DNA of 64,000 nt from Chitinophagaceae bacterium IBVUCB1 (GTDB taxonomy: Bacteria > Bacteroidota > Bacteroidia > Chitinophagales > Chitinophagaceae). The stretch's first letter is position 1, and every line of letters starts with the position of its first letter. The translations under genes were made by a program, and so were the position numbers. The notes beneath the pieces were generated by a model. It had not been told where the DNA came from. It saw only the letters and a program-made list of their open reading frames with translations, and did no database searches. The stretch is from NCBI GenBank assembly GCA_002127285.1, contig NFUW01000002.1, forward strand, positions 319,744 to 383,743, read 5' to 3'. Positions 1-64,000 of the stretch are shown here, piece by piece.

Positions 1-21
1 TTTCACGTTTTTGGAATATTT

Positions 22-53
22 TTTGCTTTATACCTAAATCTTATCTATATTTG
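22..53 (+). promoter_or_regulatory. rpoBC promoter (Bacteroidota type)
   Basis: A TTTG at 22-25 and a TATATTTG at 46-53 are separated by 20 nt, which matches the -33 TTTG / -7 TAnnTTTG pattern of the primary sigma factor of Bacteroidota. Transcription would begin near 60, leaving a leader of about 130 nt before rpoB. The same spacing is seen before rpsJ in this window. A GGAG sits at 177-180, 12 nt before the rpoB ATG, an unusually clear ribosome-binding-like site for this phylum. Confidence 0.7.
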
Positions 54-191
54 CACTCCCAATTTTATTGGGAAATCGTACGTGCGTTTATTTATTGATC
101 AATTTATTGTTACAGCTTAAACCTGTACTGTAAGCTACGGCATTACGGTATGGGCAATTTTTGTTTTGTAAAAAAGGAGTTCTAATATACT

Positions 192-3100
192 ATGGCTATA
201 CCGCAAAAACGAACTGCATCCGGCCGCGTAAACTTCGCGAAGATTCATGATGTTGCCGAAACACCTGATCTGCTGGGCATTCAGCTACAATCGTTTCAAG
301 ATTTCTTCCAGCTCGAAACCACGCCCGATAAGCGTGATAACGAGGGCTTGTTCCGTGTGTTTCAGGAAAACTTTCCTATCACAGACACACGCAACATCTT
401 TGTACTTGAGTTTCTGGACTACTTTATTGACCCGCCACGCTATACTATCGAAGAGTGTATGGAGCGCGGGCTTACATATTCAGTACCTCTAAAGGCTAAG
501 CTGAAGTTAAGTTGTAACGACGAAGAACACGTTGACTTTGAAACTATCGTACAAGATGTGTTCTTAGGCAATATCCCATATATGACTCCCCGTGGTACTT
601 TCGTTATCAACGGTGCCGAGCGTGTAGTGGTATCGCAGTTGCACCGTTCACCGGGCGTATTCTTCGGTCAGAGCGTTCACCCCAACGGTACTAAAATATA
701 TAGTGCACGTGTTATACCTTTCAAAGGTGCGTGGATGGAGTTTGCTACAGACATCAACAATGTAATGTATGCATACATAGACCGTAAAAAGAAATTCCCT
801 GTAACAACATTGCTCCGCGCTATTGGCTTTGAAACAGATAAGGACATCCTTGAACTGTTTGGCATGGCCGACGAGGTGAAGACAGACAAGAAAACATTAG
901 CTAACCATATTGGCCGCCGCCTAGCTGCCCGTGTATTGCGTACATGGACGGAAGACTTCGTAGATGAAGATACAGGTGAGGTTGTTACCATTGAGCGTAA
1001 TGAAGTAGTACTGGACCGTGATAACGTACTGGACGAAGAAAACGCAGCTATGATACAGGAAATGGGTATCCCTACCGTATTCCTGCAAAAAGAAGAAGTG
1101 AGCGGCGATTTCTCAATCATCTATAATACTTTAAATAAGGATACATCAAACTCTGAACTGGAAGCCGTTCAGCACATCTACCGCCAGTTGCGTGGTTCTG
1201 ATGCGCCGGATGACGAAACAGCACGCGGTATCATTGAGAAACTGTTTTTCAGCGATAAGCGTTATGATTTGGGCGAAGTAGGCCGTTACAAAATCAACCG
1301 CAAGCTTGGTTTAGACATCAACCTCGATACCAAAGTATTGAGCAAAGAAGATATTATCTCTATCATCAAATATTTGGTGCGTCTCACAAACGGTAAGGCG
1401 GAGATAGATGACATTGATCACTTAAGCAACCGTCGTGTACGTACGGTAGGCGAGCAGTTGTTTGCGCAGTTTGGTGTTGGTCTTGCACGTATGGCACGTA
1501 CCATCCGCGAGCGTATGAACGTACGCGATAACGAGGTATTTACGCCGATTGACCTTATCAACGCGCGTACACTGTCTTCAGTTATCAACTCGTTCTTTGG
1601 TACATCACAGTTGTCGCAGTTCCTTGACCAAACTAATCCGCTGTCAGAAATAACGCACAAACGCCGTATCTCGGCATTAGGTCCGGGTGGTCTTAGCCGC
1701 GAGCGTGCAGGTTTTGAGGTGCGCGACGTACACTATAGCCACTATGGTCGCTTGTGTACTATCGAAACACCGGAAGGTCCGAATATCGGTCTTATCTCTA
1801 CGCTTTGCGTACACGCTAAGATTAACGATATGGGCTTTATTGAAACGCCATACCGCAAGGTAAAAGAAGGTAAGGTTGACCTGAAACATCACCACTACCT
1901 GAGTGCGGAAGAAGAAGATGAAGCGAAGATTGCACAGGCAAACGTACCGTTGGACGAAAAAGGACACTTTGTAGAAGATAAAATCAAATCTCGCCAAACG
2001 GGTGATTTCCCGATACTGGAGCGTGAAGAAGTAGAATTCATGGACGTAGCTCCTAACCAGATTGTTGGTTTGAGTGCGTCATTGATACCGTTCCTTGAGC
2101 ATGACGATGCCAACCGTGCCCTGATGGGTTCTAACATGCAACGTCAGGCTGTGCCGCTGATACTGCCACAAGTGCCTATCGTAGGTACTGGTTTGGAAGC
2201 AAAAGCAGCACGCGATGCGCGCATACAGATACATGCTGAAGGTAATGGCGTTGTAGAATACGTAGATGCCAATGAAATACATGTGCGTTACGACAGGAAC
2301 GAAACAGCGCGTCTGGTGTCTTTTGAAGATGATTTGAAGATTTATACGCTTACTAAGTATAAAAAGACCAACCAAAGTACCAGCATTACACTAAGGCCAA
2401 ACGTAACAGTAGGGCAGAAGGTAAAGCATGGCGACTTCCTGACAGAAGGATATGCTACTAAAGATGGTGAACTGGCACTTGGCCGCAACCTGAAAGTAGC
2501 GTTCATGCCTTGGAAGGGTTACAACTTTGAAGATGCCATCGTTATAAACGAAAAAGTAGTGCGTGATGACCTGTTCACATCAATCCATATTGATGAGTAT
2601 GAACTGGAAGTACGCGATACTAAACTGGGTGAGGAAGAACTGACTCCGGATATACCCAACGTATCTGAAGAAGCTACCAAAGACCTCGACGAGAATGGTA
2701 TCATCCGTATTGGTGCGCACGTAGGCGAGGGCGATATACTGATAGGTAAAATAACGCCTAAAGGTGAAACTGACCCAACACCTGAAGAAAAACTGTTGCG
2801 CGCCATATTTGGCGATAAAGCAGGTGATGCAAAAGATGCATCACTGAAAGCACCAAGCGGAACAGAAGGTATTGTTATTGACAAGCAATTATTCCAACGT
2901 GCTAAGAAGGACAAGAATTCTAAGGTTCGTGAAAAAGCACAACTGGAAAAAATAGATAAAGTACACGAGAAAAACCTCGAAGACCTGAAGAGCCTGTTGA
3001 TGGATAAACTGATGACTTTGTTGAAAGACAAAACATCTGCGGGCATCACCAACAACTTCGGCGAACTGGTACTGAGCAAGGGCGGCAAGTTCAATTCAAA

Positions 3101-4004
3101 AACACTTGGTTCTATCGACTTCCAAAACGTTAATCCGTTGAACTGGACTGGCGATAAATCAACAGATGATTTGATAAACCAACTGTTGCACAACTACAAC
3201 ATCAAATTCAATGAAGAACTGGGACGCTACAAGCGCGAGAAGTTCAATCTGAGCATTGGTGATGAATTACCTGCGGGCGTGTTGAAATTGGCAAAAGTAT
3301 ACTTGGCAAGTAAGCGTAAGCTGAAAGTGGGTGATAAGATGGCAGGCCGCCACGGTAATAAAGGTATTGTAGCGAAGATAGTACGCGAAGAAGACATGCC
3401 GTTCCTTGAAGATGGTACGCCTGTTGACATTGTACTGAACCCGCTTGGTGTACCGAGCCGTATGAACCTTGGACAGATTTATGAAACTATCCTCGGTTGG
3501 GCAGGTGAAAAACTGGGTGTTAAGTTTGCTACTCCAATCTTCGACGGTGCTACCGTTAATGAAATAGACGGGCTGATAAACAAAGCAGAACTACCAAGCT
3601 TCGGCCATACATATCTGTACGATGGTGAAACGGGAGAACGCTTCCACCAGAAAGCTACGGTAGGTATCATCTATATGATTAAGCTGCACCACATGGTGGA
3701 TGATAAGATGCACGCCCGTTCTATCGGGCCATACAGCCTCATCACACAACAGCCATTGGGTGGTAAAGCCCAGTTTGGTGGTCAGCGTTTTGGTGAGATG
3801 GAAGTATGGGCACTGGAAGCATACGGCGCATCAAACATCCTGCAAGAATTACTGACACTGAAGTCGGACGATATTATGGGACGTGCCAAGACGTATGAAG
3901 CCATTGTAAAAGGTGACAACGTTCCGAAGCCGGGCATACCCGAGTCGTTCAACGTATTGGTGAATGAATTGCGTGGACTTGGTTTAGAGTTGAAGTTTGA
4001 ATAA
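192..4004 (+). CDS. rpoB: DNA-directed RNA polymerase subunit beta
   Basis: This is the 1270-residue beta subunit of RNA polymerase, forming one half of the active-site cleft. The rifampicin-pocket region begins at residue 474 with [19 protein letters not shown] and carries the residues usual in sensitive enzymes (Q476, D479, H489, S494), so no resistance substitution is seen at those four sites. The [12 protein letters not shown] motif lies near residue 1046, and the family C-terminal end is intact. The length fits Bacteroidota RpoB. It is followed 60 nt later by rpoC in the same direction. The usual upstream gene rplL is outside the window; a separate promoter directly ahead means rpoBC can be expressed at least partly on its own. 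Confidence 0.99.
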
Positions 4005-4064
4005 ACATAGTGGCGAGTAAACGATTGTTACAAACTACTATTAACTAACTACTATAAAAATATT

Positions 4065-7000
4065 ATGGCAATAAAGAAAGATAACCGCCCTAAAGCGGGA
4101 TTTGGAAAAATCACTATCAGTCTTGCTTCTCCTGATACGATACTCGACCGTTCGTATGGTGAGGTACTGAAGCCTGAAACCATTAACTACCGTACATACA
4201 AGCCTGAACGTGATGGTTTGTTTTGTGAAAAAATATTCGGCCCTGTAAAGGATTACGAATGTTATTGCGGTAAGTATAAGCGTATTCGTTACAAAGGCAT
4301 CGTGTGCGACCGCTGCGGTGTAGAAGTAACTGAAAAGAAAGTACGTCGTGAACGTTTGGGACACATCAAGTTGGTAGTTCCTATTGTGCATATATGGTAC
4401 TTCAAGAGCCTGCCAAACAAGATAGGTTACTTGTTGGGTAGCAGCTCTAAAAAACTGGAAAGCATTGTTTATTACGAGCGTTATGTAGTAGTACAAGCCG
4501 GTGAAGCAGAAGACCTGATACGCCAGAAGCTGAACCTGAAAGATTCAGAAAACACGTATCTGCAACTGCTGACGGAAGATGAATATCTGGAAATACTGGA
4601 TAGCATATCTAAAGACAATAACCACCTTTCTGACGATGATCCGAACAAGTTCATTGCGAAGATGGGTGCAGAGGCAGTACACTCACTGTTGAGCCGTTTA
4701 GACCTTGATCAGTTGTCTTATGACCTGCGTAATGCAGCAGCAAACGAAACATCTCAACAACGTAAGCAGGAAGCCCTGAAGCGCCTGAGTGTAGTAGAAG
4801 CTTTCCGCGATGCGAATACAAGGGTAGAGAACAGGCTGGAATGGACGGTGATGCAATACATCCCCGTAATACCACCAGAACTGCGCCCGTTAGTACCATT
4901 GGATGGCGGACGTTTCGCATCTTCTGATTTGAATGACTTGTACCGCCGCGTTATCATCCGTAACAACCGTTTAAAACGCCTGATAGAAATTAAAGCACCC
5001 GAAGTAATCCTGCGCAACGAAAAACGTATGTTGCAGGAAGCAGTTGACTCGCTGTTTGATAACAGCCGTAAGTCGAATGCGGTGAAAGCAGAAGGAGGAC
5101 GTGCACTTAAATCATTGTCTGACGTACTGAAAGGTAAGCAAGGTCGTTTCCGTCAGAACCTGTTGGGTAAACGTGTTGACTACTCTGGTCGTTCGGTTAT
5201 CGTGGTAGGTCCTGAAATGAAATTGCATGAGTGCGGTCTGCCAAAAGATATGGCGGCAGAACTGTTCAAGCCGTTTATCATCCGCAAACTGATAGAAAGA
5301 GGTATAGTAAAAACAGTAAAGAGCGCGAAGAAATTAGTAGAGCGTAAAGAAGCTGTTGTTTGGGATATACTTGAAAACGTACTGAAAGGACATCCGGTTT
5401 TGCTGAACCGTGCCCCAACGCTCCACCGTTTGTCAATACAGGCGTTCCAGCCCAAATTGATTGAAGGTAAAGCGATACAACTGCACCCGTTGGTGTGTTC
5501 TGCCTTCAACGCCGACTTTGACGGTGACCAGATGGCTGTACACGTTCCATTGAGCAGTGCAGCAATACTTGAAGCACAACTGCTGATGCTGGCTTCTCAC
5601 AATATCCTGAATCCGCAAAACGGTACACCTATCACCCTGCCTTCTCAGGACATGGTGCTTGGCCTGTACTACATCAGCAAGGGCAAACGTAATCTGCCAA
5701 ATGATCCTGTTAAGGGTGAAGGCATGGCGTTCTATAGCCCTGAAGAAGTAATAATTGCGTACAATGAAGGTCGTGTTGACCTGCACGCGTTCATCAAAGT
5801 GAAAGTAGATGTACTGAACAAAGACGGGCAACTGCAAAAACAACTGTTGGAAACAACCGTTGGTAGGGTGATGTTCAACCAATTTGTACCAAAAGAAAGT
5901 GGTTTCGTAAACGCATTGCTGACTAAAAAGTCTTTGCGCGAAATCATTGGCGACATCCTGAAAAATGCAGGTATTCCTAAAACAGTACAGTTCCTTGATG
6001 ATATTAAGACACTTGGTTTCCGTACTGCCTTCCGTGGTGGTTTGTCGTTCAACATCAACGACCTGACTGTACCTGATGTGAAGGAAGAATTGGTAGAAGC
6101 AGCACAAGGCGAGGTAGATGAAGTGTGGGAAAACTACAACATGGGCCTCATTACCAACAACGAGCGCTACAACCAGATAATCGACATTTGGTCTCGTGTA
6201 GATACCCGTGTTACAGAAACACTTATCCGCGAAATGGCAAGTGATAAACAAGGTTTCAACTCTGTTTACATGATGCTTGATTCAGGTGCGCGTGGTTCTA
6301 AACAACAGGTAAAACAGTTGGCAGGTTTGAGGGGCTTGATGGCTAAACCACGCCGTAGTGGTTCTTCAGGTTCTGAAATCATTGAAAACCCGATTTTGTC
6401 AAACTTCAAAACAGGTTTGTCTGTATTGGAGTACTTCATATCTACCCACGGTGCGCGTAAAGGTTTGGCCGATACCGCCCTTAAAACAGCGGATGCGGGT
6501 TACCTGACACGCCGTTTGGTGGACGTAGCGCAAGACGTGGTTATCAATGAAGAAGACTGTGGTACACTGCGTGGTATTGCAACATCTGCACTGAAAGACA
6601 ATGAAGAAATAGTAGAGCCATTGTACGACCGTATTCTTGGCCGTACTTCTCTGCATGATGTATATGACCCCATCAGCGATGAACTGCTGGTAGCTGCGGG
6701 CGAAGAAATAACACAAGACATTGCACAGCGTATAGAAGACAGTGCGATAGATACGGTAGAGATACGTTCTGTACTGACTTGCGAGGCACGCCGTGGTGTA
6801 TGCTCTAAATGCTATGGTAAAAACCTTGCAACGGGCTATATGACACAGAAAGGCGATGCGGTAGGTATTATTGCTGCACAGTCTATCGGTGAGCCGGGTA
6901 CACAGCTTACGCTCCGTACCTTCCACGTGGGTGGTGTGGCAGGTTCTTCTGCTATCGAGTCTCAATTGGCTGCTAAGTTTGACGGTACTGTACAATTCGA

Positions 7001-8387
7001 TGGTCTACGTACCACAACATTTACAGACGCTGAGGGCGAAACAGTAAATGTGGTAATAGGCCGTACGGGTGAGATGCGTATTATAGACGTAGCGAACGAC
7101 CGCTTGCTCATAACAAACAACATACCTTATGGTTCTCATCTGAAAGTGAAGAACGGACAGAAAGTAACTAAAGGTGATGTTATCTGTACATGGGATCCGT
7201 TCAACGCCGTTATCGTATCGGAACTGAATGGTAAAATACGCCTTGAGAATGTAATAGAAGGTATCACTTACCGCGAGGAAGCTGACGAACAAACAGGCCA
7301 CCGCGAAAAAGTGGTTATCGAAACAAAAGATAAAACTAAGATACCTGCTATAGGTGTTGTAGGCAAAGAAGAGAAATCTTACAACTTGCCAGTTGGTTCT
7401 CACATCATAGTAGCTGACGGCGACAACGTTAACAGCGGACAGGTGATAGTGAAGATACCACGTGTAATGGGACGTAGCCGAGACATCACGGGTGGTCTGC
7501 CGCGTGTAACGGAATTGTTTGAAGCACGTAACCCGAGCAACCCTGCAATAGTAGCAGAGATAGACGGTGTGGTAACATTCGGTAACGTAAAACGTGGTAA
7601 CCGCGAAATAATCGTTGAGTCTCGCGAAGGTTTGGTGAAGAAATACTTAGTACCGTTGACTCGCCACATCATGGTGCAGGACGGCGACTTTGTGAAAGCA
7701 GGTACATCACTGTCTGATGGTGCTACAACACCGGGCGACATCCTGGCCATTAAAGGACCGTTTGCAGTACAGGAGTATCTTGTAAACGAGATACAGGAAG
7801 TTTATCGCTTACAAGGTGTGAAGATAAACGATAAGCACATAGAGGTGATAGTACGCCAGATGATGCGTAAAGTTACTATCGTTGACCCGGGTGATACTAA
7901 ATTCCTCGAAGATGATACAGTAGATAAATTCGACTTCATGGTTGAGAACGACTGGATATTCGATAAGAAAGTAGTAACAGAAGCGGGTGATTCTGATAAG
8001 TTGCATCCGGGTCAAATCGTTACCCTGCGTGAGATACGCGAAGAAAACAGTATGCTGCGCCGTAACGATAAGAAAGTAGTAGAATACCGCGATGCGGCAC
8101 CTGCTACATCAGCACCGTTGCTGTTGGGTATTACCAAAGCATCGCTGGGTACACAAAGCTGGATATCTGCTGCATCGTTCCAGGAAACAACCAAGGTGCT
8201 TTCTCAGGCTGCTATCAACGGTAAGAGCGATAACCTGATGGGACTGAAAGAGAATGTTATCACAGGTAATCTGATACCAGCCGGTACAGGTATGCGCGAG
8301 TTTGATGACATTGTAGTAGGTTCTAAAGAAGAGTTTGAACTGCTGATGGCCAACCGCGATGTACTGCAGTTTGACGAAGAAGAATAG
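4065..8387 (+). CDS. rpoC: DNA-directed RNA polymerase subunit beta'
   Basis: This is the 1440-residue beta' subunit of RNA polymerase. The catalytic Mg-binding loop NADFDGD is at residues 482-488. The N-terminal zinc-binding site is visible as C66, C68, C81 and C84, and the second zinc site includes C906, C913 and C916. The bridge-helix/trigger-loop region with [16 protein letters not shown] is intact. It lies 60 nt behind rpoB and is followed by a strong intrinsic terminator about 40 nt after its stop, so rpoB-rpoC ends the transcription unit. No truncation or frameshift is seen. Confidence 0.99.
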
Positions 8388-8427
8388 TTTGAAGATGGAT
8401 TAATAGATAATCCTAGTGGAATATTAA

Positions 8428-8457
8428 ACGCCCCTCTTTTTGAGGGGCGTTTTTGTT
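8428..8457 (+). terminator. intrinsic terminator of rpoBC
   Basis: ACGCCCCTC at 8428-8436 pairs perfectly with GAGGGGCGT at 8442-8450 around a short T-rich loop, followed by a run of T. It stands 41 nt after the rpoC stop codon. The convergent gene at 8535 ends on the other side. Confidence 0.9.
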
Positions 8458-8534
8458 GTCTTAACTATATGTTTCTTTGCTTCAGTTTGAATGCATTTTA
8501 ATCAATAATATCAGTAAAACATTCTGGCTTTTTA

Positions 8535-10547
8535 TTACTTCATCGTGTACCTAATGCCTACAAAGCCGCGCATACCTTGTAGCGATGCGTAATTGTAACT
8601 GGGGTCGAAGGTGTAGCCTTGCGGGTTGTCTATGGGGTCGTTTACTTTTTTATCAAACGGGTCGTGGGCGCGGAGTATGGGATTTTGTGGTACAAAGTTG
8701 AACAGGTTTTTGATGCCGCCATATACCTCTACTTGTTTGCCTATACGCTTGGTTAGCTGCACGTTGGCTATGCAAAACCACGGTGAATATTCGGGGCGGA
8801 AATCGTTGGGTAGAACAGGCAGACGCATGGGACCATTCCATTTACCCGTCAGGTCTATTATATAACCGCGTGGCAGCGAGTATGTGATGGCAAAGTTACC
8901 ACTCCACTGCGGGGCATGTATCTGTATGGTTTTAAACAAGCCTGCGCCCGTGTCTTCCATTTGATGCACGTTCATATACGTAACGCCCGCCATCACCCGC
9001 AGCGGGAAGTGGAAATTGCCCTCTACATTCAACGATACCCCGCGCGATACGGCATGACCTTTCAGGTTGTCGTATATTATCTTATCGGGGTTGGTATCAA
9101 AATCGCCATTTATTTTGTTTGTAAAGTAAGAGTAGAAACCCGTAATATCTATCGTAGCAAATCCACGACCAATTACCTTTTTTGTGTTATAATTTAGGTT
9201 GGCATTATAAGAACGTTCGGGGTTTAGCGTTTCTTTTATCACAACCTGCCTTGCACCCGTCAGGGCGGCATGGTCTTCGGTAAAGAGGTTCACCACACGG
9301 TAGCCCGTACCTATGCTGGCACGCAGGGCGTTATCGGTATTAGGTGCCCATTTGTATGCTATGCGTGGCGATTGTATGCTGCCATGGTTGCGGTCGTAGT
9401 CGTAGCGATAGCCAAGTAGTATTTTATGTTTTTGGTGTACAGACCATTCGTCTTGCACAAATAAGCCGGGCAGGGGAGTGATGGCTGGTGCATTGGCTTT
9501 GCCATCGGCGGTTTGCGTTGCAGGGGTGTTATCGTCGTAGATAGTATGGCGGTACGATGCACCAAGCAGCAGGTTGTGCTTTTCATTCACACGTTTATCC
9601 CAGTATGCTTGTATAAATGCCACCTGTTGCGTAGCCATGTAGGGAGTGGTACCATAATAGCTATCCTGATGATGATAATTGTAAGAGTATTGGGTGATGA
9701 TGCGCTCTCGTACTGGTAATTGGTAGATACCTATCAACTCTATACGTTGGGTGGCAATGCTTTCTCCGTATATACTATCGCTGCCACGCCAGTGGGGTGT
9801 CCAGTTCATTTGCCCGCCCCAGCGGTCTTCAGCTATATACCTTGCCACCAACGATGCCAGCCTGTAGTCTTTGCGTTGCAAGCTCCATTTGTTGAATACC
9901 GATACGCGGTTTTGCAGGGTTACATCCGTAAAGCCATCCTTATTATTATCTATCGGGTTTGTGTAGTTGAAATAGTTGACACCGAGCATGGTTTGCAGCT
10001 TGCCCATTTTCAACTTGGTAGCAATGTCTGCATTATATTCCTGCCAGTTTGTGGCAAACACATCGGCACTAAGCAATGGTGCATTGTTTGGACTGCGGGT
10101 TATGACATTGATAATACCGCCCATCGCCTCGGAGCCGTATAGCGATGAGGCAGGGCCTTTCACTACTTCAATCCTATCTACCATGCAGTTGGGTATGCCG
10201 TTTAGTCCGTACACAGTAGATAGCGCGCTCACTATGGGCATACCGTCTATCAGTATCATGGTATAAGGGCCTTCCATACCGTTTATGTGTATATCGCCTG
10301 TGTTGCAGATGTTGCAGTTTAGTTGGGGTTGCACACCGTTTAGCATCCCTACGGCTTCAAACAGGCTGGGAGTTGGGTTCTTTTTAAAGAACTTGGCAGT
10401 AACTATCTCTACGGGTATAGGGCTTTCCTTACGGCTCATTTCCTTCATTGTACCCGTTATCACTACATCGTCCAGCGTGTCTTTGCTGTTTTGTGCAGAC
10501 GCGTATAGGCTGTTTATTATCAATAAGATGAGTAAATAATACCTCAT
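8535..10547 (-). CDS. TonB-dependent outer-membrane receptor
   Basis: A 670-residue outer-membrane receptor for import of a metal chelate or similar ligand using TonB energy. A signal peptide covers about residues 1-18, a TonB-box-like DDVVITG follows at 26-32, then the plug domain (about 40-150, with IEVVKGPASSLYGSEAMGGIINVIT) and a beta barrel ending in an aromatic-rich C-terminus. An unusual CNIC pair (C78, C81) lies in the plug. It lacks the N-terminal carboxypeptidase-like domain of SusC proteins. It is a single gene; the upstream DNA holds a -7 element and a DtxR/MntR-type palindrome, which suggests metal-dependent repression. The substrate is not determined by the sequence; iron, manganese or another transition metal is inferred only from the operator. 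Confidence 0.9.
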   Translation of the reverse strand: MRYYLLILLIINSLYASAQNSKDTLDDVVITGTMKEMSRKESPIPVEIVTAKFFKKNPTPSLFEAVGMLNGVQPQLNCNICNTGDIHINGMEGPYTMILIDGMPIVSALSTVYGLNGIPNCMVDRIEVVKGPASSLYGSEAMGGIINVITRSPNNAPLLSADVFATNWQEYNADIATKLKMGKLQTMLGVNYFNYTNPIDNNKDGFTDVTLQNRVSVFNKWSLQRKDYRLASLVARYIAEDRWGGQMNWTPHWRGSDSIYGESIATQRIELIGIYQLPVRERIITQYSYNYHHQDSYYGTTPYMATQQVAFIQAYWDKRVNEKHNLLLGASYRHTIYDDNTPATQTADGKANAPAITPLPGLFVQDEWSVHQKHKILLGYRYDYDRNHGSIQSPRIAYKWAPNTDNALRASIGTGYRVVNLFTEDHAALTGARQVVIKETLNPERSYNANLNYNTKKVIGRGFATIDITGFYSYFTNKINGDFDTNPDKIIYDNLKGHAVSRGVSLNVEGNFHFPLRVMAGVTYMNVHQMEDTGAGLFKTIQIHAPQWSGNFAITYSLPRGYIIDLTGKWNGPMRLPVLPNDFRPEYSPWFCIANVQLTKRIGKQVEVYGGIKNLFNFVPQNPILRAHDPFDKKVNDPIDNPQGYTFDPSYNYASLQGMRGFVGIRYTMK

Positions 10548-10554
10548 AATAGTA

Positions 10555-10586
10555 CAAAGGTAATATTATTTTAGATTAATCTAAAA
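10555..10586 (-). promoter_or_regulatory. promoter with DtxR/MntR-type operator
   Basis: On the minus strand a TACCTTTG -7 element occupies 10562-10555, directly ahead of the receptor start at 10547. Immediately upstream of it, 10569-10586 is a perfect 18-bp palindrome, TTTTAGATTAATCTAAAA. It fits the TTTAG-centre-CTAAA pattern of operators bound by DtxR/MntR-family metal-dependent repressors and would lie between the -7 and -33 elements, where binding would block polymerase. Confidence 0.6.
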
Positions 10587-10617
10587 ATAATTATTTGGTT
10601 ATACTAAATATAAAGCA

Positions 10618-10720
10618 TCCCCCAAACCCTGCCGCAGGCAGGCCCTCCTTAGGAGGGGCTTTTGTTTTATTCATTAACACAACCCATCACCTCCCCTTGA
10701 GGGATGCATGGAGGGGCATA
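10618..10720. repeat. dispersed palindromic repeat region
   Basis: The intergenic stretch between the receptor and the next gene holds GC-rich palindromes, for example CCTGCCGCAGGCAGG at 10629-10643 and CCCTCCTTAGGAGGG nearby. The 15 nt at 10685-10699 recur as an exact reverse complement at 38458-38472. No gene is visible in the 229 nt between 10548 and 10776 apart from the promoter/operator. Confidence 0.55.
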
Positions 10721-10848
10721 TATCGTTAATAACTGGTTAACCAGATGCAAAACGAGCGTTAACGAAGCTGTATTTTTTGAATGTGATATATAGGCGGGGC
10801 TACATTCGTACTGTATTAACAATGAAAAACGATCAAAACAGTACAAAC

Positions 10849-13800
10849 ATGAAAAAGTATTTATTCCTTGTAATGGCAATTTTTGGCACAGCCAGTCAGT
10901 CTATTGCCCAAAACTGGAACACTCCGCAATTGTTGGATAATAGTGGCAACATGGTGGGTGAATCATCTTCTCTGCAAATAGTGAATGGTAATCCTGCCAT
11001 GTCTTATTTTGACGAAACAGCGGGTGACCTGAAATATATCCGTGCTACTAATGCTGCGGGTTCTACTTGGGGAAGCCCCATTACTGTACAGTCATCCAAT
11101 TTCGTAGGTGAGTTTACCTCAATGGCTATTGTAAGCGGCAATCCTGCCATTTCTTACTACGACCAGACGAATGGTAACCTGATGTATGTACGTGCCAACG
11201 ATGCTAACGGTAGCACATGGGGTACGCCAGTTACAGTTACATCAAGTGGTGATGTTGGTAAATACACATCGTTGGTAGTAGTAAATGGCAACCCTGCTAT
11301 TGCATACTTCGACGAGTCGAACGATGATTTGGAATTTGTAAGAGCTACTAATACTACAGGTACTACATGGGGTACACCTATTGTAGTACAATCTGCAGGT
11401 ACGGTAGGTTGGTTTGCATCAATGGATATTGTAAACGGTAACCCTGCTATAGCCTATTATGATGTGAGCAATGGCGATATGGAATATGTGCGCGCTACCA
11501 ATAATACGGGTAGTGCATGGGGTACACCTGTCATAATACAATCTGCCAATACCGTTGGTTTGTATTGCTCTATGGTAGTAGTAAATGGCAACCCGGCGGT
11601 TTCTTACTACGATGATACGAATGATGACTTGAGGTTTGCACGCGCCAACGATGCAAGTGGGACTACGTGGGGTACACCAGTTACATTAGATGCTACAAAT
11701 GATGTAGGTATGTACACTTCATTAAAAATAATAGATGGAAACCCGGCCATAGCATACTACGATAATTCTAATAATGACGTTAAGTACATACGTGCTACCA
11801 ATACATCGGGTACAAATTGGGGTAATCCTGCAACTTTTGAAACAATTGGTGATGTGGGTGAATATGCTTGTTTACAGTTTGTAAATGGCGCACCTGCCAT
11901 CTCTTACCACGATGATACAAACGACGACTTGCGATACGTAAATCTTTGCAATACATGGACAGGTGCTACAAGTACCGATTGGCATACAGCCAGTAACTGG
12001 TTTTTTGCTTCAGTGCCAATCAGTACAGAAGAAGTACACATTGTTGACAAATCGAATGACCCAGTAGTATCTGCTGACGTAACAGTGGCATCTATGAAGA
12101 TATATAGTGCTGGTAGGGTAACGTTGAGTGGGTCAACTACAGATTTCATTGTATCCGGCACTTTAGATAATGCGGGTACTATATCAATACAAAACGCTAC
12201 GCTTACCCTTAATGGCGCAGTAACAGGCGCAGGCACATTAACAGGTGGGCAAAATGCCAAACTAATAGCATTAGGTACTACAGGTACGCTCAACTTTACC
12301 AGTGGCAGCCGCATGTTGGAGTCGTTGGTATTGGGCAGTAGTGCCTCACTTACAGCAGCTACCGCTACTTTGGGTACATCATTAGATATTGTGGCTTGGG
12401 GTAGTGTAAAGATATGGGGTAACAGCGTATTGACTTCAAATGGCAATATGACATTGAAATCGAGCAGCGCAGGTACGGCATATATTGCAGAGGGTAGGTC
12501 AACAGGTGGTTATATAACAGGCAATGTAACGGTAGAGCGTTATGTACCCGGTGGGCGCAGGGCATTCCGTTTCTTTGGCCATCCGTTTTCTCATTCCATC
12601 GCATTGAGCCAGATATTAGACGATTTGGACGTAACAGGCAGCAATGGTGGTACAAATGGCTTTACATACCAGCCCGGCAACCCTGCATCAGCATTCTGGT
12701 ACAATCCTGTAACGGGTAATGGCTCTACTATAAATGATATAGGATGGACAGCTTTTACACATACAGACGGTACCGGTGCAAACTCTTGGGATAGGTACGA
12801 AGCAGCGCGTATATTGGTACGCGGTAGCAAAGGGCAGGGCATCTATGCAGGTGCTTATACACCGGCAGAAGTAACACTGGATATGACAGGCGCACTGAAC
12901 CAAGGCACACAAACTGTCAACTTTACTAAAGGTGCTAATACACCATTTGCATTAGTAAGTAACCCGTTTCATAGCCAGATAGATTTGAACCTGACAACAA
13001 GAAGTGCGTCATTGGGTGTCAACTTCATAGTATGGAATGCTAATCAGGGAACAAGGGGTGGCTACACAAGCGTACCATTCAGCAGCAGCTATATACTGCC
13101 TGCAGGTGCTTCTTTTGTGGTAACGATGACTGCTAATAGTTCTATCACATTTCCCGAAACATGCAAATCAACAGGCTCACCGGTAGGGTTGTTAAAAACA
13201 ACTGCTGCAAAGCCTGCACAGGTAGAATTGAAAATAGAAGACAGTACTATATTCTGGGATAGAATGTTAGTTATGTTTGACGATAGTGCTAAAGCGTTTT
13301 TTGATGACGGCGATGCTCGCAAAATGGCTAACCCAGATATAAGCTTATATACTTTCGGCAGTGACGACAGTTTGTTGTCTATAGACAGCCGCAAGCATGT
13401 AGATAGCCAGGTGATACGCCTTGGGCTGTATGTGCCGCCAGCACTCAGAAAGAGTTACAAGATGTCGTTAGGCGAGTTTAACATGGTATTGGGTACACGC
13501 ATATACCTGCGAGATAAGTACACCAACACAATGGAAGAAATTACTTCGGGTTTTGAATATTGGTTTGACGTAAATGCTGATACAGCTTCTACTGGCAACA
13601 ATCGTTTTGAACTGGTGATGCAGGGCAAGGCTACTACCAAGCCTACACCAACTACCAACGTAGCACAAACAACTACCAAAGCTAAAGAAGCTACTAAACT
13701 GGTAGTGAAACTCGTCCCCAACCCTGCTACTACAGAAGCTAAGCTGCAATATGCCGGTGCAGAGGGCAAGCAACTACAAGTAACCATTACCAATATAATG

Positions 13801-13944
13801 GGTGCGATAGTAGCCAAACTGGATGCCAAAGTGAAAGACAACGGCGAGGTGATACTGCCAGTAGCTGCGCTGCAACCAGGTATGTATATGGTAGAGGTAA
13901 CTGACGGCAAAACAACTAAGACCGAAAAACTGATAAAACAATAA
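10849..13944 (+). CDS. Secreted repeat protein with T9SS sorting domain
   Basis: A predicted secreted or surface protein of about 1031 residues. I chose the ATG at 10849 because a clean signal peptide starts there (MKKYLFLVMAIFG...SIAQ, cleavage after about residue 21); the frame stays open to 10777. Residues 28-327 are six tandem 50-residue units with the pattern VG..(S)L.(I/V)VNGNPA(I/V)(S/A)YYD..N.DL.Y(V/I)RA(T/N)...G..WG.P, and a seventh partial unit follows. A middle region resembles beta-helix or jelly-roll surface proteins. The last about 80 residues (LVPNPATTEAKL...TNIMGAIVAKLD...GMYMVEVTDGKTTKTEKLIKQ) match a type A T9SS C-terminal domain, directing export across the outer membrane. 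The function of the repeat part is unknown. Confidence 0.85.
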   Translation: MKKYLFLVMAIFGTASQSIAQNWNTPQLLDNSGNMVGESSSLQIVNGNPAMSYFDETAGDLKYIRATNAAGSTWGSPITVQSSNFVGEFTSMAIVSGNPAISYYDQTNGNLMYVRANDANGSTWGTPVTVTSSGDVGKYTSLVVVNGNPAIAYFDESNDDLEFVRATNTTGTTWGTPIVVQSAGTVGWFASMDIVNGNPAIAYYDVSNGDMEYVRATNNTGSAWGTPVIIQSANTVGLYCSMVVVNGNPAVSYYDDTNDDLRFARANDASGTTWGTPVTLDATNDVGMYTSLKIIDGNPAIAYYDNSNNDVKYIRATNTSGTNWGNPATFETIGDVGEYACLQFVNGAPAISYHDDTNDDLRYVNLCNTWTGATSTDWHTASNWFFASVPISTEEVHIVDKSNDPVVSADVTVASMKIYSAGRVTLSGSTTDFIVSGTLDNAGTISIQNATLTLNGAVTGAGTLTGGQNAKLIALGTTGTLNFTSGSRMLESLVLGSSASLTAATATLGTSLDIVAWGSVKIWGNSVLTSNGNMTLKSSSAGTAYIAEGRSTGGYITGNVTVERYVPGGRRAFRFFGHPFSHSIALSQILDDLDVTGSNGGTNGFTYQPGNPASAFWYNPVTGNGSTINDIGWTAFTHTDGTGANSWDRYEAARILVRGSKGQGIYAGAYTPAEVTLDMTGALNQGTQTVNFTKGANTPFALVSNPFHSQIDLNLTTRSASLGVNFIVWNANQGTRGGYTSVPFSSSYILPAGASFVVTMTANSSITFPETCKSTGSPVGLLKTTAAKPAQVELKIEDSTIFWDRMLVMFDDSAKAFFDDGDARKMANPDISLYTFGSDDSLLSIDSRKHVDSQVIRLGLYVPPALRKSYKMSLGEFNMVLGTRIYLRDKYTNTMEEITSGFEYWFDVNADTASTGNNRFELVMQGKATTKPTPTTNVAQTTTKAKEATKLVVKLVPNPATTEAKLQYAGAEGKQLQVTITNIMGAIVAKLDAKVKDNGEVILPVAALQPGMYMVEVTDGKTTKTEKLIKQ
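10930..11945 (+). repeat. Tandem 150-bp coding repeats
   Basis: Six complete 150-bp units (10930-11829) and one partial unit encode 50-residue protein repeats in the T9SS-exported protein. Each unit ends with a WGxP motif. The units are diverged at DNA level but nearly constant in length, with no insertions between them. Confidence 0.85.
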
Positions 13945-14125
13945 TATACAATGGCAGGTAGTGGAAGCTAAAACCTCTGCCTGCTGTTTGTTAAACGCTT
14001 GCAAACGGGTTGTAAAAGAGGGGTTAAGCAGCCGTTGATTTTAGGTGAAGCGCATACGGTGAGGCTACCTTTACAACACAAATAAAGCAACGATATTAAT
14101 AACAATATAGAGATAAAAAAAGCAG

Positions 14126-14332
14126 ATGAAAAAGATACAAATCATATTAGCAACAGCAGCCGTAATGATATTGACGAGCGTGAATAGCTACGCATTTGGC
14201 CCGGGATTTGACCCGGATGTAGAGCCTTATGCAGTGCCACTGGATGGAGGCATGAGCCTGCTGGCACTTGCTGGTGTAGCATACGGTGTGCGTATGTATA
14301 TGAAGAACAAACCCGCTAAAGTAAAGGCTTAA
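14126..14332 (+). CDS. Mini exosortase substrate (PID-CTERM-like), 68 aa
   Basis: A 68-residue protein made almost entirely of sorting signals. Residues 1-23 form a signal peptide ending SVNSYA. Only about 13 residues (FGPGFDPDVEPYA) precede the tripartite C-terminal signal: VPLDGG, a hydrophobic helix (MSLLALAGVAYGVRMYM) and a basic tail (KNKPAKVKA). This matches the layout of PID-CTERM-type sorting signals of Bacteroidota and is shared with two small genes at 17224 and 17570 beside the exosortase gene. It lies 181 nt behind the T9SS protein gene and is followed by a weak hairpin and T-run. The mature product, if processed, would be a very short acidic peptide; its role is unknown. Confidence 0.7.
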   Translation: MKKIQIILATAAVMILTSVNSYAFGPGFDPDVEPYAVPLDGGMSLLALAGVAYGVRMYMKNKPAKVKA

Positions 14333-14351
14333 CCAAAACTGTATATTTTAT

Positions 14352-14388
14352 TGAAAGCTGCCTGCGTAAGTGGGTGGCTTTTTTATGT
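14352..14388 (+). terminator. probable terminator
   Basis: GAAAGCTGCC can pair imperfectly with GGTGGCTTT across a short loop, followed by TTTTTTA, 20 nt after the mini-substrate stop codon. Two mismatches weaken the stem. Confidence 0.45.
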
Positions 14389-14551
14389 TACCAATCCTTT
14401 TTGCATTGATTGTAGCATCATGGGTAGAATAACAACGTTTTGTTTTTGTCGCATTTCGATACTTTTAGCCAAGGTATTCGCGGTTAGTATGTTCATATTA
14501 TTTACCTTGTGCCGCTATAATATTGCACGTCTAACTGCGTAAAACAATCCA

Positions 14552-15217
14552 ATGTACCATTTCTCTTATTTCAAAGAAAAAGATAAGCAAGTCATACAGG
14601 CTTTTTTAGAAGATAATCCATTCGCTTTTCTCACCGGCAGTTTTTTATCAGGTGCGCAGGTAGCTACCCAAATTCCTGTTTTGTTTGAGGAGCGAGGCGG
14701 AGAACTCTATCTGAAAGGGCATATCATGCGCAATACCGACCATCACAAGGCCTTTATTGAAAACCCGCAGGCATTGGTTGTGTTTACGGGGCCTAGTACA
14801 TATGTTAGTGCCTCATGGTATAGTAACCCTCAAATTGGCTCTACGTGGAATTATATGAGTGTGCACATAAGCGGGCAAATGAAATTTATGACACCCGATG
14901 AGTTGGTGCATTTTATGAGGGCTTTTACGCTGAAATTTGAAAAAGGCAATACGTCATCTCTTACTATTTATGACAACCTGCCGAATGAATTCCTGCATAA
15001 AATGATGCCTGCCATTGTTGGTTTTGAGATAAAAGCTGAAAAAGTAGATAATGTCTTTAAGCTAAGCCAAAACAGAGACGAGAAAAGCTATATGAACATT
15101 ATATCCAAGCTGGAAGAACAGGGTGGTAATAGTGCCCTGATAGCTGACGAAATGAAAAAAAGAAAAGCAGACCTGTTTCCTGAAGGGGAAGTATGGGATG
15201 CCTCTAAGTTTGATTAA
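14552..15217 (+). CDS. PaiB-family FMN-binding protein
   Basis: A 221-residue cytoplasmic protein resembling the PaiB/FMN-binding split-barrel family, described in Bacillus as a negative transcriptional regulator and more widely as a flavin-binding protein. Typical family segments are visible: an N-terminal PFAFLTGS..., QIPVLFEE, GHIMRNTDHHKAF, VVFTGPSTYVSASWY, and STWNYMSVHISGQ. A DNA-binding role cannot be shown from the sequence. It is a single gene between a mini exosortase substrate and rpsG, which is convergent; a bidirectional hairpin follows its stop. Confidence 0.85.
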   Translation: MYHFSYFKEKDKQVIQAFLEDNPFAFLTGSFLSGAQVATQIPVLFEERGGELYLKGHIMRNTDHHKAFIENPQALVVFTGPSTYVSASWYSNPQIGSTWNYMSVHISGQMKFMTPDELVHFMRAFTLKFEKGNTSSLTIYDNLPNEFLHKMMPAIVGFEIKAEKVDNVFKLSQNRDEKSYMNIISKLEEQGGNSALIADEMKKRKADLFPEGEVWDASKFD

Positions 15218-15247
15218 TAAGTGCTGTTATGTACTAGTTGGCATAGA

Positions 15248-15281
15248 CAAAAAATAAAGCCATCCTGGAAAGGACGGCTTT
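15248..15281 (-). terminator. terminator of rpsL-rpsG, shared with the PaiB-like gene
   Basis: AAAGCCATCCT at 15256-15266 pairs with AGGACGGCTTT at 15271-15281 around GGAA with one mismatch. Read on the minus strand it is followed by ATTTTTTG, so it ends the rpsLG unit; it may also act on the convergent gene that stops at 15217. Confidence 0.7.
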
Positions 15282-15304
15282 GTTGGTATAGTAAGTGTCT
15301 TAAA

Positions 15305-15772
15305 TTATACTTTAAAGTGGCTGAATGCCTTGTTGGCTTCTGCCATACGGTGTGTATCTTCTTTCTTTTTGAAAGCACCACCTTCACCTTTAGCTGCTGC
15401 AACTATTTCGTTGGCAAGCTTATCGGCTATTGTTTTGCCGTTGCGCTCGCGGCTGAAACGGATTAACCATTTCATGCTCAGCGATATTTTACGGTCTGGA
15501 CGTACTTCTGTAGGTATCTGGAAAGTAGCACCACCAATACGGCGGCTACGTACTTCTACAGCAGGTGTTACGTTTGTTAATGCACGCTTCCACACTTCGT
15601 AGCCATCTTCGCTTGTCATTTGGCTTACTTTATCCAGCGCATCGTAGAATGCACTCAACACCACTGTTTTATTACCACCCCACATCAGGCAGTTAACAAA
15701 ACGCGTAACGTTTTTATCGTTAAATTTAGGATCCGGTGCTAAAGGGAGCTTTTTTGCTTGTGCCTTCCTCAT
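15305..15772 (-). CDS. rpsG: 30S ribosomal protein S7
   Basis: S7 (155 residues) nucleates assembly of the 30S head by binding the 3' major domain of 16S r[11 protein letters not shown] at the N-terminus, the segment [21 protein letters not shown], and the [21 protein letters not shown] motif are family hallmarks. It lies 31 nt behind rpsL on the minus strand. The usual next gene of the str operon, fusA (EF-G), is missing: the unit ends in a hairpin and the neighbour is the convergent PaiB-like gene. Confidence 0.98.
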
Positions 15773-15803
15773 CGTTTATGATTGGCTTTAATTGTATTAA
15801 ATA

Positions 15804-16184
15804 TTATTTCTTAGCTTTTTCTTTTTTAGTACCGTATTTAGAGCGGCTCTGCTTGCGGTCTTTAACACCTGCAGTGTCTAATGCGCCACGTACAATGTGG
15901 TAACGTACACCCGGTAAATCCTTCACACGGCCACCGCGAATCAGCACGATAGAGTGCTCTTGCAGGTTGTGACCTTCACCCGGAATGTATGCGATAACCT
16001 CTATTTTGTTAGTAAGGCGCACTTTGGCAACTTTACGCAAAGCAGAGTTTGGTTTCTTTGGAGTAGTAGTGTACACACGAGTACATACGCCGCGACGCTG
16101 AGGACAAGCATCCAAAGCACGAGACTTTGACTTGGCGCGGATTTGCGTACGACCTTTACGAACTAATTGTTGAATAGTAGGCAT
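15804..16184 (-). CDS. rpsL: 30S ribosomal protein S12
   Basis: S12 (126 residues) sits at the decoding centre and contributes to accuracy. The conserved loops [11 protein letters not shown] and [25 protein letters not shown] are present, with lysines at the sites where streptomycin-resistance substitutions usually occur, so the sequence looks like the sensitive form. The C-terminal tail is lysine-rich. A promoter lies 34-64 nt upstream, immediately after the exosortase partner gene. Confidence 0.98.
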
Positions 16185-16217
16185 TTGCTATACCGTTATA
16201 TTATTTTTTAAGGACTG

Positions 16218-16248
16218 CAAAGGTACACTTTTTTGCAAAACCAACAAA
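16218..16248 (-). promoter_or_regulatory. rpsL-rpsG promoter
   Basis: On the minus strand TTTG at 16248-16245 and TACCTTTG at 16225-16218 are spaced by 19 nt, matching the phylum's primary promoter. It begins 11 nt after the stop codon of the upstream gene (16259), so rpsL need not depend on transcription from the exosortase operon. Confidence 0.65.
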
Positions 16249-16258
16249 AAAAGATGAA

Positions 16259-16660
16259 TTATTTATTGGCATTTTGTTGCTGTGTATGTACCACTTTATG
16301 TATGATGTAGAGCATGAAATAGGGTAGTGGGCTGGTGAAAAACAAACGCAGGCTGCTCACTTGGTCTAGGAATGCCGTGCCAAACAACCCCGTTTTCCAT
16401 TGCGCTAGCCCGATAGCACCGATGATACCAATAGCAGCTATATGAGATATAAGCCACAATTTATATATCCATGCCACTCCATAAAACCGCCAGCCTATAT
16501 AACCTACAGGGGCTATGATAGCCAGTATGGCAATATGACCAATCTGCCTTTGTAATGGAGTAATAAGATGTGCGTGCCCCTCTGTAAAGTATTGATAATC
16601 AACCCAACATAGGGTAGATACCATTATGAATATCAGCCAGAAAACGATGCGATTTTTCAT
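16259..16660 (-). CDS. Small membrane protein, probable exosortase-associated
   Basis: A 133-residue membrane protein with about four hydrophobic helices and short polar ends. Its start overlaps the exosortase stop by 4 nt (ATGA-type overlap), so the two are translationally coupled. In Bacteroidota XrtF-type exosortase genes are often followed by a small membrane protein called the exosortase F system-associated protein; size, topology and position fit that role, but I see no diagnostic motif, so the name rests on context. It may instead be an unrelated hypothetical membrane protein. Confidence 0.6.
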   Translation of the reverse strand: MKNRIVFWLIFIMVSTLCWVDYQYFTEGHAHLITPLQRQIGHIAILAIIAPVGYIGWRFYGVAWIYKLWLISHIAAIGIIGAIGLAQWKTGLFGTAFLDQVSSLRLFFTSPLPYFMLYIIHKVVHTQQQNANK

Positions 16661-17187
16661 TTGGCTTTGGGCTTTTTAGAGTACAATACCCATCCGTAGA
16701 ATACGACTGCGTATATCACCAACTTAAAAGCGTAGTGGTGAGCAAAATCTGTCAGGTCGTTGTGGTTGATGTACATAACTGCAAGCACCGCACAACGTAT
16801 AACGTTTAACAGGTATATAGCGACAAAGCCGGCAAGGGTATATATCAATATCTTTTTGAAACTACTGGGGAAGCAAAGCATAAATCCTACGAAGAGGGCA
16901 TTCAACTCCAGTCCGTTGCATTGATGACCAATACTAACAGATGCTATGCCATCTATAAATACTACTGTGCCTGATTGTGTTACGTTGGGGTAAAACCAAG
17001 ATAACAGTTCGGCAGTACCTAACTGTACCAGTTTGCTTAGTTGATTATCGGGTATGCCCGATGGAGCAAGTACATACTTATAGAGGAGCGTCCACCCCAC
17101 AACCAATAATATGCCTCTAATAAGAATAGGCCTGATATTGGCTGGTAGAATATTATTGATATCAATACCTTTTGTATCGGTGCTCAT
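16657..17187 (-). CDS. Exosortase family protein (XrtF-like)
   Basis: A 176-residue multi-spanning membrane protein of the exosortase/archaeosortase family, which cleaves or transfers proteins carrying a C-terminal signal in the inner membrane. The catalytic triad is visible: C90 in SIGHQCNGLELNALFVGF, R131 in NVIRCAVLAV, and H150/H151 in DFAHHYAFK. The length suits the short Bacteroidota forms such as XrtF. It follows two genes for tiny proteins with matching C-terminal signals and overlaps the next gene, so substrates, enzyme and partner form one probable operon (17797 to 16259, minus strand). Confidence 0.85.
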   Translation of the reverse strand: MSTDTKGIDINNILPANIRPILIRGILLVVGWTLLYKYVLAPSGIPDNQLSKLVQLGTAELLSWFYPNVTQSGTVVFIDGIASVSIGHQCNGLELNALFVGFMLCFPSSFKKILIYTLAGFVAIYLLNVIRCAVLAVMYINHNDLTDFAHHYAFKLVIYAVVFYGWVLYSKKPKAK

Positions 17188-17223
17188 CTCTTATCTGCTC
17201 AGCTGTAATAAGGTAATTGAGGT

Positions 17224-17451
17224 TTATTTATTTTTTTTGTTGCCTCTGTATTTTTTGATGCCAAGTCCTGCAGCACCGGCAATCAGCAAGGCAGCAGCAC
17301 CCTCAAGCGGTACGGCGTAGCCACCGCCACCGCAGTTGCAACCCCAGCCATACTTGGTATTGCACCAAGTAGTATGTGCAAAACTGCTTAAAGGCAACGT
17401 TATCATCGCAACAAGTAGTGTTGCTTTAGCAGCATAGAGGATTTTTTTCAT
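17224..17451 (-). CDS. Mini exosortase substrate (PID-CTERM-like), 75 aa
   Basis: A 75-residue protein; I place the start at 17451 because a signal peptide begins there (MKKILYAAKATLLVAMITLPLSSFA), although the frame is open to 17526. The segment expected to remain after signal cleavage is about 21 residues, with three cysteines and a glycine run (HTTWCNTKYGWGCNCGGGGYA), and is followed by VPLEG, a hydrophobic alanine/glycine-rich helix and a basic tail (KKYRGNKKNK). The signal is homologous to those at 14126 and 17570. It lies 36 nt upstream of the exosortase gene. Function unknown; the cysteines could be cross-linked or bind a metal. Confidence 0.7.
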   Translation of the reverse strand: MKKILYAAKATLLVAMITLPLSSFAHTTWCNTKYGWGCNCGGGGYAVPLEGAAALLIAGAAGLGIKKYRGNKKNK

Positions 17452-17569
17452 ACAAGCGTCGTTTTTTATTTTCCGGATAGATGGCAAATATCCCTTTTTC
17501 TTCCATATTAGCCAAGTGTTTGCCAATCATTAATTAGCAGTTTATATATCATAAACCATGCCGTGCTGC

Positions 17570-17797
17570 TTATTTCTCAGTATTCTTTTTCTTTCTACTT
17601 GCCCTTACACGGCTAATACCATAACCTGCGCCGGCAATAGCCATCAGGCTAAGTCCACCATCTAAAGGCACGGCATAGCCACCACCACCACAGTAACATT
17701 TGGTACTTGTACAATAAGAATAGTGAGCATCAGAAACAGCAGGTATTGCTAGCATGGCGCATAAAGCAGCCATCTTCAGCGAACGGGAAAATTTCAT
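17570..17797 (-). CDS. Mini exosortase substrate (PID-CTERM-like), 75 aa
   Basis: A 75-residue protein; the ATG at 17797 gives a normal signal peptide (MKFSRSLKMAALCAMLAIPA...SDA), so I prefer it to the open frame up to 17854. The predicted mature N-terminal part is about 18 residues with three cysteines and a GGGG run (HYSYCTSTKCYCGGGGYA), strikingly like its neighbour at 17224. Then come VPLDGG, a hydrophobic helix and a lysine/arginine tail. It is the first gene of the probable operon leading to the exosortase. Function unknown. Confidence 0.7.
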   Translation of the reverse strand: MKFSRSLKMAALCAMLAIPAVSDAHYSYCTSTKCYCGGGGYAVPLDGGLSLMAIAGAGYGISRVRASRKKKNTEK

Positions 17798-17854
17798 AAA
17801 TGTGCTAATTATTTTTTGCAGCACAAATATGATACAGACCACAATGTTAAACAA

Positions 17855-18164
17855 ACATTACTGCCTGTTTAACGGTACGATAAAATATTGATAACATTGC
17901 TTTAGCAGCAAATGCTATTCATTTTTATTGGTAAAGCGACTTATTCCACATAGTCATTTGTACTCGATCTATTCGGGACAAATCTATTACTTTGCTTACG
18001 AAACGCTTGATTTTGCTCATTTTCCTCTAAACTTTCTGTTTTTACAATAGTATAGTGCAAATATGCTATTGAGTGGAAACGCTTACCAAAAATAAGGCTG
18101 TCGTTAACAATAGATTTACAAACAATTACCTAATTATTAGCAAAAAATAATTGAAGATAAATTT
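17855..18164. other. Gene-free stretch
   Basis: About 310 nt between the first mini-substrate and the end of the cysteine desulfurase gene. It is AT-rich and must contain the promoter of the mini-substrate/exosortase operon (minus strand), but I could not pick a convincing -33/-7 pair. No repeat, RNA gene or open frame with coding character is seen. Confidence 0.5.
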
Positions 18165-19298
18165 TTATATCATGATTTTCAACTTGTCTACTACAATGTC
18201 TATCTCTTCTTTGGTGTTTTGTTTAGAGAATGAGAAGCGTATTGGCACAATGGATGCAGCATTTTGGGGGTAGAGAGCCTGTATTACATGGCTGATACTA
18301 TTGGCACCACTACTGCATGCGCTACCGCCGCTAACGCAGATGCCTGCCATATCAAGGTTGAAGAGTACCATGTCCGACTTATCTGTAAGAGGGAAACCTA
18401 TGTTCAGAACTGTATATAGACTATTGCCTTCAGCATCACCATTTAATAATATATCTGAAAAAGTAGTACGCAGTTTTTCTATCATGTAGTTTTTAAGCCC
18501 TTGTATGTATTGGCTGTCTTGCTCGTAACCTTCGGTCGCTATCTCTAATGCTTTTGCATAGCCTACAATACCGTACAGGTTTTCGGTGCCAGCCCGCATA
18601 TTACGTTCTTGCGAGCCACCATTCAGCATGGGCTGTATTTTTATTTCTTCGTTTACATACAATATGCCTACACCCTTTGGCCCGTGAAACTTGTGCCCTG
18701 CAGAGCTGGCAAAGTGTATATATATATCATGCAGATTGATGGGGTAGTGCCCGATGGTTTGTACCATATCGCAATGGAAGATGGCATTGTATTTACGGCA
18801 TAGCTCGCCTACGGCGTTTAAATCAAGCAGGTTGCCAATTTCGTTATTGGCGTGCATCAGCGTCACCAATGTTTTTTCGCTGCTATGTGCCAATAGTGCA
18901 TCTAAGTGTTGCAGGTCTATGTGCCCGTTTGTAGTAAGGTTTACATATTCCAGCTTGGCTTGCTTGGTTTTATGCAAATATTCAACCGTATGCAGGGTAG
19001 CATGGTGTTCTATAGATGATGAGATGATGCGTGTGCAGCCCAAATCTCTCACTGCTGCGTGTATAGCAGTGTTACTACTTTCTGTGCCACCAGATGTAAA
19101 GAAGATTTCTCCGGGATTGGCATGTACTATTTTAGCAACTGATTTGCGGGCGTTCTCAATAGCCATCTTTGTTTCGCGGCCATAAGAGTAGATGGATGAG
19201 GGATTACCGAATTTTTCGGTCATATAAGGCATCATCGCATCCAATACCTGCGCATCCAAAGCCGTAGTGGCTGCATTGTCAAAGTAAATCCGCTGCAT
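18165..19298 (-). CDS. Cysteine desulfurase (IscS/NifS family)
   Basis: A 377-residue PLP enzyme that removes sulfur from cysteine to give alanine and a persulfide used for Fe-S clusters, tRNA thiolation and other sulfur carriers. The PLP lysine is K203 in SSAGHKFHGPKG and the catalytic cysteine is C328 in SGGSACSSG. The PLP-contacting FFTSGGTESSN (67-76) and HCDMVQ are present. The short active-site loop with SACSSG is group I (IscS/NifS-like), not SufS. No isc scaffold genes are nearby, so it may serve several pathways. A -7-like element (CAAAGTTA, minus strand TAACTTTG) lies 9-16 nt upstream. Confidence 0.93.
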   Translation of the reverse strand: MQRIYFDNAATTALDAQVLDAMMPYMTEKFGNPSSIYSYGRETKMAIENARKSVAKIVHANPGEIFFTSGGTESSNTAIHAAVRDLGCTRIISSSIEHHATLHTVEYLHKTKQAKLEYVNLTTNGHIDLQHLDALLAHSSEKTLVTLMHANNEIGNLLDLNAVGELCRKYNAIFHCDMVQTIGHYPINLHDIYIHFASSAGHKFHGPKGVGILYVNEEIKIQPMLNGGSQERNMRAGTENLYGIVGYAKALEIATEGYEQDSQYIQGLKNYMIEKLRTTFSDILLNGDAEGNSLYTVLNIGFPLTDKSDMVLFNLDMAGICVSGGSACSSGANSISHVIQALYPQNAASIVPIRFSFSKQNTKEEIDIVVDKLKIMI

Positions 19299-19364
19299 AG
19301 TCGCCGCAAAGTTAGTGAAAACAGCAATTGCGTATCAACAGGCTAAGTATTAGTTTAGTGCTGG

Positions 19365-20429
19365 ATGAATAGCAGGATAATCATACTTTGTATCTTTCTT
19401 TTAGTTGCACCGAGTGCAGTACAATCGCAAGACAAGCCAACCATACAACTATCTGCATATGGCGAATTGTATTATGGCTTTGACTTTAATCAGCCACAAG
19501 ACAATAATCGGCCATCATACATCGTATCGCACAACAGGCACAACGAAGTGAACCTGAATCTTGTGTATCTGAAAGCCGCTTATGAGGCAAAGAAAATAAG
19601 GGCAAACATAGCCCTGATGACGGGTACTTATGCCAATGCCAACCTTGCCAACGAACCGGGAGTATTGAAAAACATATTTGAAGCCAATGCAGGCGTAAAA
19701 CTAAGCCGTAAGCATGCGTTATGGCTGGATGCAGGTGTTATGCCATCGCATATTGGGTTTGAAAGTGCCATAGGTAAAGATAACCGTACACTGACACGCA
19801 GCCTGATGGCCGATAACTCTCCTTACTTTGAAACAGGTGCAAAGCTGAATTATACAAGCCGAAATGAAAAATGGTACATCGCTTTGCTAACACTCAATGG
19901 CTGGCAGAATATACAACGCCCTGCTGGCAACAGCACACCCGCATTTGGTGGGCAAATCACTTACAAGCCAACAGATAAACTAACATTGAATTACAGCAAC
20001 TTAGTGTGCAATTTGCAACCAGACAGTAACAGGCGTTGGCGTTGGTATCATAATTTTTATGCCATATATAGCCCTATAAAGAAGCTGGAAATTATAGCTG
20101 CTTGTGATATTGGTGCGCAACAGTTTGCGAAAGGTAGCGATACATTTATGCTTTGGTACACACCCGTACTGATTGCACGGTACAAACTAAGTAAAACCAT
20201 TGCGGTAGCAGCAAGAGGGGAATATTTTTATGACTTAAATGCCGTCATCACGAATATACGCTTGCAAACATGGGGCTATAGTTTGAATATGGATTATAGC
20301 ATTACCAAACACGCCATGTTGCGAATAGAAGGAAAGCTATATAACAGCAGCGACAATGTATTTGTACTAGACAACAAGATGGTGAATAACAACGGCGTAG
20401 TTACTGCTGCGCTATGTGTGGCGTTCTAA
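19365..20429 (+). CDS. Porin-like outer-membrane beta-barrel protein
   Basis: A 354-residue predicted outer-membrane protein. A signal peptide covers about residues 1-22 (ending AVQSQ), followed by alternating amphipathic strands (for example AYGELYYGFDFN, NLVYLKAAYEA) and a C-terminal strand ending in phenylalanine (VVTAALCVAF). This resembles the Bacteroidota 'outer membrane beta-barrel / porin' family often annotated as OmpL-like. The transported substrate is unknown. Its 3' end overlaps the convergent RNA methyltransferase gene by 29 nt. Confidence 0.75.
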   Translation: MNSRIIILCIFLLVAPSAVQSQDKPTIQLSAYGELYYGFDFNQPQDNNRPSYIVSHNRHNEVNLNLVYLKAAYEAKKIRANIALMTGTYANANLANEPGVLKNIFEANAGVKLSRKHALWLDAGVMPSHIGFESAIGKDNRTLTRSLMADNSPYFETGAKLNYTSRNEKWYIALLTLNGWQNIQRPAGNSTPAFGGQITYKPTDKLTLNYSNLVCNLQPDSNRRWRWYHNFYAIYSPIKKLEIIAACDIGAQQFAKGSDTFMLWYTPVLIARYKLSKTIAVAARGEYFYDLNAVITNIRLQTWGYSLNMDYSITKHAMLRIEGKLYNSSDNVFVLDNKMVNNNGVVTAALCVAF

Positions 20430-20922
20430 CCATTTCCCAAACCACTACGCCCATGCTAACTGCTATATTCAGCGAATGTTTACTGCCGAATTGAGGTATT
20501 TCTATACAGCCATCTGCCATCTGCATTACTTCCTCATTCACGCCAGTTACTTCGTTTCCAAATACTAAGGCTATTGGTTCATTATTCCATGCAAGGTTTT
20601 GCAGCATGGTGCTGTTATGTGCCTGCTCTACTGCATATATTTTATAGCCTGCTGTTTTAGCATCTTGCACGGCAGCCATCGTGGTTTCAAAATGCTTCCA
20701 TGCTACGGTTTCGGTAGCGCCGAGGGCTGTTTTATGAATATCGCGATGAGGTGGAGTAGGTGTGTAACCACAAAGGTAGATGGCCTCAATAGCAAATGCA
20801 TCGCCGGTGCGAAAGGCGCTGCCTACATTGTGCATACTGCGTATATCGTCCATAATGACGATGATTCGATGCTTGGCTGTTCGTTTCATTTCATCGGCAC
20901 TCAGGCGTTCCAGCTCACCCAT
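20401..20922 (-). CDS. SpoU-family (SPOUT) RNA 2'-O-methyltransferase
   Basis: An AdoMet-dependent methyltransferase acting on the ribose 2'-OH of tRNA or rRNA. The SpoU motifs are visible: IVVIMDDIRSMHNVGSAFRTGDAF near the N-terminus, IALVFGNEVTGVNEEVM, and the C-terminal IPQFGSKHSLNIAVSMGVVVWEM. The frame is open to 20973, but a -7 element (CAAAGATA at 20945-20952, read on the minus strand) lies inside that extension, so I place the start at the ATG at 20922 (about 173 residues); 20940 is the alternative. The target nucleotide is not known. It is divergent from clpS and overlaps the porin 3' end. Confidence 0.85.
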   Translation of the reverse strand: MGELERLSADEMKRTAKHRIIVIMDDIRSMHNVGSAFRTGDAFAIEAIYLCGYTPTPPHRDIHKTALGATETVAWKHFETTMAAVQDAKTAGYKIYAVEQAHNSTMLQNLAWNNEPIALVFGNEVTGVNEEVMQMADGCIEIPQFGSKHSLNIAVSMGVVVWEMVRTPHIAQQ

Positions 20923-20944
20923 CGTTTTTTTCGTAAACATTTCG

Positions 20945-20987
20945 CAAAGATATGCTTGGTCGCAAATTCTCAAATCCCCTATATTTG
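20945..20987. promoter_or_regulatory. Divergent promoters for the methyltransferase and clpS
   Basis: For clpS, a TTG at 20956-20958 and TATATTTG at 20980-20987 are 21 nt apart. For the methyltransferase, minus-strand TTTG at 20974-20971 and TATCTTTG at 20952-20945 are 18 nt apart. The two promoters interleave in 43 bp, so they cannot both be occupied by polymerase at once. Confidence 0.6.
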
Positions 20988-21005
20988 CAAAAAATTACAC
21001 ATAAG

Positions 21006-21308
21006 ATGAGCACAAGAGAATATCAAAATGCTGGTATTCAGTGGCAAACACAGGAAGATGCAGACCAGGATGTGTTGGTGGAAGAGATGCACAACCTGAT
21101 AGTTTGGAACGACGACGTAAACACATTCGACCATGTGATACAGTCGCTGATGGAAATATGCGAACACTATCCCGAACAGGCAGAACAGTGTGCCCTCATC
21201 ATACACCACAAAGGCAAATGCGGGGTAAGAAAAGGAACGTTTGAAATGCTGCGCCCGCAGGCAGAAGCCCTGATAGACAGGGGTATACAGGCTACTATCG
21301 ACTACTGA
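21006..21308 (+). CDS. clpS: ClpS adaptor protein
   Basis: A 101-residue adaptor that hands N-end-rule substrates to ClpAP-type proteases. Diagnostic residues are NLIVWNDDVNTFDHVIQSL and the H-K-G segment IIHHKGKCGVRKG. I chose the ATG at 21006, 19 nt after the -7 element, which gives the normal family length; the frame extends upstream to 20952 across the promoter. A terminator with a perfect 12-bp stem follows 19 nt after its stop. No clpA or clpC is adjacent. Confidence 0.95.
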   Translation: MSTREYQNAGIQWQTQEDADQDVLVEEMHNLIVWNDDVNTFDHVIQSLMEICEHYPEQAEQCALIIHHKGKCGVRKGTFEMLRPQAEALIDRGIQATIDY

Positions 21309-21327
21309 TATGAAATATAATAAGTGA

Positions 21328-21359
21328 AAATCCCCTTGATGGCTCAAGGGGATTTTTTT
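21328..21359 (+). terminator. clpS terminator
   Basis: AAATCCCCTTGA at 21328-21339 pairs perfectly with TCAAGGGGATTT at 21344-21355 around a TGGC loop, followed by a T run. Confidence 0.9.
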
Positions 21360-21446
21360 ATTCCCCCGATTTCTAACCCTTTTAAGTTTTCTATAATGTT
21401 TTAACTCTGCACTATTGCTGCTATTTTTGGGGCTTCAATACTCAAT

Positions 21447-23621
21447 ATGAAATACTACCTGCTGATAGCCGCGTTGCTGATATGCCAGATTGCCGATGCG
21501 CAAGGCAAAAAACAGATAACACTAGACGACTTGTTTAAAAACAACACATTCCGCATAAAGAGCGTGCCGGGTTTTAATGGGATGAAAGATGGTAAGCACT
21601 ATACAAAAACAGACCTACTGGGAGATACGCAAATCATTAAAAAATATAACATAGAAACGGGTGCAGAAGTAGCCGTTTTGTTCGATAATAGCAATTTGAT
21701 GTTTGGTGGCAAGCGTGTCAAGTTTGAAAGCTATCATTTCAGCGACGATGAAAAAAAGATATTGTTGCTGAATGAGGGACAGAGTGTATATCGTCATTCG
21801 GCATTTTATAAAGCCTATGTATATGATGTTGCTACCAAAAGCGTAAATGAGGTAGATAATGAAAAAATAATGCACCCTACGTTTTCGCCCGATGGGCAGC
21901 GTGTGGCGTATGTAAAGAACAATAACCTGTTTGTGATAGATTTCTACACCGGTGAAAACAAACAACTGACTAACGATGGCGAATGGAACAAAATCATAAA
22001 TGGAAACTGCGATTGGGTGTACGAAGAAGAGTTTGGTTTCACAAGGGCTTTTGAATGGTCGCCCGATGGCAAGTATATAGCTTACTACCGATTTGATGAA
22101 AGCAAAGTGCCCGAATTTAATATGCCGATGTATGGTGGTTTGTACCCCAAAAACTACAACTATAAATATCCCAAAGCAGGTGAACCAAACTCGGTGATTG
22201 ACATAAAGATATATGACTATGCTACCAGCAATACGGTGAAAGCAGATATTGGCTCGGATACAGACCAATACATACCACGCATCAAATGGACGAACAGCCC
22301 GAATACCTTGTGCATATATCGTATGAACAGACTGCAAAACAAGTTGGAGTTGTTGTTTGCTAATGCAGCCAACGGACAATCAGAAGTAATATATACTGAA
22401 GAGAATAAATACTATGTAGATGTAAACGACAATATGCAGTTTTTGCCAGATAACAGTTCATTCATTTTCACCAGTGAAGTGAGTGGCTATACCCACCTGC
22501 ACCGTTGGGACTGGAAGAAAAAGAAATTAACAGACCTTACCCCAGGCAAGTATGATATAGCAGATATAGCCGGTGTAGATAAAACAAACAAACTGGTGTA
22601 CTACACTGCGGCAGAAAAAAGCCCCATAGAACGTAAGTTATATGTCGTAAACTGGGAAGGAAAAAAGAGAAAGACGATAACCCCCGAAGATGGTACACAT
22701 GGCATTACGCCTATAGAGGGTTATCAGTATTTTCTGGATAAGCATACCAGGATAAACCAACCGCCCGTGTTTTATTTGCGCAATGCCGATGGTAAAATCA
22801 TCAAAACGCTGGAAGATAACAATTTGCTGAAAGCAAAGATGGAAGAATACGAATTGGGTAATATCGCCATCAAACAAATAGAATTGGATGGTGGTATCAC
22901 ATTCAATACATGGATGATAACACCGCCCGACTTTAACCCCAATAAAAAATACCCTGTACTGATGTATCAGTATAGCGGTCCCGGCTCTCAGGAAGTAGCA
23001 GACCGTTTCCCTGTTCGCGATTTCTTTTGGCACCAGATGCTGGCGCAGAAAGGCTATATCGTGTTTTGTGCAGATGGCACAGGTACTGGTTTTCGTGGTG
23101 AGGAGTTTAAGAAGCGCACCTACCTGCAATTGGGTAAGTACGAAAGCGAAGACCAGATAGCAATAGCCAAATGGCTGGGCAACCAAACGTATGTTGACAA
23201 AAATCGCATAGGCATTTGGGGCTGGAGTTATGGAGGCTTTATGAGCAGCACTTGTGTTATGAAATCGAACGATGTATTTAAGATGGGTATTGCCGTAGCA
23301 CCCGTTACCAGTTGGCGATACTACGATAATATTTATACCGAACGATACATGCGTACGCCCAAAGAAAATGCTGAGGGATATGATAACAATGCTCCCGAAA
23401 AAATGGCTGCTAACCTGAAAGCCAAGTATTTGCTGATACATGGCACTGCTGATGACAACGTGCATTTTCAAAATGCGGTAATGATGACGGACGCACTGAT
23501 AAAAGCCAATAAAGAATTTGACGGGGAATACTACCCGAACCGCAACCATGGCATATCGGGTGGTAATGCAAGGCCGCATTTATATAAAAGAATGACAGAT
23601 TTCATTCTCAGCAATCTTTAG
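21447..23621 (+). CDS. Dipeptidyl-peptidase IV family protein (S9B)
   Basis: A 724-residue exported serine peptidase that releases Xaa-Pro or similar dipeptides from peptide N-termini, normally in the periplasm of this phylum. A signal peptide covers about residues 1-18. The N-terminal beta-propeller carries the double-glutamate anchor in CDWVYEEEFGF, and the C-terminal alpha/beta-hydrolase domain shows the triad S594 (GWSYGG), D669 (HGTADDNVHF) and H701 (NRNHGIS). Length and both domains are complete. A TATTTTTG -7 element lies at 21422-21429. It is 15 nt ahead of the YihY gene, possibly co-transcribed. Confidence 0.95.
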   Translation: MKYYLLIAALLICQIADAQGKKQITLDDLFKNNTFRIKSVPGFNGMKDGKHYTKTDLLGDTQIIKKYNIETGAEVAVLFDNSNLMFGGKRVKFESYHFSDDEKKILLLNEGQSVYRHSAFYKAYVYDVATKSVNEVDNEKIMHPTFSPDGQRVAYVKNNNLFVIDFYTGENKQLTNDGEWNKIINGNCDWVYEEEFGFTRAFEWSPDGKYIAYYRFDESKVPEFNMPMYGGLYPKNYNYKYPKAGEPNSVIDIKIYDYATSNTVKADIGSDTDQYIPRIKWTNSPNTLCIYRMNRLQNKLELLFANAANGQSEVIYTEENKYYVDVNDNMQFLPDNSSFIFTSEVSGYTHLHRWDWKKKKLTDLTPGKYDIADIAGVDKTNKLVYYTAAEKSPIERKLYVVNWEGKKRKTITPEDGTHGITPIEGYQYFLDKHTRINQPPVFYLRNADGKIIKTLEDNNLLKAKMEEYELGNIAIKQIELDGGITFNTWMITPPDFNPNKKYPVLMYQYSGPGSQEVADRFPVRDFFWHQMLAQKGYIVFCADGTGTGFRGEEFKKRTYLQLGKYESEDQIAIAKWLGNQTYVDKNRIGIWGWSYGGFMSSTCVMKSNDVFKMGIAVAPVTSWRYYDNIYTERYMRTPKENAEGYDNNAPEKMAANLKAKYLLIHGTADDNVHFQNAVMMTDALIKANKEFDGEYYPNRNHGISGGNARPHLYKRMTDFILSNL

Positions 23622-23635
23622 CCTTAATTTGTGGT

Positions 23636-24577
23636 ATGACGAGATTGGAATCAGCCATTCTGAAACTACCACCCGTGAAGGTGCTAACTGAGTGGGCTCG
23701 TGGTGTGGTATTGCCTGGTTTTCAGGGGGTGTCTCTGTTTCATGTAGGTAAGTTTTTTTATAAAGAAGTGTCTAATACGAAGGTGAATGTACGAGCGGCG
23801 GCAGTTACATACAATTTTCTGATGGCAATACCGCCTACTTTACTGTTTCTATTCTCGTTGGTGCCTTATTTGCCATTGGTAGATGTGCAACATACCATAC
23901 TCAACACCATCAACCTGCTGTCGTTGCCGGAAACGATAAACAATACAGTAACGGGCGTTATAGTAGATTTTATGAATACTGAACACAGGGATGTGTTGTC
24001 TTATGGTATCTTACTTACGTTGTTTTTCTCATCAAATGGCATGATGGGCTTGATGAAAGCGTTTGACACAGGCACATCTGTGCACATAAAGCGAACCGGC
24101 TTTCGCCGAAGGTGGGTATCTATCAAATTGACTGTGTTGCTCATCATTGTTGCTATAGTCAGTATTGCCGCATTGATATTACAGAGCGAGGCATTGAATG
24201 GCATCATTCTCAAAGTATTCAACAATGTGGTGATGGTAAAACTATTCAGTATGCTGATACTGGTTGGGCTTGTTTTTTCGGCAATTTCTATCATATATAC
24301 CTATGGTCCTTCAATGGTTCACCGTTTCAGCTTTGTATCTCCGGGTTCTGTTTTCGCTACTGTGTTGAGCATCATTACTACGGTTGTATTCTTTTTCTTG
24401 GTCAACAACTTTATCAACTACAATAAAGTATATGGTTCGATAGGTACTTTAATGGCTTTTATGGTTTGGGTGTGGCTCAATACAATGGTAATAATATTGG
24501 GCTATGAGTTGAATGTAAGCATCCTGCTTGGCAAATTTTCTGATAAAAATGAGGGTGAGGTTAAGAAACATAATTAG
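23636..24577 (+). CDS. YihY/BrkB-family inner-membrane protein
   Basis: A 313-residue polytopic membrane protein of the YihY/UPF0761 family (once called ribonuclease BN in error). The family region KVNVRAAAVTYNFLMAIPPTLLFLFSLVPY and the later YGSIGTLMAFMVWVWLNTMVIILGYELN segment are clear, with about six membrane helices. The molecular function is not established. It lies 14 nt after the peptidase gene, and its last 29 nt overlap the start of the haem/copper protein gene, which suggests one transcription unit. Confidence 0.9.
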   Translation: MTRLESAILKLPPVKVLTEWARGVVLPGFQGVSLFHVGKFFYKEVSNTKVNVRAAAVTYNFLMAIPPTLLFLFSLVPYLPLVDVQHTILNTINLLSLPETINNTVTGVIVDFMNTEHRDVLSYGILLTLFFSSNGMMGLMKAFDTGTSVHIKRTGFRRRWVSIKLTVLLIIVAIVSIAALILQSEALNGIILKVFNNVVMVKLFSMLILVGLVFSAISIIYTYGPSMVHRFSFVSPGSVFATVLSIITTVVFFFLVNNFINYNKVYGSIGTLMAFMVWVWLNTMVIILGYELNVSILLGKFSDKNEGEVKKHN

Positions 24578-25913
24578 TGCGGCATTATGTGCATTATGGT
24601 TAATGCAGAGTTGTAACAACGCCAACAGGTTGCCCGATACCGTTACGTTTACAGAGCATGTAGCACCGTTGATGTATAAAAACTGCACAGGCTGCCATAG
24701 AGATGGTGGCGGTGCGCATTTCAACCTTATTACTTATACAGATGCGAAAAAATATGGTGCTGCATCGGCATTCGTCATGCGAGAAAGGATGATGCCCCCG
24801 TGGCCTGCCGACCCGCATTATACAGAGTTTGTTGGGCAAAAAGTATTGACGGAAAGAGACATCAGGCTGGTAGAAAAATGGGTGCAGGATGGCATGAAAG
24901 AAGGTGATGCAGATAAAATGCCCTCGTTGCCCGATTACCCCAAAGGCTCGCTGATTGGTACACCCGATATGCGCATACCCGTACAGCCTTATTTTCTGCC
25001 TGCCAATAGCAACGATAAGTTTTTATTGGTGAAAGTACCTTTTGAATTGCCCGCAGATACCTATGCAAGTGTTATAGAGTTCATGCCCGGCAATGGTGGG
25101 GTAGTACATCACGTAAACGGTGATATGGTACGCTATGAATTTGATAAAAAACGTACCGTATTTATTGGCGATAATATTGCCGATATGGTAGAGGATAGTA
25201 CCATAACATTAGCCTTTGCAAAATTGGGTTTACCCAATGACGATGGTACTTATCCGGCACTTAAAAAATCGGTAGTGAATTATCTTCCCGGCACGTATGG
25301 CCAACGCTACCCCGATGGTATTGGTGGCTACAAACTGCCACGTAAGGGTGCTTTTCTGCTAAATGATTTGCATTATGGTTTTACTAAAGACAAGGCAGTG
25401 TGGGATAGTTCGTATATCAATATTTTCTTCTCGAAGCTGCCACCCAATAGGCCTGTTGATGAATTTCAATTGGGCACAATAGGTATATCACCCGTATTAC
25501 CCGATTTGATATTGCCACCCAATACAGTGAAACACGTGTACAGTAAATACACCATCCCGATAGATATATCGGTGCTTACTATCAATCCGCATATGCACTT
25601 GATAGGCAAGAGTTTTAAAGCCTATGCATTGAAACCCGATGGTGATACCATACGCCTTATATCTATACCCAAATGGGACTTTAACTGGCAGTATTTTTAT
25701 ACGTTCAGGAAGATGCTGAAAATACCCAAAGGCAGTACCATTGTAGCCGAGGGGCTGTATGACAATACTAAGAATAATATGAACAACCCCTTTAGCCCGC
25801 CACGCCTGATAAAAGACCAGAATGGCAGTATGCGAGCTACGGATGAGATGTTTCAGTTCATCATTACCTATGTGCCATACCAAGAGGGAGATGAAAATAT
25901 AAGCCTTGAATAA
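24549..25913 (+). CDS. Cytochrome c / PHM-like copper monooxygenase-fold lipoprotein
   Basis: A 454-residue exported protein; I start at 24549 because a lipoprotein-like signal begins there (cysteine at residue 22, LWLMQSC). A haem c site CTGCH (C46, C49, H50) lies in an N-terminal cytochrome domain. The rest resembles the copper type II ascorbate-dependent monooxygenase fold (PHM/DBH): HH at 187-188, H275 in NDLHYGF, HMH at 348-350 in NPHMHLIGKSF, and M411 near the end stand in the order of the CuH and CuM ligands. Substrate and activity are unknown. The next gene is a redoxin; in other bacteria redoxin, cytochrome c and this fold can occur in a single chain, so a joint role is likely. Confidence 0.75.
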   Translation: MRVRLRNIISAALCALWLMQSCNNANRLPDTVTFTEHVAPLMYKNCTGCHRDGGGAHFNLITYTDAKKYGAASAFVMRERMMPPWPADPHYTEFVGQKVLTERDIRLVEKWVQDGMKEGDADKMPSLPDYPKGSLIGTPDMRIPVQPYFLPANSNDKFLLVKVPFELPADTYASVIEFMPGNGGVVHHVNGDMVRYEFDKKRTVFIGDNIADMVEDSTITLAFAKLGLPNDDGTYPALKKSVVNYLPGTYGQRYPDGIGGYKLPRKGAFLLNDLHYGFTKDKAVWDSSYINIFFSKLPPNRPVDEFQLGTIGISPVLPDLILPPNTVKHVYSKYTIPIDISVLTINPHMHLIGKSFKAYALKPDGDTIRLISIPKWDFNWQYFYTFRKMLKIPKGSTIVAEGLYDNTKNNMNNPFSPPRLIKDQNGSMRATDEMFQFIITYVPYQEGDENISLE

Positions 25914-25966
25914 ACCTTTAACAGTTCTGCGTTGTTTCTATGCTTAACTTCATAAAAAATACAAAC

Positions 25967-26575
25967 ATGAAAAATTTACTGATAGCTGCGGCTGTATGTG
26001 CATCCATTGCCGCATCTGCACAAAACAATATCAAGAGCATAGAAATAGGTGCAGAAATACCAACAGAAACTCAAGGCTTAGTTGTTGTTAATGATAAGAA
26101 ATCTGTTACTAGTCTTAGAAATACAAAAACCTCTCAAGGCTTGCTCGTGATGTTTTCTTGTAATACCTGTCCGTACGTTGTAAAGAGCGAGGCACGTACT
26201 AAAGAAATAATGGAATATGCCTTGAGTAAAGGCATTGGCATGATCATTATAAATTCAAACGAGGCAAAACGTGGTGATGAAGACTCAGATAAAGCTATGG
26301 CAAAATATGCCAAGCAGATGGGTTATAAAGTACCATATGTAATAGACGAGAAATCAGCAGTAGCAGATGCATTTGGTGCAACTCGTACACCAGAAGTATT
26401 TTTGTTTGATGGCAATGGCAAGCTGATGTATAAAGGTGCTATGGAAGATAACCCCACCAGCCCGTCAGATTCAAAAGAACTGTATTTGAAAGCTGCTATT
26501 GATAAAATGATGGTTGGACAAGTGCCGGATCCTGCATCTACCAAGTCAATAGGCTGTACCATCAAGCGTATGTAA
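25967..26575 (+). CDS. Exported redoxin (AhpC/TSA-like thioredoxin fold)
   Basis: A 202-residue thioredoxin-fold protein; the start at 25967 gives a signal peptide ending SIAASAQ, while the frame continues upstream to 25940. The redox motif is CNTCP (C65, C68), followed by the fold elements GMIIINSNEA, VPYVIDEKSAVADAFGATRTPEVFLFD and a C-terminal conserved cysteine (KSIGCTIKR). This C-terminal ending is typical of peroxiredoxin-like proteins associated with cytochrome c/copper monooxygenase domains. It is 53 nt behind that gene and followed by a strong terminator, so the pair probably shares a transcript. Confidence 0.85.
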   Translation: MKNLLIAAAVCASIAASAQNNIKSIEIGAEIPTETQGLVVVNDKKSVTSLRNTKTSQGLLVMFSCNTCPYVVKSEARTKEIMEYALSKGIGMIIINSNEAKRGDEDSDKAMAKYAKQMGYKVPYVIDEKSAVADAFGATRTPEVFLFDGNGKLMYKGAMEDNPTSPSDSKELYLKAAIDKMMVGQVPDPASTKSIGCTIKRM

Positions 26576-26613
26576 AGCCGAGGTTAAGTACATATTAATG
26601 GAATATTAAATAG

Positions 26614-26645
26614 AGCCGGATTTCCCAATCCGGCTTTTCTTTTTC
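26614..26645 (+). terminator. terminator after the redoxin gene
   Basis: AGCCGGATT at 26614-26622 pairs perfectly with AATCCGGCT at 26627-26635 around TCCC, followed by TTTCTTTTT. Confidence 0.9.
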
Positions 26646-26711
26646 CCGATTTTGAAAATCATGTCTTATAGCTGCAACTACTTTTGCGGCACTCAAAGGA
26701 TATAAGATATA

Positions 26712-27893
26712 ATGAAAAAGCAATTATTAATAGCCACAGGATTAGTAGCATCTTTATTTACATCGTGCAAAAAAGATGATGATACGAATGTAATACCTAC
26801 TGAAAATCTGAAAGTGCCGTACTCAACACTCACCAGCACTACCAACTATTTTGAAACTTTCAAAAGTGCGGATGGTAAAACAACTGTTGACTTTTCGGGG
26901 CAGACTACACGCATCAATATGCTGAAGGAGATGGATGCATATATGAAAAAAGGCATTACATCTACCATCACCGCAGCTAAGCTGAAGGATATGTACGAGA
27001 ATAAAAACAGTGCATTTGCTGATGCGTCACTAAACACTGCTACAGATAAAACCATCGTATCAAAAACAGCGCAATCATTTAGTACAGTAGATGCAGACGC
27101 AGAACGTCAACGTTTTTATGGTTATTTTACTAAGCTGGAAGCAAACAGCGCATCTTACAACCAAGTAGCTGCGCAAGGCAAGGCTGGTGTATTAGATGGC
27201 AAATACTTAGTAGATGAAAAAGGGTTTGAATATCCCCAGTTTATACAGAAAGGTTTGATAGGTGCGATGATGCTTGACCAGATAAGTAATATTTATCTGG
27301 GTACAGAAAAGCAAGCTGCTGATAATAGTAACGTTGTAAGTGGTAAAAACTATACAGCACTTGAGCATCATTGGGACGAAGCCTATGGCTACCTCACATC
27401 AAACGAAGTGTTTCCTAAAAAAGACCCTGCTGATGCTACTAAGTGGTTGGAATCATACCTCGGTACTTATGTGCGTCAAGTAAGCACCGGTGTAGGTGGC
27501 GAGAATGCAGCAGATGTTTATATGGCATTGCTGAAAGGTCGTGCTGCCATTGTAAACAAAGACATGACAACACGTGATGCGCAGATAGCCTATATCCGCA
27601 CATCGTTGGAAAAAGCGGTAGCCATCATCGCTATCAGCTATATAAACAAAACAAAAACAGCTACATCGGATGCTGTACGTTACCACGCATTGTCTGAAGG
27701 GGTTGGCTTTATATATTCTTTGCGCTTTGCCCACAATCCGAAAATGAACAGAGTGAAGTCTGAAGAATTGATTAACAGCCTGATGAATAAGCCCAATGGT
27801 TTTTGGTCATTAACCAATGCAGACCTTGATGCTGTGCGCGACCAGTTAGCGAGCGCATTTGGTGTAAGTAAAGATGTAGTAGTAAATCACTAA
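26712..27893 (+). CDS. DUF4856 lipoprotein of an iron-uptake operon
   Basis: A 393-residue lipoprotein with a lipobox-type signal (LFTSC, cysteine about residue 19) followed by KKDDD. The sequence fits the DUF4856 family: VPYSTLTSTTNYFETFKSADGKTTVDFSGQTTRINMLKEMDAYMK and the segment ALEHHWDEAYGYL. The family is helical and is found beside imelysin genes in Bacteroidota; a role in periplasmic or surface iron handling is inferred from that context and not proven. It is first in the operon DUF4856-imelysin-HTTM-TonB receptor. A TACTTTTG -7-like element lies at 26679-26686, but no well-spaced -33 element was found. Confidence 0.85.
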   Translation: MKKQLLIATGLVASLFTSCKKDDDTNVIPTENLKVPYSTLTSTTNYFETFKSADGKTTVDFSGQTTRINMLKEMDAYMKKGITSTITAAKLKDMYENKNSAFADASLNTATDKTIVSKTAQSFSTVDADAERQRFYGYFTKLEANSASYNQVAAQGKAGVLDGKYLVDEKGFEYPQFIQKGLIGAMMLDQISNIYLGTEKQAADNSNVVSGKNYTALEHHWDEAYGYLTSNEVFPKKDPADATKWLESYLGTYVRQVSTGVGGENAADVYMALLKGRAAIVNKDMTTRDAQIAYIRTSLEKAVAIIAISYINKTKTATSDAVRYHALSEGVGFIYSLRFAHNPKMNRVKSEELINSLMNKPNGFWSLTNADLDAVRDQLASAFGVSKDVVVNH

Positions 27894-27918
27894 TAAAGAA
27901 GCGGTTTTAATTTTATGT

Positions 27919-27944
27919 AAAGCGGTGAACCAGTTCATCGCTTT
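27919..27944 (+). other. Hairpin between DUF4856 and imelysin genes
   Basis: AAAGCGGTGAAC at 27919-27930 pairs with GTTCATCGCTTT at 27933-27944 (one G-T pair). There is no clear T run after it, so it is more likely an mRNA-stability or partial-attenuation element than a full terminator. Confidence 0.5.
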
Positions 27945-27973
27945 GCCTGTTAAAATGGACGAAACATATAAAC

Positions 27974-29086
27974 ATGAGAAAAACGATTTTTATAGCTATT
28001 ATATCATTGGTACTGGTGGGTATCAGTATTGTTTCCTGCAAAAAGGATAAAAAAGAAGAAGTAACAGCACCATCTCTTGACAGGGCACCTATGCTTGCAA
28101 ACTATGCCGATAATTATGTGATACCTGCATACAAAGCGATGGTAACAGATTTGAAATCATTACAAACAGCAACCAATACGTTTGTTGCTGCACCCGATGC
28201 TGCTACACTTGCATCGCTACATACTGCTTTTGAAAAGGCATACATCACTTGGCAGAAAGTAGATGTTATTGGCTTCGGTCCTGCTGAAGATGTATCGTTG
28301 CGCATGTATGTGAATACGTACCCTGTTACCGTTACGAAAGTAAACAGCAACATCCTGAATGGCGGTTATGATTTGGAGCAGTTTGGCAATAAAGATGCGC
28401 AAGGTTTCCCTGCAATAGATTATCTGTTGAATGGCAATGCGAATACAATAGATATGTTTACAACAGATGCGCAAGCAACAGCACGTAAACAATACCTGCA
28501 AGCGGTAGTGAATAAGATGCTGCAAAAAACGGATGGTGTGAGCAATGCGTGGACATCATACAGAGGCACATTTGTGGGTGCTACAGGTACAGATGTAAAT
28601 GGTGGCTTGTCTGAAATAACAAACGCGTATGTATTGTATTACGAACGCTATCTGCGTTCGGGTAAGGTAGGATTGCCCGTTGGTGCTATGACGGGCGTTG
28701 CCAAACCTGAGTTGACAGAAGCATACTATACGCCATCACTTACCAATGCACTGGCACAACAGGCCATGGCTACCGCTATTGCTTTTTATGAAGGTAAAAG
28801 TTTTGATGGTACTACATCGGGTGCTGGTATGAAGTCTTACCTACAGGCTATTGGTACAAAAGACGCGAACGGCACACCTATGGCAGATGCAATATTGGCA
28901 AAGCTGCAACAAGCTGAAACCAAACTAAAAGCATTAAACACACCCATGAAGGATGCCGTACAAACCAAACGCCCCGAAGTGCTTGCCATATACGATGATA
29001 TGCAGCAGTGTGTACCCCTACTGAAAGTAGATATGGTATCGGCATTTGGCATATCTATTACATATACAGATAACGACGGCGACTAA
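27974..29086 (+). CDS. Imelysin family lipoprotein
   Basis: A 370-residue lipoprotein with signal and lipobox (VGISIVSC, followed by KKDKKEE). It belongs to the imelysin-like family, related to EfeO/IrpA iron-binding proteins. The position of the family GxHxxE motif reads GFPAIDYLL, so the histidine is replaced by proline and the glutamate by aspartate; this variant is common in Bacteroidota and leaves metal binding at that site doubtful. The start of the mature protein is helical (ADNYVIPAYKAMVTDLKSLQ). It is 3 nt upstream of the HTTM gene, so the two are tightly coupled. Confidence 0.88.
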   Translation: MRKTIFIAIISLVLVGISIVSCKKDKKEEVTAPSLDRAPMLANYADNYVIPAYKAMVTDLKSLQTATNTFVAAPDAATLASLHTAFEKAYITWQKVDVIGFGPAEDVSLRMYVNTYPVTVTKVNSNILNGGYDLEQFGNKDAQGFPAIDYLLNGNANTIDMFTTDAQATARKQYLQAVVNKMLQKTDGVSNAWTSYRGTFVGATGTDVNGGLSEITNAYVLYYERYLRSGKVGLPVGAMTGVAKPELTEAYYTPSLTNALAQQAMATAIAFYEGKSFDGTTSGAGMKSYLQAIGTKDANGTPMADAILAKLQQAETKLKALNTPMKDAVQTKRPEVLAIYDDMQQCVPLLKVDMVSAFGISITYTDNDGD

Positions 29087-29089
29087 AGC

Positions 29090-30466
29090 ATGAATCATCC
29101 ATCACTGCGCATATTATCCAAAGCATATATAGGGAAGCCTGTTTACTCGGCTTCCTTAGCTGTTTTCAGAGTAGTATTCGGATTGATGATTTTTGGCAGT
29201 ACTATACGCTTTTGGTTGAAGGGCTGGATAGATGAACTATACATACAACCCACATACTTTTTTCACTACTACGGTTTTGAATGGGTGCAGCCATTAGGGC
29301 AATACACCTACGCTTTGTTTGCATTGTGTGGCAGTAGTGCTTTATTGTTTGTATTGGGTTGGTGGTACAGAATAGCTTCGGTATTGTTGTTTGTCAGCTT
29401 TACATACATAGAACTGATGGACAAAACCAACTACCTGAATCACTACTATTTCGTCAGCCTTGTATTGTTCCTTATGATATGGCTGCCTGCAAACTGTAAC
29501 TTTTCCATTGATAGCATACGCAAGCCCTTTATACAAAACCGCTACATACCAAGATGGACAATAGGTAGCATCCGCCTGATGATGGGCATACTCTATGTAT
29601 ATGCAGGGTTGGCAAAACTCAATTCCGATTGGTTGGTACAAGCTATGCCACTGCGCCTTTGGTTGCCTGCACAAAACGATACACCATTGATTGGCAGTTT
29701 ATTCAATCATGTATGGATAGCTTATCTATTTAGCTGGTTTGCCACAGTGTACGATTTGACGATACCGTTCTTTCTGCTCAACCGCAGAACACGCCCTTAT
29801 GCTTACATGGCAGTTGTAGTGTTTCATATACTCACATCCATACTGTTTCCCATCGGTATGTTTCCGTATGTGATGATAGTATCTGCATTGGTATTTTTTG
29901 ACTCCGCAGATGCAGACAGATTGTTGATGAAACTGAAAACTATTTTTACATCATTGCCGGTTGTATTGCATAACAGTGTCTATAGCTTTGGGCGTATGTG
30001 GCAGCGTGGTGTGTTGATACTGTTCGCGGGCTTCTTTGCATTGCAGGTAGTGTTGCCTTGGCGTTATCTGCTATACGATGGCGAATTGTTTTGGACGGAA
30101 GAAGGTTACCGCTTCTCTTGGCGGGTGATGCTGATGGAGAAAATGGGCTATGCGCAGTTTGTAGTAAAAGATGGAGTAACAGGAGAAAAGATAGCTGTCA
30201 ATAACAATGAATTCCTGACAAGAAATCAGGAAAAGATGATGGCTACACAAAGTGATTTCATACTGCAATATGCGCAGATACTGAAAGCACATTACACAAA
30301 GCAAGGTATGCGTAACCCCGAAGTATATGCTACTATCTATGTAGGACTGAACGGCAGGCAGAGCAGGTTGTATGCCGATACCAGCGTGAACCTTGCGAAT
30401 GAAAAAGACGGACTGAAACAAAAAACATGGCTGATGCCATTTAACGATACGATATATGGGTTGTAG
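29090..30466 (+). CDS. HTTM domain membrane protein
   Basis: A 458-residue polytopic membrane protein of the HTTM (horizontally transferred transmembrane) family, related in its membrane part to vitamin K-dependent gamma-carboxylase. Family segments include SLAVFRVVFGLMIFGS, WWYRIASVLLFVSFTYIELMDKTNYLNHYYFVSL, and IRLMMGILYVYAGLAKLNSDWL. About eight hydrophobic helices are followed by a soluble C-terminal part. The reaction, if any, is unknown. It sits between imelysin and a TonB receptor and overlaps the latter by 11 nt, an arrangement seen in iron-related clusters of this phylum. Confidence 0.88.
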   Translation: MNHPSLRILSKAYIGKPVYSASLAVFRVVFGLMIFGSTIRFWLKGWIDELYIQPTYFFHYYGFEWVQPLGQYTYALFALCGSSALLFVLGWWYRIASVLLFVSFTYIELMDKTNYLNHYYFVSLVLFLMIWLPANCNFSIDSIRKPFIQNRYIPRWTIGSIRLMMGILYVYAGLAKLNSDWLVQAMPLRLWLPAQNDTPLIGSLFNHVWIAYLFSWFATVYDLTIPFFLLNRRTRPYAYMAVVVFHILTSILFPIGMFPYVMIVSALVFFDSADADRLLMKLKTIFTSLPVVLHNSVYSFGRMWQRGVLILFAGFFALQVVLPWRYLLYDGELFWTEEGYRFSWRVMLMEKMGYAQFVVKDGVTGEKIAVNNNEFLTRNQEKMMATQSDFILQYAQILKAHYTKQGMRNPEVYATIYVGLNGRQSRLYADTSVNLANEKDGLKQKTWLMPFNDTIYGL

Positions 30467-32636
30467 GTTGTGGACGATAGGTATAATAATGTGTGCATCG
30501 GTTGCCCATGCGCAAGACAGCACCAAGCGGCTGAAAGATGTAGAAGTGCGAGATACCAAGCAGGGCAATTTTGGTAACATGCGCCAGATAGATGGCATGA
30601 CCATAACTGCGGGTAAGAAAACAGAAGTAATACAGGTAGAGGAGCTGACTGTAAACAAAGCTACCAACAACACAAGGCAGGTATATGCTAAAGTAGCTGG
30701 ACTGAATATTTTTGAGAACGATGGCAGTGGTTTACAATTGAGCATAGGTGGCAGGGGGTTAGACCCCAACCGTACGTCCAATTTCAATGTTCGGCAGAAT
30801 GGTTATGATATCAGTGCCGATGCTTTGGGCTATCCTGAAAGTTATTACACACCACCGACAGAAGCCCTGAAGCGTATAGAGATAATAAAGGGTGCTGCCG
30901 GTTTGCAATACGGTACACAGTTTGGTGGTTTGCTCAATTTTGAGATGAAGCAACCCGGTGGCGATAAGGCATTGAGCATAGAGAGCAGACAAACGGCTGG
31001 TTCATGGAATTTCTTTGGTTCGTACAACAGCATCAGTGGTACAAAAGGTAAGTTGAGCTACTACGCATACGTACACTACAAGCGTGGCGATGGTTGGCGG
31101 CCTAACAGCCAGTTTGAATCGCTGAACGCCTATGCCGACATACATTACCAACTGAACAGCAAACACATGCTGGGCTTTGAATACACCCGCCTGCAATACC
31201 TTGCACAACAGCCTGGCGGGCTGGATGATAATATGTTTGCTAACGACCCGCGACAAAGTAATCGTGCACGTAACTGGTTTGCCGTAGAGTGGAATCTGGC
31301 AGATGTGGAGTGGGATTATGTTATATCATCCAGAACAAGATTGCAGACAAGGGTGTATGGATTGATGGCATCGAGAGATGCGATAGGCTTTCGACCTAAC
31401 CGCCCTTCGCAAACAGATAATGGCGGTGCCAGAGATTTGTTGAAAGGTACATTCAGAAACATAGCCTTAGAGTCAAGGTTTTTGCATCGTTATCAGATAG
31501 CGGGTATGGAGAAGGCGTTGCTCCTTGGTGTGCGTGCATATAACGGTTACAGTACTAACAAACAAGGATATGTAAACAACGGTGCGGGCGCAGATTTCAG
31601 CTTTCGTAATGAAAGAACAGAACTGTTGAGCGATTATGCTTTCCCGAATACCAACTATGCCGCGTTTGCAGAGCAGATAGTACGCATCACACCAAAATGG
31701 AACATCACACCCGGCATCAGGGTAGAGCATATTAAAACCCGTGCAGATGGTTTGTACCACGATAAAGTGTACGACTTGCGCGATAGTGTTATCAGCGATG
31801 TAGTAACAACTGAAAACAGAATATTGCCACGCACGTTTGTAATAGCAGGTGTGGGCAGTAGTTATAAATTTAATTGCGGTATTGAGGCGTATGGCAATTT
31901 CTCTCAAAATTATCGTTCTGTTACGTTCAACGATATACGTGTTGTCAATCCGTCTTTTGAGATAGATGCGAATATACAGGATGAAAAAGGGTGGAGTAGT
32001 GATATGGGTTTTCGTGGTAGTTTAGGGGATATGTTTCGTTTTGATGCCAATGTATTTTACTTGTACTATGGTAATCGTATAGGCGAGTATTTTGCCGTAA
32101 AGAATAACACACAAGTAATACGCAGGCGTGGCAATGTAGGTGTAGCGCAGATATACGGGCTTGAATCGTTTTTGGAATTGGATGTATTAAAGCTATGGCA
32201 TATTAACCCAGATAAATGGGGTACTACTATTTACTCCAACTTTGCATTGACGGAAGCTAATTATACACAAAGCCCCGTTAAGAATATTGAGGGCAAACGT
32301 GTAGAATATGTGCCGATGATAAACTGGAAAGCTGGTGTACAGACTAATTATAAAAAGCTGAAAATTACTTATCAATGCAGCTACCTGACAGAGCAATATG
32401 CAGATGCTACCAATGCTGAAAAAGGCGGCTATAGTGGTGTAAATGGTATAGTGCCTGCTTATTTATTGATGGATGTATCGGCAGGGTATAGTTGGAAGTG
32501 GTTGGTGTTGGAAGCTACTGTAAACAATCTTGCGAATGTGTCTTACTTTACACGCAGGGCTATCGGTTATCCCGGCCCGGGTATCATCTCCGGCGATGGC
32601 AGAGGTTTTTATCTGACGGCTGGTGTGAAGTTGTAA
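30456..32636 (+). CDS. TonB-dependent receptor (FecA-like)
   Basis: A 726-residue outer-membrane receptor. A short signal peptide (about residues 1-20, ending VAHAQ) is followed by KDVEVRD and a plug domain with VYAKVAGLNIFENDGSGLQLSIGGRGLDPNRTSNFNVRQNG and KRIEIIKGAAGLQYGTQFGGLLNFEMK, then a barrel of about 550 residues. The plug is closest in style to ferric-citrate FecA receptors, without an N-terminal signalling domain, so no sigma/anti-sigma pair is expected. It is the last gene of the iron-uptake operon and starts inside the HTTM gene (11-nt overlap). The ligand is inferred to be a ferric chelate. Confidence 0.9.
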   Translation: MGCRLWTIGIIMCASVAHAQDSTKRLKDVEVRDTKQGNFGNMRQIDGMTITAGKKTEVIQVEELTVNKATNNTRQVYAKVAGLNIFENDGSGLQLSIGGRGLDPNRTSNFNVRQNGYDISADALGYPESYYTPPTEALKRIEIIKGAAGLQYGTQFGGLLNFEMKQPGGDKALSIESRQTAGSWNFFGSYNSISGTKGKLSYYAYVHYKRGDGWRPNSQFESLNAYADIHYQLNSKHMLGFEYTRLQYLAQQPGGLDDNMFANDPRQSNRARNWFAVEWNLADVEWDYVISSRTRLQTRVYGLMASRDAIGFRPNRPSQTDNGGARDLLKGTFRNIALESRFLHRYQIAGMEKALLLGVRAYNGYSTNKQGYVNNGAGADFSFRNERTELLSDYAFPNTNYAAFAEQIVRITPKWNITPGIRVEHIKTRADGLYHDKVYDLRDSVISDVVTTENRILPRTFVIAGVGSSYKFNCGIEAYGNFSQNYRSVTFNDIRVVNPSFEIDANIQDEKGWSSDMGFRGSLGDMFRFDANVFYLYYGNRIGEYFAVKNNTQVIRRRGNVGVAQIYGLESFLELDVLKLWHINPDKWGTTIYSNFALTEANYTQSPVKNIEGKRVEYVPMINWKAGVQTNYKKLKITYQCSYLTEQYADATNAEKGGYSGVNGIVPAYLLMDVSAGYSWKWLVLEATVNNLANVSYFTRRAIGYPGPGIISGDGRGFYLTAGVKL

Positions 32637-32640
32637 AGTA

Positions 32641-32907
32641 TTACTGATTAGATGCCTCTACAATCAATGCTTTGATTTTATCGTCAAAGGCTTCGGTGTC
32701 TGTTTCCCAAGTTATATCTATCTGATGCTTTTCTATCAGCGCGTTTGGGTTGCCTATCAGGTATAGTTCAAAATCTTCATCACCTGTTTCTACCACTGCC
32801 ATATGCTGCTGCACATAGCTGATGATGCGCTTTATCTCTGCATTGGCAAACTCGCTGATGGGTGTATCGCCCGCAAGGTATTCTGTGATATCGTGTATGT
32901 CTAACAT
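32641..32907 (-). CDS. Small hypothetical protein, 88 aa
   Basis: An acidic 88-residue protein without signal peptide or membrane helix. I do not recognise the family. It is rich in isoleucine, aspartate and glutamate, contains NADAEI-like helical stretches and has no metal or nucleotide motif. It is 11 nt downstream of the desaturase gene on the same strand, so it is probably the last gene of that unit, and its end nearly abuts the convergent TonB receptor stop (4 nt apart). Confidence 0.65.
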   Translation of the reverse strand: MLDIHDITEYLAGDTPISEFANAEIKRIISYVQQHMAVVETGDEDFELYLIGNPNALIEKHQIDITWETDTEAFDDKIKALIVEASNQ

Positions 32908-32918
32908 GGCAGTATAGA

Positions 32919-33947
32919 TTATGACACTACTAAATTAGCATTTTTTAGTTCTTTAAAACCTATCATGCGTTCCGTTTCAGGGTCCCATACTTTCAGGCGG
33001 AAGCAGGCTGCTATTTCTTTGGGTTGCAGCGATGTGGTACGTGCGTTTTGCAATTCGGGAAAGTCTTTATACACTTCGGGCAATCTGTAAAATGGTATGC
33101 GCGAATTGAGGTGGTGTATATGATGGTAGCCTATATTGCCCGTCATAAACTGCATAAACGGGTTCATCACCATATAGCTCGATGATTCCAGTGCCGCTAC
33201 TTCATACTTCCAGTCTTCTTTATCGGTAAACTTTGTAGCAGGAAAATTGTGCTGCGCATAAAACAAGTATGCACCCATTGCCGATGCCAGAAAGATGGGT
33301 ATGAACACGAAGAACAACCACGTTTCCCAACCGAAGGTGGTGAAGATAAACCAGTTGAGTAAGCCATGCAGTACCAATGCTATCAGCGAGTCGTAATGCT
33401 TTTTGGGTGCGCTTACAAAAGAGCTGATACACATACCGATGATGAACATGGTAAAATAACCCATGATGATGGTAAGCGGATGACGGATGAAAAGGTACAT
33501 ACGCCTTTCTCCCTTCGTCATGCTCAGGTATTTGTTTTTGGTAGCTATGGGGTAAGAGCCGATGCTGGCACTGAATAGTTTTGAATTGTGTGCGTGATGA
33601 TAGTCGTGAGAACGTTTCCATATACTGGCGGGCACCAGTACATACATGCCGTATAGCGTCATGATGACATCTGCTAATACAGAACGGTGTAGTATAGCGT
33701 GATGCTGAAAATCGTGGTAGATGATAAACATACGCACCATCAGCAAGCCTGCCAGTAAGCTGCATACAAGGCGTGGTATAATGTATGGTATCAGGAATGC
33801 GCCCGATAATGCCGCAGCCAGTAACAATAAAGAAGATACCAGCAGCATCCAGCTTTTGGTGCGGTCTTCCTTTGTATAAGGCTTTGTGGCTAATATCAGT
33901 TCTCTGCCTGTACGCATTATGCCGTTGCGGGTTTTGTATGTTTCCAT
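32919..33947 (-). CDS. Fatty acid desaturase
   Basis: An integral-membrane di-iron desaturase that introduces a double bond into an acyl chain. The histidine boxes are visible: HDFQHH after the first helices, HDYHHAHN about 35 residues later, and GYHHIHHL towards the C-terminus, with an extra histidine in AQHNF. About four hydrophobic helices are present. The frame opens at 33968; I prefer the ATG at 33947 (343 residues) because it reduces the overlap with the upstream acyltransferase to 31 nt, but ATGs at 33968 and 33962 are possible. The regiospecificity is not determined. Location beside an LpxL-like gene indicates a membrane-lipid role. Confidence 0.88.
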   Translation of the reverse strand: METYKTRNGIMRTGRELILATKPYTKEDRTKSWMLLVSSLLLLAAALSGAFLIPYIIPRLVCSLLAGLLMVRMFIIYHDFQHHAILHRSVLADVIMTLYGMYVLVPASIWKRSHDYHHAHNSKLFSASIGSYPIATKNKYLSMTKGERRMYLFIRHPLTIIMGYFTMFIIGMCISSFVSAPKKHYDSLIALVLHGLLNWFIFTTFGWETWLFFVFIPIFLASAMGAYLFYAQHNFPATKFTDKEDWKYEVAALESSSYMVMNPFMQFMTGNIGYHHIHHLNSRIPFYRLPEVYKDFPELQNARTTSLQPKEIAACFRLKVWDPETERMIGFKELKNANLVVS

Positions 33948-34744
33948 CGGCGATGAGACCATAGCCATACTTCTGGTTGTGCTATAATATCGCGCTCCAG
34001 TTGGCGGGTATGCAGTTCAGATATTTCTCCCTCGGCAGTTGCCTTGGGTGTTTCTACCAACAGCTTTGCATGCATTTCGTATTCGCCACGCTTTACACGC
34101 TTTACAGTTGCGTACACTACAGGATAGTTTATCTTCCTCGCTATCAGTTCCGTACCTCTGAATATAGGTGTGTCCTGATGCATAAACTTTGTCCAATAGG
34201 CGGTATCGGGTGCGGGTGTCTGGTCGGCTATAAAGGCGGTAGCATTCAGTTCGTTTTTGTTTTCCAGCATCTCGCGGAAAGTATCTTTCATGGCTATCAG
34301 CTTGGTGCCAAAGCGGGTACGCATCTTATACATCAACCAGTCGAAGTATTTATTGGTGATGGGGTGGTATATCACATACAGTTGCTGCTTCAGTTGCAGA
34401 CTGAAGGTGTTACCTGCCCATTCCCAATTGCCCAGATGCCCCATTACAAGGATGATACTTTTATTTTCAGCCGCCAGCTTGTCAAACAATGCTTTTGCTT
34501 CGGCATTGAAATAACAATGCTTCTGCATGTTTTGTTTGTTGATGGTAAGTGTCTTGAATGTTTCGAGAAACAAATCGCACAAATACTTATAGTAACGCTT
34601 GCGGATGTCTTTTATTTCCTGCTCCGTCTTGTTGGGGAAGGAGTTGCGCAGGTTGTTGTACACCACCTCTTTGCGATAGCCGAGTATATGATACAGCACC
34701 ACATAAAAGAAATCGGAAACGGCGTAGAGTACCCTGAACGGCAA
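33917..34744 (-). CDS. LpxL/HtrB-like lipid A acyltransferase
   Basis: A lysophospholipid/lipid A acyltransferase that adds a secondary acyl chain to lipid A at the inner membrane. The catalytic HxxxxE-type motif is HLGNWEWAG, and the family start ILGYRKEVVYNNLRNSFPNKTEQEI and FIADQTPAPDTAYWTKFMHQDTPIFRGTELIARK are clear. The only frame-internal start here is a TTG at 34744; the reading frame continues upstream with family-like hydrophobic residues (KSYFLALVYYIALPFIYLIS) to at least 34809 but without ATG or GTG, so the real start may be a rare codon such as CTG at 34795. The end overlaps the desaturase gene. Confidence 0.85.
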   Translation of the reverse strand: MPFRVLYAVSDFFYVVLYHILGYRKEVVYNNLRNSFPNKTEQEIKDIRKRYYKYLCDLFLETFKTLTINKQNMQKHCYFNAEAKALFDKLAAENKSIILVMGHLGNWEWAGNTFSLQLKQQLYVIYHPITNKYFDWLMYKMRTRFGTKLIAMKDTFREMLENKNELNATAFIADQTPAPDTAYWTKFMHQDTPIFRGTELIARKINYPVVYATVKRVKRGEYEMHAKLLVETPKATAEGEISELHTRQLERDIIAQPEVWLWSHRRWKHTKPATA

Positions 34745-34863
34745 TACCGATATGAGGTATATAAAAGGTAATGCTATATAATAAACGAGTGCCAGAAAAT
34801 ATGATTTAGTGTTATTTGTAAGCGTACAAATATAACACCCAAATGCCGATTTGCCCCTATCTA

Positions 34864-37191
34864 TTACGCTACATGCTTACGAATTTTCAGTATCACCATC
34901 TTTGAAGTAGGCGTATTGCTCTTATCTGCCGTGCTGTTGATGGGTACTAATACATTGGTTTCGGGGAAGTAGGTAGCCGTACATTTTTCGGGTATGCTGA
35001 ATGGTATGACGAGGAATTTGCGTGCTACACGCTCTACACCATCATGATAATTATAGAGGTCAACCACATCATTTGCACGTAGCCCTGCTTCGTTTATATC
35101 TTTCTCGTTCATGAATATCACCCTGCGCTCGTTCAGTACACCTCGATAGCGGTCGTCCAGCCCGTAGATGGTGGTGTTAAACTGGTCGTGGCTGCGTATG
35201 GTCATCATCATGTACTCATCTGTTTCCAGCTTAGGAAATATTACATCGGCTACGTTGAAGTGTGCCTTGCCTGTTGTTAGGACATTGAATTTTCCCTGCC
35301 TTGCATTGTTGGGCAAGTAAAAACCACCCAACTGGCGTACTCGTTGGTTATAACTATCAAAGCCGGGTATTACCAGTTCTATATCGTTGCGTATATAGTC
35401 GTAATGTTCCAGATACAAATCCCAGTTTATCTTGCTGCGATTGCCCAGTGTTGCTTTTGCCAGCTTGGCTACTATCACGGGTTCGCTTAGTAATTGGTCT
35501 GATACAGGTTTTAGTCCACCCTTGCTCATCTGCACCACACCCATCGAGTTTTCGCAACTGATGAATTGCTCCTCACCGTTTACTACATCTTTATCACTAC
35601 GTCCCAAGCATGGTAGTATCAGTGCTTCTTCGCCCGTTATCAGGTGGCTGCGGTTCAGTTTGGTAGATACGTGTACCGTTAGTTTAGTACGGCGTAGTGC
35701 CTCTGCCGTGTATTCGGTATCGGGCGTGGCAGACAGGAAGTTGCCGCCCATAGCTATGAATACTTTTGCCTTGCGCTGATGCATGGCGTGTATGCACTCT
35801 ACCACATCGTAGCCATGATGGCGTGGTGGTTCAAAGCCATATACCTGTTGCAGCTTATCGAGGAAGGGCTTGGGTGGTTTTTCATAAATACCCATCGTCC
35901 TGTCGCCCTGCACATTGCTATGCCCGCGTACGGGGCAAGTGCCTGCACCCTCTTTGCCTATGCTGCCTTTCAGCAACAGCAGGTTCACTACTTCTTTAAT
36001 GGTATCTACCGCGTTTTTGTGCTGCGTTAGCCCCATAGCCCAGCAGGCTATTATCTTGCTCTTGTTCTTAAATACTTCGGCAGTTTGTTGTATCTGCTCT
36101 ACAGATATGCCACAAGCGGCTGCCAGTTGTTCTACGTTGTATTTGGCTATATTGTTCAGATAATCTTCGTAGCCTGTGGTATGTTTGGCAATAAAATCAA
36201 GGTCGAACACTGTACCCGGTGCTTTGGCTTCTTCTTCCATCAGCAGCTTGGTAATGGCTTTGAGCAGTGCCATATCGCCATTCAGCTTCACTTGCAGAAA
36301 GATGTCTGTCAACTCCGCCTTTCTGCCCAATACGCCACGCACCGTTTGAGGATTGTTAAAGCCCATCAAGCCTGTTTCGGGTAGTGGGTTGACGGATATG
36401 ATGGTACACCCGTTGTCTTTAGCCTTTTGCAAAGCACTAAGCATACGCGGGTGGTTAGTGCCCGGGTTTTGCCCCAGTATGATGATGACTTCCGCCTTGT
36501 AAAAATCTTCGAGTGTTACCGAGCCCTTACCAATACCCAGACTTTCGCCCAATGCTACACCACTGCTTTCGTGGCACATGTTAGAACAGTCGGGCAGGTT
36601 GTTGGTTCCATACTCGCGCACAAAAAGCTGATACAGATACGCAGCCTCGTTACTGGTACGGCCAGATGTATAAAACACGGCCTCGTCGGGGCTATCGAGT
36701 GCATTGAGGTGGTCGGCTATTTTCTGAAAAGCAGCATCCCAACTGATGGGTTGATAATGTGTGCCGCCTTTGGGCAGATACATAGGCTCTGCCACACGTC
36801 CTTTTTTACCTATACGATAATCGTCGTTCTCTGCCAGTTCTTTTATTGAGTGTTTGGCAAAGAAATCGGCATGTAGTTTTTTAGTAGTTGCTTCTTCGGC
36901 TATTGCCTTTGCGCCATTCTCGCAATACTCTGCAATGGGCGAGCGATGGTCGTCAGGGTCGGGCCATGCACAGCCGGGGCAGTCGTACCCGTCTTTCTGA
37001 TTGAGCTTTGCCAACGCTTTGAAACCACGAGCCACACCCATCTCTCCGAATACATGCTTGATGCTGGATATAACAGCAGGTATGCCCGCCGCTGCATTGT
37101 GAACGTGCGTAAACTTGATGCCTGTAAACTCCTCAGGGTTTTCGGCATTCGGTTTATCATTGCCCTGTGGTTTGTTCAGTTCTTCGCTCAT
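34864..37191 (-). CDS. FdhF/YdeP-family molybdopterin oxidoreductase
   Basis: A 775-residue molybdenum (bis-MGD) enzyme of the formate-dehydrogenase-like group, most like E. coli YdeP, a protein linked to acid resistance whose substrate is not firmly known. Family segments match closely: YDCPGCAWPDPDD...CENGAKAIAEE (C71, C74, C90 near the N-terminus, probable Fe-S ligands), FYTSGRTSNEAAYLYQLFVREYG, NNLPDCSNMCHESS, GQNPGTNHPRML, PVRGHSNVQGDR and TIRSHDQFNTTIYGLDDRYRG. Length is normal. No signal peptide is seen, so it is cytoplasmic. It is translationally coupled (4-nt overlap) to a small gene and, beyond it, fdhD, which provides the sulfur needed for the Mo site. Confidence 0.93.
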   Translation of the reverse strand: MSEELNKPQGNDKPNAENPEEFTGIKFTHVHNAAAGIPAVISSIKHVFGEMGVARGFKALAKLNQKDGYDCPGCAWPDPDDHRSPIAEYCENGAKAIAEEATTKKLHADFFAKHSIKELAENDDYRIGKKGRVAEPMYLPKGGTHYQPISWDAAFQKIADHLNALDSPDEAVFYTSGRTSNEAAYLYQLFVREYGTNNLPDCSNMCHESSGVALGESLGIGKGSVTLEDFYKAEVIIILGQNPGTNHPRMLSALQKAKDNGCTIISVNPLPETGLMGFNNPQTVRGVLGRKAELTDIFLQVKLNGDMALLKAITKLLMEEEAKAPGTVFDLDFIAKHTTGYEDYLNNIAKYNVEQLAAACGISVEQIQQTAEVFKNKSKIIACWAMGLTQHKNAVDTIKEVVNLLLLKGSIGKEGAGTCPVRGHSNVQGDRTMGIYEKPPKPFLDKLQQVYGFEPPRHHGYDVVECIHAMHQRKAKVFIAMGGNFLSATPDTEYTAEALRRTKLTVHVSTKLNRSHLITGEEALILPCLGRSDKDVVNGEEQFISCENSMGVVQMSKGGLKPVSDQLLSEPVIVAKLAKATLGNRSKINWDLYLEHYDYIRNDIELVIPGFDSYNQRVRQLGGFYLPNNARQGKFNVLTTGKAHFNVADVIFPKLETDEYMMMTIRSHDQFNTTIYGLDDRYRGVLNERRVIFMNEKDINEAGLRANDVVDLYNYHDGVERVARKFLVIPFSIPEKCTATYFPETNVLVPINSTADKSNTPTSKMVILKIRKHVA

Positions 37192-37571
37192 TGCTTTTGC
37201 ATATTGTATAGTATGGCGGCGGGGTTGTCGTAGTTATCGTCTTGGTTTTCGTGTGTTTCGTCGAGGCATTTAAAATCTTTCTCCAATAAAAGATACAGCT
37301 TTTTACCATCGCCCGTATCCATATTATGCTCGTAGCCTACTTTTTCGGTACGTGCCCATTCGTCTGCTTTATCGGCAGGCATATACACCGTCAGTACATT
37401 ATCTGCAAAAGTAGCCGTCATAGTGGCTGCATCGCTGCGCTGCAATCGGTAGGCGAGGGTAGTAGTACCAAACTCTACCAACTCCTCTACCAAGCCCTCT
37501 TTGGCAAACTTGTCCATCTCGCTTTTGGTAACACGCATCCTGACACTGCTGCCTTTTATTCTCAATTTCAT
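37188..37571 (-). CDS. Small hypothetical protein (DUF7009-like), 127 aa
   Basis: A 127-residue cytoplasmic protein beginning MKLRIKGSSVRMRVTKSEMDKF, with alternating short strands and a C-terminal acidic, asparagine-rich tail. It resembles the small DUF7009 family found in Bacteroidota; I am not certain of that name. It overlaps both fdhD and the molybdoenzyme gene by 4 nt, so all three are translated together. The tight coupling suggests a role in cofactor insertion or enzyme maturation, which is inference. Confidence 0.7.
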   Translation of the reverse strand: MKLRIKGSSVRMRVTKSEMDKFAKEGLVEELVEFGTTTLAYRLQRSDAATMTATFADNVLTVYMPADKADEWARTEKVGYEHNMDTGDGKKLYLLLEKDFKCLDETHENQDDNYDNPAAILYNMQKQ

Positions 37572-38389
37572 AATCGTACCCTTTGATTGCCCGTATATAT
37601 ATTAAAGCGTTCGCCACGCAAAAAACCTATCAACGTCATGCCAAACTCTGCTGCTGTTTCTGCGGCAAGGCTCGACGGTGCGCCTACTGCCGATACCACC
37701 CTGATGCCCGCCATAGCAGCCTTCTGTATCAGTTCGAAACTGGCACGACCGCTTAGCAAAAGTACGTGTTTGTCCATAGGCACGATACCTGCCTGCAAAG
37801 CAGCCCCTATCAGTTTATCCAGCGCATTGTGCCTGCCTACATCTTCGCGTAGTAAAATTAAATTACCTGCTTCATCAAACAAAGCGGATGCATGAAGCCC
37901 GCCCGTACTATCGAACACGGCTTGCTGACGGCGCAGCATATCGGGTAGCTGATAGATGAGTGATGCTGAAAACTGCAAAGCATCTGCCCCTGTTGCTACA
38001 TCGCATACTGTTTTTACGGCACTGATAGACGACTTGCCACACACCCCGCAACTGGATGTGGTGTAGAAATGCCTTTCCAGCTTTGCCAAGTCGAGTGTTA
38101 CATCTTCTTGCAGCACTACCTGTACTATATTATCGGGTATGATGAAAGCAGCCTTAACATCACTGTATTGCCTGATGATGCCCTCGGTAAACAAGAAACC
38201 CACTGCCAGCTCTGCATCTGCCCCCGGTGTGCGCATGGTTACCGACAGGCTTTTTTGCACCCGTGCATCTGCCTTGCCATAGTTGATGCGTATTTCCAAC
38301 GGTTCTTCGGTAGCCAATACATCATGGGTGTCTGCCACCGTATCGGCAGTTACTTTCTTAATAGCTATGTGCGAAACAGACTGGCTCAT
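37568..38389 (-). CDS. fdhD: FdhD sulfurtransferase
   Basis: A 273-residue protein that passes sulfur from a cysteine desulfurase to the molybdenum cofactor of formate-dehydrogenase-type enzymes. The CxxC pair is C114 and C117 in SSCGVCGKSS, and other family parts are visible: EPLEIRINYG, MRTPGADAELAVGFLFTEGI, GGLHASALFDEAGNLILLREDVGRHNALDKLIG and LLLSGRASFELIQKAAMAGI. It is the first gene of the three-gene molybdoenzyme operon on the minus strand. The upstream 540 nt contain repeats and no obvious promoter was identified. Confidence 0.95.
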   Translation of the reverse strand: MSQSVSHIAIKKVTADTVADTHDVLATEEPLEIRINYGKADARVQKSLSVTMRTPGADAELAVGFLFTEGIIRQYSDVKAAFIIPDNIVQVVLQEDVTLDLAKLERHFYTTSSCGVCGKSSISAVKTVCDVATGADALQFSASLIYQLPDMLRRQQAVFDSTGGLHASALFDEAGNLILLREDVGRHNALDKLIGAALQAGIVPMDKHVLLLSGRASFELIQKAAMAGIRVVSAVGAPSSLAAETAAEFGMTLIGFLRGERFNIYTGNQRVRL

Positions 38390-38417
38390 CTGTTACGAAT
38401 TTACGGAAAAAATGTAA

Positions 38418-38730
38418 GCCCCTCCCTGCCCATGCTTGCAGCATGGCAGGCTTCCCCCAAGGGGAGGTGATGTTATATTATTCACGTCTTTGCAGGAGGC
38501 AACGACGAAGCAACCCCGTCATACCGAACGTAGAGAGGTATCTGCCGAGTATTTGTACCGCCGATGATGCAGATGCTTCACGGCTTACCCCGTAGGGTGT
38601 AAAAGCTTTGTAGCCAATAATAAAATCAAACAGATACAGCCCCGTAGGTGGCTGAACATGGTACGCTGTTCCGTCCCTACAGGACGGGGATGGATTATGA
38701 CAACCATACAGCTACAAAGCTTTTGTTCCT
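38418..38730. repeat. Dispersed palindromic repeats upstream of fdhD
   Basis: Several non-coding palindromes crowd here. CTGCCCATGCT / AGCATGGCAG (38426-38449) form a near-perfect hairpin; the 15 nt at 38458-38472 recur inverted at 10685-10699; AAAAGCTTTGTAGC at 38601-38614 is the exact reverse complement of 38711-38724; and CCGTCCCTACAGGACGGGG lies between them. These look like mobile or dispersed intergenic repeats of the kind common in Bacteroidota genomes. No gene is seen in 38390-38931. Confidence 0.6.
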
Positions 38731-38739
38731 ACGGAACAT

Positions 38740-38841
38740 CCCCACTATTCCCACTATCCCTTCCATCCCTATTATCCCTTCACACCCTTCTATCCCGTCT
38801 TTCCCTTCCATCCCTATTATCCCCATCATCCCTTCTATCCC
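38740..38841. repeat. 9-bp periodic C-rich tandem repeat
   Basis: Twelve runs of CCC or CCCC occur at almost exact 9-nt intervals with 5-6 nt spacers such as TTCCAT, TATTAT and TTCTAT. On the minus strand this gives twelve GGG tracts with 5-6 nt loops, which satisfies the usual G-quadruplex pattern several times over. It lies in the gap between fdhD and the DinB-like gene. A related GA-rich tract lies at 46620-46735. Confidence 0.75.
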
Positions 38842-38931
38842 TTTTATCTCTCCTATCCAATCAACAAATCAACTAATAACCCTCTCTGTATTCGGTATGA
38901 CGGTACAGGTTGAGCTTTTGCAGTGTATGGT

Positions 38932-39498
38932 TCACTTCCCATCCAGCCACTCGTCTGTAAAATGTCTGTTGCCTTTTTCTTCGCTGAATTTCTTGTTATT
39001 GTACTCGGCAGATTGATTGCGGGGGATGGACAGGCTGTTCCAGCCGTTGTTTTTATACATCTTGGCTATATACACTATCTGCCCCACATGGTAGCTGTAG
39101 TGGGCTATCTGCCTGTTGATGGCTTCAAGTATAGTATGCCCCTCGTTGCGTATGTATATGATGCGTTCAAGGTCGTTATCGGTAATGCTGCCAAGCGCGT
39201 TGAAGAGGCATTGCCAGCCTGCTTCCCATTGCTGCATCAGGGCTTCGCGGGTATTGGTATCGTTTACAAACTCCGCATCCCGCAGCCGCCATTCCTTCTC
39301 GCCGTCTGTCGTCAGGAAGTCAGTCCAGCGGCTTAGCATATTGCCCCATAGGTGCTTTACGATGATGGCCACGCTGTTACTTTCTTCATTGGGCATGGCA
39401 AATAGTTGTTCGTCTGTCATTTGCGCCATTGCACCCTCGCCCAGTTTTTTGTACATGCGAAATTGCCTGTCTGCGCTGTTCAAATATTGTATAGCCAT
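38932..39498 (-). CDS. DinB-like DUF1572 protein
   Basis: A 188-residue protein of the DinB/YfiT-like four-helix fold, DUF1572 type. It begins MAIQYLNSADRQFRMYKKLGEGAMAQM and carries histidines at the positions that bind metal in this fold: VKHLWGNM and the pair in AHYSYHVGQIVYIAKMY. Members are thought to be metal-dependent enzymes, some of them thiol transferases, but the activity of this type is not known. It is 7 nt downstream of a GNAT acetyltransferase gene on the same strand. Confidence 0.8.
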   Translation of the reverse strand: MAIQYLNSADRQFRMYKKLGEGAMAQMTDEQLFAMPNEESNSVAIIVKHLWGNMLSRWTDFLTTDGEKEWRLRDAEFVNDTNTREALMQQWEAGWQCLFNALGSITDNDLERIIYIRNEGHTILEAINRQIAHYSYHVGQIVYIAKMYKNNGWNSLSIPRNQSAEYNNKKFSEEKGNRHFTDEWLDGK

Positions 39499-39505
39499 CG
39501 TGTGT

Positions 39506-39970
39506 TTATTTACAAGGGTTACTATTATCCCCGTATATAGCGGGGCGTGTTATTTCCATCAGCCTTTCGGGTATGGCAGGCTGTTTAAAGCCAAACTGCT
39601 CGTACAGTCCATGCGCATCTACGGTAGCCAGCGATATGCGGCGCAGCTTTTGTACCCAGTCCAGCCCCATCAGTATCTCCATCATCTTTTTACTAAGCCC
39701 TTGCCCTCGGTGTGCTTCGGCTACATATACATCTGCCAAGTAGGCAAACACACTATAGTCCGTCACAAACCTTGCATAGCCTACCTGCCTGCCATCTTTC
39801 AGTATGCCTATGCAGTACGAATTGTCGAACGCTGTCTTTACAACATCAAAAGGTATGCGCTTGCACCAATACGCCTCGGTGCTTAGCCACTGGTGCACAT
39901 CTTCTACACGCATCAATGCCTTGTCTGTAGTAATGGTATAGCCGTTGTATGTTATTGTTACGGGTTGCAT
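39506..39970 (-). CDS. GNAT-family N-acetyltransferase
   Basis: A 154-residue acetyl-CoA-dependent acetyltransferase. The acetyl-CoA pyrophosphate loop is YVAEAHRGQGLSKKMMEILM, preceded by the strand YLADVYV, and the C-terminal part contains LATVDAHGLYEQFGFKQP, the usual GNAT ending. The substrate is not known. Its start overlaps the end of ilvE by 1 nt, so both are in the same unit with the DinB-like gene. Confidence 0.87.
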   Translation of the reverse strand: MQPVTITYNGYTITTDKALMRVEDVHQWLSTEAYWCKRIPFDVVKTAFDNSYCIGILKDGRQVGYARFVTDYSVFAYLADVYVAEAHRGQGLSKKMMEILMGLDWVQKLRRISLATVDAHGLYEQFGFKQPAIPERLMEITRPAIYGDNSNPCK

Positions 39971-41019
39971 TATATAATATAGTTCCAGTTGTGGTTATCG
40001 GTTGCAGTGCCTTTGCGTACATCGTACAGTGCACGTTGCAGTTTATACATTGTGGCATCATCGCCTATATAGCAATCATAATCTCTGCCTTTGATGGCAA
40101 TGGTTTGTATGGGTGCTATTACGGCTGCCGTACCTGCGCCAAATGCCTCTACACGCTTACTCGTCTGCAAAGCCTGTTCTATTTCTTTGTAGCCAATGGG
40201 GCGCACATCGGTAGCTATATCCATTTCTCGGGCAAGTGTCAGCAGACTATCACGTGTTACACCATCCAGTATAGTACCCGATAGCGGCGGGGTGATGAGT
40301 GTGTCGTCTATAAAAAACATCAGGTTCATCGTACCCGATTCTTCAATCATCTCGTGCGTTTTACTATCTGTCCATATCACCTGGTCGTAGCCGGCTTCTC
40401 GTGCCAGCTTGGTTGGGTAGTAAGCCCCGCCATAGTTGCCGCCACATTTGGCATAGCCTGTACCACCATCGGCAGCACGGGCGTAAGTTTCTTCCACACG
40501 CACTTTCAGCGGTTGGGTATAGTATTGATAAGCAGGTGTGCAAACTATCATAAACAGGTATTCGTCCGCAATCTTCACACCCAGCCTTTCTTCAGATGCT
40601 ATCATAAAAGGGCGCAGATATAGCGAGCCATGCTCTGTATCGGGCACCCAACTGCCATCGAGCTGCACAAGCTGGTGCAGTGCTTCAGTAAACAAAGCTT
40701 GCGGTACTACAGGCATACACATACGCTCCAGCGATTTGGCAAAGCGTTCGTAATGTTTATCTGTACGGAAGATGTTGATGCGTCCATCGTTCATCAAAAA
40801 TGCTTTCATACCCTCAAACACCGTTTGCCCGTAGTGCAGGCATAGTGCAAAGGGGCTCATCGTAAGGTTGCTATACGGTACGATGCGGCTATTGTGCCAT
40901 TGCCCGTTTTTGTATTCGGCAACAAACATATGCTCCGTAGGCTGTACACCAAATGGTATGGTTGTGGTGTCTTTTACGGTTCTTTCTGCCTGTGGCAAGA
41001 TTGAAATTGCATATTCCAT
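39970..41019 (-). CDS. ilvE: Branched-chain amino acid aminotransferase
   Basis: A 349-residue fold-type IV PLP aminotransferase for leucine, isoleucine and valine. The PLP lysine is K191 in TGYAKCGGNYGGAYYPTKLA; other markers are LHYGQTVFEGMKAF, LYLRPFMIASEERLGV, VIWTDSKTHEMIEESGTMNLMFFI and PLSGTILDGVTRDSLL. Length and order fit the group II branched-chain transaminases. It is downstream of an EamA exporter gene by 14 nt and upstream of the GNAT and DinB-like genes, so a four-gene unit is likely. Confidence 0.95.
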   Translation of the reverse strand: MEYAISILPQAERTVKDTTTIPFGVQPTEHMFVAEYKNGQWHNSRIVPYSNLTMSPFALCLHYGQTVFEGMKAFLMNDGRINIFRTDKHYERFAKSLERMCMPVVPQALFTEALHQLVQLDGSWVPDTEHGSLYLRPFMIASEERLGVKIADEYLFMIVCTPAYQYYTQPLKVRVEETYARAADGGTGYAKCGGNYGGAYYPTKLAREAGYDQVIWTDSKTHEMIEESGTMNLMFFIDDTLITPPLSGTILDGVTRDSLLTLAREMDIATDVRPIGYKEIEQALQTSKRVEAFGAGTAAVIAPIQTIAIKGRDYDCYIGDDATMYKLQRALYDVRKGTATDNHNWNYII

Positions 41020-41033
41020 AACAGTCTGTTTTT

Positions 41034-41975
41034 TTATTCCGCTTCGGGAATGGTTAATAATGCCGCTTTTTCTGCTGCGGTCTGTTTATGCTTTCGGCGA
41101 TAGCCATAGTTGACGATATACACACCACCCGCAATGGTAGCAAATGCCAGCGCGGTGTACCATGTCAGTTGCTCGTTCAGCACCAAGTAGCCCAGCACTA
41201 CGGCTACTAAGGGATTGACGTAGGCATACAGCGATGCGATGCCAACAGGCAATTCTTTCAGCGCATACATATATAACGTATAAGCCAGTACAGAACCGAA
41301 GATGACGAGGTAGGCAAGATTCCAGATAACGGCAGGCTGAAACAAATCTACATGGCTGTAATCATCTGCAAACAGGCTGATACTGAACAAGCCGATGCTG
41401 CCGAATACAAGTTGCATACCCGAGTTGAAGATGGGATTGGTAGTAGATACATGCTTCTTGTTGATAACACTACCAAACGACCAGCAAGTAGTGGCAATAA
41501 ACGTAGCGATGATGCCCAACAGGTAGTTACTATTCGTAAGGTCTGATAGATTGTCTTTGAATATGAGTGCTATACCGCCAAAGCCTGTAAGCATACCTAA
41601 GAGTATCAAACCGTTGATACGCTCTTTGGTAATGGCAATGTTGATGAGTACGGCGTTTAGTGGCATCAGACCGCATATCAGCGCAGCTACGCCACTGGGT
41701 ATAAAGCGTACACCCCACATCACTAATCCGTTGCCCATCGTTATCAGTAAGAAGCCGATTTTTATTTGGTGCAATATGTTTTGCTTCGATAAGTCTGCTT
41801 TGCGGTTGATGGCTAATGCGATGCCGAGTATGATAACAGCAGAAACGATTTGCCTGATGGCAGCAAACAAAAACGATGGAAACAACTGCACCACAATGCG
41901 CCCAGACAGGTAGGTAGTGCCCCAGATGATGCATATATATACGAGTGCAAGAATAGCTTTGCTGTGCCTTGACAT
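41034..41975 (-). CDS. EamA-family (DMT) transporter
   Basis: A 313-residue inner-membrane protein with ten hydrophobic helices, arranged as two EamA repeats (ALVYICIIWGTTYLSGRIV near the N-terminus and SLYAYVNPLVAVVLGYLVLNEQ near the C-terminus). Such proteins export amino acids or other metabolites. It is divergent from a MocR-type PLP-dependent regulator gene (122 nt apart), an arrangement in which the regulator commonly controls the transporter. A C-terminal RRKHK marks the cytoplasmic end. Confidence 0.92.
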   Translation of the reverse strand: MSRHSKAILALVYICIIWGTTYLSGRIVVQLFPSFLFAAIRQIVSAVIILGIALAINRKADLSKQNILHQIKIGFLLITMGNGLVMWGVRFIPSGVAALICGLMPLNAVLINIAITKERINGLILLGMLTGFGGIALIFKDNLSDLTNSNYLLGIIATFIATTCWSFGSVINKKHVSTTNPIFNSGMQLVFGSIGLFSISLFADDYSHVDLFQPAVIWNLAYLVIFGSVLAYTLYMYALKELPVGIASLYAYVNPLVAVVLGYLVLNEQLTWYTALAFATIAGGVYIVNYGYRRKHKQTAAEKAALLTIPEAE

Positions 41976-42036
41976 AAATGTGCCTTAGTTAGATTGTTGT
42001 AAAACAACAGGACAAAATTCAAAAGATTATTTGAAA

Positions 42037-42074
42037 CATAACAGATACAATTTTTGTAATTTCGACCATAACAG
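42037..42074. promoter_or_regulatory. Direct repeats in the EamA/MocR intergenic region
   Basis: CATAACAG occurs at 42037-42044 and again at 42067-42074, 30 bp apart centre to centre. MocR-type regulators usually bind paired direct repeats between their gene and the divergent target gene, so these are a candidate operator. No promoter with good spacing was found beside them. Confidence 0.45.
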
Positions 42075-42097
42075 TTTTTTTTAACACACTGCTTGGC

Positions 42098-43540
42098 ATG
42101 AAGAAACTTATCAAAGGCAAAGACGGACATATATACCTGCACATTGCAGATAGTATAGAACAGCAGATACTGGACAGGGTACTGAATGTAGGCGATAAAC
42201 TGCCATCGGTAAGGGGTTTGAGCGAACAGCAAGCCGTAAGCATGAGTACCGTATTGCAGGCATATTATCACCTCGAGGGCAAAGGGCTGATAGAGTCTCG
42301 CCCGCAGAGTGGGTATTATGTACGGTACAATCCGTCTAAGTTTTTATTGTCTTTAGATAAGAGCAACCCATCGCTTACTACCAAGAACAAGAATGTAGAA
42401 GCCATCATATCTGAAGTGTATGACGATTTTGTGATGCCCGGCATTATGAAATTCTCGCTCAGCGTACCAGCCCCCGAATTGCTGCCGCTACCCAAGCTGA
42501 ACAAAGCGATGGCGCAGGCATTGAGAGACCTGCCCGATAACGGTACGTCGTACGAATCTATACAAGGGAACAGCCTGCTGCGCACACAAATAGCCCGATG
42601 GACACGCCAATGGGATAGCGGGCTGAAAGCAGACGACCTTGTAACCACCGCAGGCTGCATGAATGCCATATCGTACTGCCTGATGGCGATAACAAAGCCC
42701 GGCGATACCATAGCCGTAGAAAGCCCCGTGTATTTTGGTACACTACGCTTTGCCAAGAGCATAGGGCTGAAAGTTGTAGAGCTACCCACACACCCAGATA
42801 CGGGTGTTGACCCGGACGATGTGAAACTGGCATTGCAAAAACACAACATAAAAGCGTGTTTTTTCGTAACCAATTTCAGCAATCCGCTTGGCTATACCAT
42901 GCCCGATGAGCAGAAAGAAGCATTGGTAAAGCTGCTAAGCAAGCACGGTGTGCCACTGATAGAAGACGACCTGTATGGCGATGTGTATTTTGGTAAAAAC
43001 CGACCACGCTCTTGCAAGAGTTATGATAAAGAAGGCAATGTGCTATGGTGCAGTTCTGTATCCAAAACACTGGCACCCGGCTATCGTGTAGGCTGGGTAG
43101 CACCGGGCAAATACCTTGAAAAAATAAAACGCCTGAAACTATACCACAGCATCACCAGTGCTACGGCGCAGCAGGCAGCTATTGCCAACTTCCTTGCTAC
43201 GGGCAGGTACGAGCATCACCTGCGCAAACTACGGCAAACACTACATGCCAACAGCCTGCAATTTACCCGTGCCATCGGCGAGTATTTTCCTGACGGTACA
43301 AAGATGAGCAACCCCAAGGGTGGCTTTATACAATGGCTGGAACTTGATAAACGCATAGACACCTACGAACTGTATCAAGAGGCGATGCTGCATAAAATTA
43401 GTATTGCACCGGGCAGCATGTTCACCCTGCAAGACAGATACCGCAACTGCCTGCGCCTTAGCTACGGTATGCAATGGACACCACAGGTAGAACGTTCTCT
43501 GAAAAAGCTGGGTGGGTTGGTGCATCAGTTGGGTGGGTGA
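42098..43540 (+). CDS. MocR-type PLP-dependent transcriptional regulator
   Basis: A 480-residue regulator with a GntR winged helix (about residues 10-77, with DKLPSVRGLSEQQAVSMSTVLQAYYHLEGKGLI) joined to a fold-type I aminotransferase domain. The PLP lysine is K323 in SSVSKTLAPGYRVGW; the YDDD-type segment LIEDDLYGDVYF and the arginine in RLSYGMQW are also conserved. Members sense amino acids or vitamers and control transport or biosynthesis genes. It is divergent from the EamA transporter gene. No regulon can be read from the sequence beyond that pairing. Confidence 0.93.
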   Translation: MKKLIKGKDGHIYLHIADSIEQQILDRVLNVGDKLPSVRGLSEQQAVSMSTVLQAYYHLEGKGLIESRPQSGYYVRYNPSKFLLSLDKSNPSLTTKNKNVEAIISEVYDDFVMPGIMKFSLSVPAPELLPLPKLNKAMAQALRDLPDNGTSYESIQGNSLLRTQIARWTRQWDSGLKADDLVTTAGCMNAISYCLMAITKPGDTIAVESPVYFGTLRFAKSIGLKVVELPTHPDTGVDPDDVKLALQKHNIKACFFVTNFSNPLGYTMPDEQKEALVKLLSKHGVPLIEDDLYGDVYFGKNRPRSCKSYDKEGNVLWCSSVSKTLAPGYRVGWVAPGKYLEKIKRLKLYHSITSATAQQAAIANFLATGRYEHHLRKLRQTLHANSLQFTRAIGEYFPDGTKMSNPKGGFIQWLELDKRIDTYELYQEAMLHKISIAPGSMFTLQDRYRNCLRLSYGMQWTPQVERSLKKLGGLVHQLGG

Positions 43541-43672
43541 TATTAATTCATTCCACATTCGGAATGTGGAATGGCTGTGTTTTTAAAAGACACTCATTGA
43601 ATGTTAATAATTAGTAGGAGCTATATACATTCACTATGGCATGAATTTTGATACTTTTCTTCAAAAACACTT

Positions 43673-44404
43673 ATGAACCATCTTATTCGATTAGCACTAT
43701 TTGTATTTATCTGTTTATCTGCATGCAAAAAAAAGGATAGTAATAAACCTGACGCTAATACAGTTGGTGTACCTTATAAGATATTTAATAACGGTAGTAA
43801 GGCTTTTAATTTGTCTGACTTTTTAGTAAATGAAACAATATCGTTTTATAGTACTATACCAACATCTAAAAAAATAAAATGGATATTTGATGATGGAGCT
43901 ACATCTACAGAAGCCAGTCCAAAGCATAGTTACACCAAAGCAAGGTTGTATACGGTGAGTATCATAGTTGATGACGACTCGCTGAATAAAAACGGTCTTA
44001 ACCCAACCTTGGATTTTTACATATACAATCCTTATAATGCAAAAGATTTTTCTAAAATCAATACATCCAGACTATGGGAAGTAGTAGTAGATACACTCAA
44101 TCGCAGTAATTATCAAAAACAAGTAACCAATGTTTTTACAGAGAATTTTGCCGTAACACTACTAAATGATAGCACCTTAATCTTCAAGGCCGACACATTA
44201 ACAGCTATTAATAAAGGTAAGCCATTATTTTATGAATATGCTTTTGCTAAAAAGAGCACTTATTATGCAAACTATACATTGATTTATTATTTTCAGCAGG
44301 ATAGTATGGTATATACACATCACCCAGACCAAGGTGGTGAATCATCGAAAGGTATGGTGAGTCATCGTTATGGCACTACTACATCATATTATTCTCGAAA
44401 ATAA
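43673..44404 (+). CDS. Lipoprotein with PKD-like domain
   Basis: A 243-residue lipoprotein with signal and lipobox (LSAC, cysteine at residue 18, then KKKDS). A PKD-like stretch, KIKWIFDDGATSTEASPKHSYTKARLYTVSIIVDDDS, covers about residues 65-105; the rest is not recognised. No catalytic motif is seen. It is a single gene, lower in GC than its neighbours, at the left edge of the DUF3987 module. Confidence 0.8.
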   Translation: MNHLIRLALFVFICLSACKKKDSNKPDANTVGVPYKIFNNGSKAFNLSDFLVNETISFYSTIPTSKKIKWIFDDGATSTEASPKHSYTKARLYTVSIIVDDDSLNKNGLNPTLDFYIYNPYNAKDFSKINTSRLWEVVVDTLNRSNYQKQVTNVFTENFAVTLLNDSTLIFKADTLTAINKGKPLFYEYAFAKKSTYYANYTLIYYFQQDSMVYTHHPDQGGESSKGMVSHRYGTTTSYYSRK

Positions 44405-44674
44405 ATATCAATTATAAATTCGCTCTGCTACGTTCAGCATGACAAGGTGGGGTGTTCAAGGTGTTCAAGTGTTCAGTGTTCGGAACATTGAACGGTTTTG
44501 TTTTTCTACTAGCGTCATTGCGAGGCACGAAGCAATCTCACGGAATGAGGGTTATATATCTGCTGATTAATCTAAATAGTATTATTACCAGTTTCCTTCA
44601 CTCCCAGCCATGACGCGAGTAATATAAAATGTACAGGCGTACATACTCGTACACCTGTACAGTTCGTACACCCA
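44405..44674. repeat. Intergenic stretch rich in dispersed repeats
   Basis: No gene. The stretch holds a fragment of the widely dispersed GTCATTGCGAGGCACGAAGC-type repeat (about 44515-44538), the first copy of a GTTC-rich repeat at 44453-44493, and at 44630-44661 a hairpin in which TGTACAGGCGTAC pairs with GTACACCTGTACA with one mismatch, just past the 3' end of the 102-aa gene on the minus strand. Confidence 0.55.
44453..44493 (+). repeat. GTTC-rich repeat, copy 1 (left end of module)
   Basis: A 41-nt repeat beginning TGTTCAAGGTGTTCAAGTG and ending ATTGAAC. Its first 23 nt match the reverse complement of 46753-46775 at 22 of 23 positions, and the similarity continues with small gaps to 44493. 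A third related copy lies at 45021-45071. Confidence 0.7.
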
Positions 44675-44983
44675 TCAATTACTGCTGATAGTTTCTAACT
44701 CCAGTTGTTTAAAGTCTGTTATCAGCTTCATGGCTGCTTTCAGGTGGCGTTTTACTTGTGCGGTTGTCAGGTGTATGCCCTCGCTGGTGGTGGTTTCCTG
44801 TTTTATGTGTGTTATTATATATTCTATCAGCGGGTAGGCTTCTTCATCGTTCAGGCATCGCAATACGGTCTTGTAGCCACAAGTATTGGGCTTGTGGTCT
44901 GCTACGCCGTTTATTACCCTGTTCATATGAAATATCTGCTGTTGCTGATTCCACTCTACGAGTGTGTAGTTTTTGATTATCAT
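44675..44983 (-). CDS. Hypothetical protein of DUF3987 module, 102 aa
   Basis: A 102-residue protein with no signal peptide. I do not recognise the family. It starts MIIKNYTLVEWNQQQQIFHMN and has a long central helical part (AQVKRHLKAAMKLITDFKQLEL). It is 88 nt downstream of the DUF3987 gene on the same strand, with a GTTC-rich repeat and a 14-bp inverted repeat between them. It may be the small partner of the DUF3987 protein; that rests only on adjacency and shared flanking repeats. Confidence 0.55.
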   Translation of the reverse strand: MIIKNYTLVEWNQQQQIFHMNRVINGVADHKPNTCGYKTVLRCLNDEEAYPLIEYIITHIKQETTTSEGIHLTTAQVKRHLKAAMKLITDFKQLELETISSN

Positions 44984-45020
44984 GGTTATTGTTTTTTAGA
45001 TGTAATATTGTTTTAGAAAA

Positions 45021-45071
45021 CTGTTCCACTGTTCCGAACGGAACACTTGGAACAGTGGAACACCTGAACAC
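45021..45071 (-). repeat. GTTC-rich repeat, copy 2, with 14-bp inverted repeat
   Basis: Between the two module genes. TGTTCCACTGTTCC at 45022-45035 is the exact reverse complement of 45049-45062, and a smaller palindrome GTTCCG..CGGAAC lies inside. Read on the minus strand the sequence parallels copies 1 and 3 (TGTTCA, GGTGTTC, AAGTGTTC, TTCGGAAC in order). It begins right after the DUF3987 stop codon and could form a long hairpin in the mRNA. Confidence 0.7.
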
Positions 45072-46508
45072 TTACGCACGCTTTCTTTTCGGGCAGTAAT
45101 TTTTTATCCAGTTGTAAATGGTTGTAGTTTTTGCACCTCCGTACATATGCTTGGCTATCTGCCTAATGCTCCAGCCACGGGCGCATAGCTCGCAGCATTC
45201 GTCTTTTTGGTTGATGGTGCTGCTGTACTTTGTCAGGTCTATCTGCTCTACACTGGTGGGGCGTATCGGCTCTACTTCTTCAAACACCTTCAGGCTGTAT
45301 TGCAGCAGCCATACGCTGATGTCGAATGCCAGTTCAAAATCGGTGTCTTCGCATACGATAGTACCTTCGTAGGCTTGTTCCTTGTCCATACGGCGCAGCA
45401 TGGTCAGTATCATGCAGATGCGGAAGAAGATATTGCCCATGCGGTGGATGGTGCCGTCCAGTTTGTCGCTTATATTGTTGCGTATATCGCGTTTGCGTTC
45501 GGCCATCGTGGCGGCAAAGCGTTGCTGCTGCGCTTCGGTAAGGCAAAACTCGATGGGCTTTTCCAATGCTTCCAGTTGCTTATATACATGCATCCATAGC
45601 ATACCCATATTGCTCACTACCTGCTTGCGTATGTTTCGCTCTGCAAGGAATGGAAACAGAAAATTGTCTGTACCCTCTATGATGTAGTAAAAAAAACGGC
45701 TGAACAGTCCGTTCTCTGCCGATGGTATCAGTTGGCTTAGCTGGTCGTGCGTGCCGCTAAGTACAATGCTGAATTCGGGTGCGGCTATCTCGCATTCCTC
45801 TCGGTTGGTTTTGCGCACAAGGCTCACCGTTTCGTGATGAAAAGCCTTGCGCAGTATATCGCTGAAATTGTTATCGCCACTACGCAGCATATCTGCCAGC
45901 GAGTCGCTCTCGGTTTCAAAAATAATGCCCCTGCCGTCGTTCTGTTCCATCTGCATAATGAGGGCTGCTTTGGTACTATTGGCAGGCATAAAGAGGCGCA
46001 GCATACGTGGCTCGTCGGGTGGGGTAGGCGGTTCTGCACGTTTGCCCTGCTCATACAGTTTGCGTTGCTGTTCATACACATCTTTCTGAAAGATGTAGTC
46101 TTTGCGCATCTGCTTGGCTTGCTCCAGTTTGTGTTGGTGTATGGGTTCGCCCAGTTGGCGTGCCAGCCCCAGCACACCCTTGCCCAGCCCGTACCTGCCC
46201 AGCACGTAGCAGTACAGGTTGGGGCGCATGGCATCGCCCATGTAGTAGCCATACACATTGGGCATACAACCACTCAGCACACCCAATGCCCCTACCAGAA
46301 AGGCTTCTTTCTCTTGCTGTTCTTGCAGGGTATCGAGCGATACGCTGAGGACGGCGGGTAGTGCGTTAAACAGTTCGGGCAGCAGGTGTCGGAAGTCTGA
46401 TACATAGGTTTCGCCTGCTTGTTGTCGTTGTCGGGCTTCTTCTGCCAGTCGGCGGCTTTCAGCCATGCGGCGGGCGTTTTCTTCCAGTTCTTCAAATGAT
46501 TTGTCCAT
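45072..46508 (-). CDS. DUF3987 domain protein
   Basis: A 478-residue protein of the DUF3987 group, primase/helicase-associated ATPase-like proteins common in Bacteroidota genomes and mobile DNA. A P-loop-like GRYGLGKG lies at 104-111, an acidic Walker-B-like GIIFETESDSLADML follows near 190, and FSIVLSGTHDQLSQLIPSAENGLFSRFFYY resembles the later family region. The C-terminus contains a helix-turn-helix-like segment (ARGWSIRQIAKHMYGGAKTTTIYNWIK) and a basic end. The N-terminal about 30 residues form a charged coiled coil. No catalytic primase domain or transposase motif is seen. It is bracketed by GTTC-rich repeats. Confidence 0.8.
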   Translation of the reverse strand: MDKSFEELEENARRMAESRRLAEEARQRQQAGETYVSDFRHLLPELFNALPAVLSVSLDTLQEQQEKEAFLVGALGVLSGCMPNVYGYYMGDAMRPNLYCYVLGRYGLGKGVLGLARQLGEPIHQHKLEQAKQMRKDYIFQKDVYEQQRKLYEQGKRAEPPTPPDEPRMLRLFMPANSTKAALIMQMEQNDGRGIIFETESDSLADMLRSGDNNFSDILRKAFHHETVSLVRKTNREECEIAAPEFSIVLSGTHDQLSQLIPSAENGLFSRFFYYIIEGTDNFLFPFLAERNIRKQVVSNMGMLWMHVYKQLEALEKPIEFCLTEAQQQRFAATMAERKRDIRNNISDKLDGTIHRMGNIFFRICMILTMLRRMDKEQAYEGTIVCEDTDFELAFDISVWLLQYSLKVFEEVEPIRPTSVEQIDLTKYSSTINQKDECCELCARGWSIRQIAKHMYGGAKTTTIYNWIKNYCPKRKRA

Positions 46509-46619
46509 GTTAATAAAGTTTTTAAAGGTTTAAAAATTGTTTTGTACAAATGTACAATAATATTTTATTAATAAACGTAAAAATGTTATCAACATGAATA
46601 TTATTTAATGTGTATTATT

Positions 46620-46735
46620 GTGGTGGATGGTAGAGATTGGAGAGATAGAAGGGATTTGAGAGATAGAAGGGATTGAAGGGGTAATGGGGATTTGAGAGAT
46701 TGAAGGGATAGTGGGGATTTGTACGGATGGTGGGT
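46620..46735. repeat. GA-rich 9/18-bp periodic repeat
   Basis: Imperfect units such as GAGAGATAGAAGGGATTT recur with 9- or 18-nt periodicity. The tract resembles the reverse complement of the C-rich tract at 38740-38841, including a shared AGGGATAGTGGG-type piece, but has only three closely spaced GGG tracts in a row. Confidence 0.65.
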
Positions 46736-46775
46736 GTTCAATATTGAACAGTTGAACACTTGAACACCCTGAACA
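46736..46775 (-). repeat. GTTC-rich repeat, copy 3 (right end of module)
   Basis: On the minus strand this repeat reads like copy 1 (22 of the first 23 nt identical, then small gaps), so copies 1 and 3 form an inverted pair around the two module genes. It ends 3 nt before the mutS2 stop codon. Confidence 0.7.
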
Positions 46776-46777
46776 GA

Positions 46778-48898
46778 TTATTTCTTTTTCTTACCCTGTT
46801 GTTGTTCTTTTTTCTTTACCACTACCCATTCGTCTATACTTACGTTGAATGGCATATGCCCGATGGTAACGATGGCTTTCTTGCCGCGCAGTTCGGTTAG
46901 CTTGCCTACTTGGTGGTTGTCTTTGTTGCGCACCATATCGCCTACTTTGGCATCGCCGCCTACTACGTCGTAGTTCTTGTCGGCTTTCTTTGCCATAGCC
47001 GTGTTGGCAGCTATTTGCTTGCGTTTAAACAGTACATTTTCGGCGGCGGCTATTACCTCGCCTTTATTATCTGCCTTCTTCCAGTCGGTTATTATCTGTT
47101 TGAATTTGCGCTCCATATCGCGCAGGTAGTCCAGTTCTTCTTTCTTTATTTTGTTTTGCAGGCGCAGGGTGTTGTAATGCTGTTCTTTCTTTTCCTTATC
47201 TATCAGCTCGCTGAATTCTTTTTCCAGTTCTTTGTTTTTTTTCAGCAGGCGGTCTATCTCTTTTTCTTTGCTGCTTAGTTTCTGGCTTTGCTGCTCGGTT
47301 TGGTGCAGCATCTTATCCAGTTTAAAATGTCCGCGCTCGGTTAGTTGCTTGGCACGTTCTATGATGTGTGGCGGCAGCCCGCTGCGTTGCGCTATGGCAA
47401 ATGTGTAAGAGCTGCCCGGTTTGCCTACCGTCAGCTGATACATTGGTTCCAGCTTGTCTTCGTCAAATGCCATCGCCCCGTTAAATATGCCTTGCACTTT
47501 ACCTGCCATTACTTTCAGGTTCAGGTAGTGGGTTGTAATGATGCCCATAGCGTGGCGTTTGGCAAGCTCCTCTACAATAGCCTCTGCAAATGCGCCACCC
47601 AGATTGGGGTCTGAACCGCTACCCAGTTCGTCTATAAAAAATAAGGTTTTACCATTGGCAAAATCCATAAAGTATTTCATATCGCGCAGGTGCGCGCTAT
47701 AGGTACTTAGCTCGTGTTCTATACTTTGCGTATCGCCTATGTGTATCATCATCTGCTTAAAGATGCCTACCTCGCTATCGGGGCTGGCAGGTATCAGCAG
47801 CCCTGCTTGTGTCATCAGTTGCAGCAGCCCTACGGTTTTCATAGACACTGTTTTGCCACCTGCATTGGGGCCGCTTATTATCAGCACACGTTTATCTCTG
47901 TTTAGCGATATATATAATGGTATCGTGGGCTTTCCCTCTCGGTTGTTGTGCAGCAGCAGTAGGGGGTGGGTAGCTTTTATCAGGTCTATATGCGGGTGCG
48001 GGCTGATGCGTGGCATATCTGCCTGCATATCTATGGCCAGCAGTGCCTTTGCTCGGATGAAGTCGTATATACCACATAGATGGTAATAGCTATCCAACTG
48101 CGGATGCCAGCCACTAAGGGTGGCGGTGGTTTGTGCCAGTATGCGTTGTATCTCTCTTGCCTCTGCACGCTCCAGCGATGCTACTTCGTTATTCAGTTCG
48201 ATGGTTTCTTCGGGTTCTATAAACACGGTGCGCTGCGTATCGCTTTCGCCATGGTGTATGCCTTTTACTATGCGTTTATGCTCGGCAAACACCGCCACTA
48301 CGCGCCTGCCATTCAGAAAGCCCTCGGCAATATCTGCCAGATAACCCTGCTTGTTCAGCTTACGCAGTACGCTTTCAAACAGCTTGCGCAGTTCCTGCCT
48401 GCGGTGTGCCAGTTCGCTGCGTATGCTCATCAGTTCTCGCGATGCATTATCCCGCACATTGCCCATCTCATCTATTACAGCACCAATGGTTTCGGTTATC
48501 TGTTTTTCGTACTGTATTTTATCGGCTAACGCGCGCAGGTTGGTAAACAGCCCATCGTGGTTTTTAAACCAATTGAGTATATCGCGTATGCAGATTGCCA
48601 ATTGCTGAAAAGCTAATAATTGCTCACCGCTCAATACAGCCCCTTGCAGCGATAGCAGCTTCAGCTCTTTTTCTACATTGCGGGTAAAGTCGTTGGGGAA
48701 ATAATCGCCGCTCATCAGCACCGATTTGTATTCGCGTGTTTGTACCAGTGCTTTCTCTACATATTCTATACGGGTATGGAAGCGCATGCCGGTAGCCCGT
48801 TGGCGGGCTGCATCGGTGCGGCATTTCAATATCAGTAATTGGGCAACCTTACTAAACTCCAAAGCATCTGCGGCGTGCGCAGGGTACAAAAGCATCAT
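46778..48898 (-). CDS. MutS2-like ATPase lacking the Smr domain
   Basis: A 706-residue MutS-family ATPase of the MutS2 subgroup (no mismatch-recognition domain), implicated in other bacteria in suppressing recombination or rescuing collided ribosomes. Walker A is GPNAGGKT (343-350), Walker B is LFFIDELGSGSDP, and a long coiled coil (EKEIDRLLKKNKELEKEFSELIDK) precedes a KOW-like end (KVGDMVRNKDNHQVGKLTELRGKKAIVTIG). The usual C-terminal Smr nuclease domain is absent; the chain ends at KKKEQQQGKKKK. I start at 48898 because a TACCTTTG -7 element lies 24-31 nt upstream; the frame stays open to 49003, which would include the promoter. Confidence 0.85.
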   Translation of the reverse strand: MMLLYPAHAADALEFSKVAQLLILKCRTDAARQRATGMRFHTRIEYVEKALVQTREYKSVLMSGDYFPNDFTRNVEKELKLLSLQGAVLSGEQLLAFQQLAICIRDILNWFKNHDGLFTNLRALADKIQYEKQITETIGAVIDEMGNVRDNASRELMSIRSELAHRRQELRKLFESVLRKLNKQGYLADIAEGFLNGRRVVAVFAEHKRIVKGIHHGESDTQRTVFIEPEETIELNNEVASLERAEAREIQRILAQTTATLSGWHPQLDSYYHLCGIYDFIRAKALLAIDMQADMPRISPHPHIDLIKATHPLLLLHNNREGKPTIPLYISLNRDKRVLIISGPNAGGKTVSMKTVGLLQLMTQAGLLIPASPDSEVGIFKQMMIHIGDTQSIEHELSTYSAHLRDMKYFMDFANGKTLFFIDELGSGSDPNLGGAFAEAIVEELAKRHAMGIITTHYLNLKVMAGKVQGIFNGAMAFDEDKLEPMYQLTVGKPGSSYTFAIAQRSGLPPHIIERAKQLTERGHFKLDKMLHQTEQQSQKLSSKEKEIDRLLKKNKELEKEFSELIDKEKKEQHYNTLRLQNKIKKEELDYLRDMERKFKQIITDWKKADNKGEVIAAAENVLFKRKQIAANTAMAKKADKNYDVVGGDAKVGDMVRNKDNHQVGKLTELRGKKAIVTIGHMPFNVSIDEWVVVKKKEQQQGKKKK

Positions 48899-48921
48899 AT
48901 CATCTTCCGAAAAAAGGTATG

Positions 48922-48929
48922 CAAAGGTA
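48922..48929 (-). promoter_or_regulatory. mutS2 -7 element
   Basis: Minus-strand TACCTTTG, 24 nt ahead of the chosen mutS2 ATG. No clear -33 TTTG is found at the expected distance, so this is half a promoter; it supports the shorter start. Confidence 0.5.
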
Positions 48930-48995
48930 GGGATATGGGGGATTTTTAAGGTTTCTGAAACATTTATTTCCGTTATATTGCATATAGCTAAGGTT

Positions 48996-51900
48996 ATGGG
49001 CAATTACGAGGAGTTAATATCAAGGTTAGATGCGTTCATCAGGAAGTATTATGCCAATCAATTATTGCGTGGTTCGCTCATTTTATTTACCTGCCTGCTG
49101 GCATACATCCTCACCGTATCGGTAGGGGAGTATTACCTGTACCTGCCTGTATGGGCAAAGCTGACGGTTGTTTCCTTATTTATCATCGCGGGGCTTACGG
49201 CATTGGTAGTGTGGGTAGCCATTCCATTATCCAAAATGGCAAAGCTGGGTAAGCAGATAAGCCACGAACAGGCTGCCGTTATCGTAGGCAGGCATTTTCC
49301 CGAAGTGAGCGATAAGCTGCTGAACATATTGCAACTGCGCCACCATGCCGATAGCCATGAGAGCCGAGAACTGGCATTGGCAAGCATCAACCAAAAAGCA
49401 TCGCAACTATCGGTAGTACCTTTTGCTAATGCCATAGACCTTGGCAAAAACAAAAAATACCTGCCATATCTGCTGCCTCTTGTACTGGTAATGGCGTTTA
49501 TACTGATAGCCGCGCCTAACGTGTTTTCAGACGCATCTGCAAGATTGCTGCAACCTACCAAGGCATTTGAAAAACCTGCACCTTTCCGCTTTGTAGTAAA
49601 GAATAAACAACTGCAAGCCATACGCGGTGCAGACTATGTGTTGCAGGTAAGTACAGAGGGGAATGCCCTACCTGCCGATATGTATATAGATATGGGTGGC
49701 GACAGGTTATCTATGCAATCCACTGGCAAAAACGAGTTTCAATATACATTCCGCAATGTAACAGAGCCGTTTAGTTTTCGCCTGTATGCAGGTGGCTACT
49801 ACTCGCAACCATTCAGTATGAGGGTTGCCCAAAAACCGGTACTTAAATCGTTTAACGTAAAAATAGACTACCCCGACTATACAGGACGCAAAGACGAGCT
49901 ACGCACCAGTATGGGCGATGCTACCATACCCATCGGTACACACATCAGTTGGGTGTTTATTGCAGAGCATACAGACGAGGCATTTATCCGTTTTGGTAAC
50001 GGACAACCCATCAGGCTGGTGCATCAGGCTACCATGTTCGGTTCGCAGTTCAGGTTTATGAACGATACCTCTTATGTTATATCCCTACGCAATAAGGCTA
50101 CGAATATTACAGATAGTTTCAGCTATTCAGTAAAAGTAATACCCGATGAACATCCGGTTATTCAGCTACAAGAATTCAGAGATACCGTATCGGGCAAGCA
50201 GATATTATTAACAGGTACTGCAGGCGATGATTACGGCATCAGCAAGCTGTCGTTTCATTACGACCTTACCAATGCACAAAACCAAACCATTGCCAGCAAG
50301 TCGGTGCCATTGCCACTGTCAGGTAGTTCACTTACATCGTTTCAATATTATTTTGATGTAGAGCCATTGAGGCTGCAAGCAGGGCAAAAACTGCAATACT
50401 ATGTAGAGGCTTGGGATAATGATGGGGTACACGGTGCAAAATCCACTCGCAGCGAGGTACGTTCTTTCAATATGTACGATGCCGAGCAGATAGACAGTGC
50501 CATCAACGCCAATGCAGAGCAGATAAACGCGGGGCTTAGCAATAGTGCAGAGCAAACAAAAGATATACAAAGCGAGTATAAAGACCTGCAAAGCAAACTA
50601 CTGGAGAGCAACGATATGGGTTTTGAACAAAAACAAAACCTGCAACAACTTGCCAATATGCAGCAGCAACTGAAAAACCAACTGGAAGCCGTAAAGAAAC
50701 GCCTTGATGAACAGATACAACAAAGCCAGCAAAAGCCACATAGCGACGACCTGAAAGAAAAACAACAGGAATTGCAAAAGCAGATGGATAACCTGCTGAA
50801 TAAAGAACTGCGAGAGCAGATGAAAAAGCTGCAAGAACTGATGCAACGCCTGAATAAAGACAAGGCATTTGAAACCATGAAGCAACTGGAGCAAGAGAAC
50901 AAACTCTTCAACATGGACCTGAAACGTATGCAGGAACTGATGAAGAAAATGGAAATGCAAATGCGCATGGAAGACCTTGCCAATAAAATGGAAAAGCTGG
51001 CAGAGAAACAACTGGACCTGAAAGCGCAAACAGAGAAGGGCAACAAAGACAATCAACAGCTTGCCAAAGAGCAGGATGCATTGAAGAAAGAACTGGACGA
51101 GGCGATGAAAGAAGAGATGAAGCAGATGGAAGAACTGAATAAGGAAATGCAGCAACAGCAAGACCTTGCCAAAGAAAAAGACAAAGCCGATGCCGCCAAG
51201 CAAGATATGCAGGATAGCAAGCAGCAAATGGAGCAGGGGCAGAAAAGCCAATCGGGCAAGTCGCAGGGGCAGGCAGCACAAAACCTGCAATCTATGGCAC
51301 AAAGCCTGCGTGCAGGTGCGGGTGGTATGAGTGCCATGCAGCTAAAGAAAGATATACGTGCCGTAAGGCAGATACTTACCAACCTAGTCCGCCTCTCATT
51401 CGACCAAGAGCAACTGATGAAGAAAGTGCAGGTAACGAACACTACAAGCCAAGCTCAATTTACCAACCTGCAAGAGCAGAAGCGGCTACATGCCAATTCT
51501 CGCATGATACGAGATAGCCTGTACGACCTTAGCAAGAACCTCTTCAAACTGGCACCTACTATCAATAAGGAAACTACCGAGTTGGAAAAGCACATCGCAT
51601 CATCTATATCACTATTAGAAAAACGCAGGCGGGATGAGGCAATGGAAAAACAACAGTATGCCATGATGCATACCAACAACCTTGCACTAATGCTGAACGA
51701 GGTATTAGCCAACCTGATGCAGCAGCAAAGCCAGTCTCAATCATCTGGCCAGCAAGGGCAGTGCAAACGCCCCGGCGGCAAAACTCCCAAGCCCGGTATG
51801 GGCAAGCAGCTAAGCGATATCATTACCAAACAGCAGGAACTGGGCAACGCTATGCAGCAAATGCAAAATGCCAAACAGCAAAGAGAAGGGCAGCAGGGAC

Positions 51901-52394
51901 AGGAGTCTAAAGACGGACAGCCACAAAACGCGCAAAGCCAGCCACAAAAAGAGGGCGAGTATGGTAATGCGCAGCAGTTGGCACAAATGGCACAGCAACA
52001 GGCAGCCATCCGCAGGCAGTTGCAGCAACTCAATAGCCTGCTGAACAGCAAGGGTATGGGCAATGCCAAAGAATTGAAAGAGATACAGGATAAGATGGAC
52101 AAGACCGAAACGGAGCTTGTAAACAAACGGATGAGCGCGGAGATGATAATGAGGCAGAAAGAGATACTAACTAAACTACTGCAAGCCGAAAAATCGCTGC
52201 GAGAGCAGGAGCAGGACGATAAGCGTTCATCACGCAGTGCAGATGATGTGAGTAAGCCCATACCTGCACAGTTGCAGCAATATATTAATGACAATAAACA
52301 ATTAAACGAGCAATATAAAACCGCACCTGCACAACTAAAGCCTTACTATCGCAATATGGTGCAGCAATACTATCAATCTATAGGAAATAGATAA
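48996..52394 (+). CDS. DUF4175-like membrane-anchored coiled-coil protein
   Basis: A 1132-residue protein; the ATG at 48996 starts at MGNYEELISRLDAFIRKYYANQ, while the open frame upstream overlaps the mutS2 start and has no coding character. Two hydrophobic helices near residues 20-70 and one near 155-175 anchor an N-terminal part. A long Lys/Gln/Glu-rich coiled coil fills about residues 490-800 and continues, with interruptions, into a glutamine-rich C-terminal region (to about 1100). It matches the DUF4175 family, whose function is unknown; in Bacteroidota they are found near cell-envelope and aerotolerance-type genes. It is divergent from mutS2. Confidence 0.82.
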   Translation: MGNYEELISRLDAFIRKYYANQLLRGSLILFTCLLAYILTVSVGEYYLYLPVWAKLTVVSLFIIAGLTALVVWVAIPLSKMAKLGKQISHEQAAVIVGRHFPEVSDKLLNILQLRHHADSHESRELALASINQKASQLSVVPFANAIDLGKNKKYLPYLLPLVLVMAFILIAAPNVFSDASARLLQPTKAFEKPAPFRFVVKNKQLQAIRGADYVLQVSTEGNALPADMYIDMGGDRLSMQSTGKNEFQYTFRNVTEPFSFRLYAGGYYSQPFSMRVAQKPVLKSFNVKIDYPDYTGRKDELRTSMGDATIPIGTHISWVFIAEHTDEAFIRFGNGQPIRLVHQATMFGSQFRFMNDTSYVISLRNKATNITDSFSYSVKVIPDEHPVIQLQEFRDTVSGKQILLTGTAGDDYGISKLSFHYDLTNAQNQTIASKSVPLPLSGSSLTSFQYYFDVEPLRLQAGQKLQYYVEAWDNDGVHGAKSTRSEVRSFNMYDAEQIDSAINANAEQINAGLSNSAEQTKDIQSEYKDLQSKLLESNDMGFEQKQNLQQLANMQQQLKNQLEAVKKRLDEQIQQSQQKPHSDDLKEKQQELQKQMDNLLNKELREQMKKLQELMQRLNKDKAFETMKQLEQENKLFNMDLKRMQELMKKMEMQMRMEDLANKMEKLAEKQLDLKAQTEKGNKDNQQLAKEQDALKKELDEAMKEEMKQMEELNKEMQQQQDLAKEKDKADAAKQDMQDSKQQMEQGQKSQSGKSQGQAAQNLQSMAQSLRAGAGGMSAMQLKKDIRAVRQILTNLVRLSFDQEQLMKKVQVTNTTSQAQFTNLQEQKRLHANSRMIRDSLYDLSKNLFKLAPTINKETTELEKHIASSISLLEKRRRDEAMEKQQYAMMHTNNLALMLNEVLANLMQQQSQSQSSGQQGQCKRPGGKTPKPGMGKQLSDIITKQQELGNAMQQMQNAKQQREGQQGQESKDGQPQNAQSQPQKEGEYGNAQQLAQMAQQQAAIRRQLQQLNSLLNSKGMGNAKELKEIQDKMDKTETELVNKRMSAEMIMRQKEILTKLLQAEKSLREQEQDDKRSSRSADDVSKPIPAQLQQYINDNKQLNEQYKTAPAQLKPYYRNMVQQYYQSIGNR

Positions 52395-52641
52395 TATAAC
52401 AAATTATTCATTGTTTTCCAATACTGCTGCTCAATGAGTTTTACATTTTTGTGAGTAATATGGATGGCTACATTTTTTAGTTGTAATTAATTGATTTTCA
52501 ATAAATTGCGGTTGTATTTTGGCATAGTTGTTGAACACATTAAAAAAGTAGCACAAATTTTAATCTGCCACATATTGTAGCCGATAAATAATGTGCTTAA
52601 CTTTCATATAAACAACATCTATTAACTAAAAATTAGTGCCT
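52395..52641. other. Gene-free stretch
   Basis: An AT-rich gap of about 245 nt between the DUF4175-like gene and the next membrane protein gene. No repeat, RNA gene or clear promoter is seen. Confidence 0.4.
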
Positions 52642-53109
52642 ATGATATTCTCACGTACTTACCGGTATCAGTCGTCAATGCGTCCGGATGATATAAAAGT
52701 TCGCCTTTTGGGCAAGCATGTTAAGGTTCATAACATGGATTTTGAAGTTTCTGAAAAAGACCGCGTGATAAGGGTAATACCCCACGCAGAACAGGAAAAC
52801 GAAATAAAGACATTACCCATTACGCACATAGAGCTTAGTAATAAGGGAGACAAGACACAAATTGTTATCAGCTCTAAAATGAGAAAAATTGACTCAGGCG
52901 GACCATTACTTATTGTAATTTTCTGCCTGTTTTTATTTATAGCCACTATCGTAACGTTTACGGTGGGTAAAGACCTGCAGATATATACTTATACATTCGG
53001 CATTATCGGTGTCAGCATCTTCGCCATATTCTGGATGCGTATGGAAAGGGGCTACTTCGATTATGTTCGTAAAATAAGGGACTATATCAAAAAACAAAGT
53101 GTGGCATAA
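52642..53109 (+). CDS. Small two-helix membrane protein
   Basis: A 155-residue protein of unknown function. I use the ATG at 52642; a GTG 6 nt upstream in frame is possible. The first 90 residues are polar and beta-rich (RPDDIKVRLLGKHVKVHNMDFEVSEKDRVIRVIPHA), followed by two adjacent hydrophobic helices (LLIVIFCLFLFIATIVTFTV and YTFGIIGVSIFAIFWMRM) and a basic end. Its last codons lie inside a perfect 15-bp terminator stem shared with the convergent thioredoxin-like gene. Confidence 0.7.
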   Translation: MIFSRTYRYQSSMRPDDIKVRLLGKHVKVHNMDFEVSEKDRVIRVIPHAEQENEIKTLPITHIELSNKGDKTQIVISSKMRKIDSGGPLLIVIFCLFLFIATIVTFTVGKDLQIYTYTFGIIGVSIFAIFWMRMERGYFDYVRKIRDYIKKQSVA

Positions 53110-53126
53110 GCCACACTTTGTTTTTA
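53091..53126 (+). terminator. Bidirectional terminator overlapping the stop codon
   Basis: AAAACAAAGTGTGGC at 53091-53105 pairs perfectly with GCCACACTTTGTTTT at 53110-53124 around ATAA, which includes the TAA stop of the small membrane protein gene. T runs on both strands let it serve both convergent genes. Confidence 0.9.
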
Positions 53127-53141
53127 TAGCCAAGCCATACG

Positions 53142-53702
53142 TTATTCAATGTAAGGTTTCAGCGAATCTATCGGCACATCGCCCGTAAATATCTTTACCA
53201 ATTTCCTGTCTGGTGAATATACATTAATCTGTGGCAGTGCTTTGTAAATAAATGTACGGTTGATAAAACCTGCGTAATCAAGCCCTACTTTGATGGATGG
53301 TATTTCTGATACCCGCGTAGTATTCTCAAAAAAATCGACGTATTCTTTCATCAAACTATCAGACATAAGCACAATGCTCGTCTTGTTGAACAGGTGTATA
53401 TTCTTCTTCAACAGCACTGTTTCTTCCTGGCAATGTCCGCAGGTTGGGTTATACATCATTACCAGTACATAGTTTTTCTGCCCCAGGTCTTTAGATGTCA
53501 TTACGTTTCCGGACACTTTTGTGCCGCTAATCATACGCATTTTTAGAGGTGGCATGGGAGCCCCTAATTCTTTATAATCTACTTTGGTAGTATCTGCCGC
53601 GGTGGTAGTATTGTTTGTAGGGTTACTTTTTTTCTTCTTTTGTGCGAAAGCGAAAAAAACACTGCCCATCAGGCAGAGAATGATTAGTAATTTGCGTTGC
53701 AT
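53142..53702 (-). CDS. Exported thioredoxin-like protein
   Basis: A 186-residue exported protein with signal peptide (about residues 1-20, ending FFAFAQ) and a lysine/threonine-rich linker (KKKKSNPTNNTTT). The thioredoxin fold carries the redox pair in NPTCGHCQEE and the cis-proline region YKALPQINVYSPD. It resembles TlpA/redoxin-type periplasmic reductases of Bacteroidota. Partner and substrate are not evident. It is divergent from rarA (43 nt apart) and convergent with the small membrane protein gene. Confidence 0.85.
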   Translation of the reverse strand: MQRKLLIILCLMGSVFFAFAQKKKKSNPTNNTTTAADTTKVDYKELGAPMPPLKMRMISGTKVSGNVMTSKDLGQKNYVLVMMYNPTCGHCQEETVLLKKNIHLFNKTSIVLMSDSLMKEYVDFFENTTRVSEIPSIKVGLDYAGFINRTFIYKALPQINVYSPDRKLVKIFTGDVPIDSLKPYIE

Positions 53703-53745
53703 GTGGCGAATTTAGTGAAATACCTTTTAATGAATTGCTAATAAT

Positions 53746-55017
53746 ATGACAGATAATATACAAGCACCGTTGGCAGAGCGTATGCGCCCCAAAACATTAG
53801 ACGGATATATAGGGCAGCAGCATCTGGTAGGCAAGGGCAAGGTGCTGGAGCAGATGATACAAAACCGCAAAGCACATTCCATCATCTTTTGGGGACCACC
53901 GGGTGTGGGCAAAACCACGTTGGCACAAATCATAGCCCACTCGTTGGATATGCAGATATTTTCGCTGAGTGCCATAGATAGCGGGGTAAAGGAAGTAAGG
54001 GCTGTAATAGATGCGGCTAAGAAGCTGGGGCACGCTTTGTTGTTTATTGACGAGATACACCGCTTTAACAAAGCACAACAAGATAGCCTGCTGGGGGCAG
54101 TAGAAAAAGGCATCATTACGCTGATAGGTGCTACTACAGAAAATCCGTCTTTTGAAGTGATAGGTGCGTTACTAAGCCGCTGTCAGGTATATGTACTGCA
54201 ACCACTAACAGAAGAAGAGCTGAAAGAAATGGTGAATCAGGCACTGCTGCAAGACGGTTGGTTGAAAGCACAAAACGTACGTGTAACTGAATGGGAAGCA
54301 CTGCTGCGCCTGAGTGGTGGCGATGGAAGGAGATTGCTGAACTTGCTGGAACTTATTGTAACATCCATGACGGGTGAAAACAGATTTGTAACAGACGAAG
54401 TGGTGCAAGACGTAGTGCAGCGCAAAATGGCATTGTATGATAAAACAGGCGAGCAGCACTACGATATCATATCTGCCTTCATCAAGTCTATACGCGGCAG
54501 CGACCCCAATGCAGCCGTGTATTATCTGGCACGGATGATAGCGGGTGGGGAAGACCCTAAATTCATAGCCCGCCGCATGGTGATACTGGCGAGTGAAGAT
54601 ATAGGCAATGCCAACCCCAATGCGCTGTTACTGGCAACAACTACGTTTCAGGCGGTAGAGATGATTGGCTATCCCGAATGCAGGATAATACTATCGCAAT
54701 GCGCTACTTATTTAGCGTCGTCTGCCAAGAGCAATGCATCGTATATGGCCATCAACCATGCACAGGCATTAGTAGCACAAACGGGCGACCTCTCTGTGCC
54801 ATTACCCATACGAAATGCGCCTACTAAGCTGATGAAAAATCTTGACTATGGGAAAGATTATGCCTATGCCCATAGCTACGAGGGCAATTTCGTTGACCTT
54901 GAATTTCTGCCCGATAGCATTGCAGGTACCAAGCTATACGACCCCGGCAATAATGCCGCAGAAGTACGCATCAGAGAATACCTGCGCAACTGCTGGAAGG
55001 AGAAGTATGGGTACTAA
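53746..55017 (+). CDS. rarA: Replication-associated recombination protein A
   Basis: A 423-residue AAA+ ATPase (RarA/MgsA/WRNIP1 family) that acts at stalled replication forks. Walker A is GPPGVGKT (50-57) and Walker B is LLFIDEIHRF (98-107); the start PLAERMRPKTLDGYIGQQHL, the sensor region TLIGATTENPSFEV and the C-terminal segments IKSIRGSDPNAAVYYLARMIAGGEDPKFIARRM and ASEDIGNANP are typical. The length is complete. Its stop overlaps the convergent cytochrome gene stop by 4 nt. Confidence 0.96.
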   Translation: MTDNIQAPLAERMRPKTLDGYIGQQHLVGKGKVLEQMIQNRKAHSIIFWGPPGVGKTTLAQIIAHSLDMQIFSLSAIDSGVKEVRAVIDAAKKLGHALLFIDEIHRFNKAQQDSLLGAVEKGIITLIGATTENPSFEVIGALLSRCQVYVLQPLTEEELKEMVNQALLQDGWLKAQNVRVTEWEALLRLSGGDGRRLLNLLELIVTSMTGENRFVTDEVVQDVVQRKMALYDKTGEQHYDIISAFIKSIRGSDPNAAVYYLARMIAGGEDPKFIARRMVILASEDIGNANPNALLLATTTFQAVEMIGYPECRIILSQCATYLASSAKSNASYMAINHAQALVAQTGDLSVPLPIRNAPTKLMKNLDYGKDYAYAHSYEGNFVDLEFLPDSIAGTKLYDPGNNAAEVRIREYLRNCWKEKYGY

Positions 55018-55985
55018 CTCTTCAAGTCTATCAATGTTTTATCAATCTTATTCTTTACGGGTTTTACGGTTTGTAAGTATCGGTAGATGGCTTTCAGGTC
55101 ATTATCACTCATACGTTTGAATGGCCCCCAAGGCATAGCACTATGCTTTATAGATTTACCTGCCCTGAAGCGTGTAATAAATGTTTCTTCAGTCCATCCT
55201 ATCATTCGACCTGTTTCTGCATCGGGCGTAATGTTAGGTGTTACACAGGCATAATTGGCAGGGTCTAAGGGAGACTCCATCTGAAAGCCACCTGCAAAAT
55301 CGAGGCCTATAAATGCACCGGTCTTCAAGTCGCGATTGGTATGGCAGCCACGGCAGTTAGCCACGCTATTAGCCAAGTATTTACCGTATGCTATACTTGT
55401 ATCAGGCTGTATTGCTTTCAGCACTTCACCATCTGGCCCTACGGGTTTAATAGCAAATGCCTTTACAATATAGCCGAGTATATTCCACTCATGTTCAGGT
55501 ACTTTGTGTTTTACGGGCTGCATTGTTTTCAGGTAAGAGAAAATAGCACTTAAGTCTTCATCGCTGGTATTATGAAACGGCATGAAGTCTATTAATACAG
55601 TACCATCAGGCTTTACGCCATATCTAAGAGCCCTTGCCAATTCTTCTGTTTTATATTTACCAATGCCAGTTTCTGCATCAGGTGTTATGTTGGGAGTATG
55701 CACTTTACCTACAGGCAGTATGAAAGTGAAGCCTCCTTCAAGCGGGACAATGTCGCCCCGTTCTTTGGCATCTATCATATCTACCTTACCATGGCAGTCG
55801 GCACAGTGTCCTGGTCCATAAACAAGATATTCACCGCGCTTAAGTACAGTACTATCGGTAGATATTGCTATTGTAGGGTAGGGTGCATCGTATGTTGTAT
55901 TTTGCCTACTTGCTACGACAGATGCAAATACTACTATGGAAATTAAAAGACTGACAATCAGCCATTTGAATATCTTTTTTAGCAT
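55014..55985 (-). CDS. Dihaem cytochrome c
   Basis: A 323-residue exported protein with an N-terminal signal anchor (about residues 5-25, FKWLIVSLLISIVVFASVV) and two haem c sites: CADCH in GPGHCADCHGKVDM near residue 59 and CRGCH in VANCRGCHTNRDL near residue 210. The two halves are similar, each followed by NITPDAETG and a segment with a distal Met or His ligand. It resembles cytochrome subunits of membrane dehydrogenases (alcohol, gluconate or nicotinate type), but no dehydrogenase gene is nearby, so its electron donor is unknown. It is convergent with rarA. Confidence 0.85.
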   Translation of the reverse strand: MLKKIFKWLIVSLLISIVVFASVVASRQNTTYDAPYPTIAISTDSTVLKRGEYLVYGPGHCADCHGKVDMIDAKERGDIVPLEGGFTFILPVGKVHTPNITPDAETGIGKYKTEELARALRYGVKPDGTVLIDFMPFHNTSDEDLSAIFSYLKTMQPVKHKVPEHEWNILGYIVKAFAIKPVGPDGEVLKAIQPDTSIAYGKYLANSVANCRGCHTNRDLKTGAFIGLDFAGGFQMESPLDPANYACVTPNITPDAETGRMIGWTEETFITRFRAGKSIKHSAMPWGPFKRMSDNDLKAIYRYLQTVKPVKNKIDKTLIDLKS

Positions 55986-56085
55986 AACTGAGGGGTATTA
56001 GGATAAAATTAATATTCATTTTTTGTTTATGCAATAGAGAATCATTGTATATGCACACTACTGGTAATAAGTCAAATCCGATTTA

Positions 56086-56093
56086 TACTTTTG
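56086..56093 (+). promoter_or_regulatory. -7 element of the deacetylase/formyltransferase pair
   Basis: TACTTTTG, 25 nt before the deacetylase ATG at 56118. A CTGG at 56061-56064 is a weak -33 candidate at 21 nt spacing. Confidence 0.4.
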
Positions 56094-56117
56094 ACATAAG
56101 TAGCAGATACGATTGTC

Positions 56118-56999
56118 ATGCAGTTTTACGATAGCTTTAGAGAAATAGAAAAACAACAACCATTCAGCATCAGGCGTCATGTTAGGAATGCTGTATTGTC
56201 TGGTTTATATCTCAAAGACAATGCTTTGGGTATGGAAGACTTGTTAAAAAAGCCAAGGGTTCAGTTTTTGTACTTCCATCACCTGTTTGCAGACGAGAAA
56301 AATAACATGGTAATGCTCATTGAACGTCTATTAAAGCATCATGTTTTTATTTCTTATTCAGAGGCTGTTACACGTATCCTGTCTGGTACTATAGATAAGC
56401 CATACATCGTTCTCAGTTCAGACGATGGTTTTAAAAATAATCTCCTTGCTGCAGACGTGCTGAATAAATATTCCATTCCTGCTTGTTTCTTCATCAATCC
56501 AGCTGTAACTGAATTACAAGAATTTGATAGGATTGCGCTTCATTGCAGAGACAAGTTAAACTTTCCCCCTGTTGAATTCATGAATTGGGATGATATTGCT
56601 TATTTGCAAAAGTCAGGTCATGAAATCGGTTCTCACACCATGTGGCATGATAATGTAAGCACTATACCAATAGATGCATTTGAGGAAGACCTACACAAAA
56701 CAATAGAAATAATAAAAAGCAAGTGTGGTATTGTACAGCATTTTGCATATCCATACGGCAGATGGTACGATTTCAGCAAGGCTGCTGCCGATATTGTATT
56801 TAAAGCAGGTTTTCAGTCTTGTTCGTCTGCAATCAGGGGGTGTCACATCAATCATTCGGAAACTTTGAAGCAAGAAGATTTATTCATAAAGAGAGACCAT
56901 GTAATATTTGGCTGGAATATGAACCATGTGATGTGGTTTATTGCTAACAATGCTCGCAACGCAAGCGTTGCAAACAATTTATACAACGAAGCGCTATGA
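56118..56999 (+). CDS. Polysaccharide deacetylase family protein
   Basis: A 293-residue NodB-fold protein that probably removes an acetyl group from an N-acetyl sugar. The catalytic elements are LSSDDGFKNN (metal-binding aspartates), HEIGSHTMWHDN (metal histidines) and HFAYPYGRWYDF. No signal peptide is seen, so it probably acts on a cytoplasmic precursor or at the inner face of the membrane. The next gene, a formyltransferase, begins within its stop region (4-nt ATGA overlap), and together they could turn an N-acetyl sugar into an N-formyl one; this is inference. Confidence 0.88.
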   Translation: MQFYDSFREIEKQQPFSIRRHVRNAVLSGLYLKDNALGMEDLLKKPRVQFLYFHHLFADEKNNMVMLIERLLKHHVFISYSEAVTRILSGTIDKPYIVLSSDDGFKNNLLAADVLNKYSIPACFFINPAVTELQEFDRIALHCRDKLNFPPVEFMNWDDIAYLQKSGHEIGSHTMWHDNVSTIPIDAFEEDLHKTIEIIKSKCGIVQHFAYPYGRWYDFSKAAADIVFKAGFQSCSSAIRGCHINHSETLKQEDLFIKRDHVIFGWNMNHVMWFIANNARNASVANNLYNEAL

Positions 57000-57775
57000 A
57001 AGTCTTTATACTCACAAGTTCTTATTCCGGCACTGCCGCACACCATTTGCCTTACTTATTAAATGCTGATGATTTCGAGGTAGTGATGGTGATAGTGAGC
57101 AAAGGCATTATTAAAGACAAAAAGCGTTTTTACATAAAAAAACTCAAGAAGACATTTAAGATAGGTTTGTTAGGAGCTATCAATGGCATCAGAATGCGAA
57201 AATGGTTTAATCAGGGTGTAGATGAATATATTAAGATAGGCGATATAAGGGACATTTGTAAAGAGTATGATATACCTGTTGCAGAAGTGCCGGTTATCAA
57301 TTGTGAGCAAACGGTAGCATACATCAAAGAGAGTGGGGCAGACCTCGGTATCAGCTTAGGTAACGGCTATATAGGTAGTAAGGTTTTCTCATCTGCGCCA
57401 AGAGGTATGATAAACATACATCATGAAATACTGCCTTCTTATCAAAATGCACAAAGTATCATATGGCAAATTTATAACAAGTCATCTGTTACAGGATATA
57501 CCATACATAAAATAGACAAGCACATAGATACAGGAGATATACTGTATCAAAAGGAAGTACCGATACAATTTAAACCCAAGCTGTCTGAAACAATTGCCCG
57601 TACATCAGCCGCATTATTAAAAGCGTCTGCAGATGGATTGGTATACACATTATCGCATTTTGATGTGCTATTTGCCAATGCCAAGCCACAAGGCAAGGGT
57701 ACAAGCTATACCACACCGAGTATATGGCAATTTATTAGAATATTAAATAATTTCTCTAAGCTAAAACATAAATAA
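56996..57775 (+). CDS. Formyltransferase family protein
   Basis: A 259-residue protein of the methionyl-tRNA/sugar formyltransferase fold, which uses 10-formyl-tetrahydrofolate. The N-H-D catalytic set is visible in GMINIHHEILPSYQNAQSIIWQIY and HIDTGDILYQ. It lacks the C-terminal domain of Fmt, so a role in formylating an amino sugar or another metabolite is more likely than initiator tRNA. It overlaps the deacetylase gene by 4 nt and is the last gene before the S10 operon promoter. Confidence 0.85.
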   Translation: MKVFILTSSYSGTAAHHLPYLLNADDFEVVMVIVSKGIIKDKKRFYIKKLKKTFKIGLLGAINGIRMRKWFNQGVDEYIKIGDIRDICKEYDIPVAEVPVINCEQTVAYIKESGADLGISLGNGYIGSKVFSSAPRGMINIHHEILPSYQNAQSIIWQIYNKSSVTGYTIHKIDKHIDTGDILYQKEVPIQFKPKLSETIARTSAALLKASADGLVYTLSHFDVLFANAKPQGKGTSYTTPSIWQFIRILNNFSKLKHK

Positions 57776-57879
57776 TAGCTACTATTACACTAATTAGTTG
57801 CCGATAATACCCTTACAACCCTTTACAGGCATGCGTTCTACACTTTTTGAGAAATATTTTCAGATTTCTTTTCAAATAT

Positions 57880-57911
57880 TTTGTCTGAATAGAAATAAGG
57901 CATTACCTTTG
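57880..57911 (+). promoter_or_regulatory. S10 operon promoter
   Basis: TTTG at 57880-57883 and TACCTTTG at 57904-57911 are 20 nt apart, the same spacing as for rpoBC. It stands 39 nt before the rpsJ ATG. It indicates that the S10 operon starts here and not from an upstream fusA. Confidence 0.75.
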
Positions 57912-57949
57912 CAGTCCCAAATTTTACGGGTTAGAAGATATTTATAAGT

Positions 57950-58255
57950 ATGTCACAGCGTATCAGAATAAAGCTGAAATCTTACGACCATAGCCTGGTT
58001 GATAAGTCTGCAGAGAAAATCGTTAAGACTGTGCGCAATACAGGAGCAGTGGTTACAGGCCCTATTCCTTTGCCAACAGAGAAGAAGATCTTTACAGTAT
58101 TGCGTTCACCGCACGTAAACAAAAAAGCGCGTGAACAGTTCCAACTTTGCACGCACAAGCGTTTGTTGGATATCTATACTTCTTCTTCACGTACAGTTGA
58201 CGCGCTTTCAAAGCTCGACCTGCCAAGCGGTGTAGAAGTAGAAATTAAAGCTTGA
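57950..58255 (+). CDS. rpsJ: 30S ribosomal protein S10
   Basis: S10 (101 residues) binds the 16S 3' domain and is also the NusE antitermination factor. [53 protein letters not shown] and the C-terminal GVEVEIK are conserved. It is the first gene of the operon here. Confidence 0.98.
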
Positions 58256-58344
58256 TAGCTTTACAGCTCTTTAACAATATTTGAAAAAACGGTTTATCCC
58301 GATCCACACAAAGGCAATCGGGCGCTAAGCCAAAATATAATAAA

Positions 58345-58962
58345 ATGAAAGGTATTATTGGTAAAAAAATCGGCATGACCAGTGTGTTCGAGCCGAACGG
58401 TAAGCAAACAGCTTGCACCATCATTGAGGCCGGCCCTTGTGTGGTTACTCAAAAGAAGACCGTAGATACCGACGGTTATAATGCGTTGCAGATAGCATTT
58501 GGTGAAGCGAAAGAAAAGAATACTCCACAAGCGCTCATCAATCACTTCGCCAAGGCAAATACATCTCCTAAGGCGATAGTAAAAGAACTTCGTAATTGTT
58601 CCATTGATAAACAAGTTGGTGAATCACTTACCTGCGAAATATTTGCAGAGGGTGAAAAAGTTAGTGTTATCGGTACCACAAAAGGTAAAGGTTTCCAAGG
58701 CGTTGTTAAGCGTCATGGTTTCTCTGGTGTGGGCGAGGCATCGCATGGCCAGCACGACCGTCAGCGCGCTCCGGGTTCTATCGGTGGTTCATCATACCCC
58801 AGCCGCGTATTCAAAGGTATGCGCATGGCAGGCCGTATGGGTGGCGATCAGGTAAAGATCAAGGCATTGCGTGTTGTAAAAGTATTCCCTGAGCAGAACT
58901 ATATATTAGTTAGCGGTTCTGTACCGGGCAGTAATGGTTCAATTGTTTTAATTCAGAATTAA
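58345..58962 (+). CDS. rplC: 50S ribosomal protein L3
   Basis: L3 (205 residues) supports the peptidyl-transferase centre. The start MKGIIGKKIGMTSVF and the segments KGKGFQGVVKRHGFSG and GRMGGDQVK are family hallmarks. It is 89 nt behind rpsJ. Confidence 0.98.
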   Translation: MKGIIGKKIGMTSVFEPNGKQTACTIIEAGPCVVTQKKTVDTDGYNALQIAFGEAKEKNTPQALINHFAKANTSPKAIVKELRNCSIDKQVGESLTCEIFAEGEKVSVIGTTKGKGFQGVVKRHGFSGVGEASHGQHDRQRAPGSIGGSSYPSRVFKGMRMAGRMGGDQVKIKALRVVKVFPEQNYILVSGSVPGSNGSIVLIQN

Positions 58963-58969
58963 TTTAGTC

Positions 58970-59596
58970 ATGCAAGTTGACGTTTTTAATAGTAAAGGTG
59001 AAAAAACCGGTCGTACGTTAGAACTGCCGGAAGATATATTCAATATCGAACCAAACGATCATTGTATATACCTCGCGGTAAAGCAATATCTGGCAGCACA
59101 ACGCCAGGGTACGCACAAAACCAAAACACGTGCCGAAGTACAGGGTGCTTCTAAAAAGCTGCACCGTCAAAAAGGTACGGGTGGTTCTCGTAAGGGTAAT
59201 ATCCGCAACCCTTTGTACAAAGGTGGTGGTACAGTTAACGGTCCGTTGCCGCATGGTTACGACTTCAAACTGAACCGTAAGGTGAAAGACCTTGCTAAGA
59301 TGTCTGCACTCTCTCACAAAGCGCGTGCAAACAAAGTAGTAGTGGTAGAAGACCTGAACATCGAAACGCCCAAAACAAAGGATTTCGCTGCTATGCTCAG
59401 CAAAATGAACGGTACGCAAAAGTCACTGTTCATCATGCCTGAGTATGATGCTAAGCTGTACCTGAGTGCGCGCAACATAACACGCAACAAAACAGTAGTG
59501 CTGAGCGATATGAATACCTACGACCTTGTAAATGCACAAGTACTGGTATTTACCGAAACGGCTGCTAAAATGTTTAACGACACGGTAGAAGCGTAA
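58970..59596 (+). CDS. rplD: 50S ribosomal protein L4
   Basis: L4 (208 residues) reaches the exit tunnel and represses its own operon in some bacteria. The tunnel-loop region KTRAEVQGASKKLHRQKGTGGSRKGNIRNPLYKGGGTVNGP is intact, without the deletion linked to macrolide resistance. It starts 7 nt after rplC. Confidence 0.98.
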   Translation: MQVDVFNSKGEKTGRTLELPEDIFNIEPNDHCIYLAVKQYLAAQRQGTHKTKTRAEVQGASKKLHRQKGTGGSRKGNIRNPLYKGGGTVNGPLPHGYDFKLNRKVKDLAKMSALSHKARANKVVVVEDLNIETPKTKDFAAMLSKMNGTQKSLFIMPEYDAKLYLSARNITRNKTVVLSDMNTYDLVNAQVLVFTETAAKMFNDTVEA

Positions 59597-59636
59597 TAAG
59601 AAAAAGAATTTTCGTAACACGAAATAATAAAAGAAA

Positions 59637-59933
59637 ATGAAACTCACTGACGTATTGGTAAGGCCTGTGATTACTGAAAAAGTAAACACACAAATGGAGA
59701 AATCCGGCCGCTATACCTTTGTAGTGGATAAGAAGGCTAACAAGCTGGAAATCAAAAAAGCGGTAGAAGAATTTTACGGCGTGAAGGTAGCTGACGTGAA
59801 CACCATCGTGGTTCCCGGTAAGGTAAAAAACCGTTTCACTAAAGCCGGCTTTCTGAGCGGCATGAAATCTTCTTATAAAAAAGCAACAGTAACACTTGCG
59901 GACGGCGATTCTATCGACTTGTTCTCAATGTAA
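59637..59933 (+). CDS. rplW: 50S ribosomal protein L23
   Basis: L23 (98 residues) lies at the tunnel exit and serves as a docking site for trigger factor and SRP. VLVRPVITEKVNTQMEKSGRYTFVVDKKANKLEIKKAVEEFYGVKVADVNT is typical. Confidence 0.97.
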   Translation: MKLTDVLVRPVITEKVNTQMEKSGRYTFVVDKKANKLEIKKAVEEFYGVKVADVNTIVVPGKVKNRFTKAGFLSGMKSSYKKATVTLADGDSIDLFSM

Positions 59934-59955
59934 GACTTGATAAAGAACTTAGAAA

Positions 59956-60807
59956 ATGGCATTACGTAAATACAAACCGGTAACAGCCGGCACACGTTGG
60001 AGAATAGGTAACGCTTATGCAGAGGTTACCACTAATGAGCCTGAAAAAAGCTTGTTAGAGCCACAAAAATCTACAGCAGGCCGCAACGCTCAGGGTCGTC
60101 GCTCTATGCGCTACATGGGTGGTGGCAACAAAAAGATGTATCGTATCGTTGACTTCAAACGCGATAAGAAAAACATCCCTGCTACTGTTAAAACAATAGA
60201 ATACGATCCTAACCGTACTGCATTCATAGCACTGCTTAGCTATGCAGATGGTGAGAAGCGTTATATCATTGCCCCTCAGGGTTTGGAAGTTGGCGCAACT
60301 GTTATCAGTGGCGAAAACGTAGCACCCGAAGTTGGTAATGCACTGTTGCTGAAGAATATGCCATTGGGTACTGTAATACACAATATAGAAATGCAGCCCG
60401 GCAAAGGTGGTTCTATGGCACGCTCTGCAGGTACCTATGCACAACTGAATGCGAAAGAAGAAAAATATTGCGTACTGAAAATGCCAAGTGGCGAGCTGCG
60501 CAAAGTGCTGAGCACTTGTATGGCAACTGTTGGTACAGTATCTAACAGCGACCATGGTTTGCAATCAATGGGTAAAGCTGGCCGCAACCGTTGGAAGGGT
60601 ATCCGCCCTCGCAACCGTGGTGTAGCTATGAACCCTGTAGATCACCCGATGGGTGGTGGTGAAGGTCGCTCTTCTGGCGGTCACCCACGCAGCCGTACCG
60701 GTAAATATGCTAAGGGCGAAAGCACACGCAGCACTACCAAAGGCAGCAACAAGCTGATTATACAGCGCCGCAACGGTAAAAAACTTTCAGGTAAATATAA
60801 AAAGTAA
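59956..60807 (+). CDS. rplB: 50S ribosomal protein L2
   Basis: L2 (283 residues) is required for subunit joining and peptidyl transfer. The conserved histidine segment [22 protein letters not shown] is present, as is [16 protein letters not shown] at the start. The length is normal. Confidence 0.98.
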
Positions 60808-60842
60808 ACCGGGCACTGCCCCGACTATAAAATAAACGAATA

Positions 60843-61109
60843 ATGGCTCGTTCAATTAAAAAAGGACCTTATGTAGATGCAAAGCTGGACAAAAAAGTTA
60901 CAGCTATGAACGATGGCAAAGCTAAAAAAGGTGTTATCAAGACGTGGAGCCGCCGCTCTACCATCACACCCGATTTCGTAGGCCAGACGTTTGCGGTACA
61001 CAACGGTAACAAGTTTATACCTGTTTATGTAACCGAATTCATGGTAGGCCATAAACTGGGCGAATTTGCACCTACACGCAACTTTAAAGGCCATAGTGGT
61101 ACAAAATAA
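60843..61109 (+). CDS. rpsS: 30S ribosomal protein S19
   Basis: S19 (88 residues) contacts the A-site finger region. [19 protein letters not shown] and [19 protein letters not shown] with the final FKGHSGTK are conserved. Confidence 0.98.
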
Positions 61110-61169
61110 TTAATTAAAAAATTTCAGGTGCCGTCTTCTGGCGGTATCGCATAAGTAATAAATAATAAA

Positions 61170-61532
61170 ATGGAAGCTGTAGCTCGTTTACGTAACTATC
61201 CTACATCGCCGCGCAAAATGCGCCTGTTGGCAGATTTGATCCGTGGTATGGATGTAGAAAATGCGCTGAATACTTTAAAATTCAGTACTAAGCATCCTTC
61301 TGTTCCTTTGGAGAAACTGTTGTTGAGTGCCATTGCCAACTGGAGGGTTAAAAATGAAGGTGTTGACGTAGCAGGCGCAAACCTGTATGTAAAAACCATC
61401 TTTGTAGATGGCGGACGTACACTGAAGCGCATGAACCCTGCTCCGCAAGGCCGTGCTTACAGGTTGCGCAAACGCAGCAACCACGTAACAATCATTGTGG
61501 ACAGCAAAACTGCCGTGGCAGCAAACGCATAA
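61170..61532 (+). CDS. rplV: 50S ribosomal protein L22
   Basis: L22 (120 residues) lines the exit tunnel. [36 protein letters not shown] and the beta-hairpin region [23 protein letters not shown] are intact. Confidence 0.97.
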
Positions 61533-61564
61533 AATTTAAACATTCAACATTAATAATATAACGA

Positions 61565-62380
61565 ATGGGTCAAAAAACTAATCCTATAGGTAACAGGTTG
61601 GGTATCGTTCGCGGATGGGACTCAATGTGGTTTGGCGAGAAAAAAGACTTCGGCCAGAAACTGGTAGAAGATCATAAAATCCGTACTTACCTCAACGCGC
61701 GTATCAACAAAGGTGGTATTTCCCGCATTGTTATCGAGCGTACATTGGGCAAGCTGATTGTAACTATCCATACATCAAAGCCTGGTATTATTATAGGTAA
61801 GGGCGGTTCTGAAGTTGATCGCATTAAAGAAGAGTTGAAGAAACTAACCGGTAAAGAAGATGTGCAGATCAACATCATGGAGATCCGTCGTCCCGAACTG
61901 GATGCGAACATTGTAGGCGAAACAATCGCTCGTCAGATAGAAAGCCGTGTTAGCTACAAGCGTGCCGTTAAAATGGCTATCTCTACTGCTATGCGCATGG
62001 GTGCAGAGGGTATCAAGATAAAAGTTGGTGGCCGTTTAGGTGGTGCGGAAATCGCTCGTTCAGAAGAGTTCAAGCAAGGTCGTACACCATTGCACACATA
62101 CCGTATGGATATTGATTACGCATCTGTATTCTCTCTGACGGTATATGGTAAAATCGGTATAAAAGTTTGGATATGTAAAGGTGAAGTACTGGGCAAGCGC
62201 GACTTGAACCCTAACTTCTCTGCAGGTTCAGACAACCGTGGCAATGCAGCAGGCGGTGGTCGTCCGGAAGGCGGACAGCGCGGTGGTGAAGGTCGTGGCG
62301 AGCGTCGCGGTGGCGGTGAGCGCCGTGGTGGTGGTGAAGGTCGTGGCGGCGAACGTCGTGGCGGTGGCAAAGGCCGTTAA
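61565..62380 (+). CDS. rpsC: 30S ribosomal protein S3 with Gly/Arg-rich tail
   Basis: S3 (271 residues) forms the mRNA entry site with S4 and S5. The KH region ([27 protein letters not shown]) and the C-terminal domain ([35 protein letters not shown]) are normal. From about residue 222 a tail of roughly 50 residues is added, built of RGG, GGGR and GERRGGG repeats with almost no hydrophobic residue, longer than most S3 ends. Such tails resemble RGG boxes that bind RNA; a role for this one is not known. Confidence 0.97.
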
Positions 62381-62420
62381 TTTGTAAAATAATTAGAGCA
62401 ACTATTTAAATATTGTAACA

Positions 62421-62843
62421 ATGTTACAACCAAAAAAGACGAAACATCGTAAAGCGCACAAAGGCAGAATTAAAGGTAACGCACAACGCGGTGCTATGAT
62501 TGCTGCAGGTTCATTCGGGCTGAAAGCGCTTGAACCTAAGTGGATAAACAACCGCCAGATAGAAGCTGCGCGCCAGGCACTTACCCGCCACATGAAGCGT
62601 GAGGGTAACGTATGGATACGCATATTCCCCGACAAGCCCATTACCCGCAAGCCTGCAGAGGTGAGGATGGGTAAAGGTAAGGGTAGCCTCGAATTCTGGG
62701 CAGCCGTTGTGCATCCGGGACGCATCATGTTCGAAATTGATGGTGTACCAATGCAGGTAGCTAAAGAAGCACTGGAACTGGCAGCACAAAAATTACCTAT
62801 CAAAACCAAATTCGTAGTTCGCAGGGATTACGTTGAGGCTTAA
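62421..62843 (+). CDS. rplP: 50S ribosomal protein L16
   Basis: L16 (140 residues) helps A-site tRNA accommodation. The start [24 protein letters not shown] and [24 protein letters not shown] are conserved, as is the [25 protein letters not shown] segment. Confidence 0.98.
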
Positions 62844-62915
62844 TAAAAGTAAAATTAGGTTTGCCGCTTTTAGTAACGGGTTGCAAATCGTAATAAATAA
62901 CAAATAGAAATTAAA

Positions 62916-63128
62916 ATGGCAAAAGCAAAAAAAGCGAAAGTTGACGATTACCGTTCGCTGGATAACGAAGCGCTGACAGGCAAAATCAGCGACGAAGAGC
63001 TGCGTTTGAAAAAAATGAAGTTCAGCCATGCGGTAAACCCAATTGAAAATCCGCTTACTATTCGCCAATTGCGCCGTACCATCGCGCGTATGAAGACGGA
63101 ACAACGCAAAAGAGCATTAGGTTTCTAA
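62916..63128 (+). CDS. rpmC: 50S ribosomal protein L29
   Basis: L29 (70 residues), at the tunnel exit. The family C-terminal helix NPLTIRQLRRTIARMKTEQRKR is clear; the N-terminal end is lysine-rich (MAKAKKAKVDDY). It starts 72 nt after rplP. Confidence 0.95.
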   Translation: MAKAKKAKVDDYRSLDNEALTGKISDEELRLKKMKFSHAVNPIENPLTIRQLRRTIARMKTEQRKRALGF

Positions 63129-63143
63129 GTAAATTTTTTATAG

Positions 63144-63410
63144 ATGTCAACAACGACTGAAAGAAAAAGCAGAAAAACCCGTATCGGGATTGTGAGCAGC
63201 AGCAAAATGGAAAAAACCATTACAGTAGCTGTAGAGCGTAAGGTGAAACACCCGATATACGGAAAGTTCGTTAAGAAAACGACTAAATTCCATGCGCACG
63301 ACGAAGCCAGCACTGCAGGTGTAGGCGATACTGTACGCATTATGGAAACACGCCCGCTTAGCAAAACTAAACGCTGGCGCCTGGTAGAAATTATTGAAAA
63401 AGCTAAGTAA
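63144..63410 (+). CDS. rpsQ: 30S ribosomal protein S17
   Basis: S17 (88 residues) binds early in 30S assembly. [45 protein letters not shown] and the [19 protein letters not shown] segment are typical. Confidence 0.97.
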
Positions 63411-63423
63411 TCTTAATTAAGAG

Positions 63424-63792
63424 ATGATACAACAAGAATCGAGGCTGAACGTGGCTGATAACAGCGGTGCAAAAGAAGTGCTTTGCATCCGTGTGTTGGG
63501 TAACTCTGGCCAGGACTATGCCGGTATCGGAGATAAAATAGTGGTAACCGTTAAGGATGCGTTACCTGGTGGCGGTATCAAAAAAGGTACTGTATCTAAA
63601 GCTGTTATCGTTCGTACCAAAAAGAAATTACGTCGCAAAGACGGTTCATATATCAATTTTGATGACAATGCGGTTGTATTGCTCAACAACTCTGACGAAC
63701 CTCGCGGTACCCGAATCTTCGGGCCGGTTGCCCGCGAACTGCGCGATAAGGGCTATATGAAAATTGTTTCGTTAGCACCGGAAGTATTGTAA
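63424..63792 (+). CDS. rplN: 50S ribosomal protein L14
   Basis: L14 (122 residues) forms an inter-subunit bridge. [26 protein letters not shown] and the RREDGSYI-like [40 protein letters not shown] are conserved. Confidence 0.98.
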
Positions 63793-63854
63793 AATTTGTT
63801 GTACCTTTGCCGCCCGTTTGGGGCTGCATAGCCGCAACGCTAAAAAATAACATT

Positions 63855-64000
63855 GTGAAACAAAGATTTCAACCAAAATTCAACATCAAAAAAGGTGATA
63901 ACGTGGTAGTAATTGCCGGCGACGATAAAGATCGCAGCAAGCCACGCAAGGTGTTGGCTGTTTACCCTCTTAAAAGCCGCGTGCTGATAGAAGGCGTAAA
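63855..64000 (+). CDS. rplX: 50S ribosomal protein L24, 3' part missing
   Basis: The window ends inside this gene. A GTG at 63855 starts [46 protein letters not shown], which carries the L24 KOW motif ([14 protein letters not shown]) and is in the expected place after rplN. No nearer ATG exists, so GTG is the probable start. About 48 codons are present; the family has about 105. Confidence 0.93.

Follow-up and report, generated by a model that had tools for sequence, protein, structure and literature searches.

What does an exosortase do with substrates that consist of almost nothing but their sorting signals? This question is raised by a four-gene tandem operon at 16259-17797 on the minus strand of the window, the stretch of 64,000 nucleotides analysed here (Chitinophagaceae bacterium IBVUCB1, contig NFUW01000002.1, positions 319,744 to 383,743). 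Two tiny precursor genes, called pepA and pepB here, are followed by the gene for an exosortase and by that for a small membrane protein. A third precursor gene, pepC, lies on the plus strand. All of these genes were found where the original prediction had placed them. The answer proposed here, with a probability of roughly 55%, is that the exosortase would mature micropeptides that are companions, perhaps tethers, of RemA-type adhesins.

The exosortase gene (16657..17187, minus strand) codes for 176 residues with the triad C90, R131 and H150. Judged by its sequence, the product is a member of the exosortase/archaeosortase family: the catalytic residues are in place, and both the general model TIGR04178 (54.3 bits, cut-off 23) and PF09721 (27.6 bits, cut-off 25.7) are passed. 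The best model by 66 bits is that of exosortase X (XrtX), NF046081, with 129.9 bits; since this is below the curated cut-off of 170, the protein is read as a divergent XrtX relative and not as a certified member. The models for XrtF and XrtY give 63.4 bits (cut-off 90) and 57.1 bits. XrtA is absent among the 15 models matched and the substrate motif is VPLDG or VPLEG, so the system falls outside the PEP-CTERM/EpsH type. In an alignment of 32 exosortases C90, R131 and H150 are invariant, and H151, the other histidine that had been offered, is not. A search of the PDB with an exosortase profile gave a best E of only 1.4. Two further exosortases are encoded in the genome (3.4 Mb, two contigs); one is XrtX-like (138.7 bits) and the other is closest to XrtY (144.3 bits, cut-off 160).

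The small membrane protein that was said to be coupled to the exosortase is present, its gene (16259..16660, minus strand, 133 residues) overlapping the end of the exosortase gene by 4 bases. Its position corresponds to that of the membrane proteins associated with XrtX and XrtF. It matches no family up to E 10, including the XrtX-associated model NF046082. A gene of 145-191 residues likewise lies directly 3' of the exosortase in 12 of 18 exosortase loci of the phylum; one of these downstream membrane-protein genes matches TIGR04127 above its cut-off, and one matches NF046082 weakly.

The three precursors share one architecture. pepA (17570..17797, ATG at 17797, minus strand, 75 residues) comprises a signal peptide, an 18-residue peptide HYSYCTSTKCYCGGGGYA (17672-17725, minus strand), the motif VPLDGG, a helix and a basic tail. 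pepB (17224..17451, ATG at 17451, minus strand, also 75 residues) carries the 21-residue peptide HTTWCNTKYGWGCNCGGGGYA (17314-17376, minus strand) before VPLEGA, the helix and the tail. pepC (14126..14332, ATG at 14126, plus strand, 68 residues) carries the 13-residue peptide FGPGFDPDVEPYA (14195-14233, plus strand) before VPLDGG, again with helix and basic tail. The expected signal peptide, motif, helix and tail were thus found in the pair beside the exosortase and in the third gene at 14126, and the products are as short as foreseen; the signal-peptide cuts were placed by manual reading, and the mature lengths are accordingly predicted ones.

A PID-CTERM-type signal had been suggested for all three, and the family is the right one. 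The model NF046080 (PID_CTERM, cut-off 26 bits) is passed by pepC with 37.9 and pepA with 34.3 bits, and pepB, with 18.1 bits (E 0.0018), stays under the cut-off. The whole genome has five PID-CTERM genes, three of them above the cut-off. The fourth adjoins the second exosortase and has only QTPAEC before its motif; the fifth lies directly 3' of another T9SS cargo of the kind described below. No match above the cut-off was found in 14 control genomes, and a PDB search gave no relative of pepA (best E 0.42) or pepC (best E 0.95). One far match to a promoter motif lies upstream of pepA and is not counted as evidence.

The shortness of the mature parts had been seen as something particular to this operon. 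Among 298 genomes sampled from the order, PID matches at E <= 0.01 occur in 69 and matches above the cut-off in 58, all of the latter in open frames of at most 165 residues; among the matches listed for a phylum sample of 395 genomes, one above the cut-off lies in a 995-residue frame. From part of the matches listed in the order sample, 108 PID genes were recovered out of 110 PID-centred loci. A motif regular expression gave 115 hits in 101 of these loci, and 7 hits were judged false by eye and removed. A simple home-made signal-peptide rule, which misplaces some cuts (that of pepA in L280 by two residues, too early), parsed 102 of the 108: the median is 12.5 residues before the motif, with quartiles of 10 and 18 and a range of 2-94, and 93 have at most 25. 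Mature parts are longer in a second set, drawn from PID genes close to the exosortases of named genomes: of 46 genes 44 could be parsed, with a median of 21 and a maximum of 130, and 29 of the 44 have 25 residues or fewer. Uniquely tiny substrates are therefore ruled out as a feature specific to this operon; short mature parts are usual in PID-CTERM proteins.

Spurious open frames are ruled out by low dN/dS values and by a gene order that is kept among close relatives. Against strain LGM1, dS and dN are 1.26 and 0.09 for pepB, 1.21 and 0.26 for pepA, and 0.96 and 0.14 for pepC. Counterparts of pepB occur in five of five close relatives and those of pepA in four of five, with none found in L281.

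Sequence comparison indicates that purifying selection acts on the short mature peptides, often more strongly than on the other segments, a point that the original prediction had missed. Between pepC and its LGM1 counterpart (pS 0.50-0.59), 9/22 leader residues, 13/13 mature residues and 30/32 residues of motif, helix and tail are identical, and for L281 the figures are 8/22, 13/13 and 26/32. For pepB they are 17/24, 20/21 and 25/29 against LGM1 and 14/24, 19/21 and 22/29 against L283. The 13/13 and 20/21 mature residues shared with LGM1 are identical at a pS of 0.56-0.63.

These values bear on the idea that function resides in the small membrane protein itself, made of helix and basic tail and acting for instance as an inner-membrane micro-chaperone, and that cleavage by the exosortase only removes it. 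Motif, helix and tail are indeed the part common to the whole family, and against L282 and L284 the mature part of pepB is less conserved than they are (14/21 versus 22/29). In pepC, however, every other segment is less conserved than the mature part, and the same holds for pepB against LGM1 and L283. In L282-L284 the motif of pepC has drifted to APIDEG, whereas the peptide is retained as FGPGFDPDVPPYA, with FGPGFDPDV kept. A chaperone made of the membrane part is thus an improbable explanation.

A different kind of evidence is provided by the gene upstream of pepC. At 10849..13944 (plus strand, the start codon at 10849 being our choice) a T9SS cargo of 1031 residues is encoded, with a signal peptide, repeats, an A-domain and a type A C-terminal sorting domain (CTD). 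The CTD (13717..13941, plus strand; contig C2:333460-333684) passes the Por_Secre_tail models TIGR04183 (45.7 bits, cut-off 23) and PF18962 (41.1 bits, cut-off 27). The A-domain (12439..13623, plus strand) is a module of about 390 residues common to T9SS cargos that precede PID-CTERM genes, and the cargo matches its profile with E 2e-115. A profile of 30 A-domains matches residues 1004-1344 of Flavobacterium johnsoniae RemA (PDB 8gl6, chain D) with E 2.6e-36; a Pfam search of the same 30 gave no family, just two single weak matches. Through this C-terminal module homologous to RemA, the cargo can be classed as a RemA-type adhesin. The pairing of pepC with such a cargo, and its recurrence within and outside the order, had escaped the original prediction.

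The pairing of PID genes with RemA-type T9SS cargos is well supported. For 68 of the 108 order-set PID genes, an A-domain protein is encoded upstream on the same strand with a frame gap of at most 500 bases (counted on open frames; a crude gene caller gave 64). The upstream protein has a detected type A CTD in 64 of the 108, and 63 of these 64 carry the A-domain, the exception being L163; five upstream A-domain proteins received no CTD call from the model used. No more than 100 bases separate the stop of the cargo from the start of the PID gene in 53 of the 61 cases where this gap could be measured. A same-strand exosortase lies within 1 kb of 28 PID genes, 14 of which also have the upstream A-domain. 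The 40 PID genes without an upstream A-domain comprise 14 within 1 kb of an exosortase, one after a CTD protein only, and 25 with none of these neighbours; in this last group 11 adjoin a DNA-alkyltransferase-like gene in one genus, five have their upstream side off the contig and nine are others. Nine PID-centred loci without a regular-expression hit stand outside the 108: L132 and L170 have an upstream A-domain protein, L158 and L164 an upstream CTD protein, L174 lies by an exosortase, and four have none of these. Outside the order, 54 genomes have PID matches, and 29 of them have a locus at the best match, with flanks of at most 1.5 kb. A T9SS CTD protein lies upstream in 23 of these 29 loci, with a detectable A-domain in 21; one other locus is beside an exosortase and five have neither.

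Seen from the side of the cargo, the relationship is looser, and A-domains are more widespread than PID genes. The genome of IBVUCB1 has 141 CTD matches versus four A-domain matches (at most six candidates were scored in each genome), two of which precede PID genes. Of 150 listed A-domain matches, 57 are followed by a listed PID gene no more than 1.2 kb away. Of the best 40 A-domain scores 30 are paired with PID, a share inflated by the way the A-domain model was built, with one cargo of this genome as seed and with iterations restricted to genes that precede PID genes. Twenty unpaired A-domain loci contain an unlisted PID-like gene in four cases (L270-L273), a decayed one in L262 and a secreted gene of about 170 residues in three (L260, L275 and L276), that of L260 encoding a DUF4402 protein. 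Among thirty loci of RemA-like cargos from 11 genomes (L380-L409), L382 and L383 have a tiny PID-like gene immediately 3' of the cargo. Genus g143 is taken for Flavobacterium, as the protein encoded 3' of its exosortase matches TIGR04127; in its eight genomes no PID gene was found downstream of RemA-like cargos, and the g143 loci searched thus give no sign of PID peptides as XrtF substrates. In L352, from a metagenome-assembled genome titled Flavobacterium, the genes for an A-domain protein, a PID precursor and an exosortase are consecutive.

The proposed association of such substrates with an exosortase holds up in related genomes. An XrtX-like exosortase is present in 59 of 59 PID-positive genomes of the phylum sample, and PID in 43 of 45 genomes with XrtX above its cut-off, in counts that, like the other co-occurrence counts (compared by Fisher tests), ignore shared ancestry. 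In the order sample 57 of 58 genomes with an above-cut-off PID match have an XrtX-like exosortase (E <= 1e-5), the single exception being a genome of 78% completeness. An A-domain is likewise present in 57 of 58, and for all 69 PID genomes the numbers are 62 and 61. In the order, 89 genomes have an A-domain; 69 of them also have the exosortase, and 60 of these show a listed PID match, compared with one of the 20 that lack the exosortase. When loci were read, three further genomes, two with an exosortase and one without, turned out to have PID genes that are not listed. Direct adjacency is another matter: a PID gene stands beside the exosortase in just one (L370) of the 18 phylum exosortase loci read.

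Cargo and peptide also diverge together. In six genomes with at least three cargo-PID pairs each, mature-peptide similarity is correlated with similarity of the neighbouring A-domains (r 0.73 over 42 within-genome pairs), a value reached in none of 2000 shuffles. Whole precursors give 0.64 (one of 2000 shuffles), and the CTD of the same protein gives 0.57 (four of 2000). Joint duplication alone can yield such a correlation, and it is thus evidence of co-inheritance and not of binding.

Gene order and co-divergence have to be weighed against exosortase/exopolysaccharide sorting, in which the peptides would coat the cell on a polysaccharide or lipid, and their adjacency to adhesins would reflect shared regulation of surface genes. 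PEP-CTERM exosortases are linked with exopolysaccharide loci (PMC7468200). Across lineages of the order set the mature parts are alike in composition (G 23%, P 23%, D 10%) and not in sequence, and biofilm is lost in mutants of an exosortase system as well as in the polysaccharide-gene mutant Fjoh_0334 (PMC10936215). Yet the neighbour is not any surface gene, it is one specific domain family (63 of the 64 upstream CTD proteins), and A-domain and peptide diverge jointly. A general coat is for these reasons considered unlikely.

The preferred reading, in which the micropeptide accompanies its adhesin, can be set out in three steps. The process would start with export of each precursor by Sec and removal of the leader by signal peptidase, the standard reading of this architecture. 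Next, as in the rest of the family, the exosortase would cut at VP(L/I)DGG and leave the helix behind; the new C-terminus would perhaps be joined to a lipid or sugar. Precedents for such joining are the ArtA-dependent lipid-mediated anchoring reported for haloarchaea (PMC7157517) and the proposal that the PEP-CTERM exosortase joins its substrate to an unknown compound (PMC7468200). Peptides such as FGPGFDPDVEPYA and HTTWCNTKYGWSCNCGGGGYA would be cut at the motif, giving products of about 10-20 residues. Finally, the usual partner of the peptide is the giant RemA-type adhesin, exported by the T9SS, whose A-domain is encoded directly upstream. This pairing is shown by gene order and co-divergence, and we infer the function of the peptide: most plausibly it would be a cargo-specific companion in tethering or assembling the adhesin at the outer membrane. 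In the window, pepC would belong to the cargo at 10849-13944, and pepA and pepB to the exosortase operon.

The N-terminus of the product would often be closed as well. Gln is the first mature residue in 72 of the 102 parsed peptides, and in Bacteroidetes an N-terminal Gln becomes pyroglutamate in most products of signal peptidase I (PMC5837995); many PID peptides would therefore probably carry a pyroglutamate cap. This rule bears on a relay of two sortases, in which the exosortase places the peptide on a glycolipid and PorU then joins the C-terminus of the cargo to the N-terminus of the peptide as an acceptor bridge. Cyclisation removes the amine, and a PID partner is known for just two of the 141 CTD matches in the genome. 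Because of the Gln rule, the relay is kept only as a weak rival and is regarded as very improbable.

Genetic evidence from F. johnsoniae is consistent with a role at surfaces. Strains deleted for xrtF or Fjoh_1449 colonise sand less well, form far less biofilm and make no zorbs, and porU and porZ deletions are tabulated with this same set of defects; strong loss of biofilm and absence of zorbs are also recorded for porV and sprA deletions (PMC10936215). The xrtF phenotype does not single out the T9SS, since deletions of Fjoh_0334 and Fjoh_0651, genes of other kinds, resemble it (PMC10936215).

The two precursors of the operon differ from this general picture. No T9SS gene adjoins pepA or pepB, and by eye all 11 pepA/pepB sequences, from six species, begin with H and carry W or Y at position 4, C at position 5 and a later C-x-C-G. 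Cys/Gly-rich tiny substrates alongside an exosortase, as the original prediction described them, are thus real in this pair, and the trait was seen in one genus: L099 is the only other case with at least two Cys among the listed rows, and exosortase-linked peptides of more distant loci, such as TWGRWDNYKPPTNN (L287) and AVQ (L300), are without the His/Cys pattern. pepA and pepB may therefore be a genus-specific Cys/Gly-rich specialisation tied to the exosortase operon. With a His at the N-terminus and at least three Cys, they invite speculation about metal binding or about cross-linking and disulfide chemistry.

The same pattern could be taken to mean that the exosortase releases secreted signals or antimicrobial or metal-binding peptides, the Cys/Gly pair serving as a metallophore or redox peptide. 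Against this, a second Cys is rare among the other PID peptides, most of which are low-complexity sequences of Gly, Pro and Asp; no transporter, receptor or processing gene was seen in the operon itself. Release as a secreted agent is accordingly regarded as very improbable. A wider form of the companion reading holds that exosortase X mainly makes doubly capped micropeptides, with pyroglutamate at the N-terminus and a conjugate at the other end, which are cargo-specific tethers or assembly factors of RemA-type adhesins, with pepA and pepB as a His/Cys offshoot pair for metal binding or cross-linking. This wider form is tentative and on balance doubtful. If true, it would add a second, peptide-based layer to the type IX pathway, linking an inner-membrane sortase to outer-membrane export.

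Several implications follow from the narrower reading. The substrates of the F. johnsoniae exosortase were left for future research by the 2024 study (PMC10936215), and the recurring link from exosortase to a 10-20-residue peptide to a RemA-type T9SS adhesin makes this gap experimentally tractable. The reading would give a role to exported products that are among the shortest we know of. It may also answer how RemA-like type A cargos are retained at the surface. Foci of RemA-HaloTag are partly immobile and partly mobile, and RemA is also found in the medium (PMC12618676). That peptide genes of relatives often adjoin a giant adhesin exported by another machine hints at an undescribed partnership.

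Since PID-CTERM, exosortase X and the XrtX-associated protein are NCBIfam models, this kind of system is already known to annotators. The term "PID-CTERM" was not found in the open-licence literature searched. There, "exosortase" and "RemA" occur together only in PMC10936215, with RemA in the reference list of the available excerpts, and the excerpts of PMC7468200 and PMC10936215 do not report a pairing of exosortase micropeptides with RemA-type cargos. What appears to be new, at least to us, is the link of micropeptides and exosortase to RemA-type T9SS adhesins, together with the finding that the tiny mature parts are so closely conserved.

Four known systems can be compared with the one described here. 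The PID-CTERM/exosortase X models (NF046080, NF046081, NF046082) share with it the motif, helix and basic tail, the XrtX-like exosortase and the trailing small membrane protein. It differs from them in an exosortase 40 bits below the XrtX cut-off, in a membrane protein without a match to NF046082, in one precursor below the PID cut-off and in its Cys/Gly-rich peptides.

The F. johnsoniae system of XrtF and the exosortase F system-associated protein likewise combines an exosortase, a small membrane protein and a link to life on surfaces (PMC10936215). XrtF is, however, a distinct subfamily, whose cut-off of 90 the exosortase here does not reach, and no PID gene lies by the exosortase in the g143 loci L361-L364.

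The T9SS adhesins of the RemA/RemZ type in F. johnsoniae resemble the cargo, which has the module of RemA residues 1004-1344 and a type A CTD. Here the cargo is followed by a PID-CTERM gene, whereas the RemA-like genes of g143 are without one.

Finally, type B T9SS cargos with an SprF-like shuttle also combine a large cargo with a small partner dedicated to it and encoded immediately downstream. Their partner is an outer-membrane shuttle, in contrast to a micropeptide with an exosortase signal (PMC12618676). Type B cargos require the shuttle encoded directly downstream (PMC12618676), and this dependence provides a precedent for downstream neighbours as dedicated partners of T9SS cargos.

The part of a PID-CTERM (PID) precursor that precedes the motif can be very short. 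An example adjoins the second XrtX-like exosortase of the genome (locus L172, 3909-4235; C2:29118), where the VPVDGG motif is preceded by QTPAEC alone; the counterparts of this peptide in relatives are QTPADC and QTASNC. In locus L164, a PID-like gene (358-558) downstream of a protein with a T9SS C-terminal sorting domain seems to have neither mature part nor motif, its leader being joined straight to the anchor helix. It is perhaps a decayed copy. The substrate can also grow, since longer PID proteins near the exosortase in some relatives (L286, L288, and L289), Asp/Asn-rich and of low complexity, reach about 190 residues.

In 11 loci of one genus (L086, L087, L100, L102, L108, L131, L133, L141, L144, L154, and L155), the PID gene is preceded by a DNA-alkyltransferase-like gene rather than a T9SS cargo, an assignment based on a PF01035 match for L087 and on judgment by eye for the remaining 10.

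In three loci (L260, L275, and L276), a RemA-type cargo that lacks a PID gene is directly followed by a gene for a secreted protein of approximately 170 residues, which in L260 is a DUF4402 protein. Such secreted proteins may represent an alternative partner.

Upstream of the Cys-rich peptide operon in the window, on the same strand, lies a class-V aminotransferase (PF00266; 18165-19298), judged by eye to be a cysteine desulfurase. The same arrangement is found in the relative L281; the proximity is probably due to chance.

An exosortase resembling those of Bacteroidota, with 33% identity to that of the window, occurs in L335, from a metagenome-assembled genome titled Rickettsiales bacterium NP5, possibly a mislabelled bin.

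The third exosortase of the genome (L182, 4036-4620; C1:1096465-1096953) is immediately preceded by an EF-Ts gene (PF00889), and no PID-type gene was seen near it in the ORF list of the surrounding locus. By model score it is closest to XrtY, at 144.3 bits, under the cut-off of 160.
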